Source of the DNA: Isosphaeraceae bacterium
GTDB lineage: Bacteria; Planctomycetota; Planctomycetia; Isosphaerales; Isosphaeraceae
Direction of reading: 5' to 3'
Assembly (NCBI GenBank): GCA_025356475.1
Contig: JANXSX010000048.1
Span: forward strand, 1 to 64,000
DNA length: 64,000 nucleotides
Shown: positions 1-64,000 of the stretch, piece after piece
Numbering within the stretch: the stretch's first letter is position 1
Layout of the letters: every line of letters begins with the position of its first letter
The notes under the pieces: generated by a model
What the model saw: only the letters and a program-made list of their open reading frames with translations
What the model was told of the DNA's origin: nothing
Databases searched by the model: none
Made by a program: the position numbers and the translations under genes

Positions 1-74
1 TTCGACTGCGGAGTGAGCCCGGTGAGGAGCACGATCGTCAGGCCGATACTTCGAAAGTTCCAAATCAGTTTCAT
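1..74 (-). CDS. N-terminus of a secreted protein (partial)
   Basis: Reading leftward from the ATG at 74, the frame gives MKLIWNFRSIGLTIVLLTGL and then TPQS before the window edge. This is a typical signal-peptide start with a basic first segment and a hydrophobic core. An AGGAG ribosome-binding site lies about 8 bases upstream of the ATG. Only 24 residues are inside the window, so the mature protein cannot be identified. It is divergent from the ECF sigma factor gene. Confidence 0.6.
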   Translation of the reverse strand, partial: MKLIWNFRSIGLTIVLLTGLTPQS

Positions 75-424
75 CGGTAAAGAACTCCTGTTTTGACACG
101 AGCTTGGTGATGACTCATGCCGGATTGATGCGGATCTCAGAAGATGAGAGCGAATTGCAAACTGTTTTGAGAGGGAACTCTGTGGGGCTGTGATCAGGTC
201 GAGCTGCGTATCAAAGAATCCGGCCCAAAATGACTAACAGTCACCCTGGCCAGTTGAGTTTCAGGATTCGAAGTTGCGATCTTTCAACATTGGTGCAGGA
301 TGCACGCAATCTTGATACAGTCTTGCCACTTCGGAACCCTCCTAAAGCTATACGAAGGGTATTAACTCGAGTCCTCACGAATCCGAACGAATCCGCCAAC
401 CCAACCCTAGCCGAGGTCGCGTCG
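75..424. other. Intergenic region between divergent genes
   Basis: About 350 bases separate the secreted-protein start (minus) from the preferred sigma-factor start at 425 (plus). The sigma frame stays open upstream to an ATG at 230, but the extra 65 residues have no sigma-factor character and that ATG lacks a clear Shine-Dalgarno sequence. The promoters of both genes probably lie here. I see no convincing -35/-10 pair. Confidence 0.5.
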
Positions 425-1072
425 ATGATCTGTCAGGATGCCGGAACGACCAATCCGACTCTTCTGAACCGGCTGGGCAATTGGCGTGACCACGAGGCTT
501 GGCTCGACTTCGTGATGCGTTACGACTCGGTGATCCGGTTTACCTGCCGCCGATACCGCTTGAGCCCGGAATCGACCGAAGAACTTGGTCAGAGGGTGTG
601 GATCGAACTCGCTCAACGCATGCGGACCTTCCGTTACGACCCAGGGAAAACCTTTCGCGGTTGGCTGAGTCGGCTTTGTCAATCGAGAGCGATTGATCTA
701 CTTCGGAAGCAGAAGGCGGAGGCTGTGCAGTCGCTCAGCGACTTGCAAGTCGATGCTTTTTTGCAATCAGAGATAGTGGAGTTTGATGGCGAAGATGGCG
801 CGGGATCAGAACGTCCGCAGCTCCTCCTCCTTGCTGAGGAGGTCCAGATCGCCGTGCGACGACGGGTCGACGATCGGACGTGGCAGGTCTTCTGGCAGAT
901 CGCCGTCCAGGGTCAAGCGATCCGCGAGACCTCACAGGTGCAGGGCCTGTCCTACTATGCAGCGTTTGCCGCACAGAAGCGGGTAGGGCGGATGCTCCGG
1001 GAGGAGGGCCAACGCCTTTTGGCGGAACAAAGGGTTCTTCAGCGGGAGTCGGACGGAGTAGCGATTACTTGA
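425..1072 (+). CDS. ECF-type RNA polymerase sigma factor
   Basis: A 215-residue sigma-70 family protein of the extracytoplasmic-function type. Region 2 is visible as HEAWLDFVMRYDSVIRF, then an EELGQRVWIEL helix and FRGWLSRLCQSRAIDLLRK (region 2.4-like). Region 4 covers about the last 60 residues (DRTWQVFWQIAVQGQ onward), with a helix-turn-helix around ETSQVQGLSYYAAFAAQKRV. I prefer the ATG at 425 because family members usually begin shortly before a 'TLLxRL' segment and GAGG precedes this ATG; an in-frame ATG at 230 would add 65 residues. The kinase gene starts 28 bases after the stop, so the two are probably co-transcribed. Planctomycete ECF factors are often encoded beside Ser/Thr kinases, so regulation by the neighbouring kinase is a reasonable inference. 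Confidence 0.88.
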   Translation: MICQDAGTTNPTLLNRLGNWRDHEAWLDFVMRYDSVIRFTCRRYRLSPESTEELGQRVWIELAQRMRTFRYDPGKTFRGWLSRLCQSRAIDLLRKQKAEAVQSLSDLQVDAFLQSEIVEFDGEDGAGSERPQLLLLAEEVQIAVRRRVDDRTWQVFWQIAVQGQAIRETSQVQGLSYYAAFAAQKRVGRMLREEGQRLLAEQRVLQRESDGVAIT

Positions 1073-1100
1073 ACCGGGCAACGATTCTCAAGGTGCCGTC

Positions 1101-3578
1101 ATGTCCCTGTGCCCCTCGCCTGAGACGCTCGGCTTGCTCGCACACGATCTGTTGAATGCGACGGCTTTCGTGGCGATGGAAGTCCATGTCGAAACGTGCT
1201 CCCAATGTCAGGGTGTACTCGAACGACTGGTCGGGGATTCGTCAGCGTGCGAGGTTCAACGGCCAGCGCGGCTAGGTCCCACGAGACAGCCTCCGACAAT
1301 TCCTGGCTTCGTGATCGAGCATGAGCTTGGACGCGGCGGAATGGGGGTCGTCTATCAGGCGTGGCAGCCGCAGCTCGCTCGCCACGTGGCCATCAAAGTT
1401 GTCAGTGTCGGAGTTGGTATCGGGGCAGAGGATCGCGAGCACTGGCTCCGCGAGGCTCAGGCAATCGCAAGGCTTCGACACCGGAACATCGTCCAACTCC
1501 ATCAAGCTGAAGAGCAGGACGGCTGTCTTTACCTGGTCCTCGACTTGATCGCAGGGGGGAGTCTGGCGGATCGCGTCTCTGGTCCTCTCAAGCCTCGGGT
1601 TGCGGCGGGGCTGATGGTAACGGTCGCTCGGGCAGTGGAATATCTGCATCGGGCGGGGATGGTTCATCTCGACCTCAAACCGTCGAATATCCTGCTCGAC
1701 GGCCCCACCGACGCGCCTTGGGATCAGGTTGTGCCGATGATCACCGACTTCGGCATAGCCCGGCTCGGTGATGATCCAGATCCGACAGTTAATGGCCAGA
1801 TCGGCATGCGCGGAACCCCGTCGTTTATGGCCCCCGAACAGATTACCGGTCATCACGGTGCGATCGGCCCCCACTCCGATATCTTCGCGCTCGGGGCAAC
1901 ACTCTACACCCTCTTGACCGGTCGATCCCCATTCCAGGCCTCGTCGGTGATCGAGACTCTCGACCTGGTTCGATCCGCAGAACCCCCCGCCCCGAGTACA
2001 CTTGTCCCGCGCCTCCCTCTTGACCTCGAAACCATTGCGCTTACCTGCTTGAATAAGAGTCCCCATCGGCGATATGCGTCGGCCGCAGCAATCGCCGAGG
2101 ATCTCCAACGCTGGCTTGATGGGTTTCCAATCCGAGCGCGACCGGTCTCCAAGCTTGAGCATGCAAGGCGGTGGTGCCGACGTCGACCGGCGTTCGCCTT
2201 GCTCTTAACCATTTTTGCACTCACGGTGAGCTCAAGCATTGTGGGGCTGTTTACACTCTGGCGAGACTCGGAGGCACAGCGTTCTCGCGCAGAGCGCGCA
2301 TTGGGGCGAGCCCTTGAGAGCGACAAATCGACTTCGCTGGCGGTGCGAGAACTCGTCGGTCTTCTGATGACGGAAGTCGACACCCCGCAAATGCTATGGT
2401 CGGAGAGGGTCAAGAAGTCGTCGAACGTGATCCGCAATCTCACTTTGAAGTTACGCCAGGATCGTGGATCCGCCTCATCGAACCTTGTTGTGATCTGCGA
2501 CCTCGAATGCCAGTTGGCCATCGATTATCGCAGGCGAGCGAAGTACGACGAAGCACGCGAGCTACTCATGGACGCCCTCGAATTATTGGAAGGGCAGAGG
2601 AGAATCTCCTACGATCCTGATCACGAGCTCGCGTACGCTCGCATACTGATAGAACTCGCAATTGTTAGCGTTGTAGAGAACGACCCTGACGTGACCCTGG
2701 CCTGGTATCAGCGAGCCGAAGAAGTGTTGATCGGAGAGGTTCGAGACGCGCAATGTTTACCCGCGATCTTCTTGATTGATGGGGCGCGCCGATCCATTGC
2801 CTCACTCCTAGGGATCAAGGGTCAAAAAGAGTCCGGCCGGGTTCTGATGGATTCACACATTGCAATGCTTGATCGCTTGAACAATGATGGCAAGGATCAC
2901 CCTGAAATTGGGCTCTTTGCAGCCCTGATCGGGGTCGAACGTGCCTCCGATGATGCCGCGTACGAGGCACTTCGCATTGCAATCCAAAGGTTCTCTGCCG
3001 ACAAGCCCCTCCCGGAGATGTTCGTCGTGAAAGTAGCGCACTGGATTGCCGACAGTGTTCAAGCATTCCCGGCGGATTCAGGTCTTAAGAGCGATCCTGA
3101 AACACGACCCGACCCGGACATCCGCGCCAAAGAGATCATTGAGGTCATCGAATCGCGATGCAAGGCTCTCGGCGTTTACCCTTACCTTTTTCCTCACACA
3201 GTCCAGCGGATAGGCGTTCTTGCGGTGTCGATAGCTAGCGAGCAACGAAAGGCATTCCGCCTGGATGAGGCACGCCAGACGAGTGCTTGTCTCTCAGCCT
3301 TGGCGAAACGACTGATCCTGAGAGATCCTAACGAGGCTGTATTCCACTTGACTCTGTGTGATGCCTTCGAGCAACAATCGAAATCAGCCTGGGAGGCTGA
3401 GGTCATCGATTATGCCGCGATCGAGGAGGCCTGGATGAAGGCACTCGATGCAGCCCGATGCGCACTCCGTCTGAATCCTACGAGTACCTCAGCGGGGATG
3501 AAGGTCGCTAGCATTCAAGATAAGCTTGCCGCTCTAACAAATCCGGCCACGGTTCCCACAGTGGATGCAAAGCGATGA
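1101..3578 (+). CDS. Membrane-anchored Ser/Thr protein kinase with N-terminal zinc-finger motif
   Basis: An 825-residue Hanks-type kinase. An H-x3-C-x2-C motif (H29, C33, C36) near the N-terminus matches the zinc-binding pattern of anti-sigma ZAS domains. The kinase domain spans about residues 70-340: glycine loop GRGGMG (77-82), VAIK lysine K99, catalytic HLDLKPSN (D191, K193, N196), TDFG (216-218) and APE (244-246). One transmembrane helix covers about 364-386. The remaining 430 or so residues are helical with TPR-like character and would lie outside the membrane. The gene follows the ECF factor by 28 bases, with AAGG before the ATG. The catalytic loop reads HLD instead of HRD, so activation-loop control may differ from RD kinases. 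Function as a kinase is well supported; coupling to the sigma factor is inferred. Confidence 0.92.
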   Translation: MSLCPSPETLGLLAHDLLNATAFVAMEVHVETCSQCQGVLERLVGDSSACEVQRPARLGPTRQPPTIPGFVIEHELGRGGMGVVYQAWQPQLARHVAIKVVSVGVGIGAEDREHWLREAQAIARLRHRNIVQLHQAEEQDGCLYLVLDLIAGGSLADRVSGPLKPRVAAGLMVTVARAVEYLHRAGMVHLDLKPSNILLDGPTDAPWDQVVPMITDFGIARLGDDPDPTVNGQIGMRGTPSFMAPEQITGHHGAIGPHSDIFALGATLYTLLTGRSPFQASSVIETLDLVRSAEPPAPSTLVPRLPLDLETIALTCLNKSPHRRYASAAAIAEDLQRWLDGFPIRARPVSKLEHARRWCRRRPAFALLLTIFALTVSSSIVGLFTLWRDSEAQRSRAERALGRALESDKSTSLAVRELVGLLMTEVDTPQMLWSERVKKSSNVIRNLTLKLRQDRGSASSNLVVICDLECQLAIDYRRRAKYDEARELLMDALELLEGQRRISYDPDHELAYARILIELAIVSVVENDPDVTLAWYQRAEEVLIGEVRDAQCLPAIFLIDGARRSIASLLGIKGQKESGRVLMDSHIAMLDRLNNDGKDHPEIGLFAALIGVERASDDAAYEALRIAIQRFSADKPLPEMFVVKVAHWIADSVQAFPADSGLKSDPETRPDPDIRAKEIIEVIESRCKALGVYPYLFPHTVQRIGVLAVSIASEQRKAFRLDEARQTSACLSALAKRLILRDPNEAVFHLTLCDAFEQQSKSAWEAEVIDYAAIEEAWMKALDAARCALRLNPTSTSAGMKVASIQDKLAALTNPATVPTVDAKR

Positions 3579-3614
3579 GTTCGCAAGGTTGCCATGGCTG
3601 TCGAGCGAAACACT

Positions 3615-3645
3615 GGCGGGTCAACTCCTCTCAGTCTGACCCGCC
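3615..3645. terminator. Bidirectional terminator hairpin
   Basis: Arms GGCGGGTCA (3615-3623) and TGACCCGCC (3637-3645) pair perfectly over 9 bp with a 13-base loop. A T-rich stretch (GTCGTTTCTTTCC) follows on the plus strand. It sits between the convergent kinase and beta-propeller genes and could serve both. Confidence 0.65.
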
Positions 3646-3681
3646 CGGTCGTTTCTTTCCGATGGAATCAGGCAAAATCTA

Positions 3682-5184
3682 TCACGGGATGAGTTGATAT
3701 GTCACAAAAGCAATCTTGCGACCGTCGGGCGAGAAGCACGGGACGTTGATGGTCCCTTGGCCGCCGAAGAGCCGAGCCAGAACGTCGATCTTTTTGGTTG
3801 TCAGATTCATCCGACGTAAAGTCACGTCCTTGTTTTCCGGATGGCCAGAGACCTCTTTCTCGTAGGAGAGGAATACCATGGACTGACCGTCGGGCGAGAT
3901 GTGTGGGAACCAGTTATTCAAGTCGTCCGTCGTCACCTGCTCTTGGTCGCCGCCGTCGGTCTTCATCCGCCAGATCTGCATCGTTGCGGTCCGGTTGGAA
4001 TTGAAATAGATAGACATGCCGTTAGGTGCATATTCAGGCCCATCGTCCAATCCCTTGGCGGAGGTCAGCCGGGTCTCGTTCCCTCCGTTGACAGGGATGG
4101 TATAGATGTCGAACTCGCCCCCGCGCTCGCCACAATAGGTCAGCGTCTTGCCGTCAGGCGACCAACCATGCCAGTAGGAAGGGCCTGTTGCCGTGACAAG
4201 AGTGGGCGTTCCACCCGTAATCGGCAGTGTGTAAATCAACGACTTCTTCAATCCTTGCGACTGGTCGCTGATCGCAAGCAATGTTCCATCGGGTGAAAGC
4301 CCGTGATCGTTGTTGCAGCGGGTCGCGAAACCCGTGTCGATCGACTCGGGAGTTCCTCCCGTGACGGGGACTTTGAGAATTCTGCCCCCACCGTTGAACA
4401 CGAGATTCTTGCCGTCGCGCAACCAGTTGGGCGCTTCGATGCGTGTCGGGGTGACGTAGGTGACTCGACGATCGGTTGACGAGAGTGTTTGCGTCTCCAG
4501 GGTACTATAGAGGGTCGGCACGCCTGTCGAGGCAGGGAGTGGTGAAATGATCTCAACGCGCTCAAATACCGCCTTCTCGATGACATCCTTGTTGTGCGAA
4601 CAGACGCCGATTCCGAGATAGAACGGCTCCTGGAAATCGATCCTGGCCGCCGCGCCTGAGAATTGAAAGGGACCATCCGTGTTGGCGAACTCGAGGGTCG
4701 CATACTTGCCCCGCTTCACCAATTTTACTCGGGTGGGGCCGGACACATTGGCTTGAACCTCATGAGTCGTCGCACCTTTGGACTCGCGGAATTGGAGCGA
4801 GGTCAGCCCGTCGCCGTGGAGGGCCACATCGACATAAGCCGAGTCTTCGTCCAGGCTCTGTCGAATCATCAGGCAAGCCTTACGATGGGGATCTTTGCCC
4901 GGTTCCGGAAAGGAGATCGTTGCCGCGACGGAAAGGTCGCCCGTGGCCTTTTTCCAGACGTAATGGAACGCATCCTTGGCGAACCACATGTTCTCGCCGC
5001 TCCCGGCCACGGTATAACTCTGCTTATCCACGTCGAAGACGACCGACCCAGGATGGAGTACTGCGCCGACATCGTTATGGTCCGCAAAGACCTTCGCAGG
5101 AGATTCGGAGGCACTTTGGACTAAGGTGGGGGCATAGGATAAGAGAAAGGCCAGAACCCCGACTGTGACGATGCTGCTTCTCAT
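3682..5184 (-). CDS. Exported TolB-like beta-propeller (PD40) protein
   Basis: A 500-residue exported protein. The start at 5184 is preferred over an upstream one because GAGGAG lies 9 bases before it and it opens directly into a signal peptide ([19 protein letters not shown]). Residues about 30-200 resemble a DUF1349/concanavalin-like beta-sandwich. The C-terminal half has WD40-like PD40 repeats with recurring SPDG motifs ([40 protein letters not shown]) and [11 protein letters not shown]-type blades, as in TolB and related periplasmic propellers. No Tol/Pal genes are nearby, so a Tol role is not implied. A binding or carbohydrate-recognition role is possible but unproven. Confidence 0.8.
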
Positions 5185-5659
5185 GGCAAGGATCTCCTCA
5201 TCAATGTGTATCATTGTCCGTGATCGAATGGAACGATGGTATCTCGTCAAAGTGGCCGGGTGCGGGGGCGCACATTCAGAGCCGACACCCGGGTCTTGCG
5301 ATCAGAAGGTCAAGGGGTTTCGGATATCGAGTCACTGGGTCGTCAGCCCGCCGCCTGCCGACGGGCTGGACCGGGTTTCAGTCTACCGAAGGGTGCCGGT
5401 GTTAGGTGGACAAATTCTCGACCGGCTGAGCAAGAATTCCAGGCGTCAACAATCCGCCCACCAATTGCACCGACCTCCCCGGATCGTCATCTTCCGTCGC
5501 CGATTGATGATGATTCTTAGGAGCAGACTGTTGCCTTCTGCCGAATAGGGATGAACAATGAGTCACCCGACGACGAACTAAGCCTGCAAGCGTGCATGCA
5601 GATGTTGGCTCCCTTGGAACCACCCGATTCGCGTTCGCTCGACTTGGAGTTTTCACGAC
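5185..5659. other. Intergenic region between divergent genes
   Basis: About 475 bases between the propeller gene (minus) and the cyclophilin surface protein (plus). It contains a small hairpin (CAGCCCG 5344-5350 / CGGGCTG 5362-5368) and a 50-codon open frame starting at ATG 5551 that runs into the downstream gene in another frame. No convincing gene or promoter could be assigned. Confidence 0.4.
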
Positions 5660-8257
5660 ATGGCCAGGAAACGACGTCGCGATTGGCAGTTGGCTTCGCT
5701 TGACGGACTTGAGTCGCGTCTCTTAATGACCGGACCGACGATTGACCCGATCGCCGATGTCTCGGTTCCCTCGGGCAAATCCCTGATCGTGCCGATTACA
5801 GCTTCCGACGCCGATGGCTATACGCTGAATTACTCCGTGCAGAGCGATAATGGCAATGTGACCGGTCGCATCTATCGAGGTACGATCGATCTCAAGCTCA
5901 CCGTCGCCGGTTTCGGCGACCTCACGCTTCAGCTCTTACCCCAAGTTGCTCCCAAGACCGTCGATACGATTGTGAGCCTGGTGAACAGCGGTTTCTACAA
6001 CAATTTGACATTCCACCGGATCATCTCTTCCTTTGTGGTTCAGGCTGGCGACCCCAACGGAGATGGGACCGGTGGGCCGGGGTTCAAGTTCGACGACGAG
6101 TTCAATCCCAAAGCCATTTTCAGCGGCTACGGCCAGCTCGCAATGGCGAACTCGGGCAAGGATACCAATGGTTCGCAATTCTTCATCACGACGAGTACCC
6201 CACGATATCTGGACTTTAATCATACGATCTTCGGCCAGCTCGTTCGGGGCAATAACGTTCTGAACGCGATTAAGTCGGTCCCCACCGACGCGAACAACAA
6301 ACCCCTGACTCCCGTGGTCATCACCAGCGCGTCGATCTATTCGAACCCGACCGATGCCGTCTTGATTCTCGACTCGACAAACACCAGCCCATCCACGATC
6401 ACCGTTACTGCCGACGATGGGCATGGGAACCACGATACCAAAACCCTGGTTGCAACCTCAGTCTCGGACACTTCGAACAATGACCCGCCAATTCTTGGGC
6501 CGGTCGGCAACGCGGTTACGGCAACGAATACGCCATTAAACATCACGCTTTCAGGGACCGACCTCGAAGGCGACGCACTCATTTATGCCGCCGCCGTGAC
6601 TGATCAGACGGCGAATGCGAAAACCAGCGTTAGCGGTAATGTCGTGACGGTCACCCCCAACGCTGGGTTCGTTGGTGATGTTCATGTGATTGTGGGTGTT
6701 CGCCAAGGTTCGGGAAATACGCGATTCGACACGCAAGTGATCACGGTGACCGTCAAGAACCAAGTCATCACCGCCAATGCGATCAATCCGAATGTGGTCG
6801 AGGGGAGTTCCATCACCTCGGCCCTCGCCACTTTCACGACTGTCGTCCCCTACACTGCGGCGAACTACTCGGCAATGATCGTTTGGGGTGATAGCACGAC
6901 CTCGCCTGGCGTTGTGACTCTGGCGGCGAGCGGTAACTACGAAGTTCGGGCTTCGAAGAGCTACAGTAAGTTCGGAACGTATCCGTTCTTGGTCACAATC
7001 CATGACGCAACCGCCGGTACGAACGCGACCGCTTCCGGCACAGCAACGGTGACTGACGCCCCGCTCTCCACCCAGATCGTACCCGCAGCTCCCCAAGACG
7101 GTACGCGGACAATCTCTGGACTTCTCGCTCGGATCACAGATTCGAATCCGCAGGGAGTCGTTGGTGATCTCTCGGCCTTGGTCTCTTGGGGCGACGGTAC
7201 GACAAGCCCGGCGACCCTCTCCGCCAACGCGATTGGCAGCTTCGACGTCTCGGGTACGAAGACGTACAACACACTCGGCACCTACCCTGTCACCATCGCA
7301 GTGACGAGTTTGGGGGGTTCAACGTCCTCTGCACAAACGACCGTTGTGATCCCGAATCTCGCGCCTACCCTGGATGCGATCGGCCCCCTGCAAGTTGCGG
7401 AGGGGTCCATCCTCAGCTTCCAAGCGATCGGCCACGACCCTGACTCTGGGCAGACATTGACGTATACGTTGGGGGCAGCAAGCCCGATCGGAACGACCAT
7501 CGATCCGACGACCGGGGTGGTTAGCTGGACGCCTCAGGGTGGCCCCCTAACCTCCTCGATCACAGTAATCGTGACAGACTCGGGTTCACCACAGCTTTTC
7601 GCGTCTCGTACTGTGAGCGTGAGCGTTCTGAACAATCCGCCGAGTGTCACTCTTGAGGGTGGAGCAGCGGGATTGACTCAATTTGACACCTTTACCAGGA
7701 CCGGCCACTTTACCGATGCCGGTAGCGGTCCTTGGGCCGCGAGTGTCGATTATGGGGACGGAACGGGTCGCGTGGCCCTGGCACTGAATCCCGACCGCTC
7801 GTTTACGCTATCGCATCGTTATACCTCGGCTGGTGTCTTCACTCCGTTGGTCATCGTGACTGATAAGTGGGGCGCGTCGGGCGCAGCAAATGTGGGAGTC
7901 AGTGTTGCACCTCGCCCGATTGTCCATATTGTGCATGTGACCGCAAATAAGAAGCGTGGTGTGATCACATCATTCACCGTCGTCTTTGACGGGCAAATCA
8001 ACACACCGCCCGGCATCAGTGCGGGCTTGTTTAAGGTCGCTACGGCAGGGCGGGATCGCCGATTCGGCACTCGAGATGATGTTGTGAGCACATTCCAGAG
8101 TGCCTCCTACAACGGCACCACGGTGACTCTCCTACCAACTTCGAAGCGGCTCGGACTTAGTGGGGCTGCTCAGTTGCGAGTGACTGGGCTGACTGATCTC
8201 TTCGGTCGAGTGATCGCGAATAGCCCAGGTGGAGTTTTCATCGCCAGCGTGTCGTGA
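5660..8257 (+). CDS. Surface protein with cyclophilin-type PPIase domain and PKD/cadherin-like repeats
   Basis: An 865-residue protein. The N-terminus is basic (MARKRRRDWQ) and is followed by LESRLLM at 17-23, a match to the LExRxLL-type N-terminal motif common on large planctomycete surface proteins. A complete cyclophilin-like domain spans about residues 78-226: VAPKTVDTIVSLVNSGFYNN, FHR (118-120), and GSQFFIT (171-177) are hallmark active-site segments. From about 240 onward there are several immunoglobulin/PKD-like and cadherin-like repeats (WGDGTTSPATLS, YGDGTGRVAL, HDPDSGQTLTY). GGAG precedes the start. The protein probably acts outside the cytoplasm, perhaps in folding or anchoring of envelope proteins; that role is inferred. 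It stands alone transcriptionally. Confidence 0.85.
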   Translation: MARKRRRDWQLASLDGLESRLLMTGPTIDPIADVSVPSGKSLIVPITASDADGYTLNYSVQSDNGNVTGRIYRGTIDLKLTVAGFGDLTLQLLPQVAPKTVDTIVSLVNSGFYNNLTFHRIISSFVVQAGDPNGDGTGGPGFKFDDEFNPKAIFSGYGQLAMANSGKDTNGSQFFITTSTPRYLDFNHTIFGQLVRGNNVLNAIKSVPTDANNKPLTPVVITSASIYSNPTDAVLILDSTNTSPSTITVTADDGHGNHDTKTLVATSVSDTSNNDPPILGPVGNAVTATNTPLNITLSGTDLEGDALIYAAAVTDQTANAKTSVSGNVVTVTPNAGFVGDVHVIVGVRQGSGNTRFDTQVITVTVKNQVITANAINPNVVEGSSITSALATFTTVVPYTAANYSAMIVWGDSTTSPGVVTLAASGNYEVRASKSYSKFGTYPFLVTIHDATAGTNATASGTATVTDAPLSTQIVPAAPQDGTRTISGLLARITDSNPQGVVGDLSALVSWGDGTTSPATLSANAIGSFDVSGTKTYNTLGTYPVTIAVTSLGGSTSSAQTTVVIPNLAPTLDAIGPLQVAEGSILSFQAIGHDPDSGQTLTYTLGAASPIGTTIDPTTGVVSWTPQGGPLTSSITVIVTDSGSPQLFASRTVSVSVLNNPPSVTLEGGAAGLTQFDTFTRTGHFTDAGSGPWAASVDYGDGTGRVALALNPDRSFTLSHRYTSAGVFTPLVIVTDKWGASGAANVGVSVAPRPIVHIVHVTANKKRGVITSFTVVFDGQINTPPGISAGLFKVATAGRDRRFGTRDDVVSTFQSASYNGTTVTLLPTSKRLGLSGAAQLRVTGLTDLFGRVIANSPGGVFIASVS

Positions 8258-9051
8258 CCGACCCACCGAGGACCTGGTCACGATTCACGACTCAGCCTGG
8301 TTCCTAAGATTCGGCCCAGGACAGCCAAGGCGGTTGTTCTAGGCCTTTTTACGCATTACGTTCTCGGTGGGAGGCGGGCGGGACAGATCCGAGAGTATCT
8401 ATCGAGTGGGGATGACCTGAATGGCATGAACTTAAGCGTTAAGGTCTCGCGACCTCTTGAGCCATACTGGATCGTGGCGCCGTTCGGATAGGCGCGAGTC
8501 CAAGTACCACCGCCATTCAGGATCAAGGTCGAGACGTCGTCTGGCACACCGACATCGTTCGAGCCTTCGGAGATCAAGTTGAAGATGATCCATTTCCTTC
8601 AAAGATCGGAAAGAGTTCGTGCTGTCGTCTTTGAATTCCCCAGATCCCCCAGTCAGCGTTGAGGAATAAGAGCGACCTCTTCGATCCGTGATGGGTCATT
8701 ATGGCTACTATGACGTCACCGACAAAATGGAACGCCTGTCCATATTCATCGGACGAGATTAATGGAAAAATCGACAATCTTGGCCCCGTAAAGCCATTAG
8801 GCGCATTGGGTTGCAGCCGATCTTTCGCATTCTTTTTCTCCACCCTAGGCTACCAGTCGGGACTTTTGTCGGTATCGCCATTCAAGGATGACCTCTATCG
8901 GTTCCCAAGAGCGAATCCGCCGGATAATCGGACAATATTCCGATTACGCAATGCTTATTTGCAATTCATGTGGTATCTCTGAGTGCAGGTTGACCGTTTG
9001 ATTCGGTGGAATTTACCGGATCGGCGAGGTCAACCTCCTTGGAGCCAACCC
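8258..9051. other. Long intergenic region of lower GC
   Basis: About 790 bases without a gene I can support. It begins with a weak terminator. Three 60-base lines counted by eye (from 8701, 8761 and 8941) are 43-50% GC, clearly below the flanking genes. Short open frames exist on both strands (8356-8577 minus, 8574-8843 minus, 8701-8982 plus), but none has a recognisable domain or a good start. It may hold decayed coding sequence plus the promoter of the gene at 9052. Confidence 0.4.
8327..8350 (+). terminator. Weak rho-independent terminator
   Basis: AAGGC (8327-8331) pairs with GCCTT (8343-8347) across an 11-base loop and runs directly into a five-T tract ending at 8350, about 70 bases after the surface-protein stop codon. 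The stem is short, so the call is tentative. Confidence 0.4.
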
Positions 9052-10062
9052 ATGCTACCGGAAACCACAACCACAACCGACTCCTCACTCCCGAGAGCCG
9101 CTGCGATCTCGCCGATGGCGATCGCGGCTTTGGCACAAATCCTGCTTCCCGAAGAACTTCAGGCGAAGTATGAGAGTCGTTACCAGTCTTGGGCAAAGTC
9201 CCTTTCTCCCCGAGACGAAGTCCAGGAATATCATCTCGGCCAGGCGGTCGTCGGATCGATTCGGGTCGAGAACTGCCAGGCAGTCGAGAGACACCGACGA
9301 ATCGTCCTTGTCGATATCGCGAACGACACTGGCCCGTCCTGGGTTCAGGACCGAATCTTTGAGACCCAGCGTCTGAGCGAATCCCTTAAGCGGAATCCGC
9401 CTCGCGTTCGGGCAGAACTGATGCGTACACCCTGGGGCCGAGCCTGGCTTACAGGCGAGTTCGACCGGCTGCTTTTGGCGGTTCCGGGCGATGGCCGATC
9501 ATACTGGTGCGACGCGTTGACGGAAGAGACACTCAACTTGCTGGGGACGCCCAAGCCCAATCGCGAAGGCATTGCTCGTCAGTTGATCTTTCAGGACTCA
9601 TCAGCGACGCGGGCCTTTCTCCTCGAACAGCTCGAAAACCTGAAAGCCCAACAGGTCTTTGACCAAGCGGAAACAGTGGTCCTCCGCGATCTGCATGTCC
9701 ACGGGCTTGGGCTCGACACGGACCTCTCTCTGACGCAACTCCGACGGTCGGAGTCAAACGCCCAGCGTCAGGTTGCGAGATCGTTGAAAATCCTCGAAAA
9801 GGCTCAGACCGAGGTGACGAGGGTCGCCCCTGCGCCTTCGGTCCCGCCAACCAAGACGATTCCCTCATCACCGCCACCGCCGCCACCGCCGCCCGCTCCG
9901 GTCCTTGCCAAGCCCGTGGTGCCAAAGAAACCCAATTTGGCAGCGGAACCCGAGGTAAGTCTGGTCCCGGAGCCTCCCGCTTCGGTTCTGAATCGTCGGT
10001 GTCGTCGGATGCTCCTCGCCCATGAGCGGCATCAGACGAAGCGGGCCCATGCGCTCGCCTGA
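9052..10062 (+). CDS. Conserved planctomycete hypothetical protein with proline run
   Basis: A 336-residue protein with no signal peptide or membrane segment. The frame is open upstream to a GTG at 8983, but the ATG at 9052 has GGAG 9 bases before it and is preferred. The body (about 35-255) is helical and charged. The order of motifs, 'YHLGQAVVGSIRVENCQAVER' (given here as a split: YHLGQAVVGSI then RVENCQAVER) and WGRAWLTGEFDRL, resembles a family of uncharacterised helical proteins common in planctomycete genomes; this is from memory of the pattern, not a search. Residues 274-283 are almost all proline, leading to a basic tail rich in R and H. Function unknown. Confidence 0.65.
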   Translation: MLPETTTTTDSSLPRAAAISPMAIAALAQILLPEELQAKYESRYQSWAKSLSPRDEVQEYHLGQAVVGSIRVENCQAVERHRRIVLVDIANDTGPSWVQDRIFETQRLSESLKRNPPRVRAELMRTPWGRAWLTGEFDRLLLAVPGDGRSYWCDALTEETLNLLGTPKPNREGIARQLIFQDSSATRAFLLEQLENLKAQQVFDQAETVVLRDLHVHGLGLDTDLSLTQLRRSESNAQRQVARSLKILEKAQTEVTRVAPAPSVPPTKTIPSSPPPPPPPPAPVLAKPVVPKKPNLAAEPEVSLVPEPPASVLNRRCRRMLLAHERHQTKRAHALA

Positions 10063-10383
10063 GCACAGAATGAGAAGCGAAGTCTTTGGCAATTCGGATC
10101 GATGATTCAGGCGCACCCTCTCAGGATGCACCTAGGTGAGGCCTCTGCATGCACCCATTTTGGCGACACGCTCGCTCGCTTGCTTTCTGAAGAAGCGACA
10201 GGACCTAGAGGGGGATTGGGGGTCAATGGGAGGACGGAGACCCGCCGACCCACGATACCGAACAGACCCAATGGGGCTTTGTACCGATTGTGCCGGCACT
10301 TCAAATGAGGAACGCCCAATCCCTCGTCGTGAGACGAAGGACCGGGCGCTGGTTTGAGCAAGGTTCGAGGTTGACCGATCAGT
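10063..10383. other. Intergenic region between convergent genes
   Basis: About 320 bases between two gene ends. There is a 10-bp palindrome CACCTAGGTG at 10129-10138 and an imperfect hairpin CCCTCGTC/GACGAAGG near 10320-10340 that could help termination. No gene is supported here. Confidence 0.4.
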
Positions 10384-12450
10384 TCAGTTAGGAACCCGAG
10401 CTGCACGGACCGGGGCCTGGGCCACGATCTTGGACCCGATGGTCAGGTAGTCCGAGATGATGCGGACAACCTCATCGTTGTAGTAATTCGCTTCCCAAAC
10501 CGGCTTCTCGCCGAATCGGTTGCGATTCTTCTTCTTGTCCTTGGGCTTTTCTTCGCCATCTTCCTCAGGAACGAACTCTGCGCGGAACTTGGCCTCGTTG
10601 AGCGAGAAGGCGTGTCGGGCTTTGCGTTCGGAGACCTTCTTGATTTCCTCGTCGAGCTTTTTGAACTTGGGGTCGTTCTTACGACGTTCGGCAGACCGGG
10701 CTTCCACTTGGGAGACCAGATCACTCGGGACGCGGTTATACATGTCGTGCGGCCGGGCCTCAACCTGGTCGAACTTGACCGCGTTATCCATCTTGCCTTC
10801 GTTCAAGTCCGAAACGTCCTTGAGCGATGGAATATGGATATCCGACGGCACACCCTTGATCTGAGTACTCTCACCGTTAGCGCGGTAGAACTGCTGGATG
10901 GTGACTTTCAACGCCCCCATCTTGGGCATCCCTCGCTGGGCACCAAACGACTCGTTGATCTCGACGATTTGCTGGACGGTCCCTTTGCCGAAGGTGCTGG
11001 CATCGCCGACAATCAGGCCCCGTCCATAGTCTTTGATCACACCGGCGAAAATTTCCGAGGCACTGGCGCTGAAGCGGTCGATAAGAACAACCATCGGGCC
11101 ATCCCACTCGGTCCCTTCCTCGTCATCTTCCAGAGCCTTCACTCCGCTGACGTCTTTGACCTGAACGACCGTGCCATGGTCAATAAACAGGCCCGAGAGG
11201 GTGATGGCCTCCGAAAGGAGACCGCCTCCGTTACCTCTCAAATCGATGACCACGGCGTCGACCTTGTCATTCTTGAAACCGCGGATCAGCTTACGGCAGT
11301 CGGCGGTCGCGCTGACAGCGTCCGCTTCATTGCGGTGGAGTGCGATCGTGTCGCCATAGAAGGCGGGCAAGCTGATCACACCGAGCATGATATCTTTGCC
11401 GTCGGCTCCCCTGGCGGGGATGATCGTCCCCTTGGCGTGTGATTCCTTAAGGTCAACTTTGGCGCGGACCAGCTCATAGATCTTGCGGTCTTTGGTGTCG
11501 CTCGGCTGGATGATCAGCCGGACCTTGGTACCGGCTTTGCCGCGAATGTCCTTGACGACATCATCGAGCTTCTTCTCAACGAAGTCGATTTCGGTGCCGT
11601 CCTCGTTTTGAATTCCGAGGATTTTGTCATCGACCCCAAGCCGACCATCTTTATCGGCGGGTCCGTCGGGAATCAATTCCTTGATCACTGCGAAGCCATC
11701 TTCGGTCGATAGCGAGGCACCAATACCGGAAAGTGACAGGACCAACGTATTGGTCTTGAAGCTATCCCAATCGTTCGGCGGCATGTACGACGAGTGAGGA
11801 TCGAAAACGTTCGTCAGGCTCGTCAGATAGATGCGTAGGAGATCACTGGTAGTGAGCTGGTGGACACTCCGGTTTCGGTCGCGATAGCGGATCGTCAGCT
11901 TCTTGACGATATCCTCATCCTTGGCACCATCGATCTTCTCCTGAAGCCAGTCGAGCTTGATCCGCTTGCGCCAACGTTCGGCGGCCTGAGCGGCGTCAAC
12001 AGGATATTCTAGCTTGTCGACATCATCAACAAAGTCTTCGTCGATAGTGAAGTCGGGAGTCTTGGTGAGCAGATCTTGAACGACCTTGTATCGCTCGTCG
12101 GAACGGGCGATCCAGCGCTCAATGACGACCTTGGCGAAGTCGACATCGCCTTCGCGGATCTTGTCATCAAGGTCGGTCTCGGACTTGAGGAACTCGTCGA
12201 TATCCGCCTTGAGGAAGTAGTACTTCTGCGGGTCGAGATCCTTGAGGAAGGCACGGCACCACTTCTTGCTGATGGCGTCGTCGATCGTCGGTTTGGCCAT
12301 ATGGCCGCGCTCGAGCTTTTGAACAACTTGTCGAGCAGTGAACTTATCGACCAAGGTCGGGTTCAGAGCCGGGGCCTGGGCCCCAACCATTGCGGCCGGG
12401 ATGGCCACAATCGCACACAACGCCAGGGGACGAATCGCGACTCGGCGCAT
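10384..12450 (-). CDS. prc: Tail-specific (C-terminal processing) periplasmic protease, S41 family
   Basis: A 688-residue protease close in length to Escherichia coli Prc/Tsp (682). Order: signal peptide (1-24), helical N-terminal Tsp domain (about 35-230), PDZ domain (about 235-325), S41 catalytic domain with DLRGNGGG at 403-410, and a C-terminal domain. By alignment of the SASASEIF and TFGKGTVQ segments with E. coli Tsp, the catalytic pair is S463 and K489; the spacing is one residue longer. It would degrade or trim envelope proteins by their C-termini. The C-terminal region is rich in E and K (EEKPKDKKKNRN). Single-gene unit. Confidence 0.93.
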   Translation of the reverse strand: MRRVAIRPLALCAIVAIPAAMVGAQAPALNPTLVDKFTARQVVQKLERGHMAKPTIDDAISKKWCRAFLKDLDPQKYYFLKADIDEFLKSETDLDDKIREGDVDFAKVVIERWIARSDERYKVVQDLLTKTPDFTIDEDFVDDVDKLEYPVDAAQAAERWRKRIKLDWLQEKIDGAKDEDIVKKLTIRYRDRNRSVHQLTTSDLLRIYLTSLTNVFDPHSSYMPPNDWDSFKTNTLVLSLSGIGASLSTEDGFAVIKELIPDGPADKDGRLGVDDKILGIQNEDGTEIDFVEKKLDDVVKDIRGKAGTKVRLIIQPSDTKDRKIYELVRAKVDLKESHAKGTIIPARGADGKDIMLGVISLPAFYGDTIALHRNEADAVSATADCRKLIRGFKNDKVDAVVIDLRGNGGGLLSEAITLSGLFIDHGTVVQVKDVSGVKALEDDEEGTEWDGPMVVLIDRFSASASEIFAGVIKDYGRGLIVGDASTFGKGTVQQIVEINESFGAQRGMPKMGALKVTIQQFYRANGESTQIKGVPSDIHIPSLKDVSDLNEGKMDNAVKFDQVEARPHDMYNRVPSDLVSQVEARSAERRKNDPKFKKLDEEIKKVSERKARHAFSLNEAKFRAEFVPEEDGEEKPKDKKKNRNRFGEKPVWEANYYNDEVVRIISDYLTIGSKIVAQAPVRAARVPN

Positions 12451-12631
12451 GGGACTCGCTTCCGAGGTAAGGAGTATTCCATCAGTCCGGCGTGGGGCCT
12501 GGGCAAAGCCTCATGAGGTCATCATACAAGCCTCACCAAACCCCAACAAGATCAGCTATCAGCCCCCGAAGGAGTTCGGGGTCAGCAAATCACAAACCTA
12601 TTGTAGGATACGGTCTACGATGGACGTCGGT

Positions 12632-13819
12632 TCATGACGACCAAAAGATTTGTAGCGGATTCATCATCGCCTGGGGACTGGTCAACGCTCCGATCTGGAC
12701 AGGCATCGGCACAAAGTGGAACCAAGCCTTGAGCCGCCTCACACCGGGGGTTGAGGGGAGTTTCGAGGACCGAAGCGTGACTTTGCCCTTTCCGTCGACT
12801 TGGATCAAGTGATGTTTCGGGCTCATGTCGCCAAATCCCATCAGTGAGATCGCCGTACATCGGGTCCGGTCCATGACGTGGGCCCACCCCTCGGCAGGGG
12901 ATTTCCCAACAGCGAGGTCCGTCGAGGTCCCCTGACCATCCAATCTCTTGACCACCCAACTCGCAGTCCTGGTTGAGTTGTCGGAGGATAAGGTTGCAGT
13001 TTCCTCGGGCTTCAGAACGGTGTAGACCGTGTTGTTGGCACCGAAGTCGACCAATGTCGGCCCCTCGCCGACCAAGAGGTTCGCCGAGAGGCTCATGCCT
13101 TCAACCAAGCCTTTGGGATCATCCACTTGCCAATCGACTTCGATCCAGCTCTTGGAACTTGGAAGTGTCATGTCGATCGTGGAACGGAACGGCCCACGAC
13201 CTGCGTCCTCAACCGTTGTCGAGTGTCTCAACCCGGTGGCAAATGGACCGCTTCGAGTGACTTCGACCTTCACTCCTGGTTGACGAATCACACTCAGAGG
13301 CGACGATCCCACGGTGATATCGAAGCGGAACGACTCGTCGCGAAGGTAGGCCAACTTCCCTTTCCCAACCTGGGACAAGAGCCCCTCCCCTCCCGTTTTG
13401 AACCCCCAGATCAAGCCACCCATATTGAAGAGGCTCTCCCCACCCAAAAAGACTTGGAGTGACTTGCCACGTGGCGTGAGGTGCTCAGAGTCACTCAGAA
13501 CGATCTCATACGTCTGAATTTCATTGGGGCCTAGGCTGGCATTGAAGTCGAGTGCAAGTTGGGTCTTTCCATCACGATCGGTGCATATCTCAAACTGAGC
13601 GGGTACAGTTTTCCCTTTGACGGTGAGGCGATAAGGCCCAGCCTGGGGGTCGAGATCGGGGACGAGCGTATGCACTGGGAAGCCGAACCGACGGAGGCCA
13701 GCGTTTTCTCGAAGCTCGAAGGTCTTACGCAAAGGGTCGGCGGCATGGATCAGTGAAGGCAAGGCTAGACTGGCGAGGCCCCCCGCTAGGATCGTTCGTC
13801 TCGTCCAGGGGTGGTGCAT
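12632..13819 (-). CDS. Tat-exported protein of unknown function
   Basis: A 395-residue protein. The N-terminus has a twin-arginine motif in RRTILAGGLASLALPSLIHA, typical of Tat export with cleavage after AHA/IHA-like residues. The mature part is beta-rich. Its first ~100 residues (ELRENAGLRRFGFPVHTLVP) are reminiscent of the RIFT-barrel domain of YetA/PcRGLX-like proteins, but I cannot confirm that. No catalytic motif is evident. It lies downstream of and divergent from the LysM protein gene; the protease gene begins 181 bases further on. A carbohydrate-related role is possible, not shown. Confidence 0.65.
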   Translation of the reverse strand: MHHPWTRRTILAGGLASLALPSLIHAADPLRKTFELRENAGLRRFGFPVHTLVPDLDPQAGPYRLTVKGKTVPAQFEICTDRDGKTQLALDFNASLGPNEIQTYEIVLSDSEHLTPRGKSLQVFLGGESLFNMGGLIWGFKTGGEGLLSQVGKGKLAYLRDESFRFDITVGSSPLSVIRQPGVKVEVTRSGPFATGLRHSTTVEDAGRGPFRSTIDMTLPSSKSWIEVDWQVDDPKGLVEGMSLSANLLVGEGPTLVDFGANNTVYTVLKPEETATLSSDNSTRTASWVVKRLDGQGTSTDLAVGKSPAEGWAHVMDRTRCTAISLMGFGDMSPKHHLIQVDGKGKVTLRSSKLPSTPGVRRLKAWFHFVPMPVQIGALTSPQAMMNPLQIFWSS

Positions 13820-13984
13820 AGTGGGCTCCGACCTTGCCTAATGTTCCTCGGAAACGCGTCCAGAGGCTAACCTTGTGGAGTCGGCTGGACAAGCGATCGG
13901 CGGGTATTTTGAGGATTGTCTCAAGTCCCAGCATCGGGCTGACGATGATATCGATACAACACCTTCGCGACTTGCACCTTCGAG

Positions 13985-14401
13985 ATGATGGCCATGCGCC
14001 AATGTTCCACCCCTAGCATTCTGATCAGCTTCGCGCTTGTGGCACTCGTCGCGGTTCTCTTTCATGAGCCTGAGGCCCGACTTAAAGTCGCGATTGGCAC
14101 CGCCGAACCGGTCGAGACCTCGCCGGCCCTCACCGCACCAACGACAGCCCGCACCTCTCGTGTCTCGCTCACACGCGATGCATCCACACCGTCTCCCCCG
14201 CTGAGCCCTGGTGCTCATCCAGGCACCCAGCGCGAATACACCCGGGTACTCGAAGGGGAAACACTCTTGGATGTCTCTCAACGTGTTTACGGCACGCGTG
14301 AACATCGAAACACCCTTTGGAGGTCGAATCGAGACCAGCTCGATCGGCCCGATAGCTCGCTCCGTGAGGGGACCGTCCTACGAACGCCTTGCGTCGATTG
14401 A
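13985..14401 (+). CDS. Small LysM-domain membrane-anchored or exported protein
   Basis: A 138-residue protein. Residues 9-26 form a hydrophobic signal-anchor (SILISFALVALVAVLF). A low-complexity linker rich in T, P and S follows (45-80). Residues about 84-135 match a LysM module: YTRVLEGETLLDVSQRVYG then a HRNTLWRSNRDQL helix and LREGTVLRTP. LysM domains bind peptidoglycan N-acetylglucosamine, so a periplasmic wall-binding role is likely. The start could instead be the ATG at 13994; the ribosome-binding site is weak for both. It is convergent with the transglutaminase operon. Confidence 0.72.
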   Translation: MMAMRQCSTPSILISFALVALVAVLFHEPEARLKVAIGTAEPVETSPALTAPTTARTSRVSLTRDASTPSPPLSPGAHPGTQREYTRVLEGETLLDVSQRVYGTREHRNTLWRSNRDQLDRPDSSLREGTVLRTPCVD

Positions 14402-14461
14402 GGGAGTTACTTCTACAGAGGTAATGTAGCTTGCGAGGGTGTGGCGACCATCCCCTGCTCA

Positions 14462-16762
14462 TTAAGCTCGAGCGGCGGGCCGGAGGCTTCGCTCCAAGGC
14501 TTCAAGTCGTGCTTCCACGCTGGCAAGGAGTTCGGTACCGATCTCCTGGTTTCCGAATCGGATCTTATAAAACGCATTCACAATCAGCGGCGGAACATCA
14601 GCAACTTCCGCAGTGTTCATGCCTGCTCCCGATAGGAAGAGCGAGGCGCGATGGGCAAACTCTTGAGGAGTCTCAGCGGACGAGCGTTCTTGGCCATACT
14701 CTTTGAGGAGTTGGGCGAGGCGCCGGTAGAAGGCGACACCAATCGCCTGCGCAGGGTCGGTCACCTGCTGGCCACGCATCCAACGATAGATCTTCCGACA
14801 GAACCAACGCACGATCCTGAAGAGAATCGCAAGTGTGACGAGGAGAACGAAAGAGACAACTCCGCCGCGGATACTGAAGACCGATTGGAAGTCCGGGAAA
14901 CGGAACAGCCATTCCTTCGCTTCTCGGAGTGACTGAGCGATCAGAAGAAAGCCGCGCTGGGCCTCAGCAGCGAGCTGCCGGGCCGGCTCATACAGCAGCA
15001 TATTCTGGCGATCTGCGTTGTATCCCACGATATAAAAGACCCAAATATAGCGGATGAAGTCGCCAACCTCACGGAAGTTGCCGCCAAAGCCACCAACCTT
15101 GGCGACCGATGCAGCGCGTTCCGACGAGGGGGTCGGGTCGAGGGTGATCCAGATCGGCAGGCGTTCCCCTTGTTCGCTGATCCGAGTCTCAGGGGGAGAT
15201 AGGGCTTCAACCCAACTATGAGCATGCTTCTGGCGGACGATGAGCATCCGTGCCAGGTCGTTCCAATCACCCCCTTTGAAACCGTTCACAACGCGTGCTG
15301 GGATGTCGATCGATCGCAAAAGAAGTGCCAGGCCACTCGCGAAATACTCGCAATGTCCCGACTTTCGATTGACGAGGAAGTCGACGACAGGGTCTAGGCT
15401 CGGATCCACATCCGTCATAACCAGGGAGTAGCTGAACCGCCCTGAGTCACGCAAATACGATTCGAGGGCTTTCGCACGGGCGGTCCAGTTCTCTGCGGGG
15501 ATCGAAGCCACAACAGGCTCGGCGATAGCCGCGAGTTGTGTCCGAAGGGACTCGGGCATCGCAATCACCCGTCGATCCGCGGTGCCACGTCCTATCAAAG
15601 TCGCCAGGCGCAACTCGTTAGGAAACGCCTCACCCGGCTGAACGGGATCCTCATCGTTGGACGAGATGACCTCGTAATCTAGGCCGCCGAGGCGTGCGTC
15701 TTGGACTCGTACGAGGGTTCCGTCCGCCTGCATGATGTCAGGTGCAAGTCGGTTCTTGGCGCTGGCGTCGAGCATGGGCCTAAGCCCGAAGAGGACACGG
15801 TTGTCGGTGGGTTCAAGCTTGATCTGTTGCCGGATGGTTTTACGCTGGATCCCCCGACGTTTGCGATTGAAATCGACCGCAAAACTTCCGCCCATCGACC
15901 GAGGTCGCGTCCAGTGGCCGCGCTCGTAATGGGTGAGTGTCACTCCTCGCCAGAGGATATCCTCGTCGGGAACAACCCGTTCCCCTTTCTCGTCAGAGAG
16001 CTCGATCGTCATGACCACGCTGTCATTTTCGAGGATCTCGCCAAGCTGGCCGAGCTTCACTTCATCATCGAAACCGGTCAGGTGTTTGGCGGTCGTATCG
16101 CCTCGTTTGGAGGTGCCCATGACGCTGCGACGTGGCATCGCCAGGAAGATGATTCCACCTAATGCAAGGGTTGCGCCAGCAACTCGAAGGGCGGCGAGGA
16201 GGAAGGCAGGGTCGAAAAGGCCGGGGTAGGGTTCCTGCTTGTCGAACATCGGCTGGACCGATGTTCCCTCTGCGCTCTTCTCCCGTTCTGCATCTCGACG
16301 GAGCGAAAAGAGTCCCAGGACCCAGATCGCCAAGATGATCCAGCAGAATAGCGCCATCCCGACACGGTCGCTCTGACTCATGACCGCACCGACTAATACC
16401 TGCATGAGGCCCAGAAGGAAGAGGAACCAATCATCTTCCACACTCTTAGGCAAGAACATCTTGATGAGTTGGAGGTAGACCAGCCAATGACCAACTGCGA
16501 GTAAGAGCAAATTGTTGTCGTACTTATATTCCAAGTAGACCAAACCCATTGTGCCAAGAGCCAAGACATTCGCTGTATCACGGGCCAGGCCGAGCTTGGA
16601 GTTGCGATCCACGGTCGTGATCGCGAACATCGACGCGATCGCGACGACGATTGGATAGATGTGGGACAAGGGATTTTCATCCGTCGCGTCCATGCTCATC
16701 ACAAGGGTAGCGAAGGTCAACATCGTGTAGAAACTGAGCCGGTAGATCGTCTGGAAGCTCAT
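14462..16762 (-). CDS. TgpA-type transglutaminase-like membrane protein
   Basis: A 766-residue membrane protein. Several transmembrane helices fill residues 10-210 (DUF3488-like). An external transglutaminase-core domain follows, with the Cys-His-Asp triad visible as C471 (SGHCEYFASG), H515 (KHAHSWVEA) and D542 (WITLDPTPS). Another helix lies near 640-660 (VVSFVLLVTLAILFRIV), followed by a cytoplasmic DUF4129-like tail. It is the last gene of a MoxR-DUF58-TgpA operon and overlaps the DUF58 gene by 4 bases (ATGA). Such operons are widespread; the biochemical role is unsettled. Confidence 0.9.
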   Translation of the reverse strand: MSFQTIYRLSFYTMLTFATLVMSMDATDENPLSHIYPIVVAIASMFAITTVDRNSKLGLARDTANVLALGTMGLVYLEYKYDNNLLLLAVGHWLVYLQLIKMFLPKSVEDDWFLFLLGLMQVLVGAVMSQSDRVGMALFCWIILAIWVLGLFSLRRDAEREKSAEGTSVQPMFDKQEPYPGLFDPAFLLAALRVAGATLALGGIIFLAMPRRSVMGTSKRGDTTAKHLTGFDDEVKLGQLGEILENDSVVMTIELSDEKGERVVPDEDILWRGVTLTHYERGHWTRPRSMGGSFAVDFNRKRRGIQRKTIRQQIKLEPTDNRVLFGLRPMLDASAKNRLAPDIMQADGTLVRVQDARLGGLDYEVISSNDEDPVQPGEAFPNELRLATLIGRGTADRRVIAMPESLRTQLAAIAEPVVASIPAENWTARAKALESYLRDSGRFSYSLVMTDVDPSLDPVVDFLVNRKSGHCEYFASGLALLLRSIDIPARVVNGFKGGDWNDLARMLIVRQKHAHSWVEALSPPETRISEQGERLPIWITLDPTPSSERAASVAKVGGFGGNFREVGDFIRYIWVFYIVGYNADRQNMLLYEPARQLAAEAQRGFLLIAQSLREAKEWLFRFPDFQSVFSIRGGVVSFVLLVTLAILFRIVRWFCRKIYRWMRGQQVTDPAQAIGVAFYRRLAQLLKEYGQERSSAETPQEFAHRASLFLSGAGMNTAEVADVPPLIVNAFYKIRFGNQEIGTELLASVEARLEALERSLRPAARA

Positions 16763-18147
16763 TGATGGGTCTCCTTACCATTGGCTGGGACCGCATGGCT
16801 CGGCGAGGATGCATGAGTTGCGGACCCTGCATCGGGCAACTGGATCTCGTGAGATCCACCCGACCGGACCCGATCGAAGACGCTGTCATCAATCTGGCGG
16901 CGTGACGGCATCGTCGAAGCGACCGACTGCGTAAACTTCACCAAATCGTGCAAGTCCCCTTTGGAGGCGTCAAATATGACAACGCGTCCATGGAGGGGGC
17001 GGCTTGAAGTTCCCGCGAGCCGGGCCGATCGTTCAACTTCTTCAAGTAGATTGATCGGCCGGGTTGAGACGATGATGAGCACAGCCTCGCGGAGCACCGC
17101 TGGGGGTAAAGCGTCGAACAATCCGGCAAGTGAACCTTCCGTCGCGGGCCTCAGAATCGCAAGTTGCTCCAGGAGTTCGTGGAGCAACTTAACCGAGGCT
17201 GGACCTTGACGGACTCCAGCGGTAGCCCCTGTCCAACCCAGGATCAGGCGACGCCCTTGATGCTTGCAAGTCTCCAGACAAACGGTCGCGGCGAACCGGA
17301 TCACTTCCTCCGTCGAGTCACGCTGACCTTGGGAAACCTGGGTGCGAGGTTGCCAGGGATCGATCAGGATTGCGAGGTCCTGTTCGTGCTGCTGCTCGAA
17401 CTCTTTGACCATCGGTTGGCCGAGGCGTGCCGAGGTTCGCCAATGGATCCAGCGCGGGCTGTCGCCCGACCGATAGTCGCGAAGTCCATGATACTCCTGC
17501 TGCTGGGTTGATCGGTCGTGGCGTTGGCCGCGTCTGGTCTCTGTCGCCTCTTTTTGGAGGAGATACCAGCGCCTGGTCAACTGGCCAACTTCGGGGTAAA
17601 CGATCAACTCATCCGTGTCGCCAACATCGGCTCGACGTTCGAAGAGGCCGAATGGGGACCGAGTGATCAACTCCATCGTTTTGAAGTGGTATTTGCCCCG
17701 TTTCAAGGTTGGCCCTTGCCACCGAAGCCTTTGTTTCTCGCGCGCGGGGACGCGTGGAAAGAAGACGCGGGGGGTCATACCGACCGCCCCAGGAATGGTC
17801 CGATCCACCGGCGACAGGTGATCCTCGACGGTCATCGCCAGGGCGGCAGTCCACTTCCTAGGATTCTCCAGGGTGAAGTCGATCTGGAGCGGTTCGCCCG
17901 AGAACATATATGTGAGTAACCTCCGCGTGACGTGAAGTCGACGCAGGACTGCCGAGCTAATCAGGATCGAGGCGACCAACGGGCCGAAGGCCAAGCCTGC
18001 CACCAGAAAGATCAGGTTGATCTGCTGATAGAGCCCGGTGCATAGCAATCCGAGGGCGACCAATAAGTAGAACCAGCCCTCACGTGTCCAGCGGAGCCGC
18101 TGGCTGACCCAGCGACCGAAACGAGTCACAATTCGTCGTGAGGCCAT
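16759..18147 (-). CDS. DUF58 domain protein
   Basis: A 462-residue protein. Two transmembrane helices lie at about 23-62 (GWFYLLVALGLLCTGLYQ and LIFLVAGLAFGPLVASILIS). A central beta-rich part leads to the DUF58 signature around YHGLRDYRSGDSPRWIHWRTSARLGQ (split motif RDYRSGD and IHWRTSAR), followed by a von Willebrand A-like region with DLAILIDPW, where a MIDAS-type aspartate is expected. DUF58 proteins usually pair with a MoxR ATPase, which is the next gene upstream. The last 4 bases overlap the transglutaminase gene. Confidence 0.88.
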   Translation of the reverse strand: MASRRIVTRFGRWVSQRLRWTREGWFYLLVALGLLCTGLYQQINLIFLVAGLAFGPLVASILISSAVLRRLHVTRRLLTYMFSGEPLQIDFTLENPRKWTAALAMTVEDHLSPVDRTIPGAVGMTPRVFFPRVPAREKQRLRWQGPTLKRGKYHFKTMELITRSPFGLFERRADVGDTDELIVYPEVGQLTRRWYLLQKEATETRRGQRHDRSTQQQEYHGLRDYRSGDSPRWIHWRTSARLGQPMVKEFEQQHEQDLAILIDPWQPRTQVSQGQRDSTEEVIRFAATVCLETCKHQGRRLILGWTGATAGVRQGPASVKLLHELLEQLAILRPATEGSLAGLFDALPPAVLREAVLIIVSTRPINLLEEVERSARLAGTSSRPLHGRVVIFDASKGDLHDLVKFTQSVASTMPSRRQIDDSVFDRVRSGGSHEIQLPDAGSATHASSPSHAVPANGKETHQ

Positions 18148-18179
18148 TCCATCCGACTCCCGATTAGCTTGGGCTCAGA

Positions 18180-19157
18180 TCAGGACGGAACGCGAATTCG
18201 ATCCACAATGTCGCGGATGATCGCCTCGGCGGCTCCAAACTCACCGGCCTGGAGGAACGACTTACCAACCACCCGGTGCGACAGGACGGGGATCGCCAGG
18301 CTCTTGATATCGTCAGGAACCACATACGAGCGACCATCGACAAGTGCGTGACTCTGGGCCGCGCGATAGAGGGTCAGGGCCCCTCGGGTACTCACTCCGA
18401 CGTTCAGATCTTCACCTTGTCGGGTCGCATGGACAATGTCGAGGAGGTAGTCCGCGATCGAGTCATCGACCCGAACCTGGCGAACCGCGTGTTGAAGTTG
18501 CACGACCTCATCCCCGGTCAGAACAGGCTTGAGCTGTTCAACCGGCTCGCCGGTCCGGTGGCTGGTCAACACCTTCCGCTCTTCGGATCTAATCGGATAA
18601 CCCATCTTCAAGCGAAGCATGAACCGGTCGAGCTGGCTCTCGGGGAGGACATAAGTCCCCTCAAATTCATAAGGGTTCTGAGTTGCCAGGACGAGAAACG
18701 GGGCGTCCAGGACGAAGGTCTTGCCTTCGATTGAGACTTGCCGGTCACCCATCGCTTCCAGCAAGGCGCTTTGGGTACGGGGTGTGGTCCGATTGATCTC
18801 ATCGGCCAGAATGATATGAGCAAAGATCGGGCCAGGCTTAAAGACGAACTCGCCGGTTCCCGCGTTGTAGATACTCGAGCCGAGGATGTCGGAAGGGAGC
18901 AGGTCGGGGGTAAATTGGATCCGGCGGAAGGAGCAGTCGATACTCGCGGCGATGGCCCGGGCAAGGAGGGTCTTGCCGACACCGGGTACGTCTTCAATCA
19001 GAATATGGCCTTCAGCGAGCAGTGCGACTACCGCGAGGCGAATGACTTCCGGCTTTCCGAGCACCACCGTGCCAATGTTATCGAGCAATCGGTTCAGCAT
19101 CACCATCAATGCGTCGACCGTGGGAGGTGACAACTCAGCAGTCTCGGATGAATTCAT
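18180..19157 (-). CDS. MoxR-family AAA+ ATPase
   Basis: A 325-residue AAA+ protein. Walker A is EDVPGVGKT (55-63), Walker B is in IILADEINRTTPRTQ, and the LPESQLDRFMLRL segment is a typical sensor/arginine-finger region. MoxR ATPases act as chaperone-like partners of VWA/DUF58 proteins. It is the first gene of the operon, with the DUF58 gene starting 32 bases downstream. The promoter should lie in the 206-base gap shared with the divergent glycosyltransferase gene. Confidence 0.93.
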   Translation of the reverse strand: MNSSETAELSPPTVDALMVMLNRLLDNIGTVVLGKPEVIRLAVVALLAEGHILIEDVPGVGKTLLARAIAASIDCSFRRIQFTPDLLPSDILGSSIYNAGTGEFVFKPGPIFAHIILADEINRTTPRTQSALLEAMGDRQVSIEGKTFVLDAPFLVLATQNPYEFEGTYVLPESQLDRFMLRLKMGYPIRSEERKVLTSHRTGEPVEQLKPVLTGDEVVQLQHAVRQVRVDDSIADYLLDIVHATRQGEDLNVGVSTRGALTLYRAAQSHALVDGRSYVVPDDIKSLAIPVLSHRVVGKSFLQAGEFGAAEAIIRDIVDRIRVPS

Positions 19158-19363
19158 GCGAGGTCCTTAGAAGCAAGCCGGATCTGCCAGGCACACTGTC
19201 ACCTATTCCAGAAATTATAAGAGATTGAGCCCATCTTTCCAACGCTTGGCTCGCCTACGGATCCAATTTCGTCATCGATCTCGGAAAATTGGATCGCCCC
19301 CAGAATCTTGGACTGCCAGCCATTGATGGACTCTGTTACCGTTCAATGTAGGGAGAGTCCTTG

Positions 19364-20476
19364 ATGAGAATGCACAACGAGCCGCACATTTTGCTGGTCA
19401 CCGGCGGACTATCGACCCTCGAAGAACGACAAGAAGTCGTCGCTTTGGTCGATCGGCTCCGGGGATGCCGGCTCGATGTCCAGGTCCTGGGAAGTGGTGG
19501 CGGGCCAGGCTGGATCGAGGCAAATGGCCTTGAAAGTCGATGGATGCTCCCATGGGTGATTCGAGGCTTGAACCTGTCCGATGACCAGACCCCGGACCTG
19601 CTCCACGTGCTCGACCCCACTCTTGCGGATGCCGGGCTGGCGCTCGCTGAGCGTTGGCATGTGCCCTATTTGCTCTCAGTCACCGACTTCCCAGGCCCTG
19701 ACGATCGGCTCAGGATCGGGAGTTCTCACTGCTTCGGACTGGTCGTCCCTGCTGAGGAACTTGCGGAGGAGCTGCGATCCTCTTTCGGGGTCCCGGCCCA
19801 GCTCCTGAACGTAATCCGACCTGGAATCAGCCTTGGTTCGGCTCCCTCGGAACGAGTTCGGAGACGTGATCAACTCCCGGTTGTGGGGGCTGCCGGTGCG
19901 TTGAATTCCGTCTCAGGATTCGCGACCTTCCTGGCCGCTGCGCGTCGGGTCCTCGACGCTGGGGTCGATGCGGAGTTCGTCATCGCAGGGCAGGGTGAGG
20001 ATGAAGTCGACCTCCGCCGCCGGGCCGATCGGTTGCGGATCGTTGACCGAGTGACGTTCGCTGGGCGTCCGGCGGTCGGGCTGAGATATTGGGACGTTCT
20101 GGACCTATTTTGTTTGACCTCGATCGCCCCGACTACCGGTCGAAGCCTGGCCCATGCCTTGGCTCACGGAGTGCCGTCGATTGCCTCTAACGTTCCCGGC
20201 CACCGCGAACTCGTGCTGCCGGGATTGACCGGCATTCGGGTTGATCCTGAGGATAGCCAGGCACTGGCTGCCGCGATCCTCGCCTTATTGTCGAACACCG
20301 ACACGGCCAGGCGGCTTGGTGATGCGGGCCGAGAACTCGTCGCTCGTGACCTCGACCCGACCCGGGAAGCCAATGAACTCGATCGGCTTTATCGGGCCGT
20401 ACTCGCAAGAGCAGGCCCACAAGGGTTGGCTGGTTCGCCGGTGGCAGCCCCCTCTTGGGCGAGCTTCCGCTCGTAG
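19364..20476 (+). CDS. Glycosyltransferase, GT4/GT-B type
   Basis: A 370-residue GT-B glycosyltransferase. GGGAG precedes the ATG at 19364; a TTG directly upstream (19361) is less likely. The N-terminal half is a Rossmann-like acceptor domain. The C-terminal donor domain shows HGVPSIASNVPGHRELVLPG and GIRVDPEDSQALAAAI, the usual nucleotide-sugar binding segment with the E-x7-E-like pattern partly changed. It is the only polysaccharide gene on the plus strand, and its last 88 bases overlap, tail to tail, the minus-strand GT2 gene. The sugar specificity cannot be read from sequence. Confidence 0.85.
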   Translation: MRMHNEPHILLVTGGLSTLEERQEVVALVDRLRGCRLDVQVLGSGGGPGWIEANGLESRWMLPWVIRGLNLSDDQTPDLLHVLDPTLADAGLALAERWHVPYLLSVTDFPGPDDRLRIGSSHCFGLVVPAEELAEELRSSFGVPAQLLNVIRPGISLGSAPSERVRRRDQLPVVGAAGALNSVSGFATFLAAARRVLDAGVDAEFVIAGQGEDEVDLRRRADRLRIVDRVTFAGRPAVGLRYWDVLDLFCLTSIAPTTGRSLAHALAHGVPSIASNVPGHRELVLPGLTGIRVDPEDSQALAAAILALLSNTDTARRLGDAGRELVARDLDPTREANELDRLYRAVLARAGPQGLAGSPVAAPSWASFRS

Positions 20477-21303
20477 ACCTTAGCCCCACAAAGGAACTCG
20501 TAATAGGCCAGGAGTAAGCAGAAGATCAGGCCGGGGCGACCGTCGAGTATGCCGAGCCTAAGGATATAGCTGTAGGTGAACCTCACCAAGGGTCGGCATG
20601 GCAGCCGCAGATAGATTTTCTTAAGGTGCCGCTTGACCTGCTTACTAAGCCCGATCGTCTTGGGGACCGGATCGTGGAGAAACCGCTCGAACTGTTCGGA
20701 TTCCCACGTCGCGTAGCGATCATGCTTTGATACGAACTCGCTGATTGTCGGATAGGCGAAGTGGTCGAGTTCATGGACCAGCCGCTCAACTCGCCCGACT
20801 AGCTCGACATGCTCATGGGCTTCATTGTCGCCGGTCCGGGCACCCGGACTCACCGGCATCCGTTCATACCGGCCGAGCTTATGTTTAAAGAGGCGCAAGT
20901 TCCAGGCCTCGGCATAGCCACAGTGCTGGATGCGTCGGCCCAAGAAGTAATACTTCATGTTGAGGTAAAAACCGTCCGCCTCATCGGCCTGAGTCCGACG
21001 AGCGACCTCCTCGGCGAGTTCAGGCACGACAACCTCATCGGCGTCCACAATAAGGATCCACTCATGTCGGAATGGCAGGGTGTCGAGTGACCAGTTCTTC
21101 TTCTTGGGGTAGGTTCCGTTAAAACGAAACTGGACGAGCTCGCGGCCGTGTTCCGCGACAATCGCGGCCGTCTGATCGGTACTCTGGCTATCGACCACAA
21201 AGACTTCGTCGGCCCATGCCAGTGCAGGAAGACACCGGGTCAGATTCTGGGCCTCGTTCTTGACAGGGACGATCACACTGATCGGAACTCGCTTCAAAGA
21301 CAT
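20389..21303 (-). CDS. Glycosyltransferase family 2 (WaaE/KdtX-like)
   Basis: A 304-residue GT-A enzyme. The N-terminus ISVIVPVKNEAQNLTRCLPA opens a GT2 fold, with VVDSQSTDQT for nucleotide binding and the DxD motif as DADE in WILIVDADEVV. The rest resembles WaaE/KdtX-like transferases that add sugars to lipid-linked or LPS-core acceptors. A hydrophobic C-terminal segment (LGILDGRPGLIFCLLLAYYEF) suggests membrane association. It is the last gene of the polysaccharide operon, overlaps the preceding gene by 10 bases, and converges with the plus-strand glycosyltransferase with an 88-base overlap. Confidence 0.87.
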   Translation of the reverse strand: MSLKRVPISVIVPVKNEAQNLTRCLPALAWADEVFVVDSQSTDQTAAIVAEHGRELVQFRFNGTYPKKKNWSLDTLPFRHEWILIVDADEVVVPELAEEVARRTQADEADGFYLNMKYYFLGRRIQHCGYAEAWNLRLFKHKLGRYERMPVSPGARTGDNEAHEHVELVGRVERLVHELDHFAYPTISEFVSKHDRYATWESEQFERFLHDPVPKTIGLSKQVKRHLKKIYLRLPCRPLVRFTYSYILRLGILDGRPGLIFCLLLAYYEFLCGAKVYERKLAQEGAATGEPANPCGPALASTAR

Positions 21304-22502
21304 GATGTGGACTCTCCCGGCAAGACGACAGAGTCAGGAGCAGGACCACCGCCAGCGAGCCATCGGTAGACATCCCCAAGCCGTTCAGCCTGGCGATCCC
21401 ACGTGTAACGGCGTTCGACTAAGGCCCGACCCCGCATCGCCAGTGCCTGTCTCTCGGTATCCGACATCTCAAGGAGCTGTCTAAGACCCAAGGTCACATC
21501 GGCCTGGACCGGTTCAACCACGAGCGCTCCCTGGGCATCGGCAAGTTCAGGAAAGTGGCAGGAAGTCGTCACCAAGGCGGGGAGGCGGCAGGCAAGGGCT
21601 TCAAGGATCGCCATGCTGAAGCCTTCGCTATAACTGGGAAGGGCGAACGCGTCCGCAGCCCCCCAAACCTGTCTGGCCCGCTCCCCGTAAACATGGCCCA
21701 CATATGTGACGTGGCTCGTAACCTTACGCTCTTGCGCAATAGCTTGAAATTGGCTCAGTGAGCCATCATCACGACCTGCAAGAACAACATGGAGTCCGGG
21801 GTGATCACTTGCCAGGATACCGAGTGCTTCCGCGAGCAGGTTCAGCCCTTTCTTGGCATGCAAACGCCCGAAAAAGAGGACGACAAACTTGCCACGAAGC
21901 TCGGGGTAGATCGACTCGAGCTCACTCCGAGGCGGCAGATCTTCCAGAGCGGCGAGATCGACCCCATTTGGGACGAGACAGACCGGAGTTCGCGGGGCAA
22001 TCGCTCGTAAATGACCGATCTCTGGACGGGAGAGCGCGTGAAGACATGACGCATTGCGGAGGTTCGGCCCCTCCACAAGTGCAGTATAGACGGCCTTCTT
22101 GACCGCCTTATGTTTGAGGGCCCAGGGCTCGACCATCCCGTGAGCTGCCATGACGTAGGGAACATGTGCTTGGATGGCTGCTCGACATCCGCGTCGGGTA
22201 TGCCCTTGCCAGAGGCCATGCATATGAACCACGTCCGCCGAGCGAACGGCTGCTTCCAGGTCCGTTTCTGGCCCTCGCAGAGTCAGCGCAGGACTGATCG
22301 GAGTCTCTCCTAACCGTGAAGGTGTGGGAGTCACAATCGTGACTTGTCCCCCCTGCTCGGCCAAGGCTCGGGTCATCCCTAGAATGCTAGGGACCATTCC
22401 ACCGTCCCGCTCCGGGTCGAGCCCATTGCAGAGGTGAAGCCAGCCTCCTCGCTGTGTCGTCGCTCTGGATCGAATTACGGGATTTCGCTGTTGTAGACTC
22501 AT
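21294..22502 (-). CDS. Glycosyltransferase, GT4 family
   Basis: A 402-residue GT-B enzyme. The N-terminal part shows NGLDPERDGGMVPSILGM and VVHMHGLWQGHTRR, typical of acceptor-side GT4 motifs. The donor side has VLFFGRLHAKKGLNLLAEAL and FALPSYSEGFSMAILEALAC, including the E-x7-E signature (E..G....ILEAL). Its first 4 bases overlap the end of the upstream glycosyltransferase gene and its last 10 overlap the downstream GT2 gene, so translational coupling is likely. Confidence 0.9.
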   Translation of the reverse strand: MSLQQRNPVIRSRATTQRGGWLHLCNGLDPERDGGMVPSILGMTRALAEQGGQVTIVTPTPSRLGETPISPALTLRGPETDLEAAVRSADVVHMHGLWQGHTRRGCRAAIQAHVPYVMAAHGMVEPWALKHKAVKKAVYTALVEGPNLRNASCLHALSRPEIGHLRAIAPRTPVCLVPNGVDLAALEDLPPRSELESIYPELRGKFVVLFFGRLHAKKGLNLLAEALGILASDHPGLHVVLAGRDDGSLSQFQAIAQERKVTSHVTYVGHVYGERARQVWGAADAFALPSYSEGFSMAILEALACRLPALVTTSCHFPELADAQGALVVEPVQADVTLGLRQLLEMSDTERQALAMRGRALVERRYTWDRQAERLGDVYRWLAGGGPAPDSVVLPGESTSCL

Positions 22503-23692
22503 TGATGAACTCCCGATGCGGATCGATTCGGCTTCTTGATCGACTCAGCCAACTCCCAGGCGTCAATCAAACCTCGCGCGAACCGATCAGGTCCCCAGTA
22601 AGAGACAACCTGCGCGGCTCGTTCACCCATGGCCGCACGCTCGGACTCGTCGAGAGCCGTGACTCGGATGAGGCAGTCTGTCAGTTGGTCGAGGTTGTGG
22701 GGATCGAATCGGAACCCGGTTGTGCCGAACGGCTCGGGGACGAGCGTCTCAACACAACCTGCCCGGTCGGAGATGAGGAGTGGAACCCCGCATGTCGCAG
22801 CCTCATTCGCAACCAATCCCCAAGGCTCCATCACACTGGGGTGAACAAATGCGGATGCAAAGGCATAAAAAGGAGCGAGCGCGTGATCCTGGAGGAAACC
22901 AGGCAAGTGGATCGATGAGGCATATGGAGTCGCATTGATCGACTGTTCCAAATCCGCTTGACACGGGCCTCCGCCGCAGATCACCAGATCCCAGGTTGAG
23001 GAGTCACCTGAACGGTCGCGATACTGTGAATAGGCTTCAATTAACGAGTGTAGATTCTTCTCGGTCACGAATCGGCTGACCGCTAAGAAGAAAGGTCTGG
23101 ATGGGATCGCGAAGCTCTGACGCCCGAGTTCCCGGGCCTGGTCTGCGAGAGCAGTAAAACGCTCGTTATCCACAGCGTTGTAGCCGAGAACGATCCGGCT
23201 GGCTGGCATCCCGAGCTTGACGAGGTAGTCGCGATGGCGAGGCCCCCCCACCAAACCGGCTGAATATCTCATGACGCGTTGCCGCTTGATGGCTTCCTTC
23301 CACCAAACCCGAGGATGATCGATCTCCTGACTCTCGGAAAGCAGAATCCTCGGTCGGTCTCGACGTTCCGCCCACTTCAAGGCCGCGTGCGACTCGGGCC
23401 TTGCATAACCCACGATCGCCACGGCATCAGGTGGATCCGCACTCAGGGCCGAAGTGATGGCTTGGGCACAGTCCCTTGATGACAAGGTCTCTAAGGGGGT
23501 GTTCGGAAAGAGTGTGACCCAGTCAAAAGGCTCGTCCTTCCGCTCGGTCATCCAGGGGTATCGCGCCTCGGTTCCCGCCGTTTCATAGGCGATCAGCCTT
23601 GTCCCCTGCTCTTCCAACGTTTCGGCCAGGGCTCGCAGGCGGGCGAGGTGATAGGGTCCGAAGTTCGTGAACGAAATGGCCAAGGATCTCAT
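22499..23692 (-). CDS. Glycosyltransferase, GT4 family
   Basis: A 397-residue GT-B enzyme. It starts MRSLAISFTNFGPYHLARLR. The donor domain shows FLAVSRFVTEKNLHSLIEAY and FVHPSVMEPWGLVANEAATC (E-x7-E pattern: EPWGLVANE). It overlaps both neighbours by 4 bases (ATGA type), placing it firmly inside the polysaccharide operon. Substrate unknown. Confidence 0.88.
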   Translation of the reverse strand: MRSLAISFTNFGPYHLARLRALAETLEEQGTRLIAYETAGTEARYPWMTERKDEPFDWVTLFPNTPLETLSSRDCAQAITSALSADPPDAVAIVGYARPESHAALKWAERRDRPRILLSESQEIDHPRVWWKEAIKRQRVMRYSAGLVGGPRHRDYLVKLGMPASRIVLGYNAVDNERFTALADQARELGRQSFAIPSRPFFLAVSRFVTEKNLHSLIEAYSQYRDRSGDSSTWDLVICGGGPCQADLEQSINATPYASSIHLPGFLQDHALAPFYAFASAFVHPSVMEPWGLVANEAATCGVPLLISDRAGCVETLVPEPFGTTGFRFDPHNLDQLTDCLIRVTALDESERAAMGERAAQVVSYWGPDRFARGLIDAWELAESIKKPNRSASGVHQ

Positions 23693-25062
23693 GCGTAGGC
23701 TCCCCCCAAGGGAAGGCTCACGGGAGCTCGGCTCCCTTCGCTGGACCGATAAATGAACCAGAGACAGAGCATCGGCGGCAGAACACTATAGCCATAAACA
23801 TAGTAAAACCAAACGAACGGGTCGTCGTTCACTGTCATCAACCAGGCGTTGAAATAGGTGACCGACCACCATGCCTGAGCCCACGGTGTTGTCGAATAGA
23901 GGCGGTAATATTCGTAAGCCGACCTCAAGAGCAGCGCGAGCCCACCAACCACAATCAACGTGGCGAGGGCTCCACCATTAAGTTGGGTAGCCCCGAGAAT
24001 CCCGATGGCGGGTCCTGTGAAGAACGGGTCGCGTTCGGATTCCGACCCCGCCTGCCAAGCTGCGATCCACTGGGCACGCCCGTGAACCGGTTTCGAGGGC
24101 CAGAGTGGGCGAGGGATGAAGGTTGTGAAGACTCGAAGATAAGGCTCCCCGTAGTCATAGTCCGACTTCATCGGCACGGTATCCATCATCAGCAAGAATC
24201 CGCCGTACTCCTCAGTCTCGTAACTCTCAGGCTTCTCGCTCGTGAACGAACCGGTCTCATTCCCACCGATGTGAAGGTTGGAGAGGATGTCGGTCGGTTT
24301 GAAGTCGCCAACGAACTGGAAAAAACCGCCGACGGTGCGGTCGTAATTTGGGTTGCTCCGCCAGCCGAGCGACAACGTGACGGCCATTGCTCCCACGAAA
24401 CCAGTCGCCGCTAGGACCACGAAAGATGGCCTCTTCTCTCGCGCGGAGTAATATGCACAAACCAATGCCAGGACTCCGAACAGGGAATGCGAACGTCGTC
24501 CGTTGAACATCCAGATCAAGACGTAGAGCGACGCGATCGCGATCCCGCTCCAGGTCAGGATTGGACGAGAGACGCCGTTCGCCCGACCACTGACGATCAG
24601 AAGGATGCCTGCCAGTAGCAGCAGGATCGGAAATCGTTCCAGGTAGCCGGGCTCGCCCCCCATCGAGGCATCGGCATTCGTCCAGTTGCGGAACGTCCAG
24701 GCACAGAACAATCCCCAGGCGATCAAGATCGGCGCGATCCCGATTGTCATTGGGGTCGACCAGTTCCTAGGCGCACGCGGGGAAAACCGAGCGACCATTC
24801 CCCCGATCGGGCTGAGGTAGAGCGCCAGAAACCAGACTAAGGCCCAGAGGGCTCGCGTATTCGCCTCGGTGACGAGTGCATCACCACGCGTACGTAATGC
24901 AAACTCGCGATAGAGAATGGCCTGAACGATATAGACATGCGCGAACCCGATGACGAAGAGCCATACGGGCGCGAATGGGTCGAACTTGCCGCGAACCATG
25001 TCGAACAAGAATAGACCTATGAGGATCGCAGCCATCGCATAGACGGGCATCTGATCACTCAT
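23689..25062 (-). CDS. Polytopic membrane protein, probable polysaccharide polymerase (Wzy-like)
   Basis: A 457-residue protein with about 10-12 predicted transmembrane segments and a large polar loop in the middle (about 260-340, including GGNETGSFTSEKPESY and TTFIPRPLWPSKP). That layout, and the position among glycosyltransferases, fits a Wzy-type or related EpsG-like polymerase; sequence motifs alone are not decisive. The ATG at 25062 overlaps the acyltransferase stop by 4 bases, which decides the start over a longer frame beginning at 25167. Confidence 0.72.
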   Translation of the reverse strand: MSDQMPVYAMAAILIGLFLFDMVRGKFDPFAPVWLFVIGFAHVYIVQAILYREFALRTRGDALVTEANTRALWALVWFLALYLSPIGGMVARFSPRAPRNWSTPMTIGIAPILIAWGLFCAWTFRNWTNADASMGGEPGYLERFPILLLLAGILLIVSGRANGVSRPILTWSGIAIASLYVLIWMFNGRRSHSLFGVLALVCAYYSAREKRPSFVVLAATGFVGAMAVTLSLGWRSNPNYDRTVGGFFQFVGDFKPTDILSNLHIGGNETGSFTSEKPESYETEEYGGFLLMMDTVPMKSDYDYGEPYLRVFTTFIPRPLWPSKPVHGRAQWIAAWQAGSESERDPFFTGPAIGILGATQLNGGALATLIVVGGLALLLRSAYEYYRLYSTTPWAQAWWSVTYFNAWLMTVNDDPFVWFYYVYGYSVLPPMLCLWFIYRSSEGSRAPVSLPLGGAYA

Positions 25063-26126
25063 ACGATGGTCCCCGGTGCGGATACGATCGGCAGGCTTGC
25101 CTGGGGCGTTCGGTCGTAGGCAAATCGATCCTTGAAGGCCAGGATCGGTCGTTCGATCAACGTCCAAGAGCCAGCCGCCATCGCCAGGCTACCGGCCAGC
25201 TTCAGGAGGTCGACAGCGAAGTTCTTCTCGAGCCCTCGCGCGGCCATCGCACCATCCACAATCTCGAAGAGAATATGGTGATAGAGGTAGAGTCCATAGC
25301 TAACCTGCCCCAGCCAAACCAGCCAAGAATGCCGGAACACAGCAAGGAAGGGCGAGCCGCTCGACTGCACAACAGCGCCGACGATCCCGACGTAGGCAAG
25401 GTTAATCCAGAGCGGTTTGACCGCAGGATCGACCAGGAAGGGAAGGCCTGTCGCTCCCATCCGAGGCAGGCTCAGGAGCACAAACCCGAGGAGACTTAGC
25501 CCGAGACATGTGAGGATGCGATAGCCTCTGCCCTCTACTTGGGAATCGATCAACAGACCTGCCAGCAAGCCGCCGAACGCGAACCCATCGCAGCGTGTCA
25601 GCAAAAGCCAAGGAGAGATCCCCCCAAGCCGCGAGGCCAGAGCGATCAGGATCATCGAGACCGAGAGCGGGACCAGACCTCGCCGGCCGACCAGAAGCAA
25701 CAGGGCTGGCCAGAGCAGGTAAAATTGCTCCTCAATCGCGAGTGTCCACGTATGACGGAACGCGTAGATGAAGTGAGGCTCGCGACCTGCCCAGAGCTCG
25801 GTCAGCCCTTGGGTGTACGTCAGGTAGTAGGGTAGATCTTCAACCGTGCCGGGGTCCGGGAGCCAGCGACGGAAGGCGAGCAACCCGAACAGCGAGAGGT
25901 AATAGATCGGCCAGATCCGCAGTCCACGCCGCATCGAGAAGTTGACTAGGAACCCCGGCGCGTTGAGATTCTTGAGGATGATGGCCGTAATCAGGTATCC
26001 GGACAGCACAAAGAAGAGGTCGACCGCCGTGCCGAGCCACGATGCCTGGACGAACCAGAGGTGGAACAAGACGATCGCTACCGAAGCGACCCCGCGAAGG
26101 CCGTCAAGCTCAGGGATTCGCTTCAT
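25059..26126 (-). CDS. Acyltransferase family 3 (OafA/YrhL-like) membrane protein
   Basis: A 355-residue integral membrane O-acyltransferase. The N-terminal signature MKRIPELDGLRGVASVAIVL followed by FHLW gives the conserved active-site H of the family. FVLSGYLI and an RR...RIWPIYY segment follow at the expected spacing. About ten transmembrane helices fill the protein. It would acetylate or acylate sugars of the polysaccharide made by this locus. It overlaps both neighbours by 4 bases. Confidence 0.93.
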   Translation of the reverse strand: MKRIPELDGLRGVASVAIVLFHLWFVQASWLGTAVDLFFVLSGYLITAIILKNLNAPGFLVNFSMRRGLRIWPIYYLSLFGLLAFRRWLPDPGTVEDLPYYLTYTQGLTELWAGREPHFIYAFRHTWTLAIEEQFYLLWPALLLLVGRRGLVPLSVSMILIALASRLGGISPWLLLTRCDGFAFGGLLAGLLIDSQVEGRGYRILTCLGLSLLGFVLLSLPRMGATGLPFLVDPAVKPLWINLAYVGIVGAVVQSSGSPFLAVFRHSWLVWLGQVSYGLYLYHHILFEIVDGAMAARGLEKNFAVDLLKLAGSLAMAAGSWTLIERPILAFKDRFAYDRTPQASLPIVSAPGTIV

Positions 26127-27457
26127 CTGGAGTAGCTCCGCGAGGTCCGACTGACTTCGGAACAGGCCTGAGCGATGGCCGTGTGATAGCGAGGCCAGTC
26201 GAATTCCAGGGCTCGCTCACGCGCGGACCTCGCCATCATCGCTCGGAGTTCAGCCGAGCATCCCAACCGTCGCATCGCGTCTGCCAGTCGATCTGGATCG
26301 GCAGACGGGACGATCATGCCGTCCTCTCCATCTCGCACGACCGAGCCCGCGTTCGCTGTGACGATCGAAGGCAGACCCGAAGCTAAGGCTTCATACGTCA
26401 CGACAGCCGACCCTTCAAAGAGCGAAGGAAAGACAAACACATCGGCATTCGCCATGATTTTGGCGACATCCGCGTGTCCGACCCGCCCGAGCAGTTCGAC
26501 CTCGGACAGAAATGGCTTAAGAGGACCTGGATCGCGAGGAAGTGGGCCCAGGAGTTGCAGCCGCCAGCCAGGCCGGCGGACCATCTTCCAGGCATCGAGC
26601 AGGTCCTTGATACCCTTGCGCTGGGTAATGCCACCCGCAAAGAGAAAGATGCATTCTTGTGTATGCAGCTTGTCCGGCAGCGGCTGAAAGCGTTGGGTGT
26701 CCGCAGCGTAAGGAACGACCCGGATTCGCTCCCGAGGCGTACCGAGCCGGGCGAGTGTTGCGGCGATGTGCTCAGAAGGGACTAAGATCCGATCGGCCAG
26801 TTGCAGTTCTGAGAGCCTTCGGGCGTGCAACCAATCAAGCTCATTACGGTCGAGTCTGCCGTCTCCCAGATAGATCGGCAACCATTCCGGGGCACGGGCG
26901 GCCTCTCGCTCGAGGACTTCGCACTCCTCGCGCACATCCCCAGTGACCATACTCAGGACTGTTGGGATCCCAAGCTCTCGACATGCAGGAAGCGTGAGCC
27001 GTGACCCCACATCACTAAAGGTGAAACAGACCTCGGGGTCATGGTTCTTGACGACGTTGGCAAGCTGTCGATCAAACCGCTCGGTCCGGCGTCGAGCCAG
27101 ATAGCGGCGGGCTCCCGGCCAACACGTCGTGAGCTTCGACTCTGCCACCAGCGAAAGATCGACGCTCGGTCGGGACAGTACACGTGCGGTGGGGATCTGC
27201 GGATGACGTCTCCGCGTCAAGAATCGCTGGTAGGCCGCAGTCGTGCTCGGAGCGCACCTGTCGATAAGTCGGGAGAGCGCTCCCGGTCCCTTGTCGTAGA
27301 AGCTGGTCAAGAACCGATCAAGCTGACCGGTATGGGCTAGCCCAACCACAGCCTGATAGGCGGGAGGTCGAGCGTCTGGACACGCGACCAGAACGGACGG
27401 GAGATTCCGCTCCGGGCGAGAGGGAGTTCGGGTGGTCGTAAGCGTGGTGGCTGGCAC
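26123..27457 (-). CDS. Glycosyltransferase, GT4 family
   Basis: A 444-residue GT-B enzyme. The start is a GTG at 27457 with AAGGA 7 bases upstream. The donor domain shows IFLFAGGITQRKGIKDLLDA and VFVFPSLFEGSAVVTYEALA with the E-x7-E pattern (EGSAVVTYE), followed by SGLPSIVTANAGSVVRDGED. It lies 54 bases downstream of the phosphodiesterase gene and overlaps the acyltransferase by 4 bases. Confidence 0.88.
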   Translation of the reverse strand: MPATTLTTTRTPSRPERNLPSVLVACPDARPPAYQAVVGLAHTGQLDRFLTSFYDKGPGALSRLIDRCAPSTTAAYQRFLTRRRHPQIPTARVLSRPSVDLSLVAESKLTTCWPGARRYLARRRTERFDRQLANVVKNHDPEVCFTFSDVGSRLTLPACRELGIPTVLSMVTGDVREECEVLEREAARAPEWLPIYLGDGRLDRNELDWLHARRLSELQLADRILVPSEHIAATLARLGTPRERIRVVPYAADTQRFQPLPDKLHTQECIFLFAGGITQRKGIKDLLDAWKMVRRPGWRLQLLGPLPRDPGPLKPFLSEVELLGRVGHADVAKIMANADVFVFPSLFEGSAVVTYEALASGLPSIVTANAGSVVRDGEDGMIVPSADPDRLADAMRRLGCSAELRAMMARSARERALEFDWPRYHTAIAQACSEVSRTSRSYSR

Positions 27458-27511
27458 GCGATCGTCCTTGATCGAGGTGTTATCTCATGAAGCAAGTCGG
27501 ATTCTGCGGTC

Positions 27512-28960
27512 TCAGACCGACGCCAGGGCAGGCTCGGCCCCAGCGATCTCTTGGATCACATGTCCCTGCAAGTCCGCAGGGATATCAATCCCGAAAAGAC
27601 TCAGCACGGTCGGGGTAACATCCATCAGTTGGAGCCCTTCGATCGGTCCGGCATGCGAGATGCCCGGCCCGGCGGCGACCAGGAGGCCTTGCTCCGCGTG
27701 GTTCGCATCATCGGGACCAGTGTCGTTCTCGAACGTATGGATTTCCCCGGTCCCGATCGTCCCGACGGATCGCCACCGGAGATTGCCGAAGTAGACGAAC
27801 AGGTCGGGAGGAGCTGCGCCCCGAACTTCGCCCGCGTAAAGTTGCTCGGGCCGTAAGACCCTGGTGTTGATGGGCTTGCCATGATGATCGCCGAGTGCTT
27901 CGAGCTCCGAGATCAGCTTGTCGCGGACGGCTTCGTACTCGCTGGCAGGGACCAACCCCTGGGACTCACGACCTTCGACATTGATGAAAAGCCGACCGTA
28001 GTAGCCACCTGAACCCCATGCTGTGGTTTTGGCCCAGTCGATTTTTAACGTTTCCAGGCGTGAGGGAGTCTTAGGATACTCATGCAAGACCAGGTAGCCT
28101 TGTTGAATCAGCCATTCGTTGAGCGCGATTCCCCCGTCCATGCATTGGGCACCGTGGTCGGAGACGATCAGAATGGTGGCATCAGCCGGAATCACTTCCA
28201 GAAGATCACCAATTCGTTCGTCAACCTCGGCGTAGTAGTCCTCGATCACCGTCTCGTAGGGATTTCCCGGCTCGTAGCGATGGTGCTCGGGATCCATGTA
28301 TTGCCAGAACGCGTGGTGGACGCGGTCCGTTCCCATCTCGACCATCATGAAGAAGTCCCACGGCTTCGTGGTCATCAAGTGTTTGGCCAGTGCGAACCGC
28401 TTACGCGTCATCCGAACCAACGCGTCGCGAATCGCCCCCTTGTCGGGGGTACGGAAGTCACTGACATCGAACTCGTAGGGATGAACGTCCGGGAGTTGAG
28501 CGATCTCGGCCTTGAGCTCGGGTGGATATGTATAGTTCGACTCAATCGACGGCGTGAGGAAATCGGTAATCATCCAGCCGTTCACCGGTCGCGGCGGATA
28601 GGTCTGTGGGACCCCGAGTAAGACGACTCTCTTACCGGCTCGACCGAGGTAGTCCCAGAGTAGAGGCTCTTTGACTGCGAGTGAGGTCGCTGTCGTCATC
28701 TTCTCGTAGGAATGGTCCGCCCTGTTTCGAAAGCCGTAATATCCGAGTGTACCTGGATCCTTGCTCGACATCATCGACATCCAGGCGGGGACGGTGATGG
28801 GTGGGTCGCAACTCTTGAGCTTGCCCCAAACGCCTCGTTCTTTGAGTTTTGTGAAGTTGGGCATGCGCGCGGCGTAGCGATCGAACGCCAGGCTCGGCTC
28901 ACAGCAGTCGAGCCCGATGATTACGACCTTCGCGGTCGCCCGGTCCTGATCCTTGGACAT
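27512..28960 (-). CDS. Type I phosphodiesterase / alkaline-phosphatase-superfamily protein
   Basis: A 482-residue metalloenzyme. The start at 28960 is chosen because GAGGAG lies 6 bases before it. D18 in VVIIGLDCCEP and T56 in PPITVPAW are placed as the metal ligand and nucleophile of nucleotide pyrophosphatase/phosphodiesterase enzymes. Further ligands are likely in MVEMGTDRVHHAFW and ILIVSDHGAQ, and in GLLVAAGPGISH. No signal peptide is seen, so it appears cytoplasmic. A substrate in polysaccharide or lipid-carrier metabolism is inferred from its position. Confidence 0.83.
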   Translation of the reverse strand: MSKDQDRATAKVVIIGLDCCEPSLAFDRYAARMPNFTKLKERGVWGKLKSCDPPITVPAWMSMMSSKDPGTLGYYGFRNRADHSYEKMTTATSLAVKEPLLWDYLGRAGKRVVLLGVPQTYPPRPVNGWMITDFLTPSIESNYTYPPELKAEIAQLPDVHPYEFDVSDFRTPDKGAIRDALVRMTRKRFALAKHLMTTKPWDFFMMVEMGTDRVHHAFWQYMDPEHHRYEPGNPYETVIEDYYAEVDERIGDLLEVIPADATILIVSDHGAQCMDGGIALNEWLIQQGYLVLHEYPKTPSRLETLKIDWAKTTAWGSGGYYGRLFINVEGRESQGLVPASEYEAVRDKLISELEALGDHHGKPINTRVLRPEQLYAGEVRGAAPPDLFVYFGNLRWRSVGTIGTGEIHTFENDTGPDDANHAEQGLLVAAGPGISHAGPIEGLQLMDVTPTVLSLFGIDIPADLQGHVIQEIAGAEPALASV

Positions 28961-28997
28961 GTCCCACTCCTCAGGTTGCAACTCAATAATGGTTGAG

Positions 28998-29051
28998 GTC
29001 GTTCGAATCTCCGGAGGGCTAGTTCCTCCGGAGATCGGTCGATCGAACGAC
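28998..29051 (-). terminator. Long two-tier hairpin after gmd
   Basis: The inner stem is 11 bp (ATCTCCGGAGG 29007-29017 with CCTCCGGAGAT 29025-29035). An outer stem pairs GTCGTTCGA (28998-29006) with TCGAACGAC (29043-29051) across a 7-base bulge. It begins 2 bases after the gmd stop codon. There is no good T tract, so it may act as an RNA stabiliser or processing element instead of a simple terminator. Confidence 0.55.
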
Positions 29052-29052
29052 G

Positions 29053-30066
29053 TCAGGCAGTTTGATATCCGAGGGCGTACTTCTCGCGCCGGGCGAGTTC
29101 CAGGTCGTGCTCGACCATCATCTTTACGAGTGTTGGGAAGTCGATTTCAGGCTCCCAGGCGAGTTCCTCGCGTGCCTTGGACGCGTCACCTAGGAGAACA
29201 TCAACCTCTGCGGGACGCATGTAGCGTGGGTCGAACTCGACGAAGTCGTTGTAGTCGAGGTCGAGCATCCCGAAGGTCATTTCAAGGAACTCACGAACCG
29301 AGTGGGTCTCGCCTGTTGCGACGACATAATCGTCGGGCTTGTCCTGCTGCATCATCAACCACATCGCTCGAACGTAATCGCCTGCAAAACCCCAGTCACG
29401 CTTGGCGTCGAGGTTCCCCATCACAAGTTTGCGTTGGAGACCCTCCTTAATTCGGGTCGCCCCGAGCGTGATTTTGCGGGTCACAAAAGACTCGCCACGT
29501 CGAGGACTCTCATGGTTGAAGAGGACCCCGGAGCATGCGAACAAGTTATAAGACTCGCGATAGTTGATCGTTTGCCAGTGGCCGTAAAGCTTGGCGCAGG
29601 CGTAGGGACTGCGAGGATGGAACGGCGTTCCAGGCCCTTGTGGGGGCGGGGCCGAGCCGTACATCTCAGAGCTTGACGCTTGATAAAACTTGACCGGCTT
29701 CGAGCGGTTCAGGACGCGAACGGCTTCAAGCAGTCTGAGAGTCCCGAGCCCGACGACATCGGCGGTGTAAAGCGGCTGATCGAACGAGACGCGGACGTGA
29801 CTCTGTGCCCCAAGGTTATAGACCTCGTCCGGGCGGATCGATTCCATCAAAGCCGACATATTGGCGGCGTCGGCAAGATCGGCGTAGTGGAGGTGGAAGC
29901 GTCCTGCGTTGCCATCCGTATGGAATAAGTGATCGATCCTCTGCCTGTTCAGGGAACTCGACCGACGCACAAGTCCGTGGACTTCGTAATCGGGACGAGC
30001 GAGCAGGAACTCGGCGAGGTAGGAGCCATCCTGGCCGGTGATGCCCGTGAGCAGCGCTTTCTTCAT
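29053..30066 (-). CDS. gmd: GDP-mannose 4,6-dehydratase
   Basis: A 337-residue short-chain dehydratase of the extended type. It has the NADP-binding motif [15 protein letters not shown] at the N-terminus, [11 protein letters not shown] near 35, and the YxxxK active site at Y155/K159 ([11 protein letters not shown]), preceded by SSSEMYG. It converts GDP-mannose to GDP-4-keto-6-deoxymannose, the precursor of GDP-fucose, GDP-rhamnose and related sugars. The start at 30066 matches the family N-terminus and has AGGA upstream; a longer frame from 30237 adds unrelated residues. No GDP-fucose synthase or RMD gene is in the window, so the final deoxysugar is unknown. Confidence 0.95.
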
Positions 30067-30130
30067 GGTGTAATCCTGAGTAATGACGGTCACTAACACC
30101 CCATCCTTGGGGACCCCAGACCACCGATGG

Positions 30131-30808
30131 TCAGGGGATGAAATACTCGGCTCGAGTCGAAGGCAAGACCTGGTCCAAGGCGTCAAGAAGCAGAGGAGCG
30201 AACGAGCGAAGCGACTCGCTTTCAGGGTCGGTCTCACCCGGTGAGAAGATCTCCACCGTCATTCCCGAGCCCCGCGTTGTCCGTCCGTGACTGCTCCGAC
30301 TGGTGATCGGCAAGCCTCGAACGAACTGTTCCAAAGAGCCTTCACCGAAAATGTAGTACCAAAATCCGATACTCTGGGAAACCTCACCTTGCGCATACAC
30401 TAAACGAGTCAAGTGTAAAGGAGCCCTGGAAGGCTGCGGGACCTCAAAGACTTTGGACTGCGATTCAGTCTTGATCCAACCTCCCGAGGGAAGGCAAATT
30501 TCGGGAGAATGTCTCAAGTTGAGGCCATTTTTCGAGTAGTTGATCCAGAGCATCAGCTTCCAGCCGGGGTGAGCCTGATTCTCATAGCTGCGGTTCAGCC
30601 AATCGTCGGCCTGAGACTCGCTGAGAATATGAGGATCGACCGGAACATCCTCACCAACCCAGTCTCCCAGCGAGAGGGGGACTGTTGCAAGTCGAGTTTG
30701 GAGTTCAGGGCGCTCGGTTGGTGAGGTCCTTTCAAGGACCTCCTGACCTGCGACTCCTGTTGCGAGAACTCCGAGGCATAAGACGAGACGGTGGGTTGCC
30801 TTGATCAT
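30131..30808 (-). CDS. Exosortase-associated EpsI family protein
   Basis: A 225-residue protein with an N-terminal signal-anchor ([16 protein letters not shown]). [12 protein letters not shown] and [17 protein letters not shown] match the EpsI (DUF3485) family, in which the H-P-x-C-L-P-x-x-G-W motif is characteristic. EpsI proteins occur beside or fused to exosortases in polysaccharide loci. It overlaps the exosortase gene by 4 bases, and gmd starts 64 bases downstream. Confidence 0.9.
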
Positions 30809-31755
30809 GATCCGCTCCCCGCTGAGAGCGGACTTGGTTCAGTCAGCGAGGCGATTTGGTCGAGTGTTGCGCTCAGAGCATAGAGCATCGCCAGCCCCAA
30901 TCCCATCATGAACAACCCTTCGACCGTGTGGTAGGTCCCTTCGGCAAGCTTAGGATCAAGGTAGTACATGATGCACCCCGTCGATGTCACCCGAATCACG
31001 TTGGCCGCCATCGCGATCGGGATCGAAGAGAGAACGAGAATCGAACGATGCCAGACTGGACGTTGGCTCATATAGACGACCGCCGTTGTCAAAGCCAGGA
31101 AGCCAGTGAGCTGACGCATTCCGCTACAAGCTTCAGCCACGAACATCTGGATGTCACCCGGGAGAGTGATCAGGTTGCCATTGCACAGGACCGGCACCCC
31201 AAGAGTTCCCAGTAATCGCGAGGCGAATCGACTGACGAGCAGTTGAAGCGGCGAGGCGACCATCGAATAGAGGGCCAGCGGCAGGGGGACCATGAAGATC
31301 AAGAAGCCGATTGCAAAGCTGAACCGATAGGTTGCCGAAACGCCGAGCAACAACGTACAAACGGCGGCAAGAGCAATAATGAAGCAAAGGTCGGCCACGA
31401 ACGGGACTGGGACGATCACGGTCGCCAAGTTCACGATTACCGCGAAAATCAGCATCGTGAGCCCAAGGGCCGTGGCAGGTCGATCGGCGATCGGGCCACG
31501 CCGGTAAGCCTCACGAGCAAAGTAGGCGCTGATCAGGGGAACCAAGAAGCCATGCGAATAGTTCTCGTCGGTGGTCCAGGCCCAGACAAAGTGAGTCAAG
31601 CTGGCGCGGAAGCTAATCCCGAGCAGAAGTAGGCAGCAAATGCCCCCCAGCCGAGGAATCGCGATAGTCGGTGCGATAGGGAGTGACGTCCCTAGCGCGG
31701 AATCACCTCTGGGCGGGATCCGCCTCGAAGTCGGTGCAAGGGGTGCGGTTGACAT
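30805..31755 (-). CDS. Exosortase (transmembrane sorting peptidase)
   Basis: A 316-residue protein with about eight transmembrane helices. The expected catalytic residues are in place: C210 in VAEACSGMRQL, R255 in MAANVIRVT and H276 in TYHTVEG. Exosortases cleave C-terminal PEP-CTERM-type signals of exported proteins. Adjacent EpsI and polysaccharide genes fit the family's usual context. No PEP-CTERM-like C-terminus is seen in any protein of this window, so substrates must lie elsewhere. Confidence 0.93.
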   Translation of the reverse strand: MSTAPLAPTSRRIPPRGDSALGTSLPIAPTIAIPRLGGICCLLLLGISFRASLTHFVWAWTTDENYSHGFLVPLISAYFAREAYRRGPIADRPATALGLTMLIFAVIVNLATVIVPVPFVADLCFIIALAAVCTLLLGVSATYRFSFAIGFLIFMVPLPLALYSMVASPLQLLVSRFASRLLGTLGVPVLCNGNLITLPGDIQMFVAEACSGMRQLTGFLALTTAVVYMSQRPVWHRSILVLSSIPIAMAANVIRVTSTGCIMYYLDPKLAEGTYHTVEGLFMMGLGLAMLYALSATLDQIASLTEPSPLSAGSGS

Positions 31756-31814
31756 GCTGCGGGTCCTTCCGAACTCGGGGAGACGTGGATTCCTTCAGAC
31801 TCCCAGGGGGTCCG

Positions 31815-34067
31815 TTAATGCGATTCCCTTGGCGTCGTGTAAGCGGTTTGTCGCTCAACCACAGGACGCCCATCAAGCTCTTGGAAATCGACAGCACGAC
31901 GCGTAATCTCGTCGTGTGGGTTATTGGATTTCGCCGCTTCGAGTGCGTCGCGGCGACTCTTGCGGTCTTCGAGGCGGCGATCAATCTCGGCGATATTCAT
32001 CCACCAAGATCTCTTGATCGCCGCGTCGGTCATTAGTTCAATGGCCGCTCGATATGACGATCTGGCCTCGGTATAGTTGCGTTGGAGGGCTAACGCCTCC
32101 GCGTGAACTGCGTCATCCATGGATGAAGCGGGTACGGCCTCACGGCTCGGCTCCAGTGCATCGGTAAGCGCCTTAGACTCTTCGAGATCTTTTCGATCAC
32201 CTAGCACTCGAGCTAGGGCGAGTTTGGCGACGGCGACATCCGGCACAGCCGTCACCCACTGCTCGATCGTCCAACCGGGCCGGTCTGCCATGTCGCGAAT
32301 GACCGGCGTGATCAGACTCTCATACGGGAGCTGGTAGCGCCGGACTTGGTCGTCGTCGAGAAAATTGGGGGGCGGAAGTCGGTCGAGTGAACAACGTGTG
32401 GCCAGGTCGAGCGCGGCTCGATAAGCAGCAAGCGACGCCTCGATTTTACCGGCCTCCGCAAGTCGTCGACCGGTCCAGGCTAGGCTAATCACATCCCGAC
32501 TCAAGCCTGTTGAGGTCTGCAACGACGATTGCTCACCATTGTCTGCGGCGAGCTTCGCTTCGGTGAAACGACTTGCCGCATGGACTGGGGTAATCGATCG
32601 AGCGGCTTGGAGCCAAGGCCGTGCTTGGGTTGGATCCTCGGTAGCCCGTTCAATTGCCACCGCCCGGATGTGGGTGTTGGCCGCACTGGTTCGCCACCAG
32701 ACACTCGCAGACAACTCCAGGGCGGCGGTATCGAGCGCCGACTTGGGCACGTTTGCGAGCAACTGATCGTAGGTTTTGCCAGCAGAGAGATCGTCGATTG
32801 CCCACTGCAACGTCAGGAAGAGGCCAAGTGTCGTAATTCCGACTGTGGCCAGGATCACAAATGGGGCCACCATCCATCGGGGCAACTTCCACTGGGAGGG
32901 TTCCACCTCGACCGTGAGTTCCACCTCCGACTTGATCGACCGAGCCTTAGGAGACGTGATGGACGAGGCTTCCCTCGGGAGGATCGAACGGCTGCTCGGC
33001 CATTCCCCTTGCGAGCGAGGTCGGGGTGCCCCCGTGGGCCTTTCCAATTGATGCGGGTCGCTTCGACGAGCCTCGGCTGTCGTTCGATAGTTCCAGACGG
33101 GTTCACTTACCCCGGTCGGCGGCCCTTTGACAAAGTCAGGGAGCGGCGGATCCGGCATGGATCGGGCTTGAACCGGGATCTGGACTTCGATCAAGTCCCT
33201 CGCAAGGACTTGCGGAGACTCGATCGTCGCAATTGTCGGTTCCAACTCCGTCACAGGCAAGAGTATGTCATCTTCTATCTCGACGAGCGACTGCGGCGCG
33301 TCCAGGGAGATCGGTTCCGACGTCTCTGCAACCTCAACGACGGGAATGGCCGGAGCCTGCTCAGGGAGTGTCTCGACCACTTCAACATCAATGAGAGTCG
33401 TGACGATCTCAGCGAGTTCTGAGTCGAAGGAGTCACGATCGAGAGTCCGGAAGAATTCGTCAGGAACGAATGCAAAGGCCGCACCGAGAGTTCGACCAGT
33501 CGCCGGCAACTGAGCAGACTTATTAGGAGCGGGCGAGGGCCTTGATGACACCCGAGCAATCGCAGTGGGGACTGCCGATAGGTTCGATGTTGTGGGAGCC
33601 TTCGGCGTGCTCGCCTCGGCTTTTACCCGCTCACCGACTGCACGCCAGCGAGCCTCCCAACGCCGTTCTTCCAGGCGGGCCTTGGCCCAGCGAGAGCGGG
33701 GGTCGTCGCGTTCCGGCTCGGCGGGGGCAGGAGTCCGGGCATCCCACTCGCCACTTTGCGTCACGACTGGCAATAAGGTCAGTCGGAACGACCCGACCGA
33801 GAATTCCGCCCCCGAATCGAGGGGACGCTGGCTCGATAGGATCGAACCTTCGAGCCAGACGTAGTTCTTGGGGCCGACCGGGTGCAAGTGCCAGTGAGGC
33901 CCTCGGCGTCGGAGCAGGCATTGGACCGGTGCCAGTTCCGGTGATGCGAGTCGCACCTCGCACTGGGGCCCCCGACCGATTCGCACGGAGAGGCCATGGA
34001 GTTCAACAACTCGGGTTGGTTCCGAGTCGGTCGATCCGCGAATCTGGAGAAGCGTCGTCTCAGGCAT
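31815..34067 (-). CDS. FHA-domain transmembrane protein with TPR-like C-terminus
   Basis: A 750-residue protein. A forkhead-associated domain occupies about residues 8-100, with the phospho-binding signature SVRIGRGPQCEVRL (G31-R32). A long, acidic and proline-containing linker (105-395) is probably disordered. One transmembrane helix covers 400-423 (VAPFVILATVGITTLGLFLTL). The external ~320 residues are helical with TPR-like repeats. The start at 34067 is preferred because the FHA domain follows directly; GGAGGAGG lies 11 bases upstream. It sits between the O-antigen ligase and exosortase genes. A link from phosphothreonine signalling to polysaccharide export is inferred. Confidence 0.82.
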   Translation of the reverse strand: MPETTLLQIRGSTDSEPTRVVELHGLSVRIGRGPQCEVRLASPELAPVQCLLRRRGPHWHLHPVGPKNYVWLEGSILSSQRPLDSGAEFSVGSFRLTLLPVVTQSGEWDARTPAPAEPERDDPRSRWAKARLEERRWEARWRAVGERVKAEASTPKAPTTSNLSAVPTAIARVSSRPSPAPNKSAQLPATGRTLGAAFAFVPDEFFRTLDRDSFDSELAEIVTTLIDVEVVETLPEQAPAIPVVEVAETSEPISLDAPQSLVEIEDDILLPVTELEPTIATIESPQVLARDLIEVQIPVQARSMPDPPLPDFVKGPPTGVSEPVWNYRTTAEARRSDPHQLERPTGAPRPRSQGEWPSSRSILPREASSITSPKARSIKSEVELTVEVEPSQWKLPRWMVAPFVILATVGITTLGLFLTLQWAIDDLSAGKTYDQLLANVPKSALDTAALELSASVWWRTSAANTHIRAVAIERATEDPTQARPWLQAARSITPVHAASRFTEAKLAADNGEQSSLQTSTGLSRDVISLAWTGRRLAEAGKIEASLAAYRAALDLATRCSLDRLPPPNFLDDDQVRRYQLPYESLITPVIRDMADRPGWTIEQWVTAVPDVAVAKLALARVLGDRKDLEESKALTDALEPSREAVPASSMDDAVHAEALALQRNYTEARSSYRAAIELMTDAAIKRSWWMNIAEIDRRLEDRKSRRDALEAAKSNNPHDEITRRAVDFQELDGRPVVERQTAYTTPRESH

Positions 34068-34121
34068 CGCAGGTGGGCCTCCTCCATGAGTCGCGCCACG
34101 TTCGCACATCAGGTGCAGAAA

Positions 34122-35684
34122 TCAAGAATGCTCAACGAACAGGTCGGTTCCACCGGCCAGCCACCGATTATACGTTCCGCCCAGAGCACTCGCGGATAAG
34201 GCAAGTGACGGCAGTTCCATTGTCCACTGCAATGTAGAAAGTACACCAAACCCGACCGCTGCGCCTAGCATGCCGAATGCGAGTGACCGATCCGCTCTGC
34301 CAACCCGTTGGATTGAGCCCGGAAGTCGCCACAATCCCCAGCAAATCGCAATCAGGAGTAGCCCCATCCCCGCGACACCGCTTTCCGCACACCACTGTAA
34401 GACGCTGCTCGACGAGGTCGACCACGACGCATCCTGACGCTTGTAGAACGGCTCGATCGCAGAGAAGCCGCCCAAGCCAACGCCTGTGAGCGGATAATCG
34501 CGGATGACCCGAGCGGTGACACCCCATGAGGCCTGAAGGTCCGAGAACGAACCCGATTCCGTCAGTGTCTTCATACCGGGCTCGATCCAGCTCGATCGAC
34601 CGATTGCTACCCCGAGGCAAAGTGAGGCGACTGCGAACGTCGTCAACACGAGACCCGACCAGCGCAGACCTCGCGTTCCCATAGCAGGTAAGCCCGCGAT
34701 CGCGAGACTCGCCGCGAAGGGAATTACGAGCCAGCGGCCTGCAAAGACTCCCGTGAGAATCCCTGCCACCAAGAGTAGGGCCAACAAGACCACGAACAGT
34801 CCCCCATGACCCCGCACACTTAGACGAGATGAGAGCGTCTCGCGACTTCCCCTCGGGGCCAAAATCTGGAGTGATAATGCCAGGGAGAGAGGCAATCCCA
34901 ACGCGGCAAGACCGAGGAATGCTCCAGATCCGCCGAGGGTTGTCCCAATCAAGAAGACTCGGTCTGGCCTGGGCAAAGCCCAACTCGACCCGATTTCCCC
35001 TGGTGATGCGATGGCCCGGAGCACACTCGCCCCGGGCGCATTTAGGAGATCGGCCTGGGTCGGGTCCCAGAGGTGACCGCCCCCCGGTTGGATGAAACCA
35101 TAAAGCCCATTCGCCCCGGTCGTCAGTTGAATCACCGCCAGCACAGAGTTGATCCCCAGCGCGGCGAGCAAGATCCCCCACACAAGGTAGAGTCTGCTCT
35201 GTCTGTCTGTGTAGTGGGAGACACCCCAGAAGACACCGATGCAGAGGGTTGCACCAAACGTCCATCTCAACGTTGCGGACCGATCGATAGAGGATGGCGA
35301 CCGAGTCGAAGCTCCTGCGATCGGCTCGCGCTGGGGGTCGTCAATTGAAGCGGGGGTCGGCAAGATCCCTGTCGAATAGACCTCCGCCGCTTTCGGGGAA
35401 ATCCGAGCGGCGATCGAGGCAGGCAGCGGCACAATCTGGACAATGGCAAGTAGGACCGCAAGCATCCCTAACCCTGTTAAAGGGCTTTTAAGGATTTGCC
35501 AGGTGCCCACAAGCATCATGCGACCGGATAAGCCGAGTACCCACAAGGCCGCGAGACTACCAATCAACGGCTTGGCCCAGGGAACCCGGCCCCCGAAGGC
35601 CAGGGTTGTGCCTAGAACCATCGCGATCAGGATGAGTGCGAGCAAGTTGTCGAGCAGCCCCAAGTATCGCTGACGACCGTTCAC
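34122..35684 (-). CDS. O-antigen ligase / polymerase-family membrane protein
   Basis: A 520-residue polytopic membrane protein with about twelve helices. The start is a GTG at 35684 with GAGGAG 6 bases before it, better than a TTG at 35738. The C-terminal part has a Wzy_C-like pattern: VTARVIRDYPLTGVGLGGFS, an external loop with DASWSTSSSSVLQWCAESGV, and further helices. Such proteins polymerise or ligate lipid-linked glycans. It follows the Wzz/BY-kinase gene by 54 bases and is a second polymerase candidate besides the one at 23689-25062. Confidence 0.83.
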   Translation of the reverse strand: MNGRQRYLGLLDNLLALILIAMVLGTTLAFGGRVPWAKPLIGSLAALWVLGLSGRMMLVGTWQILKSPLTGLGMLAVLLAIVQIVPLPASIAARISPKAAEVYSTGILPTPASIDDPQREPIAGASTRSPSSIDRSATLRWTFGATLCIGVFWGVSHYTDRQSRLYLVWGILLAALGINSVLAVIQLTTGANGLYGFIQPGGGHLWDPTQADLLNAPGASVLRAIASPGEIGSSWALPRPDRVFLIGTTLGGSGAFLGLAALGLPLSLALSLQILAPRGSRETLSSRLSVRGHGGLFVVLLALLLVAGILTGVFAGRWLVIPFAASLAIAGLPAMGTRGLRWSGLVLTTFAVASLCLGVAIGRSSWIEPGMKTLTESGSFSDLQASWGVTARVIRDYPLTGVGLGGFSAIEPFYKRQDASWSTSSSSVLQWCAESGVAGMGLLLIAICWGLWRLPGSIQRVGRADRSLAFGMLGAAVGFGVLSTLQWTMELPSLALSASALGGTYNRWLAGGTDLFVEHS

Positions 35685-35738
35685 GGATGTCTCCTCAATG
35701 TCACCTAGGTGAAGATGCGTCCCAGTGGTGAGGGGCAA

Positions 35739-37982
35739 TCATGAGTTTGCATTGGCCAGAGCAGACACATCAGCTCGTCTTGAACCTAGTCTCGCAACTG
35801 AGCTTGATCCGCTGATCTCGGGGCCATAGCTCGACCAGTTCTGGAGGTCGTCTGCAAGCCCGTTAAAGACAACCCCAGCGATCGGTACACGGGACTGTTC
35901 GAGCATCGCCTTCGCTCGTTTGAGGGGCTGGAGTTCCATCGCGCCTGCCCGAACAACCAACAGCGCTCCATCGACCATCTGGCCGAGCATCCGGCAATCG
36001 GCGAGTCCAAGAATCGCAGGCCCATCGAGGATGACCCGGTCGTAGTGGCTCTCGGCCAGCGAGGCAAGTAGCTGACGCATCTCACGCGTCCCGAGAATCT
36101 CGATCGGGATCTTGGTCGTGTCACCCGTGGGCAAGAAGTCAAGGTTTCCGATGTCTGTCCGGATCACAGCGCGTGACCAGGGCAGGTCATCTTTGAGGAC
36201 ATCGACCAGGCCGAGTCCAAGCCCGTCCTCATCAGGAAAGACAGGGTCAAGGCTGGGCCGCCTCAGGTCGACATCGACGAGCAGAGTCCGTTCGCCCGAC
36301 CGAGCACATGTGGCCGCCAAGTTGAGCGCTGTCGTGCTCTTACCTTCACCCGCCTTGGCGCTGGTGACCAGGAGCGTGACAAGCGGGCCATTTGGACCCT
36401 GAAGGCCGACCAGGCTAGCTCGCAAGTTGCGGTAAGCGTCGGCCTCAACCGAACCTGGGGCCCCGGCAGTCCAAAGGTGGCCACCTCGTTGGATTTCCGA
36501 GGTTCGGCGGATTCGAGGGATGACGCCAAAAAGAGGGAGGCTCAAGCCAACTGTAAGTTGCTCAGGAACCTTGACCGACTGGTCCATATGCTCAAACATG
36601 CAGACGAGTGCTATCCCGGAAATCAGGCCAAAGACGATACTGAAGGCAATGTAAAGTGGACGGTTGGGCTTGATCGGTTGGACTGGAGGGTGAATGACGT
36701 CCGGGATGTGAATGAAGTCTCTCGGAGTGCGAGAGAGCCACTCGAAGCTGGAAAGCTTTTTCTCAGCCTCGACGAGACTTTGGCGGATGTCGGTTCGCTC
36801 TTCGAGCATGCCGAGAAACTTCTGATGATTCGGAGCTGCGGACTGATACAAGTTGAGCAGTTCTTTCTGACTCTCTTCCAGGGACTGGATCTCTTGCTGT
36901 GCAGACTGGACGAAGAAGTCGAAAGGATCACCAGTTGCCAGTTCGGGCCTCCTCCGGAGTGTAGCGATCTGCTTAAGGATCGCATTCGCTTGCGCATCGG
37001 CCGCTCGAGTGGCAGGGTCGATCGGCATGAGACCCGGTCGCATGACTCGAACCTGTTGGTCACGCCTCATGTCGAGTTGTCGAAGGCGTTCTTCGAGCTC
37101 GGCGATTTTGGACTCCGCCCGGGCATCCCCCGAGCTACCGAGCCCTCGCTGGCTGGGGAAGATCTGGGCCGCGCGTGCCTCGCGTTGGAGGTTATCGAAC
37201 TGGACCCGCTTCTGCATCAGAACCATGTTCGAGGTTTCGAAGCGACCTTCAAGTAAGCTGCGGCCCCCTGGGCCGATGGTCGTCGAACCGATCAGAGCAA
37301 GTTGAATCCGGGTGTCCAAATCCGCTAGCTTCGCGACTGTTACTTTGTGACTCTCTTCGGCAACGGACTTGGCGTCCTGAATCTTGCGATCATGTTCACG
37401 TATCGCCTGCCGCTGAAAGACGATAAGCCAGGTATGGAGGGTCTTGGCCACCCGTGCTGGGTCAGGACCATCCATGGTGATCTCAACTCGATTACTGCCG
37501 GGAAAATGCTTGGTCCCGACCGAGTTCGCGAGCTCCTGGGCTGGGTCGCCACCCGGGGGATATACGATCCCAGGTTCGGCCAAAACCGCGTTGGCAAGCT
37601 CAGCGGACCGGAGGATGCCGATTTCGTTCGGCAAGTACTTGACCTTCTCCTCGCCATCTTGGGGATGGTAATCCGTGGCGATCAGCCCGGCGACGATCGG
37701 ATCTTGCGAGGGGGGCTCGATCGTAAGAGTGCCTCGCGCCTGATAGACCGGGGCCATTCTCAGAATGAGGATCGTTCCGATGACGCCGACCGGGACAGCG
37801 ACAATCAGAACCAGCCAAATCCGCTGCCTGACGGCACGGATATAGTCGGAAGCGGACTTAGGGGGATAGGTGTCAGCCAAGTGCCCTGGAGCAAGCGGAG
37901 TATGACGAACCCCAGTCAGATGATGCTTGGCATCATCCTGCCCAAAATTTGGTTGAGCGGGGTACGGAAGGATTCGATCCAT
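35739..37982 (-). CDS. Polysaccharide co-polymerase / tyrosine autokinase fusion (Wzz-BY-kinase)
   Basis: A 747-residue protein. The start at 37982 has AAGGAG 9 bases upstream. Transmembrane helix 1 is about 57-77 and helix 2 about 443-463, enclosing a periplasmic Wzz domain with coiled-coil segments (about 285-410). The cytoplasmic kinase domain has Walker A AKAGEGKST (542-550), Walker A' LLVDVDLRRP (567-576) and Walker B VILDGP (650-655). The usual C-terminal tyrosine cluster is missing: the tail after 710 has a single tyrosine, Y719. It should control chain length and assembly, but autophosphorylation on a tail looks limited. Confidence 0.92.
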   Translation of the reverse strand: MDRILPYPAQPNFGQDDAKHHLTGVRHTPLAPGHLADTYPPKSASDYIRAVRQRIWLVLIVAVPVGVIGTILILRMAPVYQARGTLTIEPPSQDPIVAGLIATDYHPQDGEEKVKYLPNEIGILRSAELANAVLAEPGIVYPPGGDPAQELANSVGTKHFPGSNRVEITMDGPDPARVAKTLHTWLIVFQRQAIREHDRKIQDAKSVAEESHKVTVAKLADLDTRIQLALIGSTTIGPGGRSLLEGRFETSNMVLMQKRVQFDNLQREARAAQIFPSQRGLGSSGDARAESKIAELEERLRQLDMRRDQQVRVMRPGLMPIDPATRAADAQANAILKQIATLRRRPELATGDPFDFFVQSAQQEIQSLEESQKELLNLYQSAAPNHQKFLGMLEERTDIRQSLVEAEKKLSSFEWLSRTPRDFIHIPDVIHPPVQPIKPNRPLYIAFSIVFGLISGIALVCMFEHMDQSVKVPEQLTVGLSLPLFGVIPRIRRTSEIQRGGHLWTAGAPGSVEADAYRNLRASLVGLQGPNGPLVTLLVTSAKAGEGKSTTALNLAATCARSGERTLLVDVDLRRPSLDPVFPDEDGLGLGLVDVLKDDLPWSRAVIRTDIGNLDFLPTGDTTKIPIEILGTREMRQLLASLAESHYDRVILDGPAILGLADCRMLGQMVDGALLVVRAGAMELQPLKRAKAMLEQSRVPIAGVVFNGLADDLQNWSSYGPEISGSSSVARLGSRRADVSALANANS

Positions 37983-38100
37983 GAATCTCGTCTCCTTCAC
38001 TCATCATGAGTGAATGATCGCGCGGGTGCATCTAAGTTTGTATCGCAAGTCGTGCTGAGACTTCCTGATCAGTACTCGATTTCGAGCCAAAGTTCAAGAG

Positions 38101-39801
38101 TCAACCCGTTTCTCCCCGGAACCGAGACATGAGCCGGCTGAACACGTGCGACTCGCGAGAGACGCCCAAGGCCGAGATCTTTGTCGTTCGCCCCGATTCG
38201 ATTTGATCTTCAAGATAAGGAAAAGCCTTGGGTTTCGAGGGCTCAAGGATCAGTTTTGTCGTCTCAACGACCGGCAAGGAAACTGGCTTATCGAGCAGTC
38301 GTTCGATCCGCTCAGCAGTCGCAAGCGAGAGACGTTGGAGAAAACGAAACGCGATGTCCGCAGGCACCTGCGAATTTGCAAGTTGGTGGAGCGAGACAGT
38401 GAGCAATAAGTCTTGCCCACTTGAGAGTCGGAAAGTCGCCGTTGGCCCCGCCAATGGTGCGGAGATCACGGCCTCCAACTCGGGCTTGGGGTTATAGATG
38501 AACACCGTCTTGCCATCTCGAGCACAATGCATGCTCAGCGTGTCGCAACCAAACTGAGTTGTCGTCCCCTCAACAATCCGAGCAATGCTCTCTACGGTCG
38601 GGCAGAGTTCGATCCGCTGAATTGCTTCCCACGTCACCTTGGCCGCTTGCCGTTCTTGACGACCACGGATCAAACGAGCGCGGAAGTCTGCCCGGAGGGT
38701 CTTCAACTCATCGCGACGACTGGTCAATACCAGCAGGAAGGCCAGGCATCCTGTAATGCACAGGACCGCCGCGACAAATTCGTTCTTGAAGTAGACCCCG
38801 AGAAATACGACCCCACACAAGAACCCCGTCAAGCAGTAGAGCGCGACTGCCGCCAGACGTGGGTCGAGCCCCATGCCGATCAGTAAGTGATGGATATGGC
38901 GGCGGTCGGCTGTGGTCAAGGGAAGGTTTCGGACCCAACGGCGAAAGATCGCCATAGCTGTGTCCGAGATCGGCAGACCCATCGCCAGGATCGGGAACAA
39001 GATCGAGATCGTCGAATGGCCCTTGAGCGACCCACGCACTCCGATCACACCAATCAGTAGCCCAATCAAGAGGCTTCCGCTGTCACCGAGAAAAATGCAG
39101 GCAGGATGCCAGTTATACAGCCAGAATCCGGCCAAACTCCCAGCGAGCGCGGCCGCGAAAATGCCGACTTCCAGGTTGGAGTTGTGGATCGCGACCAGTG
39201 CAAGCGTACCACTCACCAGGAATCCGACTCCAGATGCCAGGCCGTCCATTCCATCGATCAGATTCCAGATATTCATGCACGCCAGGAACCAGAACATCGT
39301 TACAAAAAGGCTGAGAGGCGCGAGGACGAACGATGCACCGGCAGGGCCGACGACAAAGCTCGGCCAAGTCAAATTCACTTCAAGCGAAAGGAGGTCAAAA
39401 AAGTCGATGTGTACTCCACCGATGTAAAGCACGACGACTGCGGAGGCTTGGCCAAGCAATTTCAGCCGAGCCCCCATGCCTCGCGTATCATCCCAAGCTC
39501 CGGTTGTTAGGACGATGCCAACCGCGATACAGATCGATGTCAACGTGTAAGACCACCCAGGGACAATCGTCCAAGGCTGCAGGTAGCCAGCCCAAGCTAC
39601 GACTAAAATCCCTGCGATAATGCCAAAGGCCAAACTCAGCCCACCTAGGCGAGGTACTGCTCCCTTGTGGATCCGCCGAAACTGATCCGGCTTGTCGATC
39701 GCCCCTAGCCAAATCGCAAGTCGAGACACATATGGTGTCGCAACCACGCAGGCCATGAACGAAATCGCAAAAATTCGTAGGAATGCATCGGAGAAGATCA
39801 T
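38101..39801 (-). CDS. WecA/MraY-family sugar-1-phosphate transferase with cytoplasmic extension
   Basis: A 566-residue enzyme. Residues 1-360 form an eleven-helix PNPT-family core: DD at 104-105, NLIDGMDG (180-187), FLGDSGS (238-244) and RRHIHH (300-305) are catalytic or substrate loops. This core transfers a sugar-1-phosphate (GlcNAc-type in the family) to undecaprenyl phosphate, starting glycan assembly. An extra ~200 residues (365-566) are soluble and not part of typical WecA (about 360 residues). The gene leads the 14-gene minus-strand polysaccharide locus; the next gene starts 119 bases downstream. Confidence 0.9.
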   Translation of the reverse strand: MIFSDAFLRIFAISFMACVVATPYVSRLAIWLGAIDKPDQFRRIHKGAVPRLGGLSLAFGIIAGILVVAWAGYLQPWTIVPGWSYTLTSICIAVGIVLTTGAWDDTRGMGARLKLLGQASAVVVLYIGGVHIDFFDLLSLEVNLTWPSFVVGPAGASFVLAPLSLFVTMFWFLACMNIWNLIDGMDGLASGVGFLVSGTLALVAIHNSNLEVGIFAAALAGSLAGFWLYNWHPACIFLGDSGSLLIGLLIGVIGVRGSLKGHSTISILFPILAMGLPISDTAMAIFRRWVRNLPLTTADRRHIHHLLIGMGLDPRLAAVALYCLTGFLCGVVFLGVYFKNEFVAAVLCITGCLAFLLVLTSRRDELKTLRADFRARLIRGRQERQAAKVTWEAIQRIELCPTVESIARIVEGTTTQFGCDTLSMHCARDGKTVFIYNPKPELEAVISAPLAGPTATFRLSSGQDLLLTVSLHQLANSQVPADIAFRFLQRLSLATAERIERLLDKPVSLPVVETTKLILEPSKPKAFPYLEDQIESGRTTKISALGVSRESHVFSRLMSRFRGETG

Positions 39802-40378
39802 AGGAAAGAGCTATCCTGATTAACCCATTCACGCATCGCGTCCAAAACCAACTGAGCCGCGCGAAAGAAGTCAAATCGTGGTGGAATCTCCAGCCAATCA
39901 CTCGCCACAGATTTCTTAGAGCCTATTCAGGACGATTCACAGCTCAACAAACAAAGAACAACAAACTGTGATTCGTCGCTAGCTAGAGTCAGATTACTTC
40001 AAAGCAGTATGGGCTCTCTTTCCGCCTTGGTCAAGTCGGAATCGTGTCATGTTGCATGAAATCTTCCATCTGACCAGGGAACGCAAACTCGACGTATGTT
40101 GCAATAAATGAACTGGTTACGACGAGCGATTTCAGACCAACTTTTACGTGAGTGGTATCTCTTACTCCGGTCAAAGCGAACATAAACATCAATCAGCAGG
40201 CATTGAATTCAATGTCGTAATCGTATCAAATTGCCCGACAGGAAATCTCGGTGCAAAGTTGCGAATCGCTCCGGACTTCAATTTGATGAGGCTGGTGGCC
40301 TTCCTGATTCCAAGGCGGAGATGGCTGGGTGATAAAGAGGGGTTACTTGCTTGCAAACGGTACGCCAAAGGAAACATC
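39802..40378. other. Long divergent intergenic region, AT-rich
   Basis: About 577 bases between the first polysaccharide gene (minus) and selB (plus). It contains an inverted repeat (39931-39977) and two copies of ATGTTGCA (40049-40056 and 40096-40103). The selB frame remains open upstream to 40148, but without family similarity. Promoters for both units should lie here. I looked for a tRNA-Sec gene and did not find a foldable one. Confidence 0.5.
39931..39977. repeat. Imperfect 12-bp inverted repeat with A-rich loop
   Basis: GACGATTCACAG (39931-39942) pairs with CTGTGATTCGTC (39966-39977) with one mismatch, separated by 23 bases rich in A and C. It lies about 130 bases upstream of the first polysaccharide gene and about 400 bases upstream of selB. 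It could be an operator or an RNA hairpin. Confidence 0.45.
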
Positions 40379-42310
40379 ATGAGCCTTGTCGTTGGGACAG
40401 CGGGGCATATCGACCATGGAAAGACGGCACTCGTTCGTGCTTTAACTGGGGTGGATACGGATCGCCTTGAGGAGGAGAAACGACGCGGTATCACGATCGA
40501 CCTCGGTTTCGCTGCCTTAAATCTGGGCGAGCTTGAGCTTTCTTTGGTCGATGTGCCTGGGCACGAGCGGTTCGTCAGGAACATGCTCGCTGGCGCAACC
40601 GGTATCGATGCCTTTCTCCTTGTCGTTGCGGCGGACGATTCAGTCATGCCCCAGACTCGGGAGCACCTCGAAATCCTCCGTTTCCTCCAGGTTCGCTCAG
40701 GAATCGTTGCTCTTACGAAGTCAGATCTCGTCGATGACGGATGGCTCGACCTCGTTGAGGAGGATATCCGGACTCTACTCGCTGGGACCCCCTTCCATGA
40801 TGCGCCCATCGTCAGGACCTCAGTGCTCACGGGGCTAGGAATCGATCACCTCAAAGCCGGGCTCAGCGCACTGATCCCTAAGTCGCAGTCAGTGGCGGAC
40901 ACTGGCGTATTTCGAATGGCGATCGATCGCTCCTTCACAATCGCCGGACATGGAACTGTGGTCACTGGAACCATTGCCGGAGGGCGAGTCGAGGTTGGAG
41001 ACCTGCTGGAACTCATGCCAGAGGGCCGGCCGGTACGGGTTCGATCGATCCACCGACATGACCAACTCGTTGACAGCTTGGGGCGAGGGAACCGCGCCGC
41101 GATCAACTTAGTAGGCGTCCATCACGCGGATGTGACTCGCGGGCATGAGATTGCGACACCGGGCTACCTCCAACCAACTCAAATTCTGACCGTGGAGTTG
41201 CATGCGGCCCGCGATGCCTCGCGCCCACTCAAGCATCGCAGCCGATATCGGCTTCATTTGGGAACTCAAGAGGTCACTGCCGTCTTGTCGCTCCTCGAGG
41301 GTGTCGCGCCGGGGACCGATATCCCTTCTTACGGCCAACTTCGGTTGGCTCGTCCGGTGGTGGCGGTCTTCGGCCAGCCGTTCGTGCTCCGCGAGGAAAG
41401 CCCGCAAACGACTGTGGCCGGCGGTCGTGTTCTCGACCCTGTCGCTCCAGGTCTCCGGCGGAAGCAGCTCAATGCGATCCGTGATGTCCGAACCATGGCG
41501 AAGGCGGATCCAGAGGCTCGGATCTGTTTCGCACTTAGCCAGGCCGGCCTGAACCCCAGGTCCAGCCTGCGCCTCGTTGGGGCGACCGGACTGAGTCAAC
41601 AAGAGCTCGAAACGCGAACGATTCGCATGCGGGCGACTGGGGGACTCGTCCAACTTCCAGCGGGTGGACATCGGACGGTCTTGATGCCGTCGGAATTTGT
41701 CAGCGCACTCGAACAACGCGTCATCAAGTCGCTTACGCGGCTCCACGAAGCGACACCCCGCCACTCTTCCCTGCCGATCACGCACCTGTTCGCTGCCATG
41801 AGCGACCTTCCCGATCGAGCGATCCTGAACGCAATCCTTGATCGGATGACCGAATCGCGGATGATCATAAAGGATCAAGGTTCGATCGCCCTCGCGGGTC
41901 ATGAGCCGAGACTGACCCAGGCCGAGCGACGGCTCAGGACGGAGATCGCGGAATCGTTCCACCACGCCGGCCTGGCACCTCCTGAGATGGCAAGCTTCGT
42001 GGGAACCGGGGTGAATCGATCCAAACAGACGGTTCAAGACCTGTTCTCACTCCTCTGCGAAGAGCGTAGGCTCCTGAAACTTGACGCGAATCTCTATCTC
42101 GACGGAGATGCCGAGCGGGCCATGCTCTCGACCGTCTCCGAATACTTTCACAATCACGAGGCGATGACAATGGCCGACTTGCGTGACTTGCTGGCGACAA
42201 CTCGAAAGTACGCGGTTCCCTTCGGCGAGTACCTCGACAGGGTTGGACTCACCGTTCGTGACGGCGATCAGAGGCGGCGGAACTCCTCCTACATCATGCC
42301 CGCAGAATGA
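40379..42310 (+). CDS. selB: Selenocysteine-specific elongation factor
   Basis: A 643-residue translational GTPase. G motifs: GHIDHGKT (9-16), RGITIDLGF (36-44), DVPGH (58-62) and TKSD (113-116). EF-Tu-like domains II and III follow ([20 protein letters not shown]). About 250 C-terminal residues form winged-helix modules that in SelB bind the SECIS mRNA hairpin. The ATG at 40379 matches the family start and has AAAGGA upstream. selA begins 8 bases after the stop, so they form an operon. SelB delivers Sec-tRNA to UGA codons on the ribosome. Confidence 0.95.
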
Positions 42311-42317
42311 GTTCCCC

Positions 42318-43730
42318 ATGGCAAGTCTCGATCGCTCTAAGAACGACATCCTCCGTGAGATCCCTTCAGTAAAGGCGATCCTCGAACACCCCGACCTTCT
42401 TAAGACTCGCGACGAGTTTGGGCCTGTCCGGCTCACCCGGATCGTCCGAGATGTTCTGGGTGAGGTGCGTGCCGAGGTGTTGGCAGGACGGGTCCTCGAG
42501 ACCAGTCAAGCCGGACTCGTTACAAGGGTTAGTGACCGCATCGAACAACCAAGATCGGGCTTGCGAGAAGTGATTAACGCGACCGGGATTCTGCTTCATA
42601 CGGGGCTCGGTCGGGCACCGCTCGCTGAGGATGCCGTCATGGCCGCCAGCCGCGTGAGCCACGGATATTGCAACCTAGAACTTGATCTCGAATCGGGCCA
42701 GCGAGGTCGTCGTACAACGCACGTCGAGTCCTTACTGAAGGAGTTGACCGGGGCGGCCGCTGCGACCGTCGTCAACAACAATGCTGCGGCGACGGTTCTC
42801 GCACTTCGTGCTCTGGCGGCAGGTGGCGAAGTTCTCGTCTCACGCGGTGAACTGGTCGAGATCGGCGGGAGTTACCGGCTCCCAGAGATTTTCGAAGTCT
42901 CGGGAGCGAGGCTTAGGGAAGTGGGAACGACCAACAAGACACGGATCAGCGACTTCGAGCGTGCAATCCGTGCTGAGACCAAGGCAATACTACGTGTGCA
43001 TGCAAGCAATTACCGGATCATTGGCTTTACCGAGGCCGCTTCGCTCGACGAACTTTCTGGGCTGGCAAAACAACGAGGCCTATTCCTGATCGACGACATC
43101 GGCAGTGGTTCTCTCTGTGCGGGACAATTGCCCACGAGTATTGATGATCCCACGGCATCAGCTGCAGTACAAGCCGGGGCGGACCTTGTGCTCTTTTCGG
43201 GAGATAAACTGCTCGGAGGGCCTCAATGCGGGATCGCTGTTGGAACCGAATCGGCAGTTCGCCGGCTCGAATCAGATCCACTCATGCGTGCATTCCGGGT
43301 CGACAAATTAATCTTGGCGGCTCTTGAGACCACGCTCCGCCTGATTTTGGATGGATTAGGAAATCAAAAAGTGCCATTGTGGGCGATGTTAAACACGTCC
43401 GTTGACCGACTCCAGTCCCGTGCGGAAACCTTGGCGAATCAATTGAGAATGGACTACGGCTTGTGCGCCGACGCGATCGCTTCTGAGGCCTATCTCGGAG
43501 GAGGAAGTATGCCGGGGCAAGCCATTAGCTCCTTTGCTGTGCGCATTTCTCCCCCCTTTCCGGAAAACGTGTCGGAAGAGGCATGGGCCAGGAGTTTGCG
43601 ACTGTCCCACCCGGCGATCGTGGCCAGGATCCAGCGAGGATCAGTGTGGTTCGACTTGCGAACAGTCCCCGACGACGCGGACGAGTTATTGTTGAAAACC
43701 GTAGGGAGAGGGGTTCGGAATCGCGAGTGA
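42318..43730 (+). CDS. selA: L-seryl-tRNA(Sec) selenium transferase
   Basis: A 470-residue PLP enzyme. It shows LREVINATGILLHTGLGRAP (82-101), VVNNNAAAT (151-159) and the PLP lysine K297 in VLFSGDKLLGGPQCG. It converts Ser-tRNA(Sec) to Sec-tRNA(Sec) using selenophosphate. The start at 42318 follows the selB stop by 7 bases; a longer in-frame start at 42183 would overlap selB and lacks family similarity. selD and selC are not in the window. Confidence 0.95.
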   Translation: MASLDRSKNDILREIPSVKAILEHPDLLKTRDEFGPVRLTRIVRDVLGEVRAEVLAGRVLETSQAGLVTRVSDRIEQPRSGLREVINATGILLHTGLGRAPLAEDAVMAASRVSHGYCNLELDLESGQRGRRTTHVESLLKELTGAAAATVVNNNAAATVLALRALAAGGEVLVSRGELVEIGGSYRLPEIFEVSGARLREVGTTNKTRISDFERAIRAETKAILRVHASNYRIIGFTEAASLDELSGLAKQRGLFLIDDIGSGSLCAGQLPTSIDDPTASAAVQAGADLVLFSGDKLLGGPQCGIAVGTESAVRRLESDPLMRAFRVDKLILAALETTLRLILDGLGNQKVPLWAMLNTSVDRLQSRAETLANQLRMDYGLCADAIASEAYLGGGSMPGQAISSFAVRISPPFPENVSEEAWARSLRLSHPAIVARIQRGSVWFDLRTVPDDADELLLKTVGRGVRNRE

Positions 43731-43786
43731 GCGATTGTTGGAATTTCGTCTCGGTTGACTCTACCCGGACGAGTTTCGTATTTAGG

Positions 43787-43815
43787 TTGACACAACTCTG
43801 CTGTCACTTTTGGAA
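43787..43815 (+). promoter_or_regulatory. Possible promoter of the FAA-hydrolase gene
   Basis: A perfect TTGACA at 43787-43792 is followed after 17 bases by TTGGAA, a poor -10 match. It lies about 45-70 bases before the ATG at 43861. The -35 match is good and the -10 is weak. Confidence 0.3.
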
Positions 43816-43860
43816 TTGCGTCCGAGGTCCAGGTATTTCTGTCAAACAGGAAGGTCGGCC

Positions 43861-44823
43861 ATGCGACTTTGTCGGTTCAGCGACGGGGATATGATTCTCT
43901 CTGGATTCTACGACGATGACTTCGTGATCCCGATCGACCAGGCCTCAGAGCGTTACTGTGAGGAGTTGGGGGTCGAGCTCCTGCTGAGCAGCACGAGCAA
44001 TCTCCTCGATTTGCTTCCGCCGGATGGCGTTTCATACCTGGCGACGCGTGAGCTTGCCTCCTGGGTCGGGAACCTCAGTCCAGACGTGCGTGATGAGCTG
44101 GCGCTGAGCATGGATGAGGTGACTCTGCTCACTCCCGTCGGGACACCGAATAAGATTCTACTTCTAGCTGGCAACTATGCGGCGCACGTGGTGGAACGAG
44201 GCGGGATTGCCCCTGAACGGAACGAGACATTCCCCTACGTTTTTATGAAGCCCCCGACGACAACGTTGACCCATCCCGGTGGTCCGATTGTCTTGCCGAG
44301 GATCTCTCCGGACCATGTCGACTGGGAGTGTGAGCTTGGGGTCGTCATCGGACGAAGGTGTCGAAACGTGTCCGAACGCGAGGCACTCTCGTATGTCGCA
44401 GGCTATACCGTTGTTAACGATATTAGTGATCGCAAGTTCACACCGAACCCCGACCGGAAGCCGCGAGAACGCGATAAGTTCTTTGACTGGTTGCATGGGA
44501 AATGGCACGACACCTTCTGTCCGGTTGGCCCGTGTATCACGTCGTCGGATGTGATTGTCGATCCACAGGATCTCTCCATCCGACTTGAGGTCAATGGACA
44601 TCTCAAACAGAATGGCTCAACAGGTCAGATGATCTTCCCGGTTGCGGCGGTAATCGCCTTCATCTCCAAGTTCGTCACACTTGAGCCTGGCGATTTGATA
44701 GCCACGGGGACACCATCCGGCGTGGGCTCGTCGAGCGGTACCTATCTGAAGCCTGGAGATTTGGTGACGGCATCCATCACTGGGATTGGTCGGCTCGAGA
44801 ACCCGGTCGAAGCTGACGATTGA
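43861..44823 (+). CDS. Fumarylacetoacetate hydrolase-family protein
   Basis: A 320-residue enzyme. The C-terminal two-thirds form the FAH fold with metal ligands E156 and E158 (DWECELGVVIG) and D187 (GYTVVNDISDRK). DLIATGTPSGVG and LKPGDLV near the end are family hallmarks. Relatives act as fumarylpyruvate, acylpyruvate or 2-keto-3-deoxy-sugar-acid hydrolases/dehydratases; the substrate is not determined. The start at 43861 has GAAGG upstream. It lies between selA and pyc with its own upstream gap. Confidence 0.88.
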   Translation: MRLCRFSDGDMILSGFYDDDFVIPIDQASERYCEELGVELLLSSTSNLLDLLPPDGVSYLATRELASWVGNLSPDVRDELALSMDEVTLLTPVGTPNKILLLAGNYAAHVVERGGIAPERNETFPYVFMKPPTTTLTHPGGPIVLPRISPDHVDWECELGVVIGRRCRNVSEREALSYVAGYTVVNDISDRKFTPNPDRKPRERDKFFDWLHGKWHDTFCPVGPCITSSDVIVDPQDLSIRLEVNGHLKQNGSTGQMIFPVAAVIAFISKFVTLEPGDLIATGTPSGVGSSSGTYLKPGDLVTASITGIGRLENPVEADD

Positions 44824-44869
44824 TTGCGTGAGGTGGAGCCGCACCTTTCCAAATCGCTGAAGCGTGGTA

Positions 44870-44919
44870 GTCTATCGACTAACGTGGCTTGATAGACCAC
44901 GCGCTGCCGGTCGATAGAC
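44870..44919 (+). promoter_or_regulatory. Nested inverted repeat in the pyc leader
   Basis: The outer arms GTCTATCGAC (44870-44879) and GTCGATAGAC (44910-44919) are perfect reverse complements. Inside them CGTGG (44883-44887) pairs with CCACG (44897-44901). The structure ends 13 bases before the pyc ATG, so it would cover or abut the ribosome-binding region if transcribed. It could be an operator dyad or an RNA control element. Confidence 0.5.
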
Positions 44920-44932
44920 GAGATCATTGACG

Positions 44933-47900
44933 ATGCCCGAGATTCGCAAGCTTCTGGTCGCCAACCGCGGCGAAATTGCCATTCGCGTTTTCCGCTCGGC
45001 TCACGAGCTGGGCATCCGCACCGTGGCGATTTACTCCCACGAAGACCGTTTCGCAATGCACCGTCTCAAGGCGGATGAGGCCTACGAGATTGGTCGTCCG
45101 GGCGAGCCGATCAAGACGTATCTCGATATCGACTCGATCGTGGGGCTAGCGCGTGATAAGGGCGTCGATGCCATCCATCCCGGCTATGGATTCCTATCGG
45201 AAAACGCCCAGCTTGCTCGCGCATGTGCTGCGGCGGGAATCACGTTCGTCGGGCCGAGCCCCGAAATTCTTGACATGCTTGGCGACAAGGTCTCCGCTCG
45301 CGCGCTCGCGATTAAGGCGGGCGTTCCTGTACTGGGCGGGTCCGACGATCCAGTCATACCCGGGCCGGATGCCCGGGCACTTGCCAAAAAGCTCGGCTTT
45401 CCGGTAATCGTCAAAGCCTCAATGGGGGGCGGTGGTCGGGGGATGCGGGTTGTCGAGTCCGTCGACGGACTTGATCAAGCGCTTGACCAGGCACGTCGAG
45501 AGGCCCAAGCCGCCTTCGGAGTCCCGGATGTCTTCATCGAGAAGTTCATCCGTCGGGCGAAGCATATTGAAGTTCAGCTCATGGGCGATCAGCACGGGAA
45601 TCTCGTCCATCTTGGTGAACGCGATTGCTCCATCCAGCGCAGATATCAAAAAGTGATCGAGATCGCTCCTGCCCCTAACATCGATCCGACCTTGCGGAAC
45701 GCCATCTGCGACGCCGCTATCAAGATCGGTCAGGAGACAGCCTACGATAATGCCGGCACGGTCGAGTTCCTGGTCGATGCCGACACCAACTCCTTCTATT
45801 TCATTGAGGTTAACCCCCGAATCCAGGTCGAGCATACGGTCACCGAGATCGTCACGGGCGTCGACCTGATCAAGAGCCAGATCCTCGTGGCCCAAGGCGC
45901 GACCCTTGCGGATCCCGAGATTAACTTGCCGGATCAAGCCTCGGTCCAGATTCAGGGATTCGCCTTCCAGTGCCGGATCACCTCGGAAGACCCCGAAAAC
46001 AATTTCACCCCGGACTACGGTCGGATTACCCATTATCGATCTCCCGGAGGCTTTGGACTCCGGCTCGACGGCGGGCCGGCGATCACTGGTGGAATTGTCA
46101 CACCGTTCTACGACTCCTTGCTTGTGAAGATCTGTGCGAGTGGTCGGCGGTTCGTCGATGCGGCCAGGCGAATGGAACGAGCCCTGAGGGAGTTCCGGAT
46201 TCGCGGCGTGAAGACCAATATCCCCTTCTTGCTCAACGTCATCGAACATCCCGTGTTCCTTGATGGGAAGGCGACCACCAAATTCCTCGACGAGTCCCCC
46301 GAACTCTTCCACTTCCCTGTCATTCAGGATCGGGCGACGAAACTCCTTCGGTTCGTCGGAGATGTCGCTGTCAACGGTTTTCCCGGCGTGACGAGGCCCG
46401 CAAATTACACAACTCCCCCCAAGCCTACGGTACCCGCGTTCAATGCATCAGCCGAGCCGTTGGCAGGAACACGCCAACGTCTGAAAGAGCTAGGGCCGGA
46501 GAAGTTCTCCGAATGGGCACGAGCCCAGAAGGCTCTTCTCGTCACGGATACGACCTTTCGAGACGCCCACCAATCGCTGTTAGCGACCCGCGTCCGAACC
46601 CTCGATATGGTTCGTGTCGCTTCGGCCTACGCCCGATTGCTTCCCAATATCTTCTCGATCGAGATGTGGGGGGGGGCCACGTTCGACACCTCAATGCGGT
46701 TCCTTGTGGAAGATCCGTGGGATCGGCTCGCCCAGCTCCGAGAGGCGATCCCCAATATCTTGTTCCAGATGCTGTTGCGAGGCTCGAATGCCGTCGGCTA
46801 CACAAGCTACCCGGACAATGTTGTCAGGGAGTTCGTCAAACAGAGTGCCGAGTCGGGAATCGATCTCTTCCGTGTCTTCGACGCACTCAACTATGTGCCG
46901 AATATGGAGGTGGCGATCGAGTCGATCCGCGATAGTGGGGCCCTCTGCGAGGCTGCAATCTGCTACACTGGAGATATTCTTAATCCCGCCCGGCCCAAAT
47001 ATAGCCTGGCCTACTACGTCAATCTGGCCAAGCAGTTCGAGAAGATGGGGGCGAACCTCATCGCAATCAAAGATATGTCGGGGCTCTGCAAGCCGTTCGC
47101 CGCTGAGAAGCTGATCAAGGCTCTTCGCGATGAAGTTGGTCTGCCCATTCACTTCCATACACACGATGTTGGGGGTGGCCAGGCGGCAAGTGTCTTGAAA
47201 GGGGCGGAAGTCGGGCTCGATATCGCCGACGGGGCCGTGGCATCCATGTCGGGCCTGACCTCGCAACCCTCTTTGAATGCGCTCGTTGAGGGGCTTCGGT
47301 TTACCGAACGGGAGACGGGGATCGATCCCGCTGTCCTGATCGAGATGAGCCGGTACTGGGACGAGGTCCGTAACCAGTACTCTGCTTTCGAGACCGGGCT
47401 CCGGGCTCCTTCTGCGGACCTCTACGCTTATGAAATGCCTGGTGGGCAATATACGAATCTCTACCAACAGGCCAAAGGACTGGGCCTTGAAGCCAAGTGG
47501 CCCGATGTCTGCAAAGCTTATGCAGATGTGAATATTCTTTTTGGGGATATTGTCAAAGTCACACCGACCTCGAAGGTTGTCGGCGACATGGCTCTTTTCG
47601 TGGTCGCCAATAACCTCACCCCCGAGGATTGCGTTGACCCCAACCGTGAACTCGCCTTTCCCGAGAGTGTCGTCGAATTGTTCGAAGGACGGCTGGGCCA
47701 GCCTCCTGGTGGTTGGCCAACGGCCCTTCAAGAACGTGTGTTACGTGGCCGTCCTGCACTGACTGGACGACCTGGTGCGACCATGCCTCCAGCAGATCTC
47801 CAAGCAGCCCAGGCTCAGGCAACTACGCTGTTGGGACGTGAGGCCAGCATCAAAGACGCGCTCAGCCTGCTGCTTTACCCCAAAGTCTTCCCGGAGCTAG

Positions 47901-48382
47901 CCAAGCACGAACGCAACTTCGCCGACACCTCAATCTTTAGTACACCGCTGTTCTTCTATGGCCCCGAAGCCGGTGAAGAGACACCTGTCGAGATCGAGCC
48001 GGGCAAGACCCTGATCCTCAAACTGCTCGCGATTGGTGACCCGCACGAGGATGGTAAGCGGACGGTTTTCTTCGAGTTGAACGGTCAGCCCCGCGAAGTC
48101 GAGGTCAAAGATCTTTCGTTAGCCTCGGCGGTTCGTGAGGCTCCCAAGGCCGACCTTGCCGACTCGAATCAGGTTGCTGCTCCATTGCCGGGTCTAGTGG
48201 TGGGCCTTTCAATCAACGTTGGCGATATGGTCCGCAAGGGACAAAAACTGCTCTCGATCGAAGCGATGAAGATGGAAACCACGCTCTACGCCGAGAAGCC
48301 CGGTCGAGTGACGGAGGTCCTCACGGCGGTTGGTCGACAGGTCTCAACGGGTGACCTCCTCATTCGACTCGCACCCGAATAG
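44933..48382 (+). CDS. pyc: Pyruvate carboxylase
   Basis: A 1149-residue single-chain biotin enzyme, the usual length for the family. Order: biotin carboxylase domain (about 1-450, with KASMGGGGRGMRV and EVNPRIQVEHTVTE), carboxyltransferase domain (about 530-800, starting TTFRDAHQSLLATRVRT, with a DMSGLCKP segment), tetramerisation/allosteric part, and biotinyl domain with K1113 in EAMKMETT. It makes oxaloacetate from pyruvate, bicarbonate and ATP. The ATG at 44933 starts the family motif EIRKLLVANRGEIA. The biotin ligase gene begins 6 bases after the stop. Confidence 0.97.
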   Translation: MPEIRKLLVANRGEIAIRVFRSAHELGIRTVAIYSHEDRFAMHRLKADEAYEIGRPGEPIKTYLDIDSIVGLARDKGVDAIHPGYGFLSENAQLARACAAAGITFVGPSPEILDMLGDKVSARALAIKAGVPVLGGSDDPVIPGPDARALAKKLGFPVIVKASMGGGGRGMRVVESVDGLDQALDQARREAQAAFGVPDVFIEKFIRRAKHIEVQLMGDQHGNLVHLGERDCSIQRRYQKVIEIAPAPNIDPTLRNAICDAAIKIGQETAYDNAGTVEFLVDADTNSFYFIEVNPRIQVEHTVTEIVTGVDLIKSQILVAQGATLADPEINLPDQASVQIQGFAFQCRITSEDPENNFTPDYGRITHYRSPGGFGLRLDGGPAITGGIVTPFYDSLLVKICASGRRFVDAARRMERALREFRIRGVKTNIPFLLNVIEHPVFLDGKATTKFLDESPELFHFPVIQDRATKLLRFVGDVAVNGFPGVTRPANYTTPPKPTVPAFNASAEPLAGTRQRLKELGPEKFSEWARAQKALLVTDTTFRDAHQSLLATRVRTLDMVRVASAYARLLPNIFSIEMWGGATFDTSMRFLVEDPWDRLAQLREAIPNILFQMLLRGSNAVGYTSYPDNVVREFVKQSAESGIDLFRVFDALNYVPNMEVAIESIRDSGALCEAAICYTGDILNPARPKYSLAYYVNLAKQFEKMGANLIAIKDMSGLCKPFAAEKLIKALRDEVGLPIHFHTHDVGGGQAASVLKGAEVGLDIADGAVASMSGLTSQPSLNALVEGLRFTERETGIDPAVLIEMSRYWDEVRNQYSAFETGLRAPSADLYAYEMPGGQYTNLYQQAKGLGLEAKWPDVCKAYADVNILFGDIVKVTPTSKVVGDMALFVVANNLTPEDCVDPNRELAFPESVVELFEGRLGQPPGGWPTALQERVLRGRPALTGRPGATMPPADLQAAQAQATTLLGREASIKDALSLLLYPKVFPELAKHERNFADTSIFSTPLFFYGPEAGEETPVEIEPGKTLILKLLAIGDPHEDGKRTVFFELNGQPREVEVKDLSLASAVREAPKADLADSNQVAAPLPGLVVGLSINVGDMVRKGQKLLSIEAMKMETTLYAEKPGRVTEVLTAVGRQVSTGDLLIRLAPE

Positions 48383-48388
48383 GTTGCA

Positions 48389-49162
48389 ATGATCCCGCAA
48401 CTCCTTGCGAATGCGTCATTCTTTCGCAGTCGACTCGACCTGGAAACGGTCGAGTCGACCAATGATGTCGCGCGTGACTTCCTCGACCAGCCTGAACTCC
48501 TCCCAATGTTGATCGTGGCTCGTGCCCAGACCAAAGGTCGGGGCCGAGGCGAGAATCGTTGGTGGTCCGATCAGGGTAGCATTCTTGCGACGTTGGTGAT
48601 TAACCCGCAGGACCACGGGATCCCAAGTCAGGCGTATCCGCTCGTTGGATTGGCCCTTGCGTTGGGAGTCCTGGACGCCTTGTTTTTCGCGAAGCCGAGT
48701 GTTGAACTCAGGTGGCCGAACGACATTGAGGCCGGTGGCAAGAAACTGGGCGGAATCCTCCCAGAGGTCGTCGAGTCGGTATGCGGACCAAGGATCATCC
48801 TCGGGCTTGGCCTCAACATAACATCCGATCTGAGCAAGGCCCCGCCCGAGGTCGCCCGCATGGCGACGACGTTCCAGGCGGTCTGGGGACACCCCACATT
48901 TCCATTGCCGACCAAGGAAGAATTGCTCAGCGAAATCGCGTTCGACTTCAATCAAGCACTCTTTTGGTTGAGAGATGGATCCGACGAATTCGAGAATCGA
49001 CTTAACCGTTTCGACTCACTTCGTGGGAAACGCATTGAGATCGCGATGGAGAGTGAGAGCCTGGTGGGGATCGGCGCTGGGATCACGGCGACGGGGGGGC
49101 TCAAAGTCGCGACCCCTGGAGGCATTCGAGTCATCCACGGCGGTCGGGTCTTGCGACAATAG
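48389..49162 (+). CDS. birA: Biotin--[carboxylase] ligase
   Basis: A 257-residue biotin protein ligase. The biotin-AMP loop is GRGRGENRWW (50-59 region), with RWPNDI further on and a C-terminal SH3-like domain (GKRIEIAMESESLVGIGAGI). There is no N-terminal helix-turn-helix, so it is a class I ligase that does not act as a repressor. Its start 6 bases after pyc suggests co-transcription with the main protein it would biotinylate. Confidence 0.93.
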   Translation: MIPQLLANASFFRSRLDLETVESTNDVARDFLDQPELLPMLIVARAQTKGRGRGENRWWSDQGSILATLVINPQDHGIPSQAYPLVGLALALGVLDALFFAKPSVELRWPNDIEAGGKKLGGILPEVVESVCGPRIILGLGLNITSDLSKAPPEVARMATTFQAVWGHPTFPLPTKEELLSEIAFDFNQALFWLRDGSDEFENRLNRFDSLRGKRIEIAMESESLVGIGAGITATGGLKVATPGGIRVIHGGRVLRQ

Positions 49163-49165
49163 CAA

Positions 49166-49202
49166 GAGCCCTGGCACACGATGTTGTCGTGTGCCAGGGC
49201 TC
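49166..49202. terminator. Strong bidirectional terminator
   Basis: GAGCCCTGGCACACGA (49166-49181) and TCGTGTGCCAGGGCTC (49187-49202) pair perfectly over 16 bp with a 5-base loop. It fills the 75-base gap between the convergent ends of birA and secDF. T tracts are poor on both sides, but the stem is very stable. Confidence 0.82.
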
Positions 49203-49237
49203 GAAGATCTCTATTCGCCAAGATGGATCCAAGAAGC

Positions 49238-52200
49238 TCAGCGAGCTCCGGCCAACTCGCCCTGGACGACTTTCGGCTTCTCGGTCGAGGGGCCGCCAGC
49301 CCAGTCGATCAGGATCGGGCTTGCGATGTACACCGTGCTATACGTTCCCGAGAGCAGACCGATGACCAGCGAGAAGGCGAAACCATGCAAGCCTTCACCA
49401 CCGAAGACGTAGAGGATTAACACAACCAACCACGCGGTCAAGGCGGTCAAGATCGTCCGGCTCAAGGTCTCGTTCACCGCATCATTGATCATCTTGGCCG
49501 TGAGGATCGGCGTCTTTCCCTTGATTTCGCGAATTCGGTCGAACACGACGATCGTGTCGTTGACCGAGAACCCGATCAAGGTGAGGAAAGCGGCGACCAT
49601 CGGCAGATCGATCTTGAACGGAGCGAGCAAAAGCCCTGGTCCGAAGATCGGGATTTGCGAGAGCCAGAATGTGGCAGCGACACACCCGAGCGTAATCAGC
49701 ACGTCGTGAATGACCGCCACGATCGCTGCCAGTCCGTACGTCAAGCTCTTGAAGCGGAACCAGAGGAAGGCCGCGATAATGACCCAACTCGCCAAGTTCG
49801 CGAGAATCGCCAGAGTCTTCGTCTCGCCGGCGACCACTCCGCCGAAGTTTGTGAGCCGTTCGAACAACAGGTTTGGATCGTTCGAGAGGGCCGTTGAGAG
49901 CGCCTTGAGTTGAGCTTCGGCGACCTCTGGCTCAAGATCTGTCCGAATCACGAGGTTCGGAGCCTCAAAGTCCGTTGGGGCTCCGGCGGGGGACTTGGGA
50001 TCGAGGACCTCGAAACGGGTTGTTGGATTCAGGACCGTAGCCGCATCGAGAACTTTGACGAAGGATGCGGCAACGACACTAGGGCGTTGGGGTACGTTGA
50101 GTGTGATCGGGTACTCACGGCCACCGGCGAACCGACTTATCAGAGTGGAACTGGCCTTGGGATCCGACGGAGGAATGGGGGTAACGGTTCCAACCGTTGT
50201 GGAGACGCGTTGGAGTGCGGGTCCAAACTGGCTGAGAACCACCTCCCGAACCTTCTTTTCAGCCTGTTCCGTCGTACGAATATTGAAGCGGAGTCCGGTC
50301 GCCTCACCGGCGACGTTCAGGCTCTCCACCGTCACGTCGGGGAGAACGCTGGTTTTTTCCCGTACGAAGGCGGACCGGTCGTTCGGGCTGAGAGCCTGGA
50401 CTTGTGGGTCCGAGCCATTGAGTCGGATCGTGACAAGCGTTCCACCCGTGAAGTCAATATTGAGCAGGCCATTTCCGCGAAGGAAGACGGCCGTAAGCCC
50501 AATCAGGATCACGATTAACGACCCAAGCTGGCAGGCCTTCCGAGCACCGATAAAGTCGATGTTCGGTCGTTCCATGATCTTCATCATCTTGAGCTTCTTG
50601 AGGAAGCCGTTGTTGTACAAGAATTCGAAGATCACTCGCGAGACGAACACGGCGGTGAAGAGATTCCAAACCAAGCCAATGATCAAGGTGACTGCAAAAC
50701 CTTTGACCTCTTCGGTCCCCACATAATAGAGGACGAAGCCGGAGAGGACCGTGGCAAGATTGGCATCAAAGATCGGTAGCCAAGCTCGATTGAACCCGTT
50801 ACGGATCTGTTGCGACATCCCCGCGCCACGTTCTTGTTCCTCTCGCATTCGCTCAAAGATCAGCACGTTGGCGTCCACCGCCATACCGATCGTTAGGGCC
50901 AACCCCGCAAGACCGGGTAGTGTGAAAGTCGCCTGGAAGAGAGCCATCGAACCAAGGAGAAGGATCAGGTTCATGAACAGTGCCACGACCGCGATCACTC
51001 CGGCGACCCGGTAGTAGACAATCATGAAGATGGGGACCACCAGCATTGAGATCCAGATCGCCCGGACCCCCTTGGCGATCGTGTCTTCTCCCAGGGTCGG
51101 CCCAACCTTATCTTCCTGGAGAGGCTCGGGGTTGAGACTGGCGGGGAGGCTCCCTGCGTTCAAGATCTCCGTAAGTCGCGCTACATCCTTTTGACGGAAG
51201 CCTTGTCCCCCCCCTTCAATGATGCCGGAATCGCGAATCTCACTGTTGATGGAGGGAGCGGACATGACCAAGTTGTCGAGCAAGATCGCCAACTGAAACT
51301 TAAAGCTGTCCTGCTGAGGGAGGTGCTCACGAGTGAGTGTTCCGAACTTGCGGGCACCGACCCGGTCAAACTTGAAACCCACAGCAGGCTGGAGGCGCTC
51401 GTCCTGGGTGGCATTCACCCCAGCAAGGTACTGACCTGAGACGTTCTGGCGATCCTCGTTAACGAGGATGTATCGCTCTGTCACGCCTGGGGCGATCTCT
51501 TGTTCCCGCACGATATGATCGCTTGGGAGTTCCGAACCCGGCAGCGGGGTCTGAATGTCACTTGGGTTGAGATCGACACGATAGGAGGTAATCGAGATCA
51601 GCGACTTGGGCACCGCGCTCAGAATGAACGTGTTACTTGTATTGCCCACGACCTCGAATGACTCGGTGCGTTCGGTACCAGCAGCATCTTTGCCGGTCAG
51701 GACGATGCGTGCATTTGAATAGACGTCGCGGACGAGTCGCTTCGAGGCATCGGCGATCGTGAGCAGGCTCTTGTCGAAGGTTGGGTTGGTTCCTGAGACA
51801 GTTCCGCCCAATTTCGCCCAGAGGTATCGAGCGGGCGGTTTGCTCAAGCCTTCCTTACTCATGGCCCGGTCGATGGCCGTCTTGTCGTTCTTGCGCGAGG
51901 CCAGAATTCGGAACTCCAGCGCTCCGACGGTCGTCAGCTTACGCTTGACCTCGTCAACAACCTCGGAGTCGGCTTCCGGAAGGATGATCTCGATGCGATT
52001 TCCACCGACCTTGCGGATCGGGATGTCGAGCACGCCGTTTGGGTTGACTCGCTTCTTGAGGGCACCGATCAGTTCGTCAATGCTGAAGTTGCTCGGCAGG
52101 TTCTGGGTCCGAACCTCGTAGACCAGGATGGTTCCGCCCGAGAGATCGATACCGAGTTTGAGCTTTTCCCGAGGTGGGTAGCACAGCACGGTTCCCGCCA

Positions 52201-52258
52201 GGGTCAACCCAATGATGAGGGCGGGCTTCCATCCGATGAAATTCTTCAGCCAATTCAT
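49238..52258 (-). CDS. secDF: Fused SecD-SecF protein-export membrane protein
   Basis: A 1006-residue fusion. The SecD half starts with a helix (PALIIGLTLAGTVLCYP), has the P1 head (LKLGIDLSGGTILVYEV and NPNGVLDIPIRKVGGNRIEI) and ends with VGPTLGEDTIAKG and helices. The SecF half begins near FIGARKACQLGSLIVILIGL with NIDFTGGTLVTIRL and ends in the conserved SLSRTILTALTAW-type helices. A large extra periplasmic insert lies between the first SecF helix and the rest. It uses the proton-motive force to assist Sec export. The start at 52258 has AAGGA upstream. It follows yajC by 132 bases. Confidence 0.96.
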   Translation of the reverse strand: MNWLKNFIGWKPALIIGLTLAGTVLCYPPREKLKLGIDLSGGTILVYEVRTQNLPSNFSIDELIGALKKRVNPNGVLDIPIRKVGGNRIEIILPEADSEVVDEVKRKLTTVGALEFRILASRKNDKTAIDRAMSKEGLSKPPARYLWAKLGGTVSGTNPTFDKSLLTIADASKRLVRDVYSNARIVLTGKDAAGTERTESFEVVGNTSNTFILSAVPKSLISITSYRVDLNPSDIQTPLPGSELPSDHIVREQEIAPGVTERYILVNEDRQNVSGQYLAGVNATQDERLQPAVGFKFDRVGARKFGTLTREHLPQQDSFKFQLAILLDNLVMSAPSINSEIRDSGIIEGGGQGFRQKDVARLTEILNAGSLPASLNPEPLQEDKVGPTLGEDTIAKGVRAIWISMLVVPIFMIVYYRVAGVIAVVALFMNLILLLGSMALFQATFTLPGLAGLALTIGMAVDANVLIFERMREEQERGAGMSQQIRNGFNRAWLPIFDANLATVLSGFVLYYVGTEEVKGFAVTLIIGLVWNLFTAVFVSRVIFEFLYNNGFLKKLKMMKIMERPNIDFIGARKACQLGSLIVILIGLTAVFLRGNGLLNIDFTGGTLVTIRLNGSDPQVQALSPNDRSAFVREKTSVLPDVTVESLNVAGEATGLRFNIRTTEQAEKKVREVVLSQFGPALQRVSTTVGTVTPIPPSDPKASSTLISRFAGGREYPITLNVPQRPSVVAASFVKVLDAATVLNPTTRFEVLDPKSPAGAPTDFEAPNLVIRTDLEPEVAEAQLKALSTALSNDPNLLFERLTNFGGVVAGETKTLAILANLASWVIIAAFLWFRFKSLTYGLAAIVAVIHDVLITLGCVAATFWLSQIPIFGPGLLLAPFKIDLPMVAAFLTLIGFSVNDTIVVFDRIREIKGKTPILTAKMINDAVNETLSRTILTALTAWLVVLILYVFGGEGLHGFAFSLVIGLLSGTYSTVYIASPILIDWAGGPSTEKPKVVQGELAGAR

Positions 52259-52390
52259 GAGAGTTCCTTGCGGCCCGTTGCTCGCGAACGAATGTAGCAA
52301 GCCTCGCGACGGTTTCGAGTCGAAGGCGACAGGTCTAACGAAGTCGACGCAGGCCACACGGCCGCGCTGGATGCAAGTCCGAGCGGTCCG

Positions 52391-52783
52391 TTAGACGGAC
52401 TCGACGGCCTTGTCTTTGCTTTTCTTGGAAGAAGTGGAGTCGAGAACCTTGACGATGCTCGACCGGCTGAACGACATCTTCACGCCTCGGTCGTCGTCCA
52501 CACGCAGCACGACCTTGTCTTCGTCCTTGTTGATCGACATCACCGTCCCATAGATCCCAGCCCCGGTCAGCACTTCGTCGCCCTTGCTCATGGCGTCGAT
52601 CATCGCTTTGCGCTTGCGTTCTTGCTGTTGCTGGGGACGAATCATGAGGAAGTAGAAGACGAAGAGGACTGGCAGTAGGGGCAGCATCGGCGCCAGGAAC
52701 TGGGTCGTCGTCTGAGGGGCGGCCGGTTGGCCCGCTGCCTGAGCTAGGATCATGGTCGAGATGGCCAAAGACAAACCGAGCAT
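52391..52783 (-). CDS. yajC: Preprotein translocase subunit YajC
   Basis: A 130-residue single-pass protein. The transmembrane helix (LPLLPVLFVFYFLMIRP) is followed by the family signature RPQQQQERKRKAMIDAMSKG and GDEVLTGAGIYGTVMSI. It joins SecDF in the holotranslocon. The tgt-yajC-secDF order is the classic bacterial arrangement. The N-terminus is slightly longer than usual. Confidence 0.95.
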   Translation of the reverse strand: MLGLSLAISTMILAQAAGQPAAPQTTTQFLAPMLPLLPVLFVFYFLMIRPQQQQERKRKAMIDAMSKGDEVLTGAGIYGTVMSINKDEDKVVLRVDDDRGVKMSFSRSSIVKVLDSTSSKKSKDKAVESV

Positions 52784-52855
52784 GGGGAGCGTTCCGAGTT
52801 CCGAGAAGAAAGAGGAAAAACGAGGCGGTTGCCGACCATCCGAGCAATGTAACCT

Positions 52856-53977
52856 CTATGGTCCTAACGCGCCTAGGACTTCTGATCGCAACTGGACGAA
52901 CCGGCCAGCCGTTATCGCCTCGCGAATTCGCCGCATGAGACGGTGAAGGTAGGCCAGGTTATGGATTGACGCCAAGATCGGGCCAAGCATCTCACCCGCG
53001 ACGAACAGGTGGCGAATGTAAGCACGACTGAACTGGAGGCATGCTGGGCAATCGCAACCAGGCTCAATCGGTCGGGAATCACCCCGATTTGTCGCGTTAC
53101 GCAGCTTCACCGGCCCTTCGTCCGAAAAACAGGTCGCGTTGCGTCCGTTACGGGTCGGCATGACACAGTCGAACATGTCGATGCCCGTTGACACGGCTTC
53201 GAGAATATCTTGGGGACGACCGACCCCCATCAGGTAGCGTGGCTTATCTGCCGGAAGTAAATGGGTCGAAGCCTCCAGAGCCAATCGCATCTCCTCACGC
53301 GACTCGCCGACGCTGACCCCTCCCACCGCGTACCCATCGAAGTCAATCTCGATCAGGTTGCGGGCACACCAGCCTCGGAGGTCCTCATGAGCCCCCCCCT
53401 GCACGATCCCAAAAAGTGCCTGATCAGGGCGAGTATGGGCGTCCTTACAACGTCTCGCCCAACGAACGGTTCGCTCCGTCGCATCGGCGATCGCGGCTTT
53501 CTCTGCTGGAAGCGCAGGACAATGGTCGAGGCACATGGCGACATCGGCACCTAGATCCTGCTGGATCTGGATCGCCCGCTCGGGTGTCAGGTCGAGGAGC
53601 CGCCCGTCGAGGTGAGACCTGAACGCCACACCTCGTTCGGTGAGCTTCGTTCGAGAGGAAAGGCTGAAGGCCTGGAATCCGCCGGAATCCGTGAGGATCG
53701 GGCCGTCCCATGCCATGAAGGAATGTAGCCCCCCCATGGTTGCGATCTCAGCCTCACCTGGCCTGAGCGCCAGGTGGTAAGTATTGGCCAGGACCATTTT
53801 GGAACCGACCCACTGAAGCTGGTCGGGGAGCAAGCCTTTGACCGTGGCCTGGGTGCCCACGGGCATGAAGATTGGCGTCTCGACCGAGCCGTGAGGGGTG
53901 TGAAACACCCCCCGGCGTGCAGAGCTACCGCTGTTGTCAACGACGGTGGTCTCGAACCACACGGGACGACCAGACAA
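52856..53977 (-). CDS. tgt: tRNA-guanine (queuine) transglycosylase
   Basis: A 373-residue enzyme that inserts the queuosine precursor preQ1 at position 34 of GUN tRNAs. ILTDSGGFQAFSLS carries an active-site aspartate, MPTRNGRNA follows, and the zinc site is CDCPACLQFSRAYIRHL. The start appears to be a TTG at 53977, 4 bases after the upstream gene's stop; the family N-terminus (FETTVVDNSGSSARRGVFHT) fits it closely. A GTG five codons further in is an alternative. It is co-transcribed with the alpha-CTD protein and yajC. Confidence 0.95.
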   Translation of the reverse strand: MSGRPVWFETTVVDNSGSSARRGVFHTPHGSVETPIFMPVGTQATVKGLLPDQLQWVGSKMVLANTYHLALRPGEAEIATMGGLHSFMAWDGPILTDSGGFQAFSLSSRTKLTERGVAFRSHLDGRLLDLTPERAIQIQQDLGADVAMCLDHCPALPAEKAAIADATERTVRWARRCKDAHTRPDQALFGIVQGGAHEDLRGWCARNLIEIDFDGYAVGGVSVGESREEMRLALEASTHLLPADKPRYLMGVGRPQDILEAVSTGIDMFDCVMPTRNGRNATCFSDEGPVKLRNATNRGDSRPIEPGCDCPACLQFSRAYIRHLFVAGEMLGPILASIHNLAYLHRLMRRIREAITAGRFVQLRSEVLGALGP

Positions 53978-53981
53978 CGGA

Positions 53982-55319
53982 TTACTCGTTCTTGAGCTTG
54001 AGGCTCAGCTCGGTGAGTCGCTCGCGTACTTCATTGAGCGAGGTGACACCGAAGTTCTTGCACTCGAGCAACTCATCCCCAGTGCGTGAGAGCAATTCCC
54101 CTACTGTGGAGATACCCAGCTTGGTGAGGCACTTGCGAGCCCGGACTGAGAGCTGGAGCTCACCGATCGGTCGGGCGAGCATCGCCTTCTCTTCCTGGGA
54201 AAGCTCCTGGGTCGGCTCGGGTGCAGCGGAAGTGTTGTGCTGGCCCCCTTCCAACGCAAGACCAAGCCAGAGTTGCTTGGAGTGCATCATCTCTTTGATC
54301 TCAGCGAGGGAGGTCTCGCCAAAATTCTTGGAGGCGAGCAAGGCAACTTCGGTCGCTCTCGTCAGGTCACCGAGAGTCCGGATATTCATCTTCCGCAGGC
54401 AGTTTCGACTCCGCACCGACAACTCGAAGTCGGTGACGGGGATCTCCATCAACTGACGCTTGATCGCGTTGTCTTTTTCGAGATTCTCGTCGTAGTACAT
54501 GTCACGGCTGGCGCGACAATCTTTGAAGAACAAGCGGGCCCGTGGGTGATTCGGCTCAAAGTTGAGGATCTGCCGGTAGCACTTCTCAGCTTCACGAAAT
54601 TCCATCCGGTCTTCGTAGAGCACCCCGAGGTTGATCAGGGCCGAAAGCGGGACGGGAGGCCGCTTGATGCATTCTCTGTAGAAGTCGAGCGCCTCGGCGT
54701 CATTTCCTTGCAGGTCATTGATATATGCGAGTTCGAACAAAGACCCGGTATGAGTCCTGTCCAAGGAGAGAGCCTTCTCGAACTCGCCGGCTGCAGCGAC
54801 CAGCTCGCCATCGACAGCCAGCAAACTCCCCTTCTGATAGTGGAATTCCGCAGACCCGCCGGCAAGCTTCTCAAGGGCGGCGAGCTGTTCGCGAGCCTTG
54901 TCAACATCACCCGAGCGACGAAGGGCACCCACCCGGCAAAGCTCTGAGTTGCGGGGGTCATAACCGGCTTTGGCGGCCAAGTCGAAGGATGTGGCGGCAT
55001 CCGGGAACCGCTGGAGGTTCTGCTGGGCGAGCCCTTTGAAATAGTAAGCAAGCCCGACATCGCCAGCCTTCTGGAGATGATCGACACCAACTAAGTAGCG
55101 GCCCAGCAGGACCTCGCCCACACCGATACGGAGCTGGAATTCGGCGGGGATCAAGGCCCCCTTATACTTGTCGCGGATCACTGCCACAGCATCGCGGAGA
55201 GTTCGGTAACGCGACGGATCGCGGCCAAGGGCTTCACGAAGGTCAGCAATCGCGGCGGCGTCAAACGGAGTGCGGTCCAGCAGGGTGCGGACGTCGTACG
55301 TCAAGGTCTGCTCGGCCAT
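53982..55319 (-). CDS. TPR protein with two RNA polymerase alpha-CTD-like domains
   Basis: A 445-residue soluble protein. Residues about 60-270 are TPR repeats (for example SALINLGVLYEDRMEFREAE). Residues 291-357 and 381-445 are two copies of an RpoA C-terminal domain: SVRSRNCLRKMNIRTLGDL...KNFGETSLAEI and SVRARKCLTKLGISTVGEL...KNFGVTSLNEV (shown in pieces). Compared with E. coli alpha-CTD, the DNA-contact residues R265, C269, G296 and S299 are matched in both copies (R303/R393, C307/C397, G334/G424, S337/S427); N268 is kept only in the first (N306), and K298 is Thr in both. It is not RpoA itself, as no alpha N-terminal domain is present. First gene of the tgt-yajC-secDF operon. Confidence 0.87.
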   Translation of the reverse strand: MAEQTLTYDVRTLLDRTPFDAAAIADLREALGRDPSRYRTLRDAVAVIRDKYKGALIPAEFQLRIGVGEVLLGRYLVGVDHLQKAGDVGLAYYFKGLAQQNLQRFPDAATSFDLAAKAGYDPRNSELCRVGALRRSGDVDKAREQLAALEKLAGGSAEFHYQKGSLLAVDGELVAAAGEFEKALSLDRTHTGSLFELAYINDLQGNDAEALDFYRECIKRPPVPLSALINLGVLYEDRMEFREAEKCYRQILNFEPNHPRARLFFKDCRASRDMYYDENLEKDNAIKRQLMEIPVTDFELSVRSRNCLRKMNIRTLGDLTRATEVALLASKNFGETSLAEIKEMMHSKQLWLGLALEGGQHNTSAAPEPTQELSQEEKAMLARPIGELQLSVRARKCLTKLGISTVGELLSRTGDELLECKNFGVTSLNEVRERLTELSLKLKNE

Positions 55320-55440
55320 CAGTGAGGCTCTCCCGGACGGACAGGCTAACGAAGTGCGGTCGGATCAGAAGAAATCGCTGCCAGATCGACGACCGAGTCG
55401 AAAAATCCTATCATACATACTGCGTAGCACTTTGCAACCT

Positions 55441-55472
55441 CAACTCTCGTATCTACAACCCTTCGAGAGTTG
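55441..55472. repeat. 9-bp inverted repeat between divergent genes
   Basis: CAACTCTCG (55441-55449) and CGAGAGTTG (55464-55472) are perfect reverse complements with a 14-base spacer. They lie about midway between the alpha-CTD gene start (minus) and queD (plus). It may be an operator for one or both. Confidence 0.45.
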
Positions 55473-55576
55473 ATGGCAACCCGGCTCGAATCTATGATTC
55501 TCTGATACTGCCTTGCAAAACACCATGAATCCGCGATCTTGGTCGCTCACGAAAGTCGCGCCTCTCAGGAGACAGC

Positions 55577-55984
55577 ATGTATAGGGTCGCCCGCGAGATT
55601 GAATTTTGCTACGGACACAGGCTGCTGAATTATTCAGGCAAGTGCAAGCATCTTCACGGCCATAATGGTAAGGCTGTGATCATGCTAGAGGGGGAGAGCC
55701 TCGACTCACGTGGAATGCTCGTCGACTTCACCGACATCAAGGTTATGGTTCAACGTTGGATCGACGAGAATCTCGATCACAACATGATCCTTTGCAAGGA
55801 TGACCCGCTCCTCCCGCTTCTCCAGGAGCGCGGTGAGCGGGTTTTCATCATGGAGCTGAATCCAACAGCAGAGAACATCGCCAAGCTAATCTATGATCAC
55901 GCACGAGAGGCCAAGCTGCCTGTCGTCGAGGTTGTGCTCTGGGAGACTGCCCATTGTCACGCGTCCTACGGGCAAACGAAGTAG
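55577..55984 (+). CDS. queD: 6-carboxy-tetrahydropterin synthase (QueD/PTPS family)
   Basis: A 135-residue enzyme. The zinc ligands are H14, H27 and H29 and the catalytic cysteine is C23 (GKCKHLHGH). The NPTAENIAKLIYDHA segment near the end is typical, with E at ETAHCHASYG. It turns dihydroneopterin triphosphate into 6-carboxytetrahydropterin on the queuosine pathway, fitting tgt about 1.6 kb away. GGAG lies before the ATG. The broader PTPS family includes biopterin-synthesis members, so the exact reaction is likely, not certain. Confidence 0.9.
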   Translation: MYRVAREIEFCYGHRLLNYSGKCKHLHGHNGKAVIMLEGESLDSRGMLVDFTDIKVMVQRWIDENLDHNMILCKDDPLLPLLQERGERVFIMELNPTAENIAKLIYDHAREAKLPVVEVVLWETAHCHASYGQTK

Positions 55985-56005
55985 GCAAACATGGTGACCT
56001 TCTGG

Positions 56006-56842
56006 TCACTCAGGGTTGGCTTCGGACTTGGCGGAGGGCATCTTCGATTTTGTAGGAACGGGCGGCGGAACCGGTTGAGAGCTGGCCAGAGCCCGCGACT
56101 CATTGCCATCAAGGAGCCGAAGCGACTCGACACTCCACTCGAAGGTTCCACTCGCATTATTGCCCTTAAGAAATACGAGGAGTTCCTGCTTAGGCTCAGG
56201 ATAGGCTTCGGACGTTGGACCTGTGACGTCATAGAGAAGTGATGCCAGCACGTTGAGTTCTTCAACGCGAATCTCTTTGACACCTTGGAAGGTGACCACC
56301 TGGTTTGGCGTGGAAGCGAGCCGCGCCTTGAGGCTCTTGAGCGGGTCAACTTTGGGTCTGAGCAGCTCAGGATTCGGAGCCTGCTTGACCATGTTCTCAT
56401 ACGCTTCCTCTGGCGTGCTCGATCGCCGCGCTTGTGCCGGAAGTTCCCACCAGATCAGGGTCTCAAGCGGCTCATCGGCAAGGACCTTGGCGAAGCCGGT
56501 TCCAAATTGGCTCGCCCGAGTCCGATTGATCATGTATTGCGTGACATTGATGCTGGACGCGGCGAGCAAGAATCCGATCGCCAGAGAAGCCCCAATTTTC
56601 GCGGGAGTCTGACCCGTCAAAAGATCCGGATATTTACGAATTTGACGGATCGCCACCCCGCTCGATGCCAAGGCAATCACGACAAGCGGCCAGAAGCTCA
56701 GGTCGAGAAGGCAGAGGATCGAGAAAATCCCGAAGACGAGGGAGATCGAAGCGAGAGGTTGGATCGCTCGATAGGCTGTGTACTCCCCGTCGATTGAGGT
56801 TTCAGGTGTGGCGATGGCAGGGGACTTCGAATCTTCAACCAC
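56006..56842 (-). CDS. DUF4190-like membrane protein of unknown function
   Basis: A 278-residue protein. Helices at about 31-62 (LASISLVFGIFSILCLL, WPLVVIALASSGVAI) and 84-98 (IGASLAIGFLLAASS) resemble the DUF4190 arrangement. A soluble C-terminal domain follows (residues 100-278). The extreme C-terminus is rich in P, S and K. It ends 21 bases from the queD stop, tail to tail. Confidence 0.7.
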   Translation of the reverse strand: MVEDSKSPAIATPETSIDGEYTAYRAIQPLASISLVFGIFSILCLLDLSFWPLVVIALASSGVAIRQIRKYPDLLTGQTPAKIGASLAIGFLLAASSINVTQYMINRTRASQFGTGFAKVLADEPLETLIWWELPAQARRSSTPEEAYENMVKQAPNPELLRPKVDPLKSLKARLASTPNQVVTFQGVKEIRVEELNVLASLLYDVTGPTSEAYPEPKQELLVFLKGNNASGTFEWSVESLRLLDGNESRALASSQPVPPPVPTKSKMPSAKSEANPE

Positions 56843-56962
56843 AGGGGGAGACCTCCGACCGCAGGCAATGGATGTAGGTATAGAGAGCGCAGAGCCCCGC
56901 GAGGGAATTGCGAGGAATTCGATGACGAATTCCCTCCCGAACCATCAATTAGGCTAATCGGA

Positions 56963-57508
56963 TTACCAGGGACCGTCAAGCGACCCGGACGCTCTCGCGA
57001 CCGCAGACGAGCGAGTCGTTGCATTTGAGCAAACTGTCCAGACTCCCATACTCACCCAGAAAAGGGCCAATAGGAGGCCGAGCATATTCGTCCAAGTCCA
57101 GCTCTTGGCCGCAATTCCGCACCGCCACCCTGCGAGAAGTACTGCAAGTGCGACGAGCCCGAGGGTCTGAGGGCTGAGGGGAGTTGGCCAGGTGGAGGTT
57201 CGCCAATCGCCTCTTGAGATCGACGCAAGGTCATAGACCAAGATTAAAATGCCACACGCGAGCCAGACCAGCTCTCCCAGAAACGCCTGTCCCGGCTCGC
57301 GTCGAGCGAGGATCAGCGGACCAGCCAGACCGACGCATCCGAAAAGCGTGAAAGTTGACGCCAGGAGCTGATAGGGTGGCCAAGACATCCGGCCCTTCTG
57401 CACGAGAAGGACGACCGCATACACAACAGAACCAACCAGGATCAACGAACTATAGAGAGGAGATGATCCGCCTACACCCGCAGCAGAGGGTGCGCCTCGT
57501 TTGGCCAT
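56963..57508 (-). CDS. Small polytopic membrane protein, unknown
   Basis: A 181-residue protein with five hydrophobic segments (for example SLILVGSVVYAVVLLVQ, LLASTFTLFGCVGLAGPLI, LVWLACGILILVYDLA, LGLVALAVLLAGW, MLGLLLALFWVSMGVWTV). No family is recognised. The next gene on the same strand starts 120 bases downstream. Confidence 0.6.
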   Translation of the reverse strand: MAKRGAPSAAGVGGSSPLYSSLILVGSVVYAVVLLVQKGRMSWPPYQLLASTFTLFGCVGLAGPLILARREPGQAFLGELVWLACGILILVYDLASISRGDWRTSTWPTPLSPQTLGLVALAVLLAGWRCGIAAKSWTWTNMLGLLLALFWVSMGVWTVCSNATTRSSAVARASGSLDGPW

Positions 57509-57606
57509 CGACGAGCCTCACCATCAAGAGAGAACGGAAGAACAGACCCTCTTGTGATGATCGGCAACCCATTTCCCCAAGCTTGACTATTTTGACCAAG
57601 TTCCGT

Positions 57607-59088
57607 TTAATGGACAGCGGCGACCGCGCCCGCGTTCACGGCGTCCGTATGAAGCGGATATTCATGGATGAGAGCGGCCAGATTCTCGTTATGAATCGGG
57701 TTGAGTACGACTTCCTCGCCCTCGTCTAGGCCGCTCATGATTTCCAGGAGATCGCGATTGTTTGCGACTCCAAGCTTTACCTCGCGTCGTTCAACTCCTT
57801 CTTCATGGGCGACATAGCAAACCCCATGATCTCCTTCGACAACCACAGCGTCTGTCGGGATTGCGAGAACCTCACGCCTTCGGTCGGTGACGATCTCGAT
57901 CTCGGCTGTCATCCCCGGTCGGATTCCATTGGGAACGGCATCGAGTCGAACAAGGCCGGCGAAGTGCTTGATCTCGGTCAAAATTCCGTTGGCGAGGGGG
58001 AGGTGAGAAACGGCGGTGATATGGCCTTCGATCGATCGGCCTGGTAGCCCTTCAAGCCGGACCCGCGCCGGCATCCCAGGATGGATCCGATCGACGATCG
58101 ACTCGTGGAGCATGGCCACGGCATCCATCTGCTCCAGGTCGGGGAGAATGAAAAGTATCTGCCGTTGGCGGACCTGGGCACCGGCTTCGACCCGATAATT
58201 GCGGTCGTCGCCAAACATTTTTGGGTTGAAGTACATGAGAAACCCATCATGGGGTGCCCGAATCTGGCACATCCGGATCATCTTGTTGTAGGACGATAAT
58301 TTCTCTTCCTGTCGTTCGAGCCCTGTTTCTTCATTAGCCAAGATGATTTTCGAGATCTGGATTTTGTTTTCGAGCTGTTTTAGGGAGTGCGGAGCAAAGA
58401 ACTTCTGATGGTTCTCGATCTCGCGTTGGAGTCGGCTGAATTGGGCCTCGAACTTCGTGAGTGCGATGCTTTCCGTGACAAGCTGGCTCTTGGGGACATA
58501 GCCCTTGGCCACCATGTGCTCGGTGTAGTCGAGTCTCTGTCTCGCACGGACGATCTCGCTCTCGTTATTTGCGAGTTCGCCCTTCATTTCAGCGATTTCC
58601 CGCGCCATCGTTCCGGTTCGGAACTCATTAATCGCGATCTCAGCGACCTCGACATCTAGCCTGGCTGCGACGGTTTGGGCCCTTGAGCGTTCGACTTTGA
58701 TCTCTTGAAGACGAGCCGCCTCTTCGTAATCCGACGAGTCAATCGTGCAGAGAATGTCATCCTTTTTGACGACCGTTCCTTCGGGCACGACGCTCAGGAT
58801 CGTCGATGCCCCCCCCTTTACGAACGTCTTGTCGCCGCTCTTGATCTCGAGATTCTCGAGTTCACATTCGATGACCGTTTGGTGACGACTCTCAACCCGA
58901 CCACCTGCGATCACGGTCGCACCCATATCCATTCGCCGAACAACCGCCAACGGAAGATCCGCAATCCGAGGCCCAGTCGGTCGGGAATTGAACCAGCCTG
59001 CGGATACGGCGACCGCTCCAAGGCTAGTCAATGATAAAAGGGGAAGGAGCTTGCGAATAATCCACTGGGGAGTTCGGAGAGCGGGCAT
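57607..59088 (-). CDS. HlyD/RND-type periplasmic adaptor (membrane fusion) protein
   Basis: A 493-residue adaptor. The start at 59088 has AAGGA 8 bases before it and precedes a signal-anchor (LLPLLSLTSLGAVAVSAGW). A lipoyl-like half (VESRHQTVIECELENLEIKS), a long alpha-helical coiled-coil (about 110-260), the second lipoyl half (CQIRAPHDGFLMYF) and beta-barrel domains (MPARVRLEGLPGRSIEGHIT, GMTAEIEIVTDRRREVLAIP) are visible in order. Adaptors link inner-membrane pumps or ABC transporters to the outer membrane. No pump gene is next to it in the window. Confidence 0.87.
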   Translation of the reverse strand: MPALRTPQWIIRKLLPLLSLTSLGAVAVSAGWFNSRPTGPRIADLPLAVVRRMDMGATVIAGGRVESRHQTVIECELENLEIKSGDKTFVKGGASTILSVVPEGTVVKKDDILCTIDSSDYEEAARLQEIKVERSRAQTVAARLDVEVAEIAINEFRTGTMAREIAEMKGELANNESEIVRARQRLDYTEHMVAKGYVPKSQLVTESIALTKFEAQFSRLQREIENHQKFFAPHSLKQLENKIQISKIILANEETGLERQEEKLSSYNKMIRMCQIRAPHDGFLMYFNPKMFGDDRNYRVEAGAQVRQRQILFILPDLEQMDAVAMLHESIVDRIHPGMPARVRLEGLPGRSIEGHITAVSHLPLANGILTEIKHFAGLVRLDAVPNGIRPGMTAEIEIVTDRRREVLAIPTDAVVVEGDHGVCYVAHEEGVERREVKLGVANNRDLLEIMSGLDEGEEVVLNPIHNENLAALIHEYPLHTDAVNAGAVAAVH

Positions 59089-59477
59089 GCGGGGGTCCTT
59101 GCCAGCGTGACCTGAACGAACGAATGGGGTGAGATCGACTCCCATTTCGCGCGATCAAAATCGGGGTGAGTGCAAGAGCAGTGGGGCAGGAAGGATCGGG
59201 GCGGGGCGGAGAGCTTCGGCAGCTCAGCTACGACTATTTCAACTACGACGCTTGTAGTGTAAAACATTTCTTCGACGAGATCAAGGCAAAGGAGACATCC
59301 GATAGTGGAACGGCCCCGACCAAGTAGGCGTCATCCGAAGAGTCGCCGTACCTGGATGGGTATTTCGCCTTCAACTTGCAGCTTCGAGTTCGAAAAAGTG
59401 ATAATCAGAGCCAACAAGATCCTAATCACAAAGCTGAGATCGACCAGGGTCAGCCTCGGTCCCTACTTGAAGGTGCT
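59089..59477. other. Intergenic region between divergent genes
   Basis: About 389 bases between the adaptor (minus) and the U32 protein (plus). CTACGAC occurs twice at 59228-59234 and 59243-59249, 15 bases apart, followed by CTTGTAGTG that partly mirrors it. This could be a regulator-binding site. The U32 frame stays open upstream to 59376 without family similarity. Confidence 0.4.
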
Positions 59478-61970
59478 ATGAACTCTCCGTCGCAACGTGG
59501 ACTTGGGAAACCAGAACTCCTCTCTCCCGCAGGCGATCTCACCTGCATGCGTGCAGCGGTCGAGAATGGGGCTGACGCAGTCTACTTCGGTCTTCGCGGT
59601 CACAATGCCCGGGCTCGTGCTGTCAATTTTGATGACGCAGATCTCAGAACCGTCATGACCGAACTGCATCGACGGGGCGTCCGAGGATATATCACCCTGA
59701 ATACGCTCGTCTTTTCGAGCGAGCTCGAGGAGCTCGAACGGGTTGTGCGGATGATCGCCGAGGCGGGTGTCGATGCAGTCATTGTGCAGGACCTCGGCCT
59801 GGCTCGCTTGATTCGGGCGGTGACACCTGACCTGGAGATTCACGCGTCGACACAGATGTCGATCACGAGTGAGGAAGGGATTCGGCTCGCTGAGGAACTG
59901 GGATGTAGCCGGGTGATCCTGGCTCGGGAACTGTCCCTCTCCGAGATCGATAAGATCAAGACCGTGGCGACTTTGCCGGTTGAAGTGTTTGTGCATGGCG
60001 CACTCTGTGTTGCCTATTCGGGCCAATGCTTGACGAGTGAAGCCTTGGGGGGTCGTTCGGCCAATCGCGGCGAATGCGCCCAGGCATGTCGGATGCCTTA
60101 TGAGATTGTGTCCGATGGCATTCTTCAAGATCTAGGGGCAACCAAGTTTCTGCTCAGCCCCCAAGATTTGGCGGCTTATGACTTGGTTCCTCGGCTGATC
60201 GAGCTGGGAGTTGCGAGCCTCAAGATCGAGGGGCGATTGAAGACACCGGAGTATGTGGCCAACATTACCCGGCACTACCGGACCGCGATCGATACGGCAT
60301 GGGCTGGCGGCGAGGTTACGTTTACCCCACGCGATCAGCAAGAGATGGAACTCTCATTCTCACGAGGTTTCAGTCACGGGTTCTTTGATGGCAACGACCA
60401 TAAGGTGCTCGTTCGAGGCGATTACGCGAAGAAGCGAGGGATTTTCCTGGGGAGGGTCTCCGCGATCCAAGCCGACCGGGTCAAACTCACACTCGCAGCT
60501 CCGATCAAGAAGGGGGACGGCGTCGTCTTCGACGGAGATGACCAGGTCATTGAACAAGGTGGCCGAGTCTACCAGGTGGAAGGATCCGATGGGAGCGAAC
60601 GCCCCGGCGGCTCGTCGGCAGGTACAGCTCTTCTTGGCTTTGGCCGCAATGACCTCGACCTGAAAAAACTGCAAGTCGGTCAGCGGATCTGGAAAACCGA
60701 CGATCCCCAACTGACTCGTCGTCTTCAGCAATCCTACGAGGGAGCCCCCCGTCGCCTGGTCAAGATCGACTTTCAGGTCCGGGCGGTGACCGGAGAACAG
60801 ATCCAAATTCAAGCTCGATCTGCCACGGGATTTCAGGCCACGGCCACGTCCGATCATCGGCTTGAAACGGCGATCCACCAGCCGACGACTCGTGACCTGG
60901 TTACGGAACAACTGGGCCGGCTCGGGGGCACGATCTATGAAGTTGGCGAAATCAACGTACTGCTTGAAGGTACCCCGATAGTCCCCAAGAGCGTCTTGAA
61001 CCAGCTTCGTCGCGACCTGATCGAGAAACTGGATCGAGAAGCCGCTACTTCGCATCATCCAGCCCGGATCGCTGAGGAAGCTGTGCTGCCTCGACTTCGG
61101 GGAATTGTCCCGGCTCGGAGCGAAACGAACCCAATTTTGTCGGCGCTTTGTCGCTCGACCCCTCAACTTGTGGCAGCAGCCCGAGCCGGTGTTACATCTC
61201 TCTACGCAGAATTTCAGGACATCAAGCTGTACAGCGAGGCGATCTCCGCTGCACGTGCTGAGGGGGCGAAGATTTATCTCGCGACTCCACGAATTGAGAA
61301 GCCGGGGGAAGCTCCGATCTTCCGCTACCTCGAAAAACAGCAAGCCGACGGCCTGCTCGTGCGGAACGCAGGAGGGATCGCCTTTTGTGCAGAGACTTCG
61401 ACACCGTTTGTGACCGACTTCTCGCTCAATGCAACCAATGAGCTGACCGTCGAATTCTTGCTCGGCAAGGGAGCCGAACGCGTCACCGCCTCCTACGACT
61501 TGAGCGTTGATCAGCTCGAGGAGCTTCTCAAGCGTACTGATCCCGAGAAGCTCGAGATTGTGATCCATCAGCGGATCCCCATGTTCCACATGGAACATTG
61601 CGTCTTCTGCGCGTTCTTGTCTCCGGGGACAGACCATACCAATTGCGGACGTCCTTGCGATGTCCATGACGTCAAGCTCCGAGACCGTGTGGGCATCGAC
61701 CACCCACTCAAAGCCGATATTGGTTGTCGGAACACCCTCTACAATGCGGTCCCGCAGTCGGCGGGTGAGTCATTGGAACGATTAAGGCGACACGGGGCTC
61801 AGCATCTTCGCATTGAGTTCCTCGACGAGGGTCCTGAAGAGGTGGCACACATCGTCCAGCTCTACCGAGATGCCATCGAAGGGCGGCGGGATTCGCGAAA
61901 GCTCTGGAAAGACTTGAAGGCGACCAACCAGTACGGGGTGACTCGAGGTGCGTTGGCGATCCTCCGATGA
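59478..61970 (+). CDS. U32 peptidase-family protein (RlhA-like)
   Basis: An 830-residue protein. The N-terminal catalytic-type domain has PELLSPAGDLTCMRAAVENG and the U32 signature VFVHGALCVAYSGQC, with cysteines C177, C184, C200 and C204 likely binding an Fe-S cluster. A DUF3656-like domain follows. The C-terminal third repeats a TIM-barrel-like region and ends in a second cysteine set (HCVFCAFL, NCGRPC and GCRNTLYN). The layout fits the RlhA (YdcP) branch, which hydroxylates 23S rRNA C2501 in E. coli; E. coli RlhA is about 650 residues, so this one is longer. GAAGG precedes the ATG at 59478; an upstream in-frame ATG at 59376 is less likely. Confidence 0.85.
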   Translation: MNSPSQRGLGKPELLSPAGDLTCMRAAVENGADAVYFGLRGHNARARAVNFDDADLRTVMTELHRRGVRGYITLNTLVFSSELEELERVVRMIAEAGVDAVIVQDLGLARLIRAVTPDLEIHASTQMSITSEEGIRLAEELGCSRVILARELSLSEIDKIKTVATLPVEVFVHGALCVAYSGQCLTSEALGGRSANRGECAQACRMPYEIVSDGILQDLGATKFLLSPQDLAAYDLVPRLIELGVASLKIEGRLKTPEYVANITRHYRTAIDTAWAGGEVTFTPRDQQEMELSFSRGFSHGFFDGNDHKVLVRGDYAKKRGIFLGRVSAIQADRVKLTLAAPIKKGDGVVFDGDDQVIEQGGRVYQVEGSDGSERPGGSSAGTALLGFGRNDLDLKKLQVGQRIWKTDDPQLTRRLQQSYEGAPRRLVKIDFQVRAVTGEQIQIQARSATGFQATATSDHRLETAIHQPTTRDLVTEQLGRLGGTIYEVGEINVLLEGTPIVPKSVLNQLRRDLIEKLDREAATSHHPARIAEEAVLPRLRGIVPARSETNPILSALCRSTPQLVAAARAGVTSLYAEFQDIKLYSEAISAARAEGAKIYLATPRIEKPGEAPIFRYLEKQQADGLLVRNAGGIAFCAETSTPFVTDFSLNATNELTVEFLLGKGAERVTASYDLSVDQLEELLKRTDPEKLEIVIHQRIPMFHMEHCVFCAFLSPGTDHTNCGRPCDVHDVKLRDRVGIDHPLKADIGCRNTLYNAVPQSAGESLERLRRHGAQHLRIEFLDEGPEEVAHIVQLYRDAIEGRRDSRKLWKDLKATNQYGVTRGALAILR

Positions 61971-62117
61971 GGGGTTCTCCGCACTGCTAAACGCCCACCA
62001 GGCCAGTTTCGAACGAATATCGGTGGGATCCCGAGCCGAGGGAGTGGGCATTCAGGCGGGCAAATCGAGGACTTTGCTCTCGCCCTGGGAGCGAAATCAT
62101 GCTGTAATTGAAGCTTA

Positions 62118-62136
62118 CGCGATCGATCGCGGACTT
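62118..62136 (+). terminator. Possible weak terminator
   Basis: CGCGATCGATCGCG (62118-62131) is a perfect 14-bp palindrome able to fold into a 5-bp stem with a 4-base loop. It is followed within 3 bases by TTTTT. It lies 150 bases after the U32 stop and about 40 bases before hom. The stem is short. Confidence 0.35.
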
Positions 62137-62170
62137 TTTCGTTTGTAGTTGAGGCGTAGCGAAATCTTCG

Positions 62171-63475
62171 ATGGAATCTCTGGCGATCGGCCTTTTGGGC
62201 CTGGGAACGGTCGGTTCAGGCGTAGCGCGGATCCTACATGATTCATCGGAGCGGATTACGCGTCGATCGGGTCGTCACATTACGCTGAAGACGGCATTGG
62301 TACGTGATGCAGAAAAGGATCGCGGCGATTTCGTCCATTCTTCCAAGATCGTCACGGACCCGTCACTAGTTCTCAACGACCCGTCGATCCGGGTTGTCCT
62401 TGAAGTCATGGGGGGCCTCGAGCCGGCCCGGACCTACGTCTTGGAAGCACTCGCCCGTGGCAAGGACGTTGTCACGGCGAACAAAGCTCTCCTCGCAGAG
62501 CACGGTCCGGAGATTGTGGCTCAGGCGCGAAAGTACGGGCGTTGTGTTGCCTTTGAAGCCTCGGTCGGGGGCGGGATTCCGATCGTCCACGCTTTGGCCG
62601 TCTCACTCGCGGCGAACCAAGTCCTGAGCATCGCGGCGATCCTTAACGGCACCTGCAACTTCATTTTGACGGCCATGACACGAGACGGGCTCTCCTACGA
62701 GACAGCGCTCGCTAAGGCTCAGGAACTCGGGTATGCCGAAGCCGATCCGACACTCGACGTCGACGGAACAGACACAGCCCACAAGCTGGCAATCCTTGCC
62801 CAGCTTGCATTCGACGCGAGCGTCACGACCCGGCAGATTCCGCGCGTAGGGATCGACCAGCTCCAATCTGCCGACTTGCGATATGCAGACGAGCTGGGTT
62901 ACGGGGTGAAGTTGCTGGCACTTGCCAAGTATGCACCAAGTGGCCTTGAACTCCGAGTCGCGCCCACGCTGGTGAAGTTGGGAACTCCATTGGCCGAAGT
63001 TCGTGGCCCTTACAATGCGGTACGCGTCGTTGGCGATGCCGTTGGTGACACCCTCTTCTACGGACGAGGAGCCGGCTCAATGCCGACGGCCTCAGCCGTT
63101 GTTGGCGACCTCATTGATGTCGTGGTCGGTCGATCGAAGTTGACTTTCGACGCACTCAATCTCTGGCCCGAAGGCTCCCCCGCCCCCAAGCTCGCCTCCT
63201 CAGACGGGGTTCGATCGAGATACTATTTACGCTTCTCGATCGCCGATAAGCCAGGAGTGCTCGGGTCGATCGCCGATCGGCTAGGGAATGCCGGGATCAG
63301 TATCGCCAGCGTGATCCAACATGATCCTGGTGAGGATGATGCCAAGGACTCCTCAGTGCCGCTGGTTGTGATGACTCACATTGCGGTTGAGTCGAAACTC
63401 CACTCGGCTTTGGCGGAAATTGACCGGCTTTCTGGGGTCAAAACGCCTTCCGTTTGTCTCGGTGTCGAAGAATAA
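62171..63475 (+). CDS. hom: Homoserine dehydrogenase
   Basis: A 434-residue enzyme. NAD(P)-binding GLLGLGTVGSGVAR is at the N-terminus, followed by NKALLAEHG and the signature ALAKAQELGYAEADPTLDVD with the catalytic aspartate and lysine region (DGTDTAHKLAILA). The C-terminal ~80 residues are an ACT domain (LRFSIADKPGVLGSIADRLG), as in threonine-inhibited forms. It makes homoserine for threonine and methionine synthesis. The next gene starts 58 bases downstream on the same strand. Confidence 0.96.
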   Translation: MESLAIGLLGLGTVGSGVARILHDSSERITRRSGRHITLKTALVRDAEKDRGDFVHSSKIVTDPSLVLNDPSIRVVLEVMGGLEPARTYVLEALARGKDVVTANKALLAEHGPEIVAQARKYGRCVAFEASVGGGIPIVHALAVSLAANQVLSIAAILNGTCNFILTAMTRDGLSYETALAKAQELGYAEADPTLDVDGTDTAHKLAILAQLAFDASVTTRQIPRVGIDQLQSADLRYADELGYGVKLLALAKYAPSGLELRVAPTLVKLGTPLAEVRGPYNAVRVVGDAVGDTLFYGRGAGSMPTASAVVGDLIDVVVGRSKLTFDALNLWPEGSPAPKLASSDGVRSRYYLRFSIADKPGVLGSIADRLGNAGISIASVIQHDPGEDDAKDSSVPLVVMTHIAVESKLHSALAEIDRLSGVKTPSVCLGVEE

Positions 63476-63533
63476 GCACGTTACGTCGGGTATCTGGTGG
63501 ACGGCCTCAACGGTATTAGGGCGGGATCTGACG

Positions 63534-64000
63534 ATGGCCACGAAGTACGCGATCATCATTCCCGACGGTGCCTCCGACGAGAGAGTCGAAAGCTTGGGCG
63601 GTAAGACACCGCTCCAGGCTGCGAAGATTCCAGCCATGGACGAGATCGCCCGGACCGGGGTCCTTGGTCGATCTTCGAACGTCCCGAGCCGGTTTCTCCC
63701 TGCGAGTGACGTCGCAACCTTAAGCCTCTTTGGCTATGACCCTGAAGTCTACTTCACGGGCCGAGCCCCGCTCGAAGCGGCTGCGATGGGCCATAAGCTC
63801 GGTCCCGATGACTGGGCGGTCCGTTGCAACCTGATGACGATCAACAATGGGCTGATGACCGACTTCACCGCCGGACACATCTCGTCGGAAGAAGGCCGCC
63901 AGATCATGGCCGACCTGCATCAGGCTCTTGGCCGTCCTGGGCTCGAATTCCATGCGGGCGTCCAGTACCGAAACCTGATGATCTATCGAGGCCAACCTGG
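63534..64000 (+). CDS. Cofactor-independent phosphoglycerate mutase-family protein, proposed homoserine kinase (partial)
   Basis: The first 155 residues are inside the window. The start MATKYAIIIPDGASDERVES carries the metal-binding D of the alkaline-phosphatase superfamily. RFLPASDVATLSLFGYDPE holds the nucleophile Ser region, and RAPLEAAAMG follows, as in archaeal-type ApgM proteins. A branch of this family is proposed to be a homoserine kinase (TIGR02535) because it sits beside hom and thr genes, as here. It could still be a true phosphoglycerate mutase. The C-terminal half is beyond the window. Confidence 0.85.
   Translation, partial: MATKYAIIIPDGASDERVESLGGKTPLQAAKIPAMDEIARTGVLGRSSNVPSRFLPASDVATLSLFGYDPEVYFTGRAPLEAAAMGHKLGPDDWAVRCNLMTINNGLMTDFTAGHISSEEGRQIMADLHQALGRPGLEFHAGVQYRNLMIYRGQP

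Follow-up and report, generated by a model that had tools for sequence, protein, structure and literature searches.

A TPR protein with two genuine alpha-CTDs is ancient and near-universal in Planctomycetota

The gene at 53982..55319 on the reverse strand of the window, the whole 64,000-nucleotide stretch of Isosphaeraceae bacterium DNA analysed here, encodes an ancient, near-universal and apparently single-copy planctomycete protein with two genuine copies of the RNA polymerase alpha-CTD. The first copy (CTD1) is under stronger constraint than RNA polymerase's own alpha-CTD.

The open reading frame fills exactly these coordinates, starts with ATG and specifies 445 amino acids, with every part lying on the reverse strand. 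A TPR region of about seven helix pairs (residues ~41–266, 54522..55199; placed by Pfam, AlphaFold secondary structure and the conservation profile) is followed by a TPR–CTD1 joint defined by the conservation profile (residues 269–280, RASRDMYYDENL, 54480..54515; family consensus A-S-x-x-M-y-Y-D-E-e). CTD1 (residues ~288–347, 54279..54458) and CTD2 (residues ~374–437, 54009..54200), both placed by Pfam, alignment and the conservation profile, are separated by a variable linker of low pLDDT (54201..54278; delimited by the same profile) that spans 19–54 residues in the family, with a median of 29. Pfam finds RNA_pol_A_CTD (PF03118) twice, with E values of 1.2e-19 and 2.7e-21; the score is 139 bits for the whole protein and 72.5 and 77.9 bits for the single domains, both of which exceed the curated cut-off of 23.8 bits. 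Several TPR families match over residues ~128–258, and TPR_1 passes its Pfam cut-off (51.6 against 27.8 bits). The alpha N-terminal domain, which serves dimerization and beta/beta′ binding, is absent from the Pfam list up to E = 1, and TPRs fill the N-terminal half. These matches bear out a first-pass annotation of the window, which had described a TPR protein with tandem alpha-CTDs and no alpha N-terminal domain.

The NCBIfam rpoA models align to the protein through its CTDs only, all well under their cut-offs (TIGR02027, 126.4 bits against a curated 227.8), and this, together with the absence of a listed alpha N-terminal domain, identifies the tandem-CTD protein as something other than a polymerase subunit. 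It is additional to a separate, complete RpoA of 332 aa, encoded on contig C77 (L001) of the same genome; PF03118 occurs at only three places in that whole genome, in RpoA and in the two CTDs of the tandem protein.

Among known systems, the RpoA CTD shares with the tandem protein its domain sequence and fold, the residues R265, N268, C269, N294, G296, S299 and E302 (E. coli numbering) in CTD1 and the acidic 259/261 patch. Unlike RpoA, the tandem protein has no alpha N-terminal domain, hence no polymerase assembly, and it carries two CTDs per chain on a TPR scaffold. Alpha-CTD-like regions outside RpoA are also found in the BREX PglW kinase (NF033442, 34.6 bits) and in the small stand-alone protein PRK07758 (NF005841, 33.6 bits). 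The tandem protein differs from the former in lacking a kinase domain, in its core-gene distribution and in falling far under the 990-bit cut-off, and from the latter, a one-domain model of 95 positions with no TPR, whose cut-off of 115 bits it misses. Streptomyces AfsR (SARP-NOD-TPR) likewise joins TPRs to a transcription module, as a TPR-containing transcription activator (PMC10936776), although its DNA-binding part is a SARP domain and not an alpha-CTD.

AlphaFold models, built on an alignment only three sequences deep, are of moderate confidence (mean pLDDT 74.6 for the full protein and 69.8 for the CTD half) and contain about fourteen TPR helices, a disordered inter-CTD linker and two alpha-CTD-like helix patterns; at a pTM of 0.38–0.49, they do not fix the relative placement of the domains. 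Because TPR matches dominate the full-length fold search, the CTD pair was folded apart. The matches of its model are to solved alpha-CTD structures; the top one is 9zum, the Caulobacter alpha-CTD on AT-rich DNA (0.6 Å over 65 columns, 46% identity), and further matches with DNA are 3n97 and 1lb2.

Our survey covers Planctomycetota, with 149 evenly drawn genomes, 88 of them of high quality. A whole-protein search found a homologue in 140 of the 149 and in 86 of the 88, at one place per genome, and most of the 149 hold three PF03118 domains. Those high-quality genomes without a whole-protein match have three PF03118 domains (G143) or one, in a 73-aa frame (G031). Some genomes hold more alpha-CTD domains than RpoA and the tandem protein would provide: six in G019 and G058, five in G063 and G121. 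The 82 loci that we extracted gave 83 proteins with that of the window; the protein is uninterrupted at all 82, two losing their start at a contig end, and exactly two CTDs are present in 83/83 tandem proteins, compared with one in 27/27 RpoAs. A scan of a genome collection for the protein returned two close relatives.

In a maximum-likelihood tree of 40 CTD1, 40 CTD2 and 28 RpoA CTDs (E. coli included) over sixty columns, CTD1, CTD2 and RpoA CTDs form fully separate clades with support of 99, 95 and 97, respectively. Duplication and fusion are thus older than the sampled diversity of Planctomycetota. A search of plasmid and phage records for tandem CTDs yielded, among the matches inspected, ordinary RpoA genes or genes so named. 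One candidate, a C. difficile 'plasmid' match, was rejected as a ribosomal-protein stretch with rpoA; the record (L147, NZ_CP033217.1) is filed as a plasmid, reads rpsK-rpsD-rpoA-rplQ and resembles a chromosomal fragment. We found no description of a planctomycete TPR/alpha-CTD protein in the literature within our reach, which lies mostly outside subscription journals.

Alongside R265 and N268, the alpha-CTD DNA-contact set comprises C269, N294, G296, K298, S299 and E302; in E. coli, the acidic patch at 259 and 261 contacts sigma region 4, and 285, 286 and 288 are the CRP contact positions. R265 and N268 are required for DNA binding by the E. coli alpha-CTD, and substitutions of N268 are damaging, with N268A and N268T abolishing alpha-CTD function (PMC11434276). 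Aligned to E. coli alpha, CTD1 reads R265-S-R-N268-C269 ... N294-F-G296-E-T298-S299 ... E302, CTD2 reads R-A-R-K-C ... N-F-G-V-T-S ... E, and the organism's own RpoA reads R-A-T-N-C ... N-F-G-E-T-T ... E. The first-pass claim that most DNA-contact residues are retained therefore holds in the window protein, and it extends across the phylum: the set RNCNGTSE, intact in CTD1 of the window, where R303 is the R265 equivalent, occurs in 74 of the 83 CTD1s and is also the commonest RpoA set (14/27). The sigma-contact patch is kept as well, with D/E at position 259 in 99% and E at 261 in 89% of CTD1s, and the 285/286/288 equivalents are also conserved.

The same annotation had singled out N268 and K298 as points at which both copies differ. 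Comparison with the organism's own RpoA, which it had suggested, separates the two: RpoA shares T298, and N268 is changed in CTD2 alone. The N268 difference thus stands for CTD2, which has K, and falls for CTD1, which keeps N268 by alignment. At position 298, T is present in CTD1, in CTD2, in the organism's own RpoA and in 92% of 27 sampled planctomycete RpoAs; since planctomycete RpoA has T as well, this residue is no divergence of the fused copies and, judging from the alignments, is a lineage feature. In CTD2 of the window, the N268 equivalent is K396 and the other contact residues are kept (R393, C397, N422, G424, T426, S427 and E430); across the family, 77% of CTD2s have K/R at the N268 equivalent and C269 is often changed too, with the R265, N294, G296 and S299 equivalents retained. 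Because DNA binding by the E. coli alpha-CTD depends on N268, the K/R of CTD2 is a real difference in kind, and given this replacement CTD2 may lack DNA binding in the usual mode.

In the 15 genomes with all three domains, CTD1s share a mean pairwise identity of 74%, RpoA CTDs one of 61% and CTD2s one of 48%; CTD1 identity is higher than that of the RpoA CTD in 99 of 105 pairs, the difference being 0.13 with a jackknife error of 0.02. Over the DNA-contact positions, column entropy averages 0.17 bits in CTD1, against 0.25 in RpoA and 0.82 in CTD2, the RpoA sample being a small set of 27 non-random sequences, mostly the best PF03118 scorers, a bias that if anything favours RpoA. Contact columns vary less than the other columns in all three (rank test, p = 0.0004 for CTD1, 0.0008 for RpoA and 0.004 for CTD2). 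Conservation is nevertheless not confined to these columns: the whole of CTD1 is conserved, DNA face and sigma patch alike, and in the TPR half, which has a variable start, the last three repeats (residues ~165–266) and the joint to CTD1 are conserved.

We infer DNA binding, a promoter role and a TPR partner from these comparisons and propose, with moderate confidence, that the protein is a promoter-proximal adaptor that binds DNA and mimics alpha-CTD; our confidence is moderate because conservation over the whole CTD1 surface, sigma patch included, cannot separate DNA from protein contacts. A core protein of Planctomycetota would then re-use the polymerase's DNA-reading tail outside polymerase. 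CTD1 would grip the minor groove of AT-rich DNA like a normal alpha-CTD. Tethered by a flexible linker of ~30 residues and carrying K/R for N268, CTD2 would also hold an adjacent minor groove, with lower specificity, so that the protein as a whole would imitate an alpha-CTD pair on an UP element. A partner protein would dock on the TPR superhelix, which is joined to CTD1. The adaptor would sit at or near promoters, where it would either help polymerase, a branch suggested by the acidic patch that CTD1 keeps and that contacts sigma region 4 in E. coli alpha, or hold alpha-CTD sites against RpoA. More tentatively, the protein may serve Planctomycetota as a core transcription factor: two covalently joined alpha-CTDs, detached from polymerase and carried on a TPR arm, would bind both UP-type DNA and sigma at a large number of promoters and take over part of RpoA's upstream DNA recognition. 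The protein would perhaps be essential, with the RpoA CTD under correspondingly weaker constraint.

Protein contacts could also drive the conservation of CTD1. In that case, which we consider rather unlikely, the tandem CTDs would be a protein-binding decoy or hub for sigma factors, activators or elongation factors whose usual contact is the RpoA CTD, with a regulatory partner added by the TPRs and DNA not the target. Conservation of all known CTD1 contact faces, including 259, 261 and the 285/286/288 equivalents, agrees with such a hub, as does the nature of TPRs as protein-docking modules. However, the rank test above places the DNA-contact columns among those that vary least in CTD1, and the basic residue that replaces N268 in most CTD2s favours nucleic-acid over protein contact.

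The gene stands at the head of a same-strand row, as first annotated: tgt (52856..53977) starts 4 bases past its stop codon and is followed by yajC (52391..52783) and a fused secDF (49238..52357), all on the reverse strand. Its place ahead of export and queuosine genes had been called unexplained; comparison of the loci largely resolves it as a remnant of a longer conserved cluster, headed by the tandem-CTD gene and usually continuing with ruvA, from which the intervening genes are gone here. ruvA is the commonest next same-strand gene, at about 50 of the 82 loci in many families and mostly within 3–240 bases (44 from BLAST clusters; four, L080, L093, L121 and L129, from a profile search; and two, L079 and L083, from RuvA coordinates). 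The full series ruvA-ruvB-queH-spoIID-tgt follows the gene at L090, L091, L095, L111 and L130; the series begins at queH in L109, at spoIID in L070, L073, L075 and L082, and at tgt in L034, L035, L066 and the window. Here queH and spoIID, like ffh and rpsP below, are names that we assume from reading the sequences of cluster members rather than from a profile result. The simplest history would be an old cluster running from the tandem-CTD gene through ruvA-ruvB-queH-spoIID-tgt-yajC-secDF, with genes later lost or moved. A functional reading of the tgt-yajC-secDF linkage was rejected, as the neighbours differ between loci and ruvA comes first in the fuller cluster; no queuosine or export link is needed to explain the position of the gene.

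The tandem-CTD gene usually leads its row, with upstream neighbours such as ffh and rpsP in the opposite orientation, and so probably has its own promoter. In the window, a sigma70-like promoter match, TTGCAA-N16-TATGAT, lies upstream of the gene (55410..55437, reverse strand; a match to consensus only). Directly upstream of the −35-like hexamer lies an inverted repeat (55440–55473) with perfectly matching 10-bp arms and a 14-base spacer; it was rejected as a family operator, being unique in the genome and absent upstream in the two closest relatives, and the region upstream of the tandem-CTD gene showed no conserved AT-rich or palindromic element. Beyond the repeat, a 6-pyruvoyl tetrahydropterin synthase-family gene, likely queD (55577–55984, forward strand), faces away, so that queuosine-type genes flank the tandem-CTD gene on both sides here.

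The frequent position directly before ruvA, few to ~240 bases away, would also suit an accessory of RuvAB or DNA repair that binds DNA near Holliday junctions, a role that we judge improbable. The window lineage carries ruvB and a diverged ruvA together on contig C196, and the gene stays with tgt-yajC-secDF, which weakens ruvA as an obligate partner; elsewhere the gene leads spoIID or queH without ruvA, the constant feature being its place at the cluster head. Moreover, alpha-CTD is a polymerase domain, and we know of no RuvAB partner that contains one. Negative results with RuvA_N and RuvA_C (PF01330, PF07499) had wrongly suggested that the window genome has no RuvA; a search with the RuvA of a class relative recovers it with 49% identity (L151, contig C196, 24250–24891). 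Class relatives themselves reach only about 23–33 bits with RuvA_N, and annotation may miss this gene.

Alpha-CTD contacts NusA, and an even less probable role would be to bridge elongating polymerase to the ribosome or NusA-like factors, with the alpha-CTDs making contacts during elongation and the TPRs contacting the translation or export machinery. The adjoining genes for tRNA modification and export fit such a bridge, as do coupled transcription–translation complexes among the fold matches, the latter only because alpha is part of them; however, it lacks direct sequence evidence, and the neighbours vary and look inherited from the old cluster. Finally, that the alpha-CTDs are a mere helix-hairpin module with no polymerase-related function, as the divergence of CTD2 might suggest, is very hard to credit, since CTD1 surface residues have not diverged in homologues, as the first-pass annotation had allowed they might, and CTD1 keeps the exact contact residues phylum-wide and is conserved more strongly than the CTD of the polymerase itself.

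To our knowledge, transcription in Planctomycetota has hardly been studied. Near-universal, apparently single-copy and with a CTD1 more conserved than that of polymerase, the protein makes a concrete candidate for a general transcription component that has so far been missing; its near-universality and the stricter conservation of CTD1 than of the polymerase's tail point to an unstudied core factor in how Planctomycetota read DNA. The tandem-CTD protein can be tested immediately in Planctopirus limnophila, which already has transposon mutagenesis and a genome-wide map of essential genes from a TraDIS study (PMC10632474), and it would show how polymerase domains get re-used outside polymerase.
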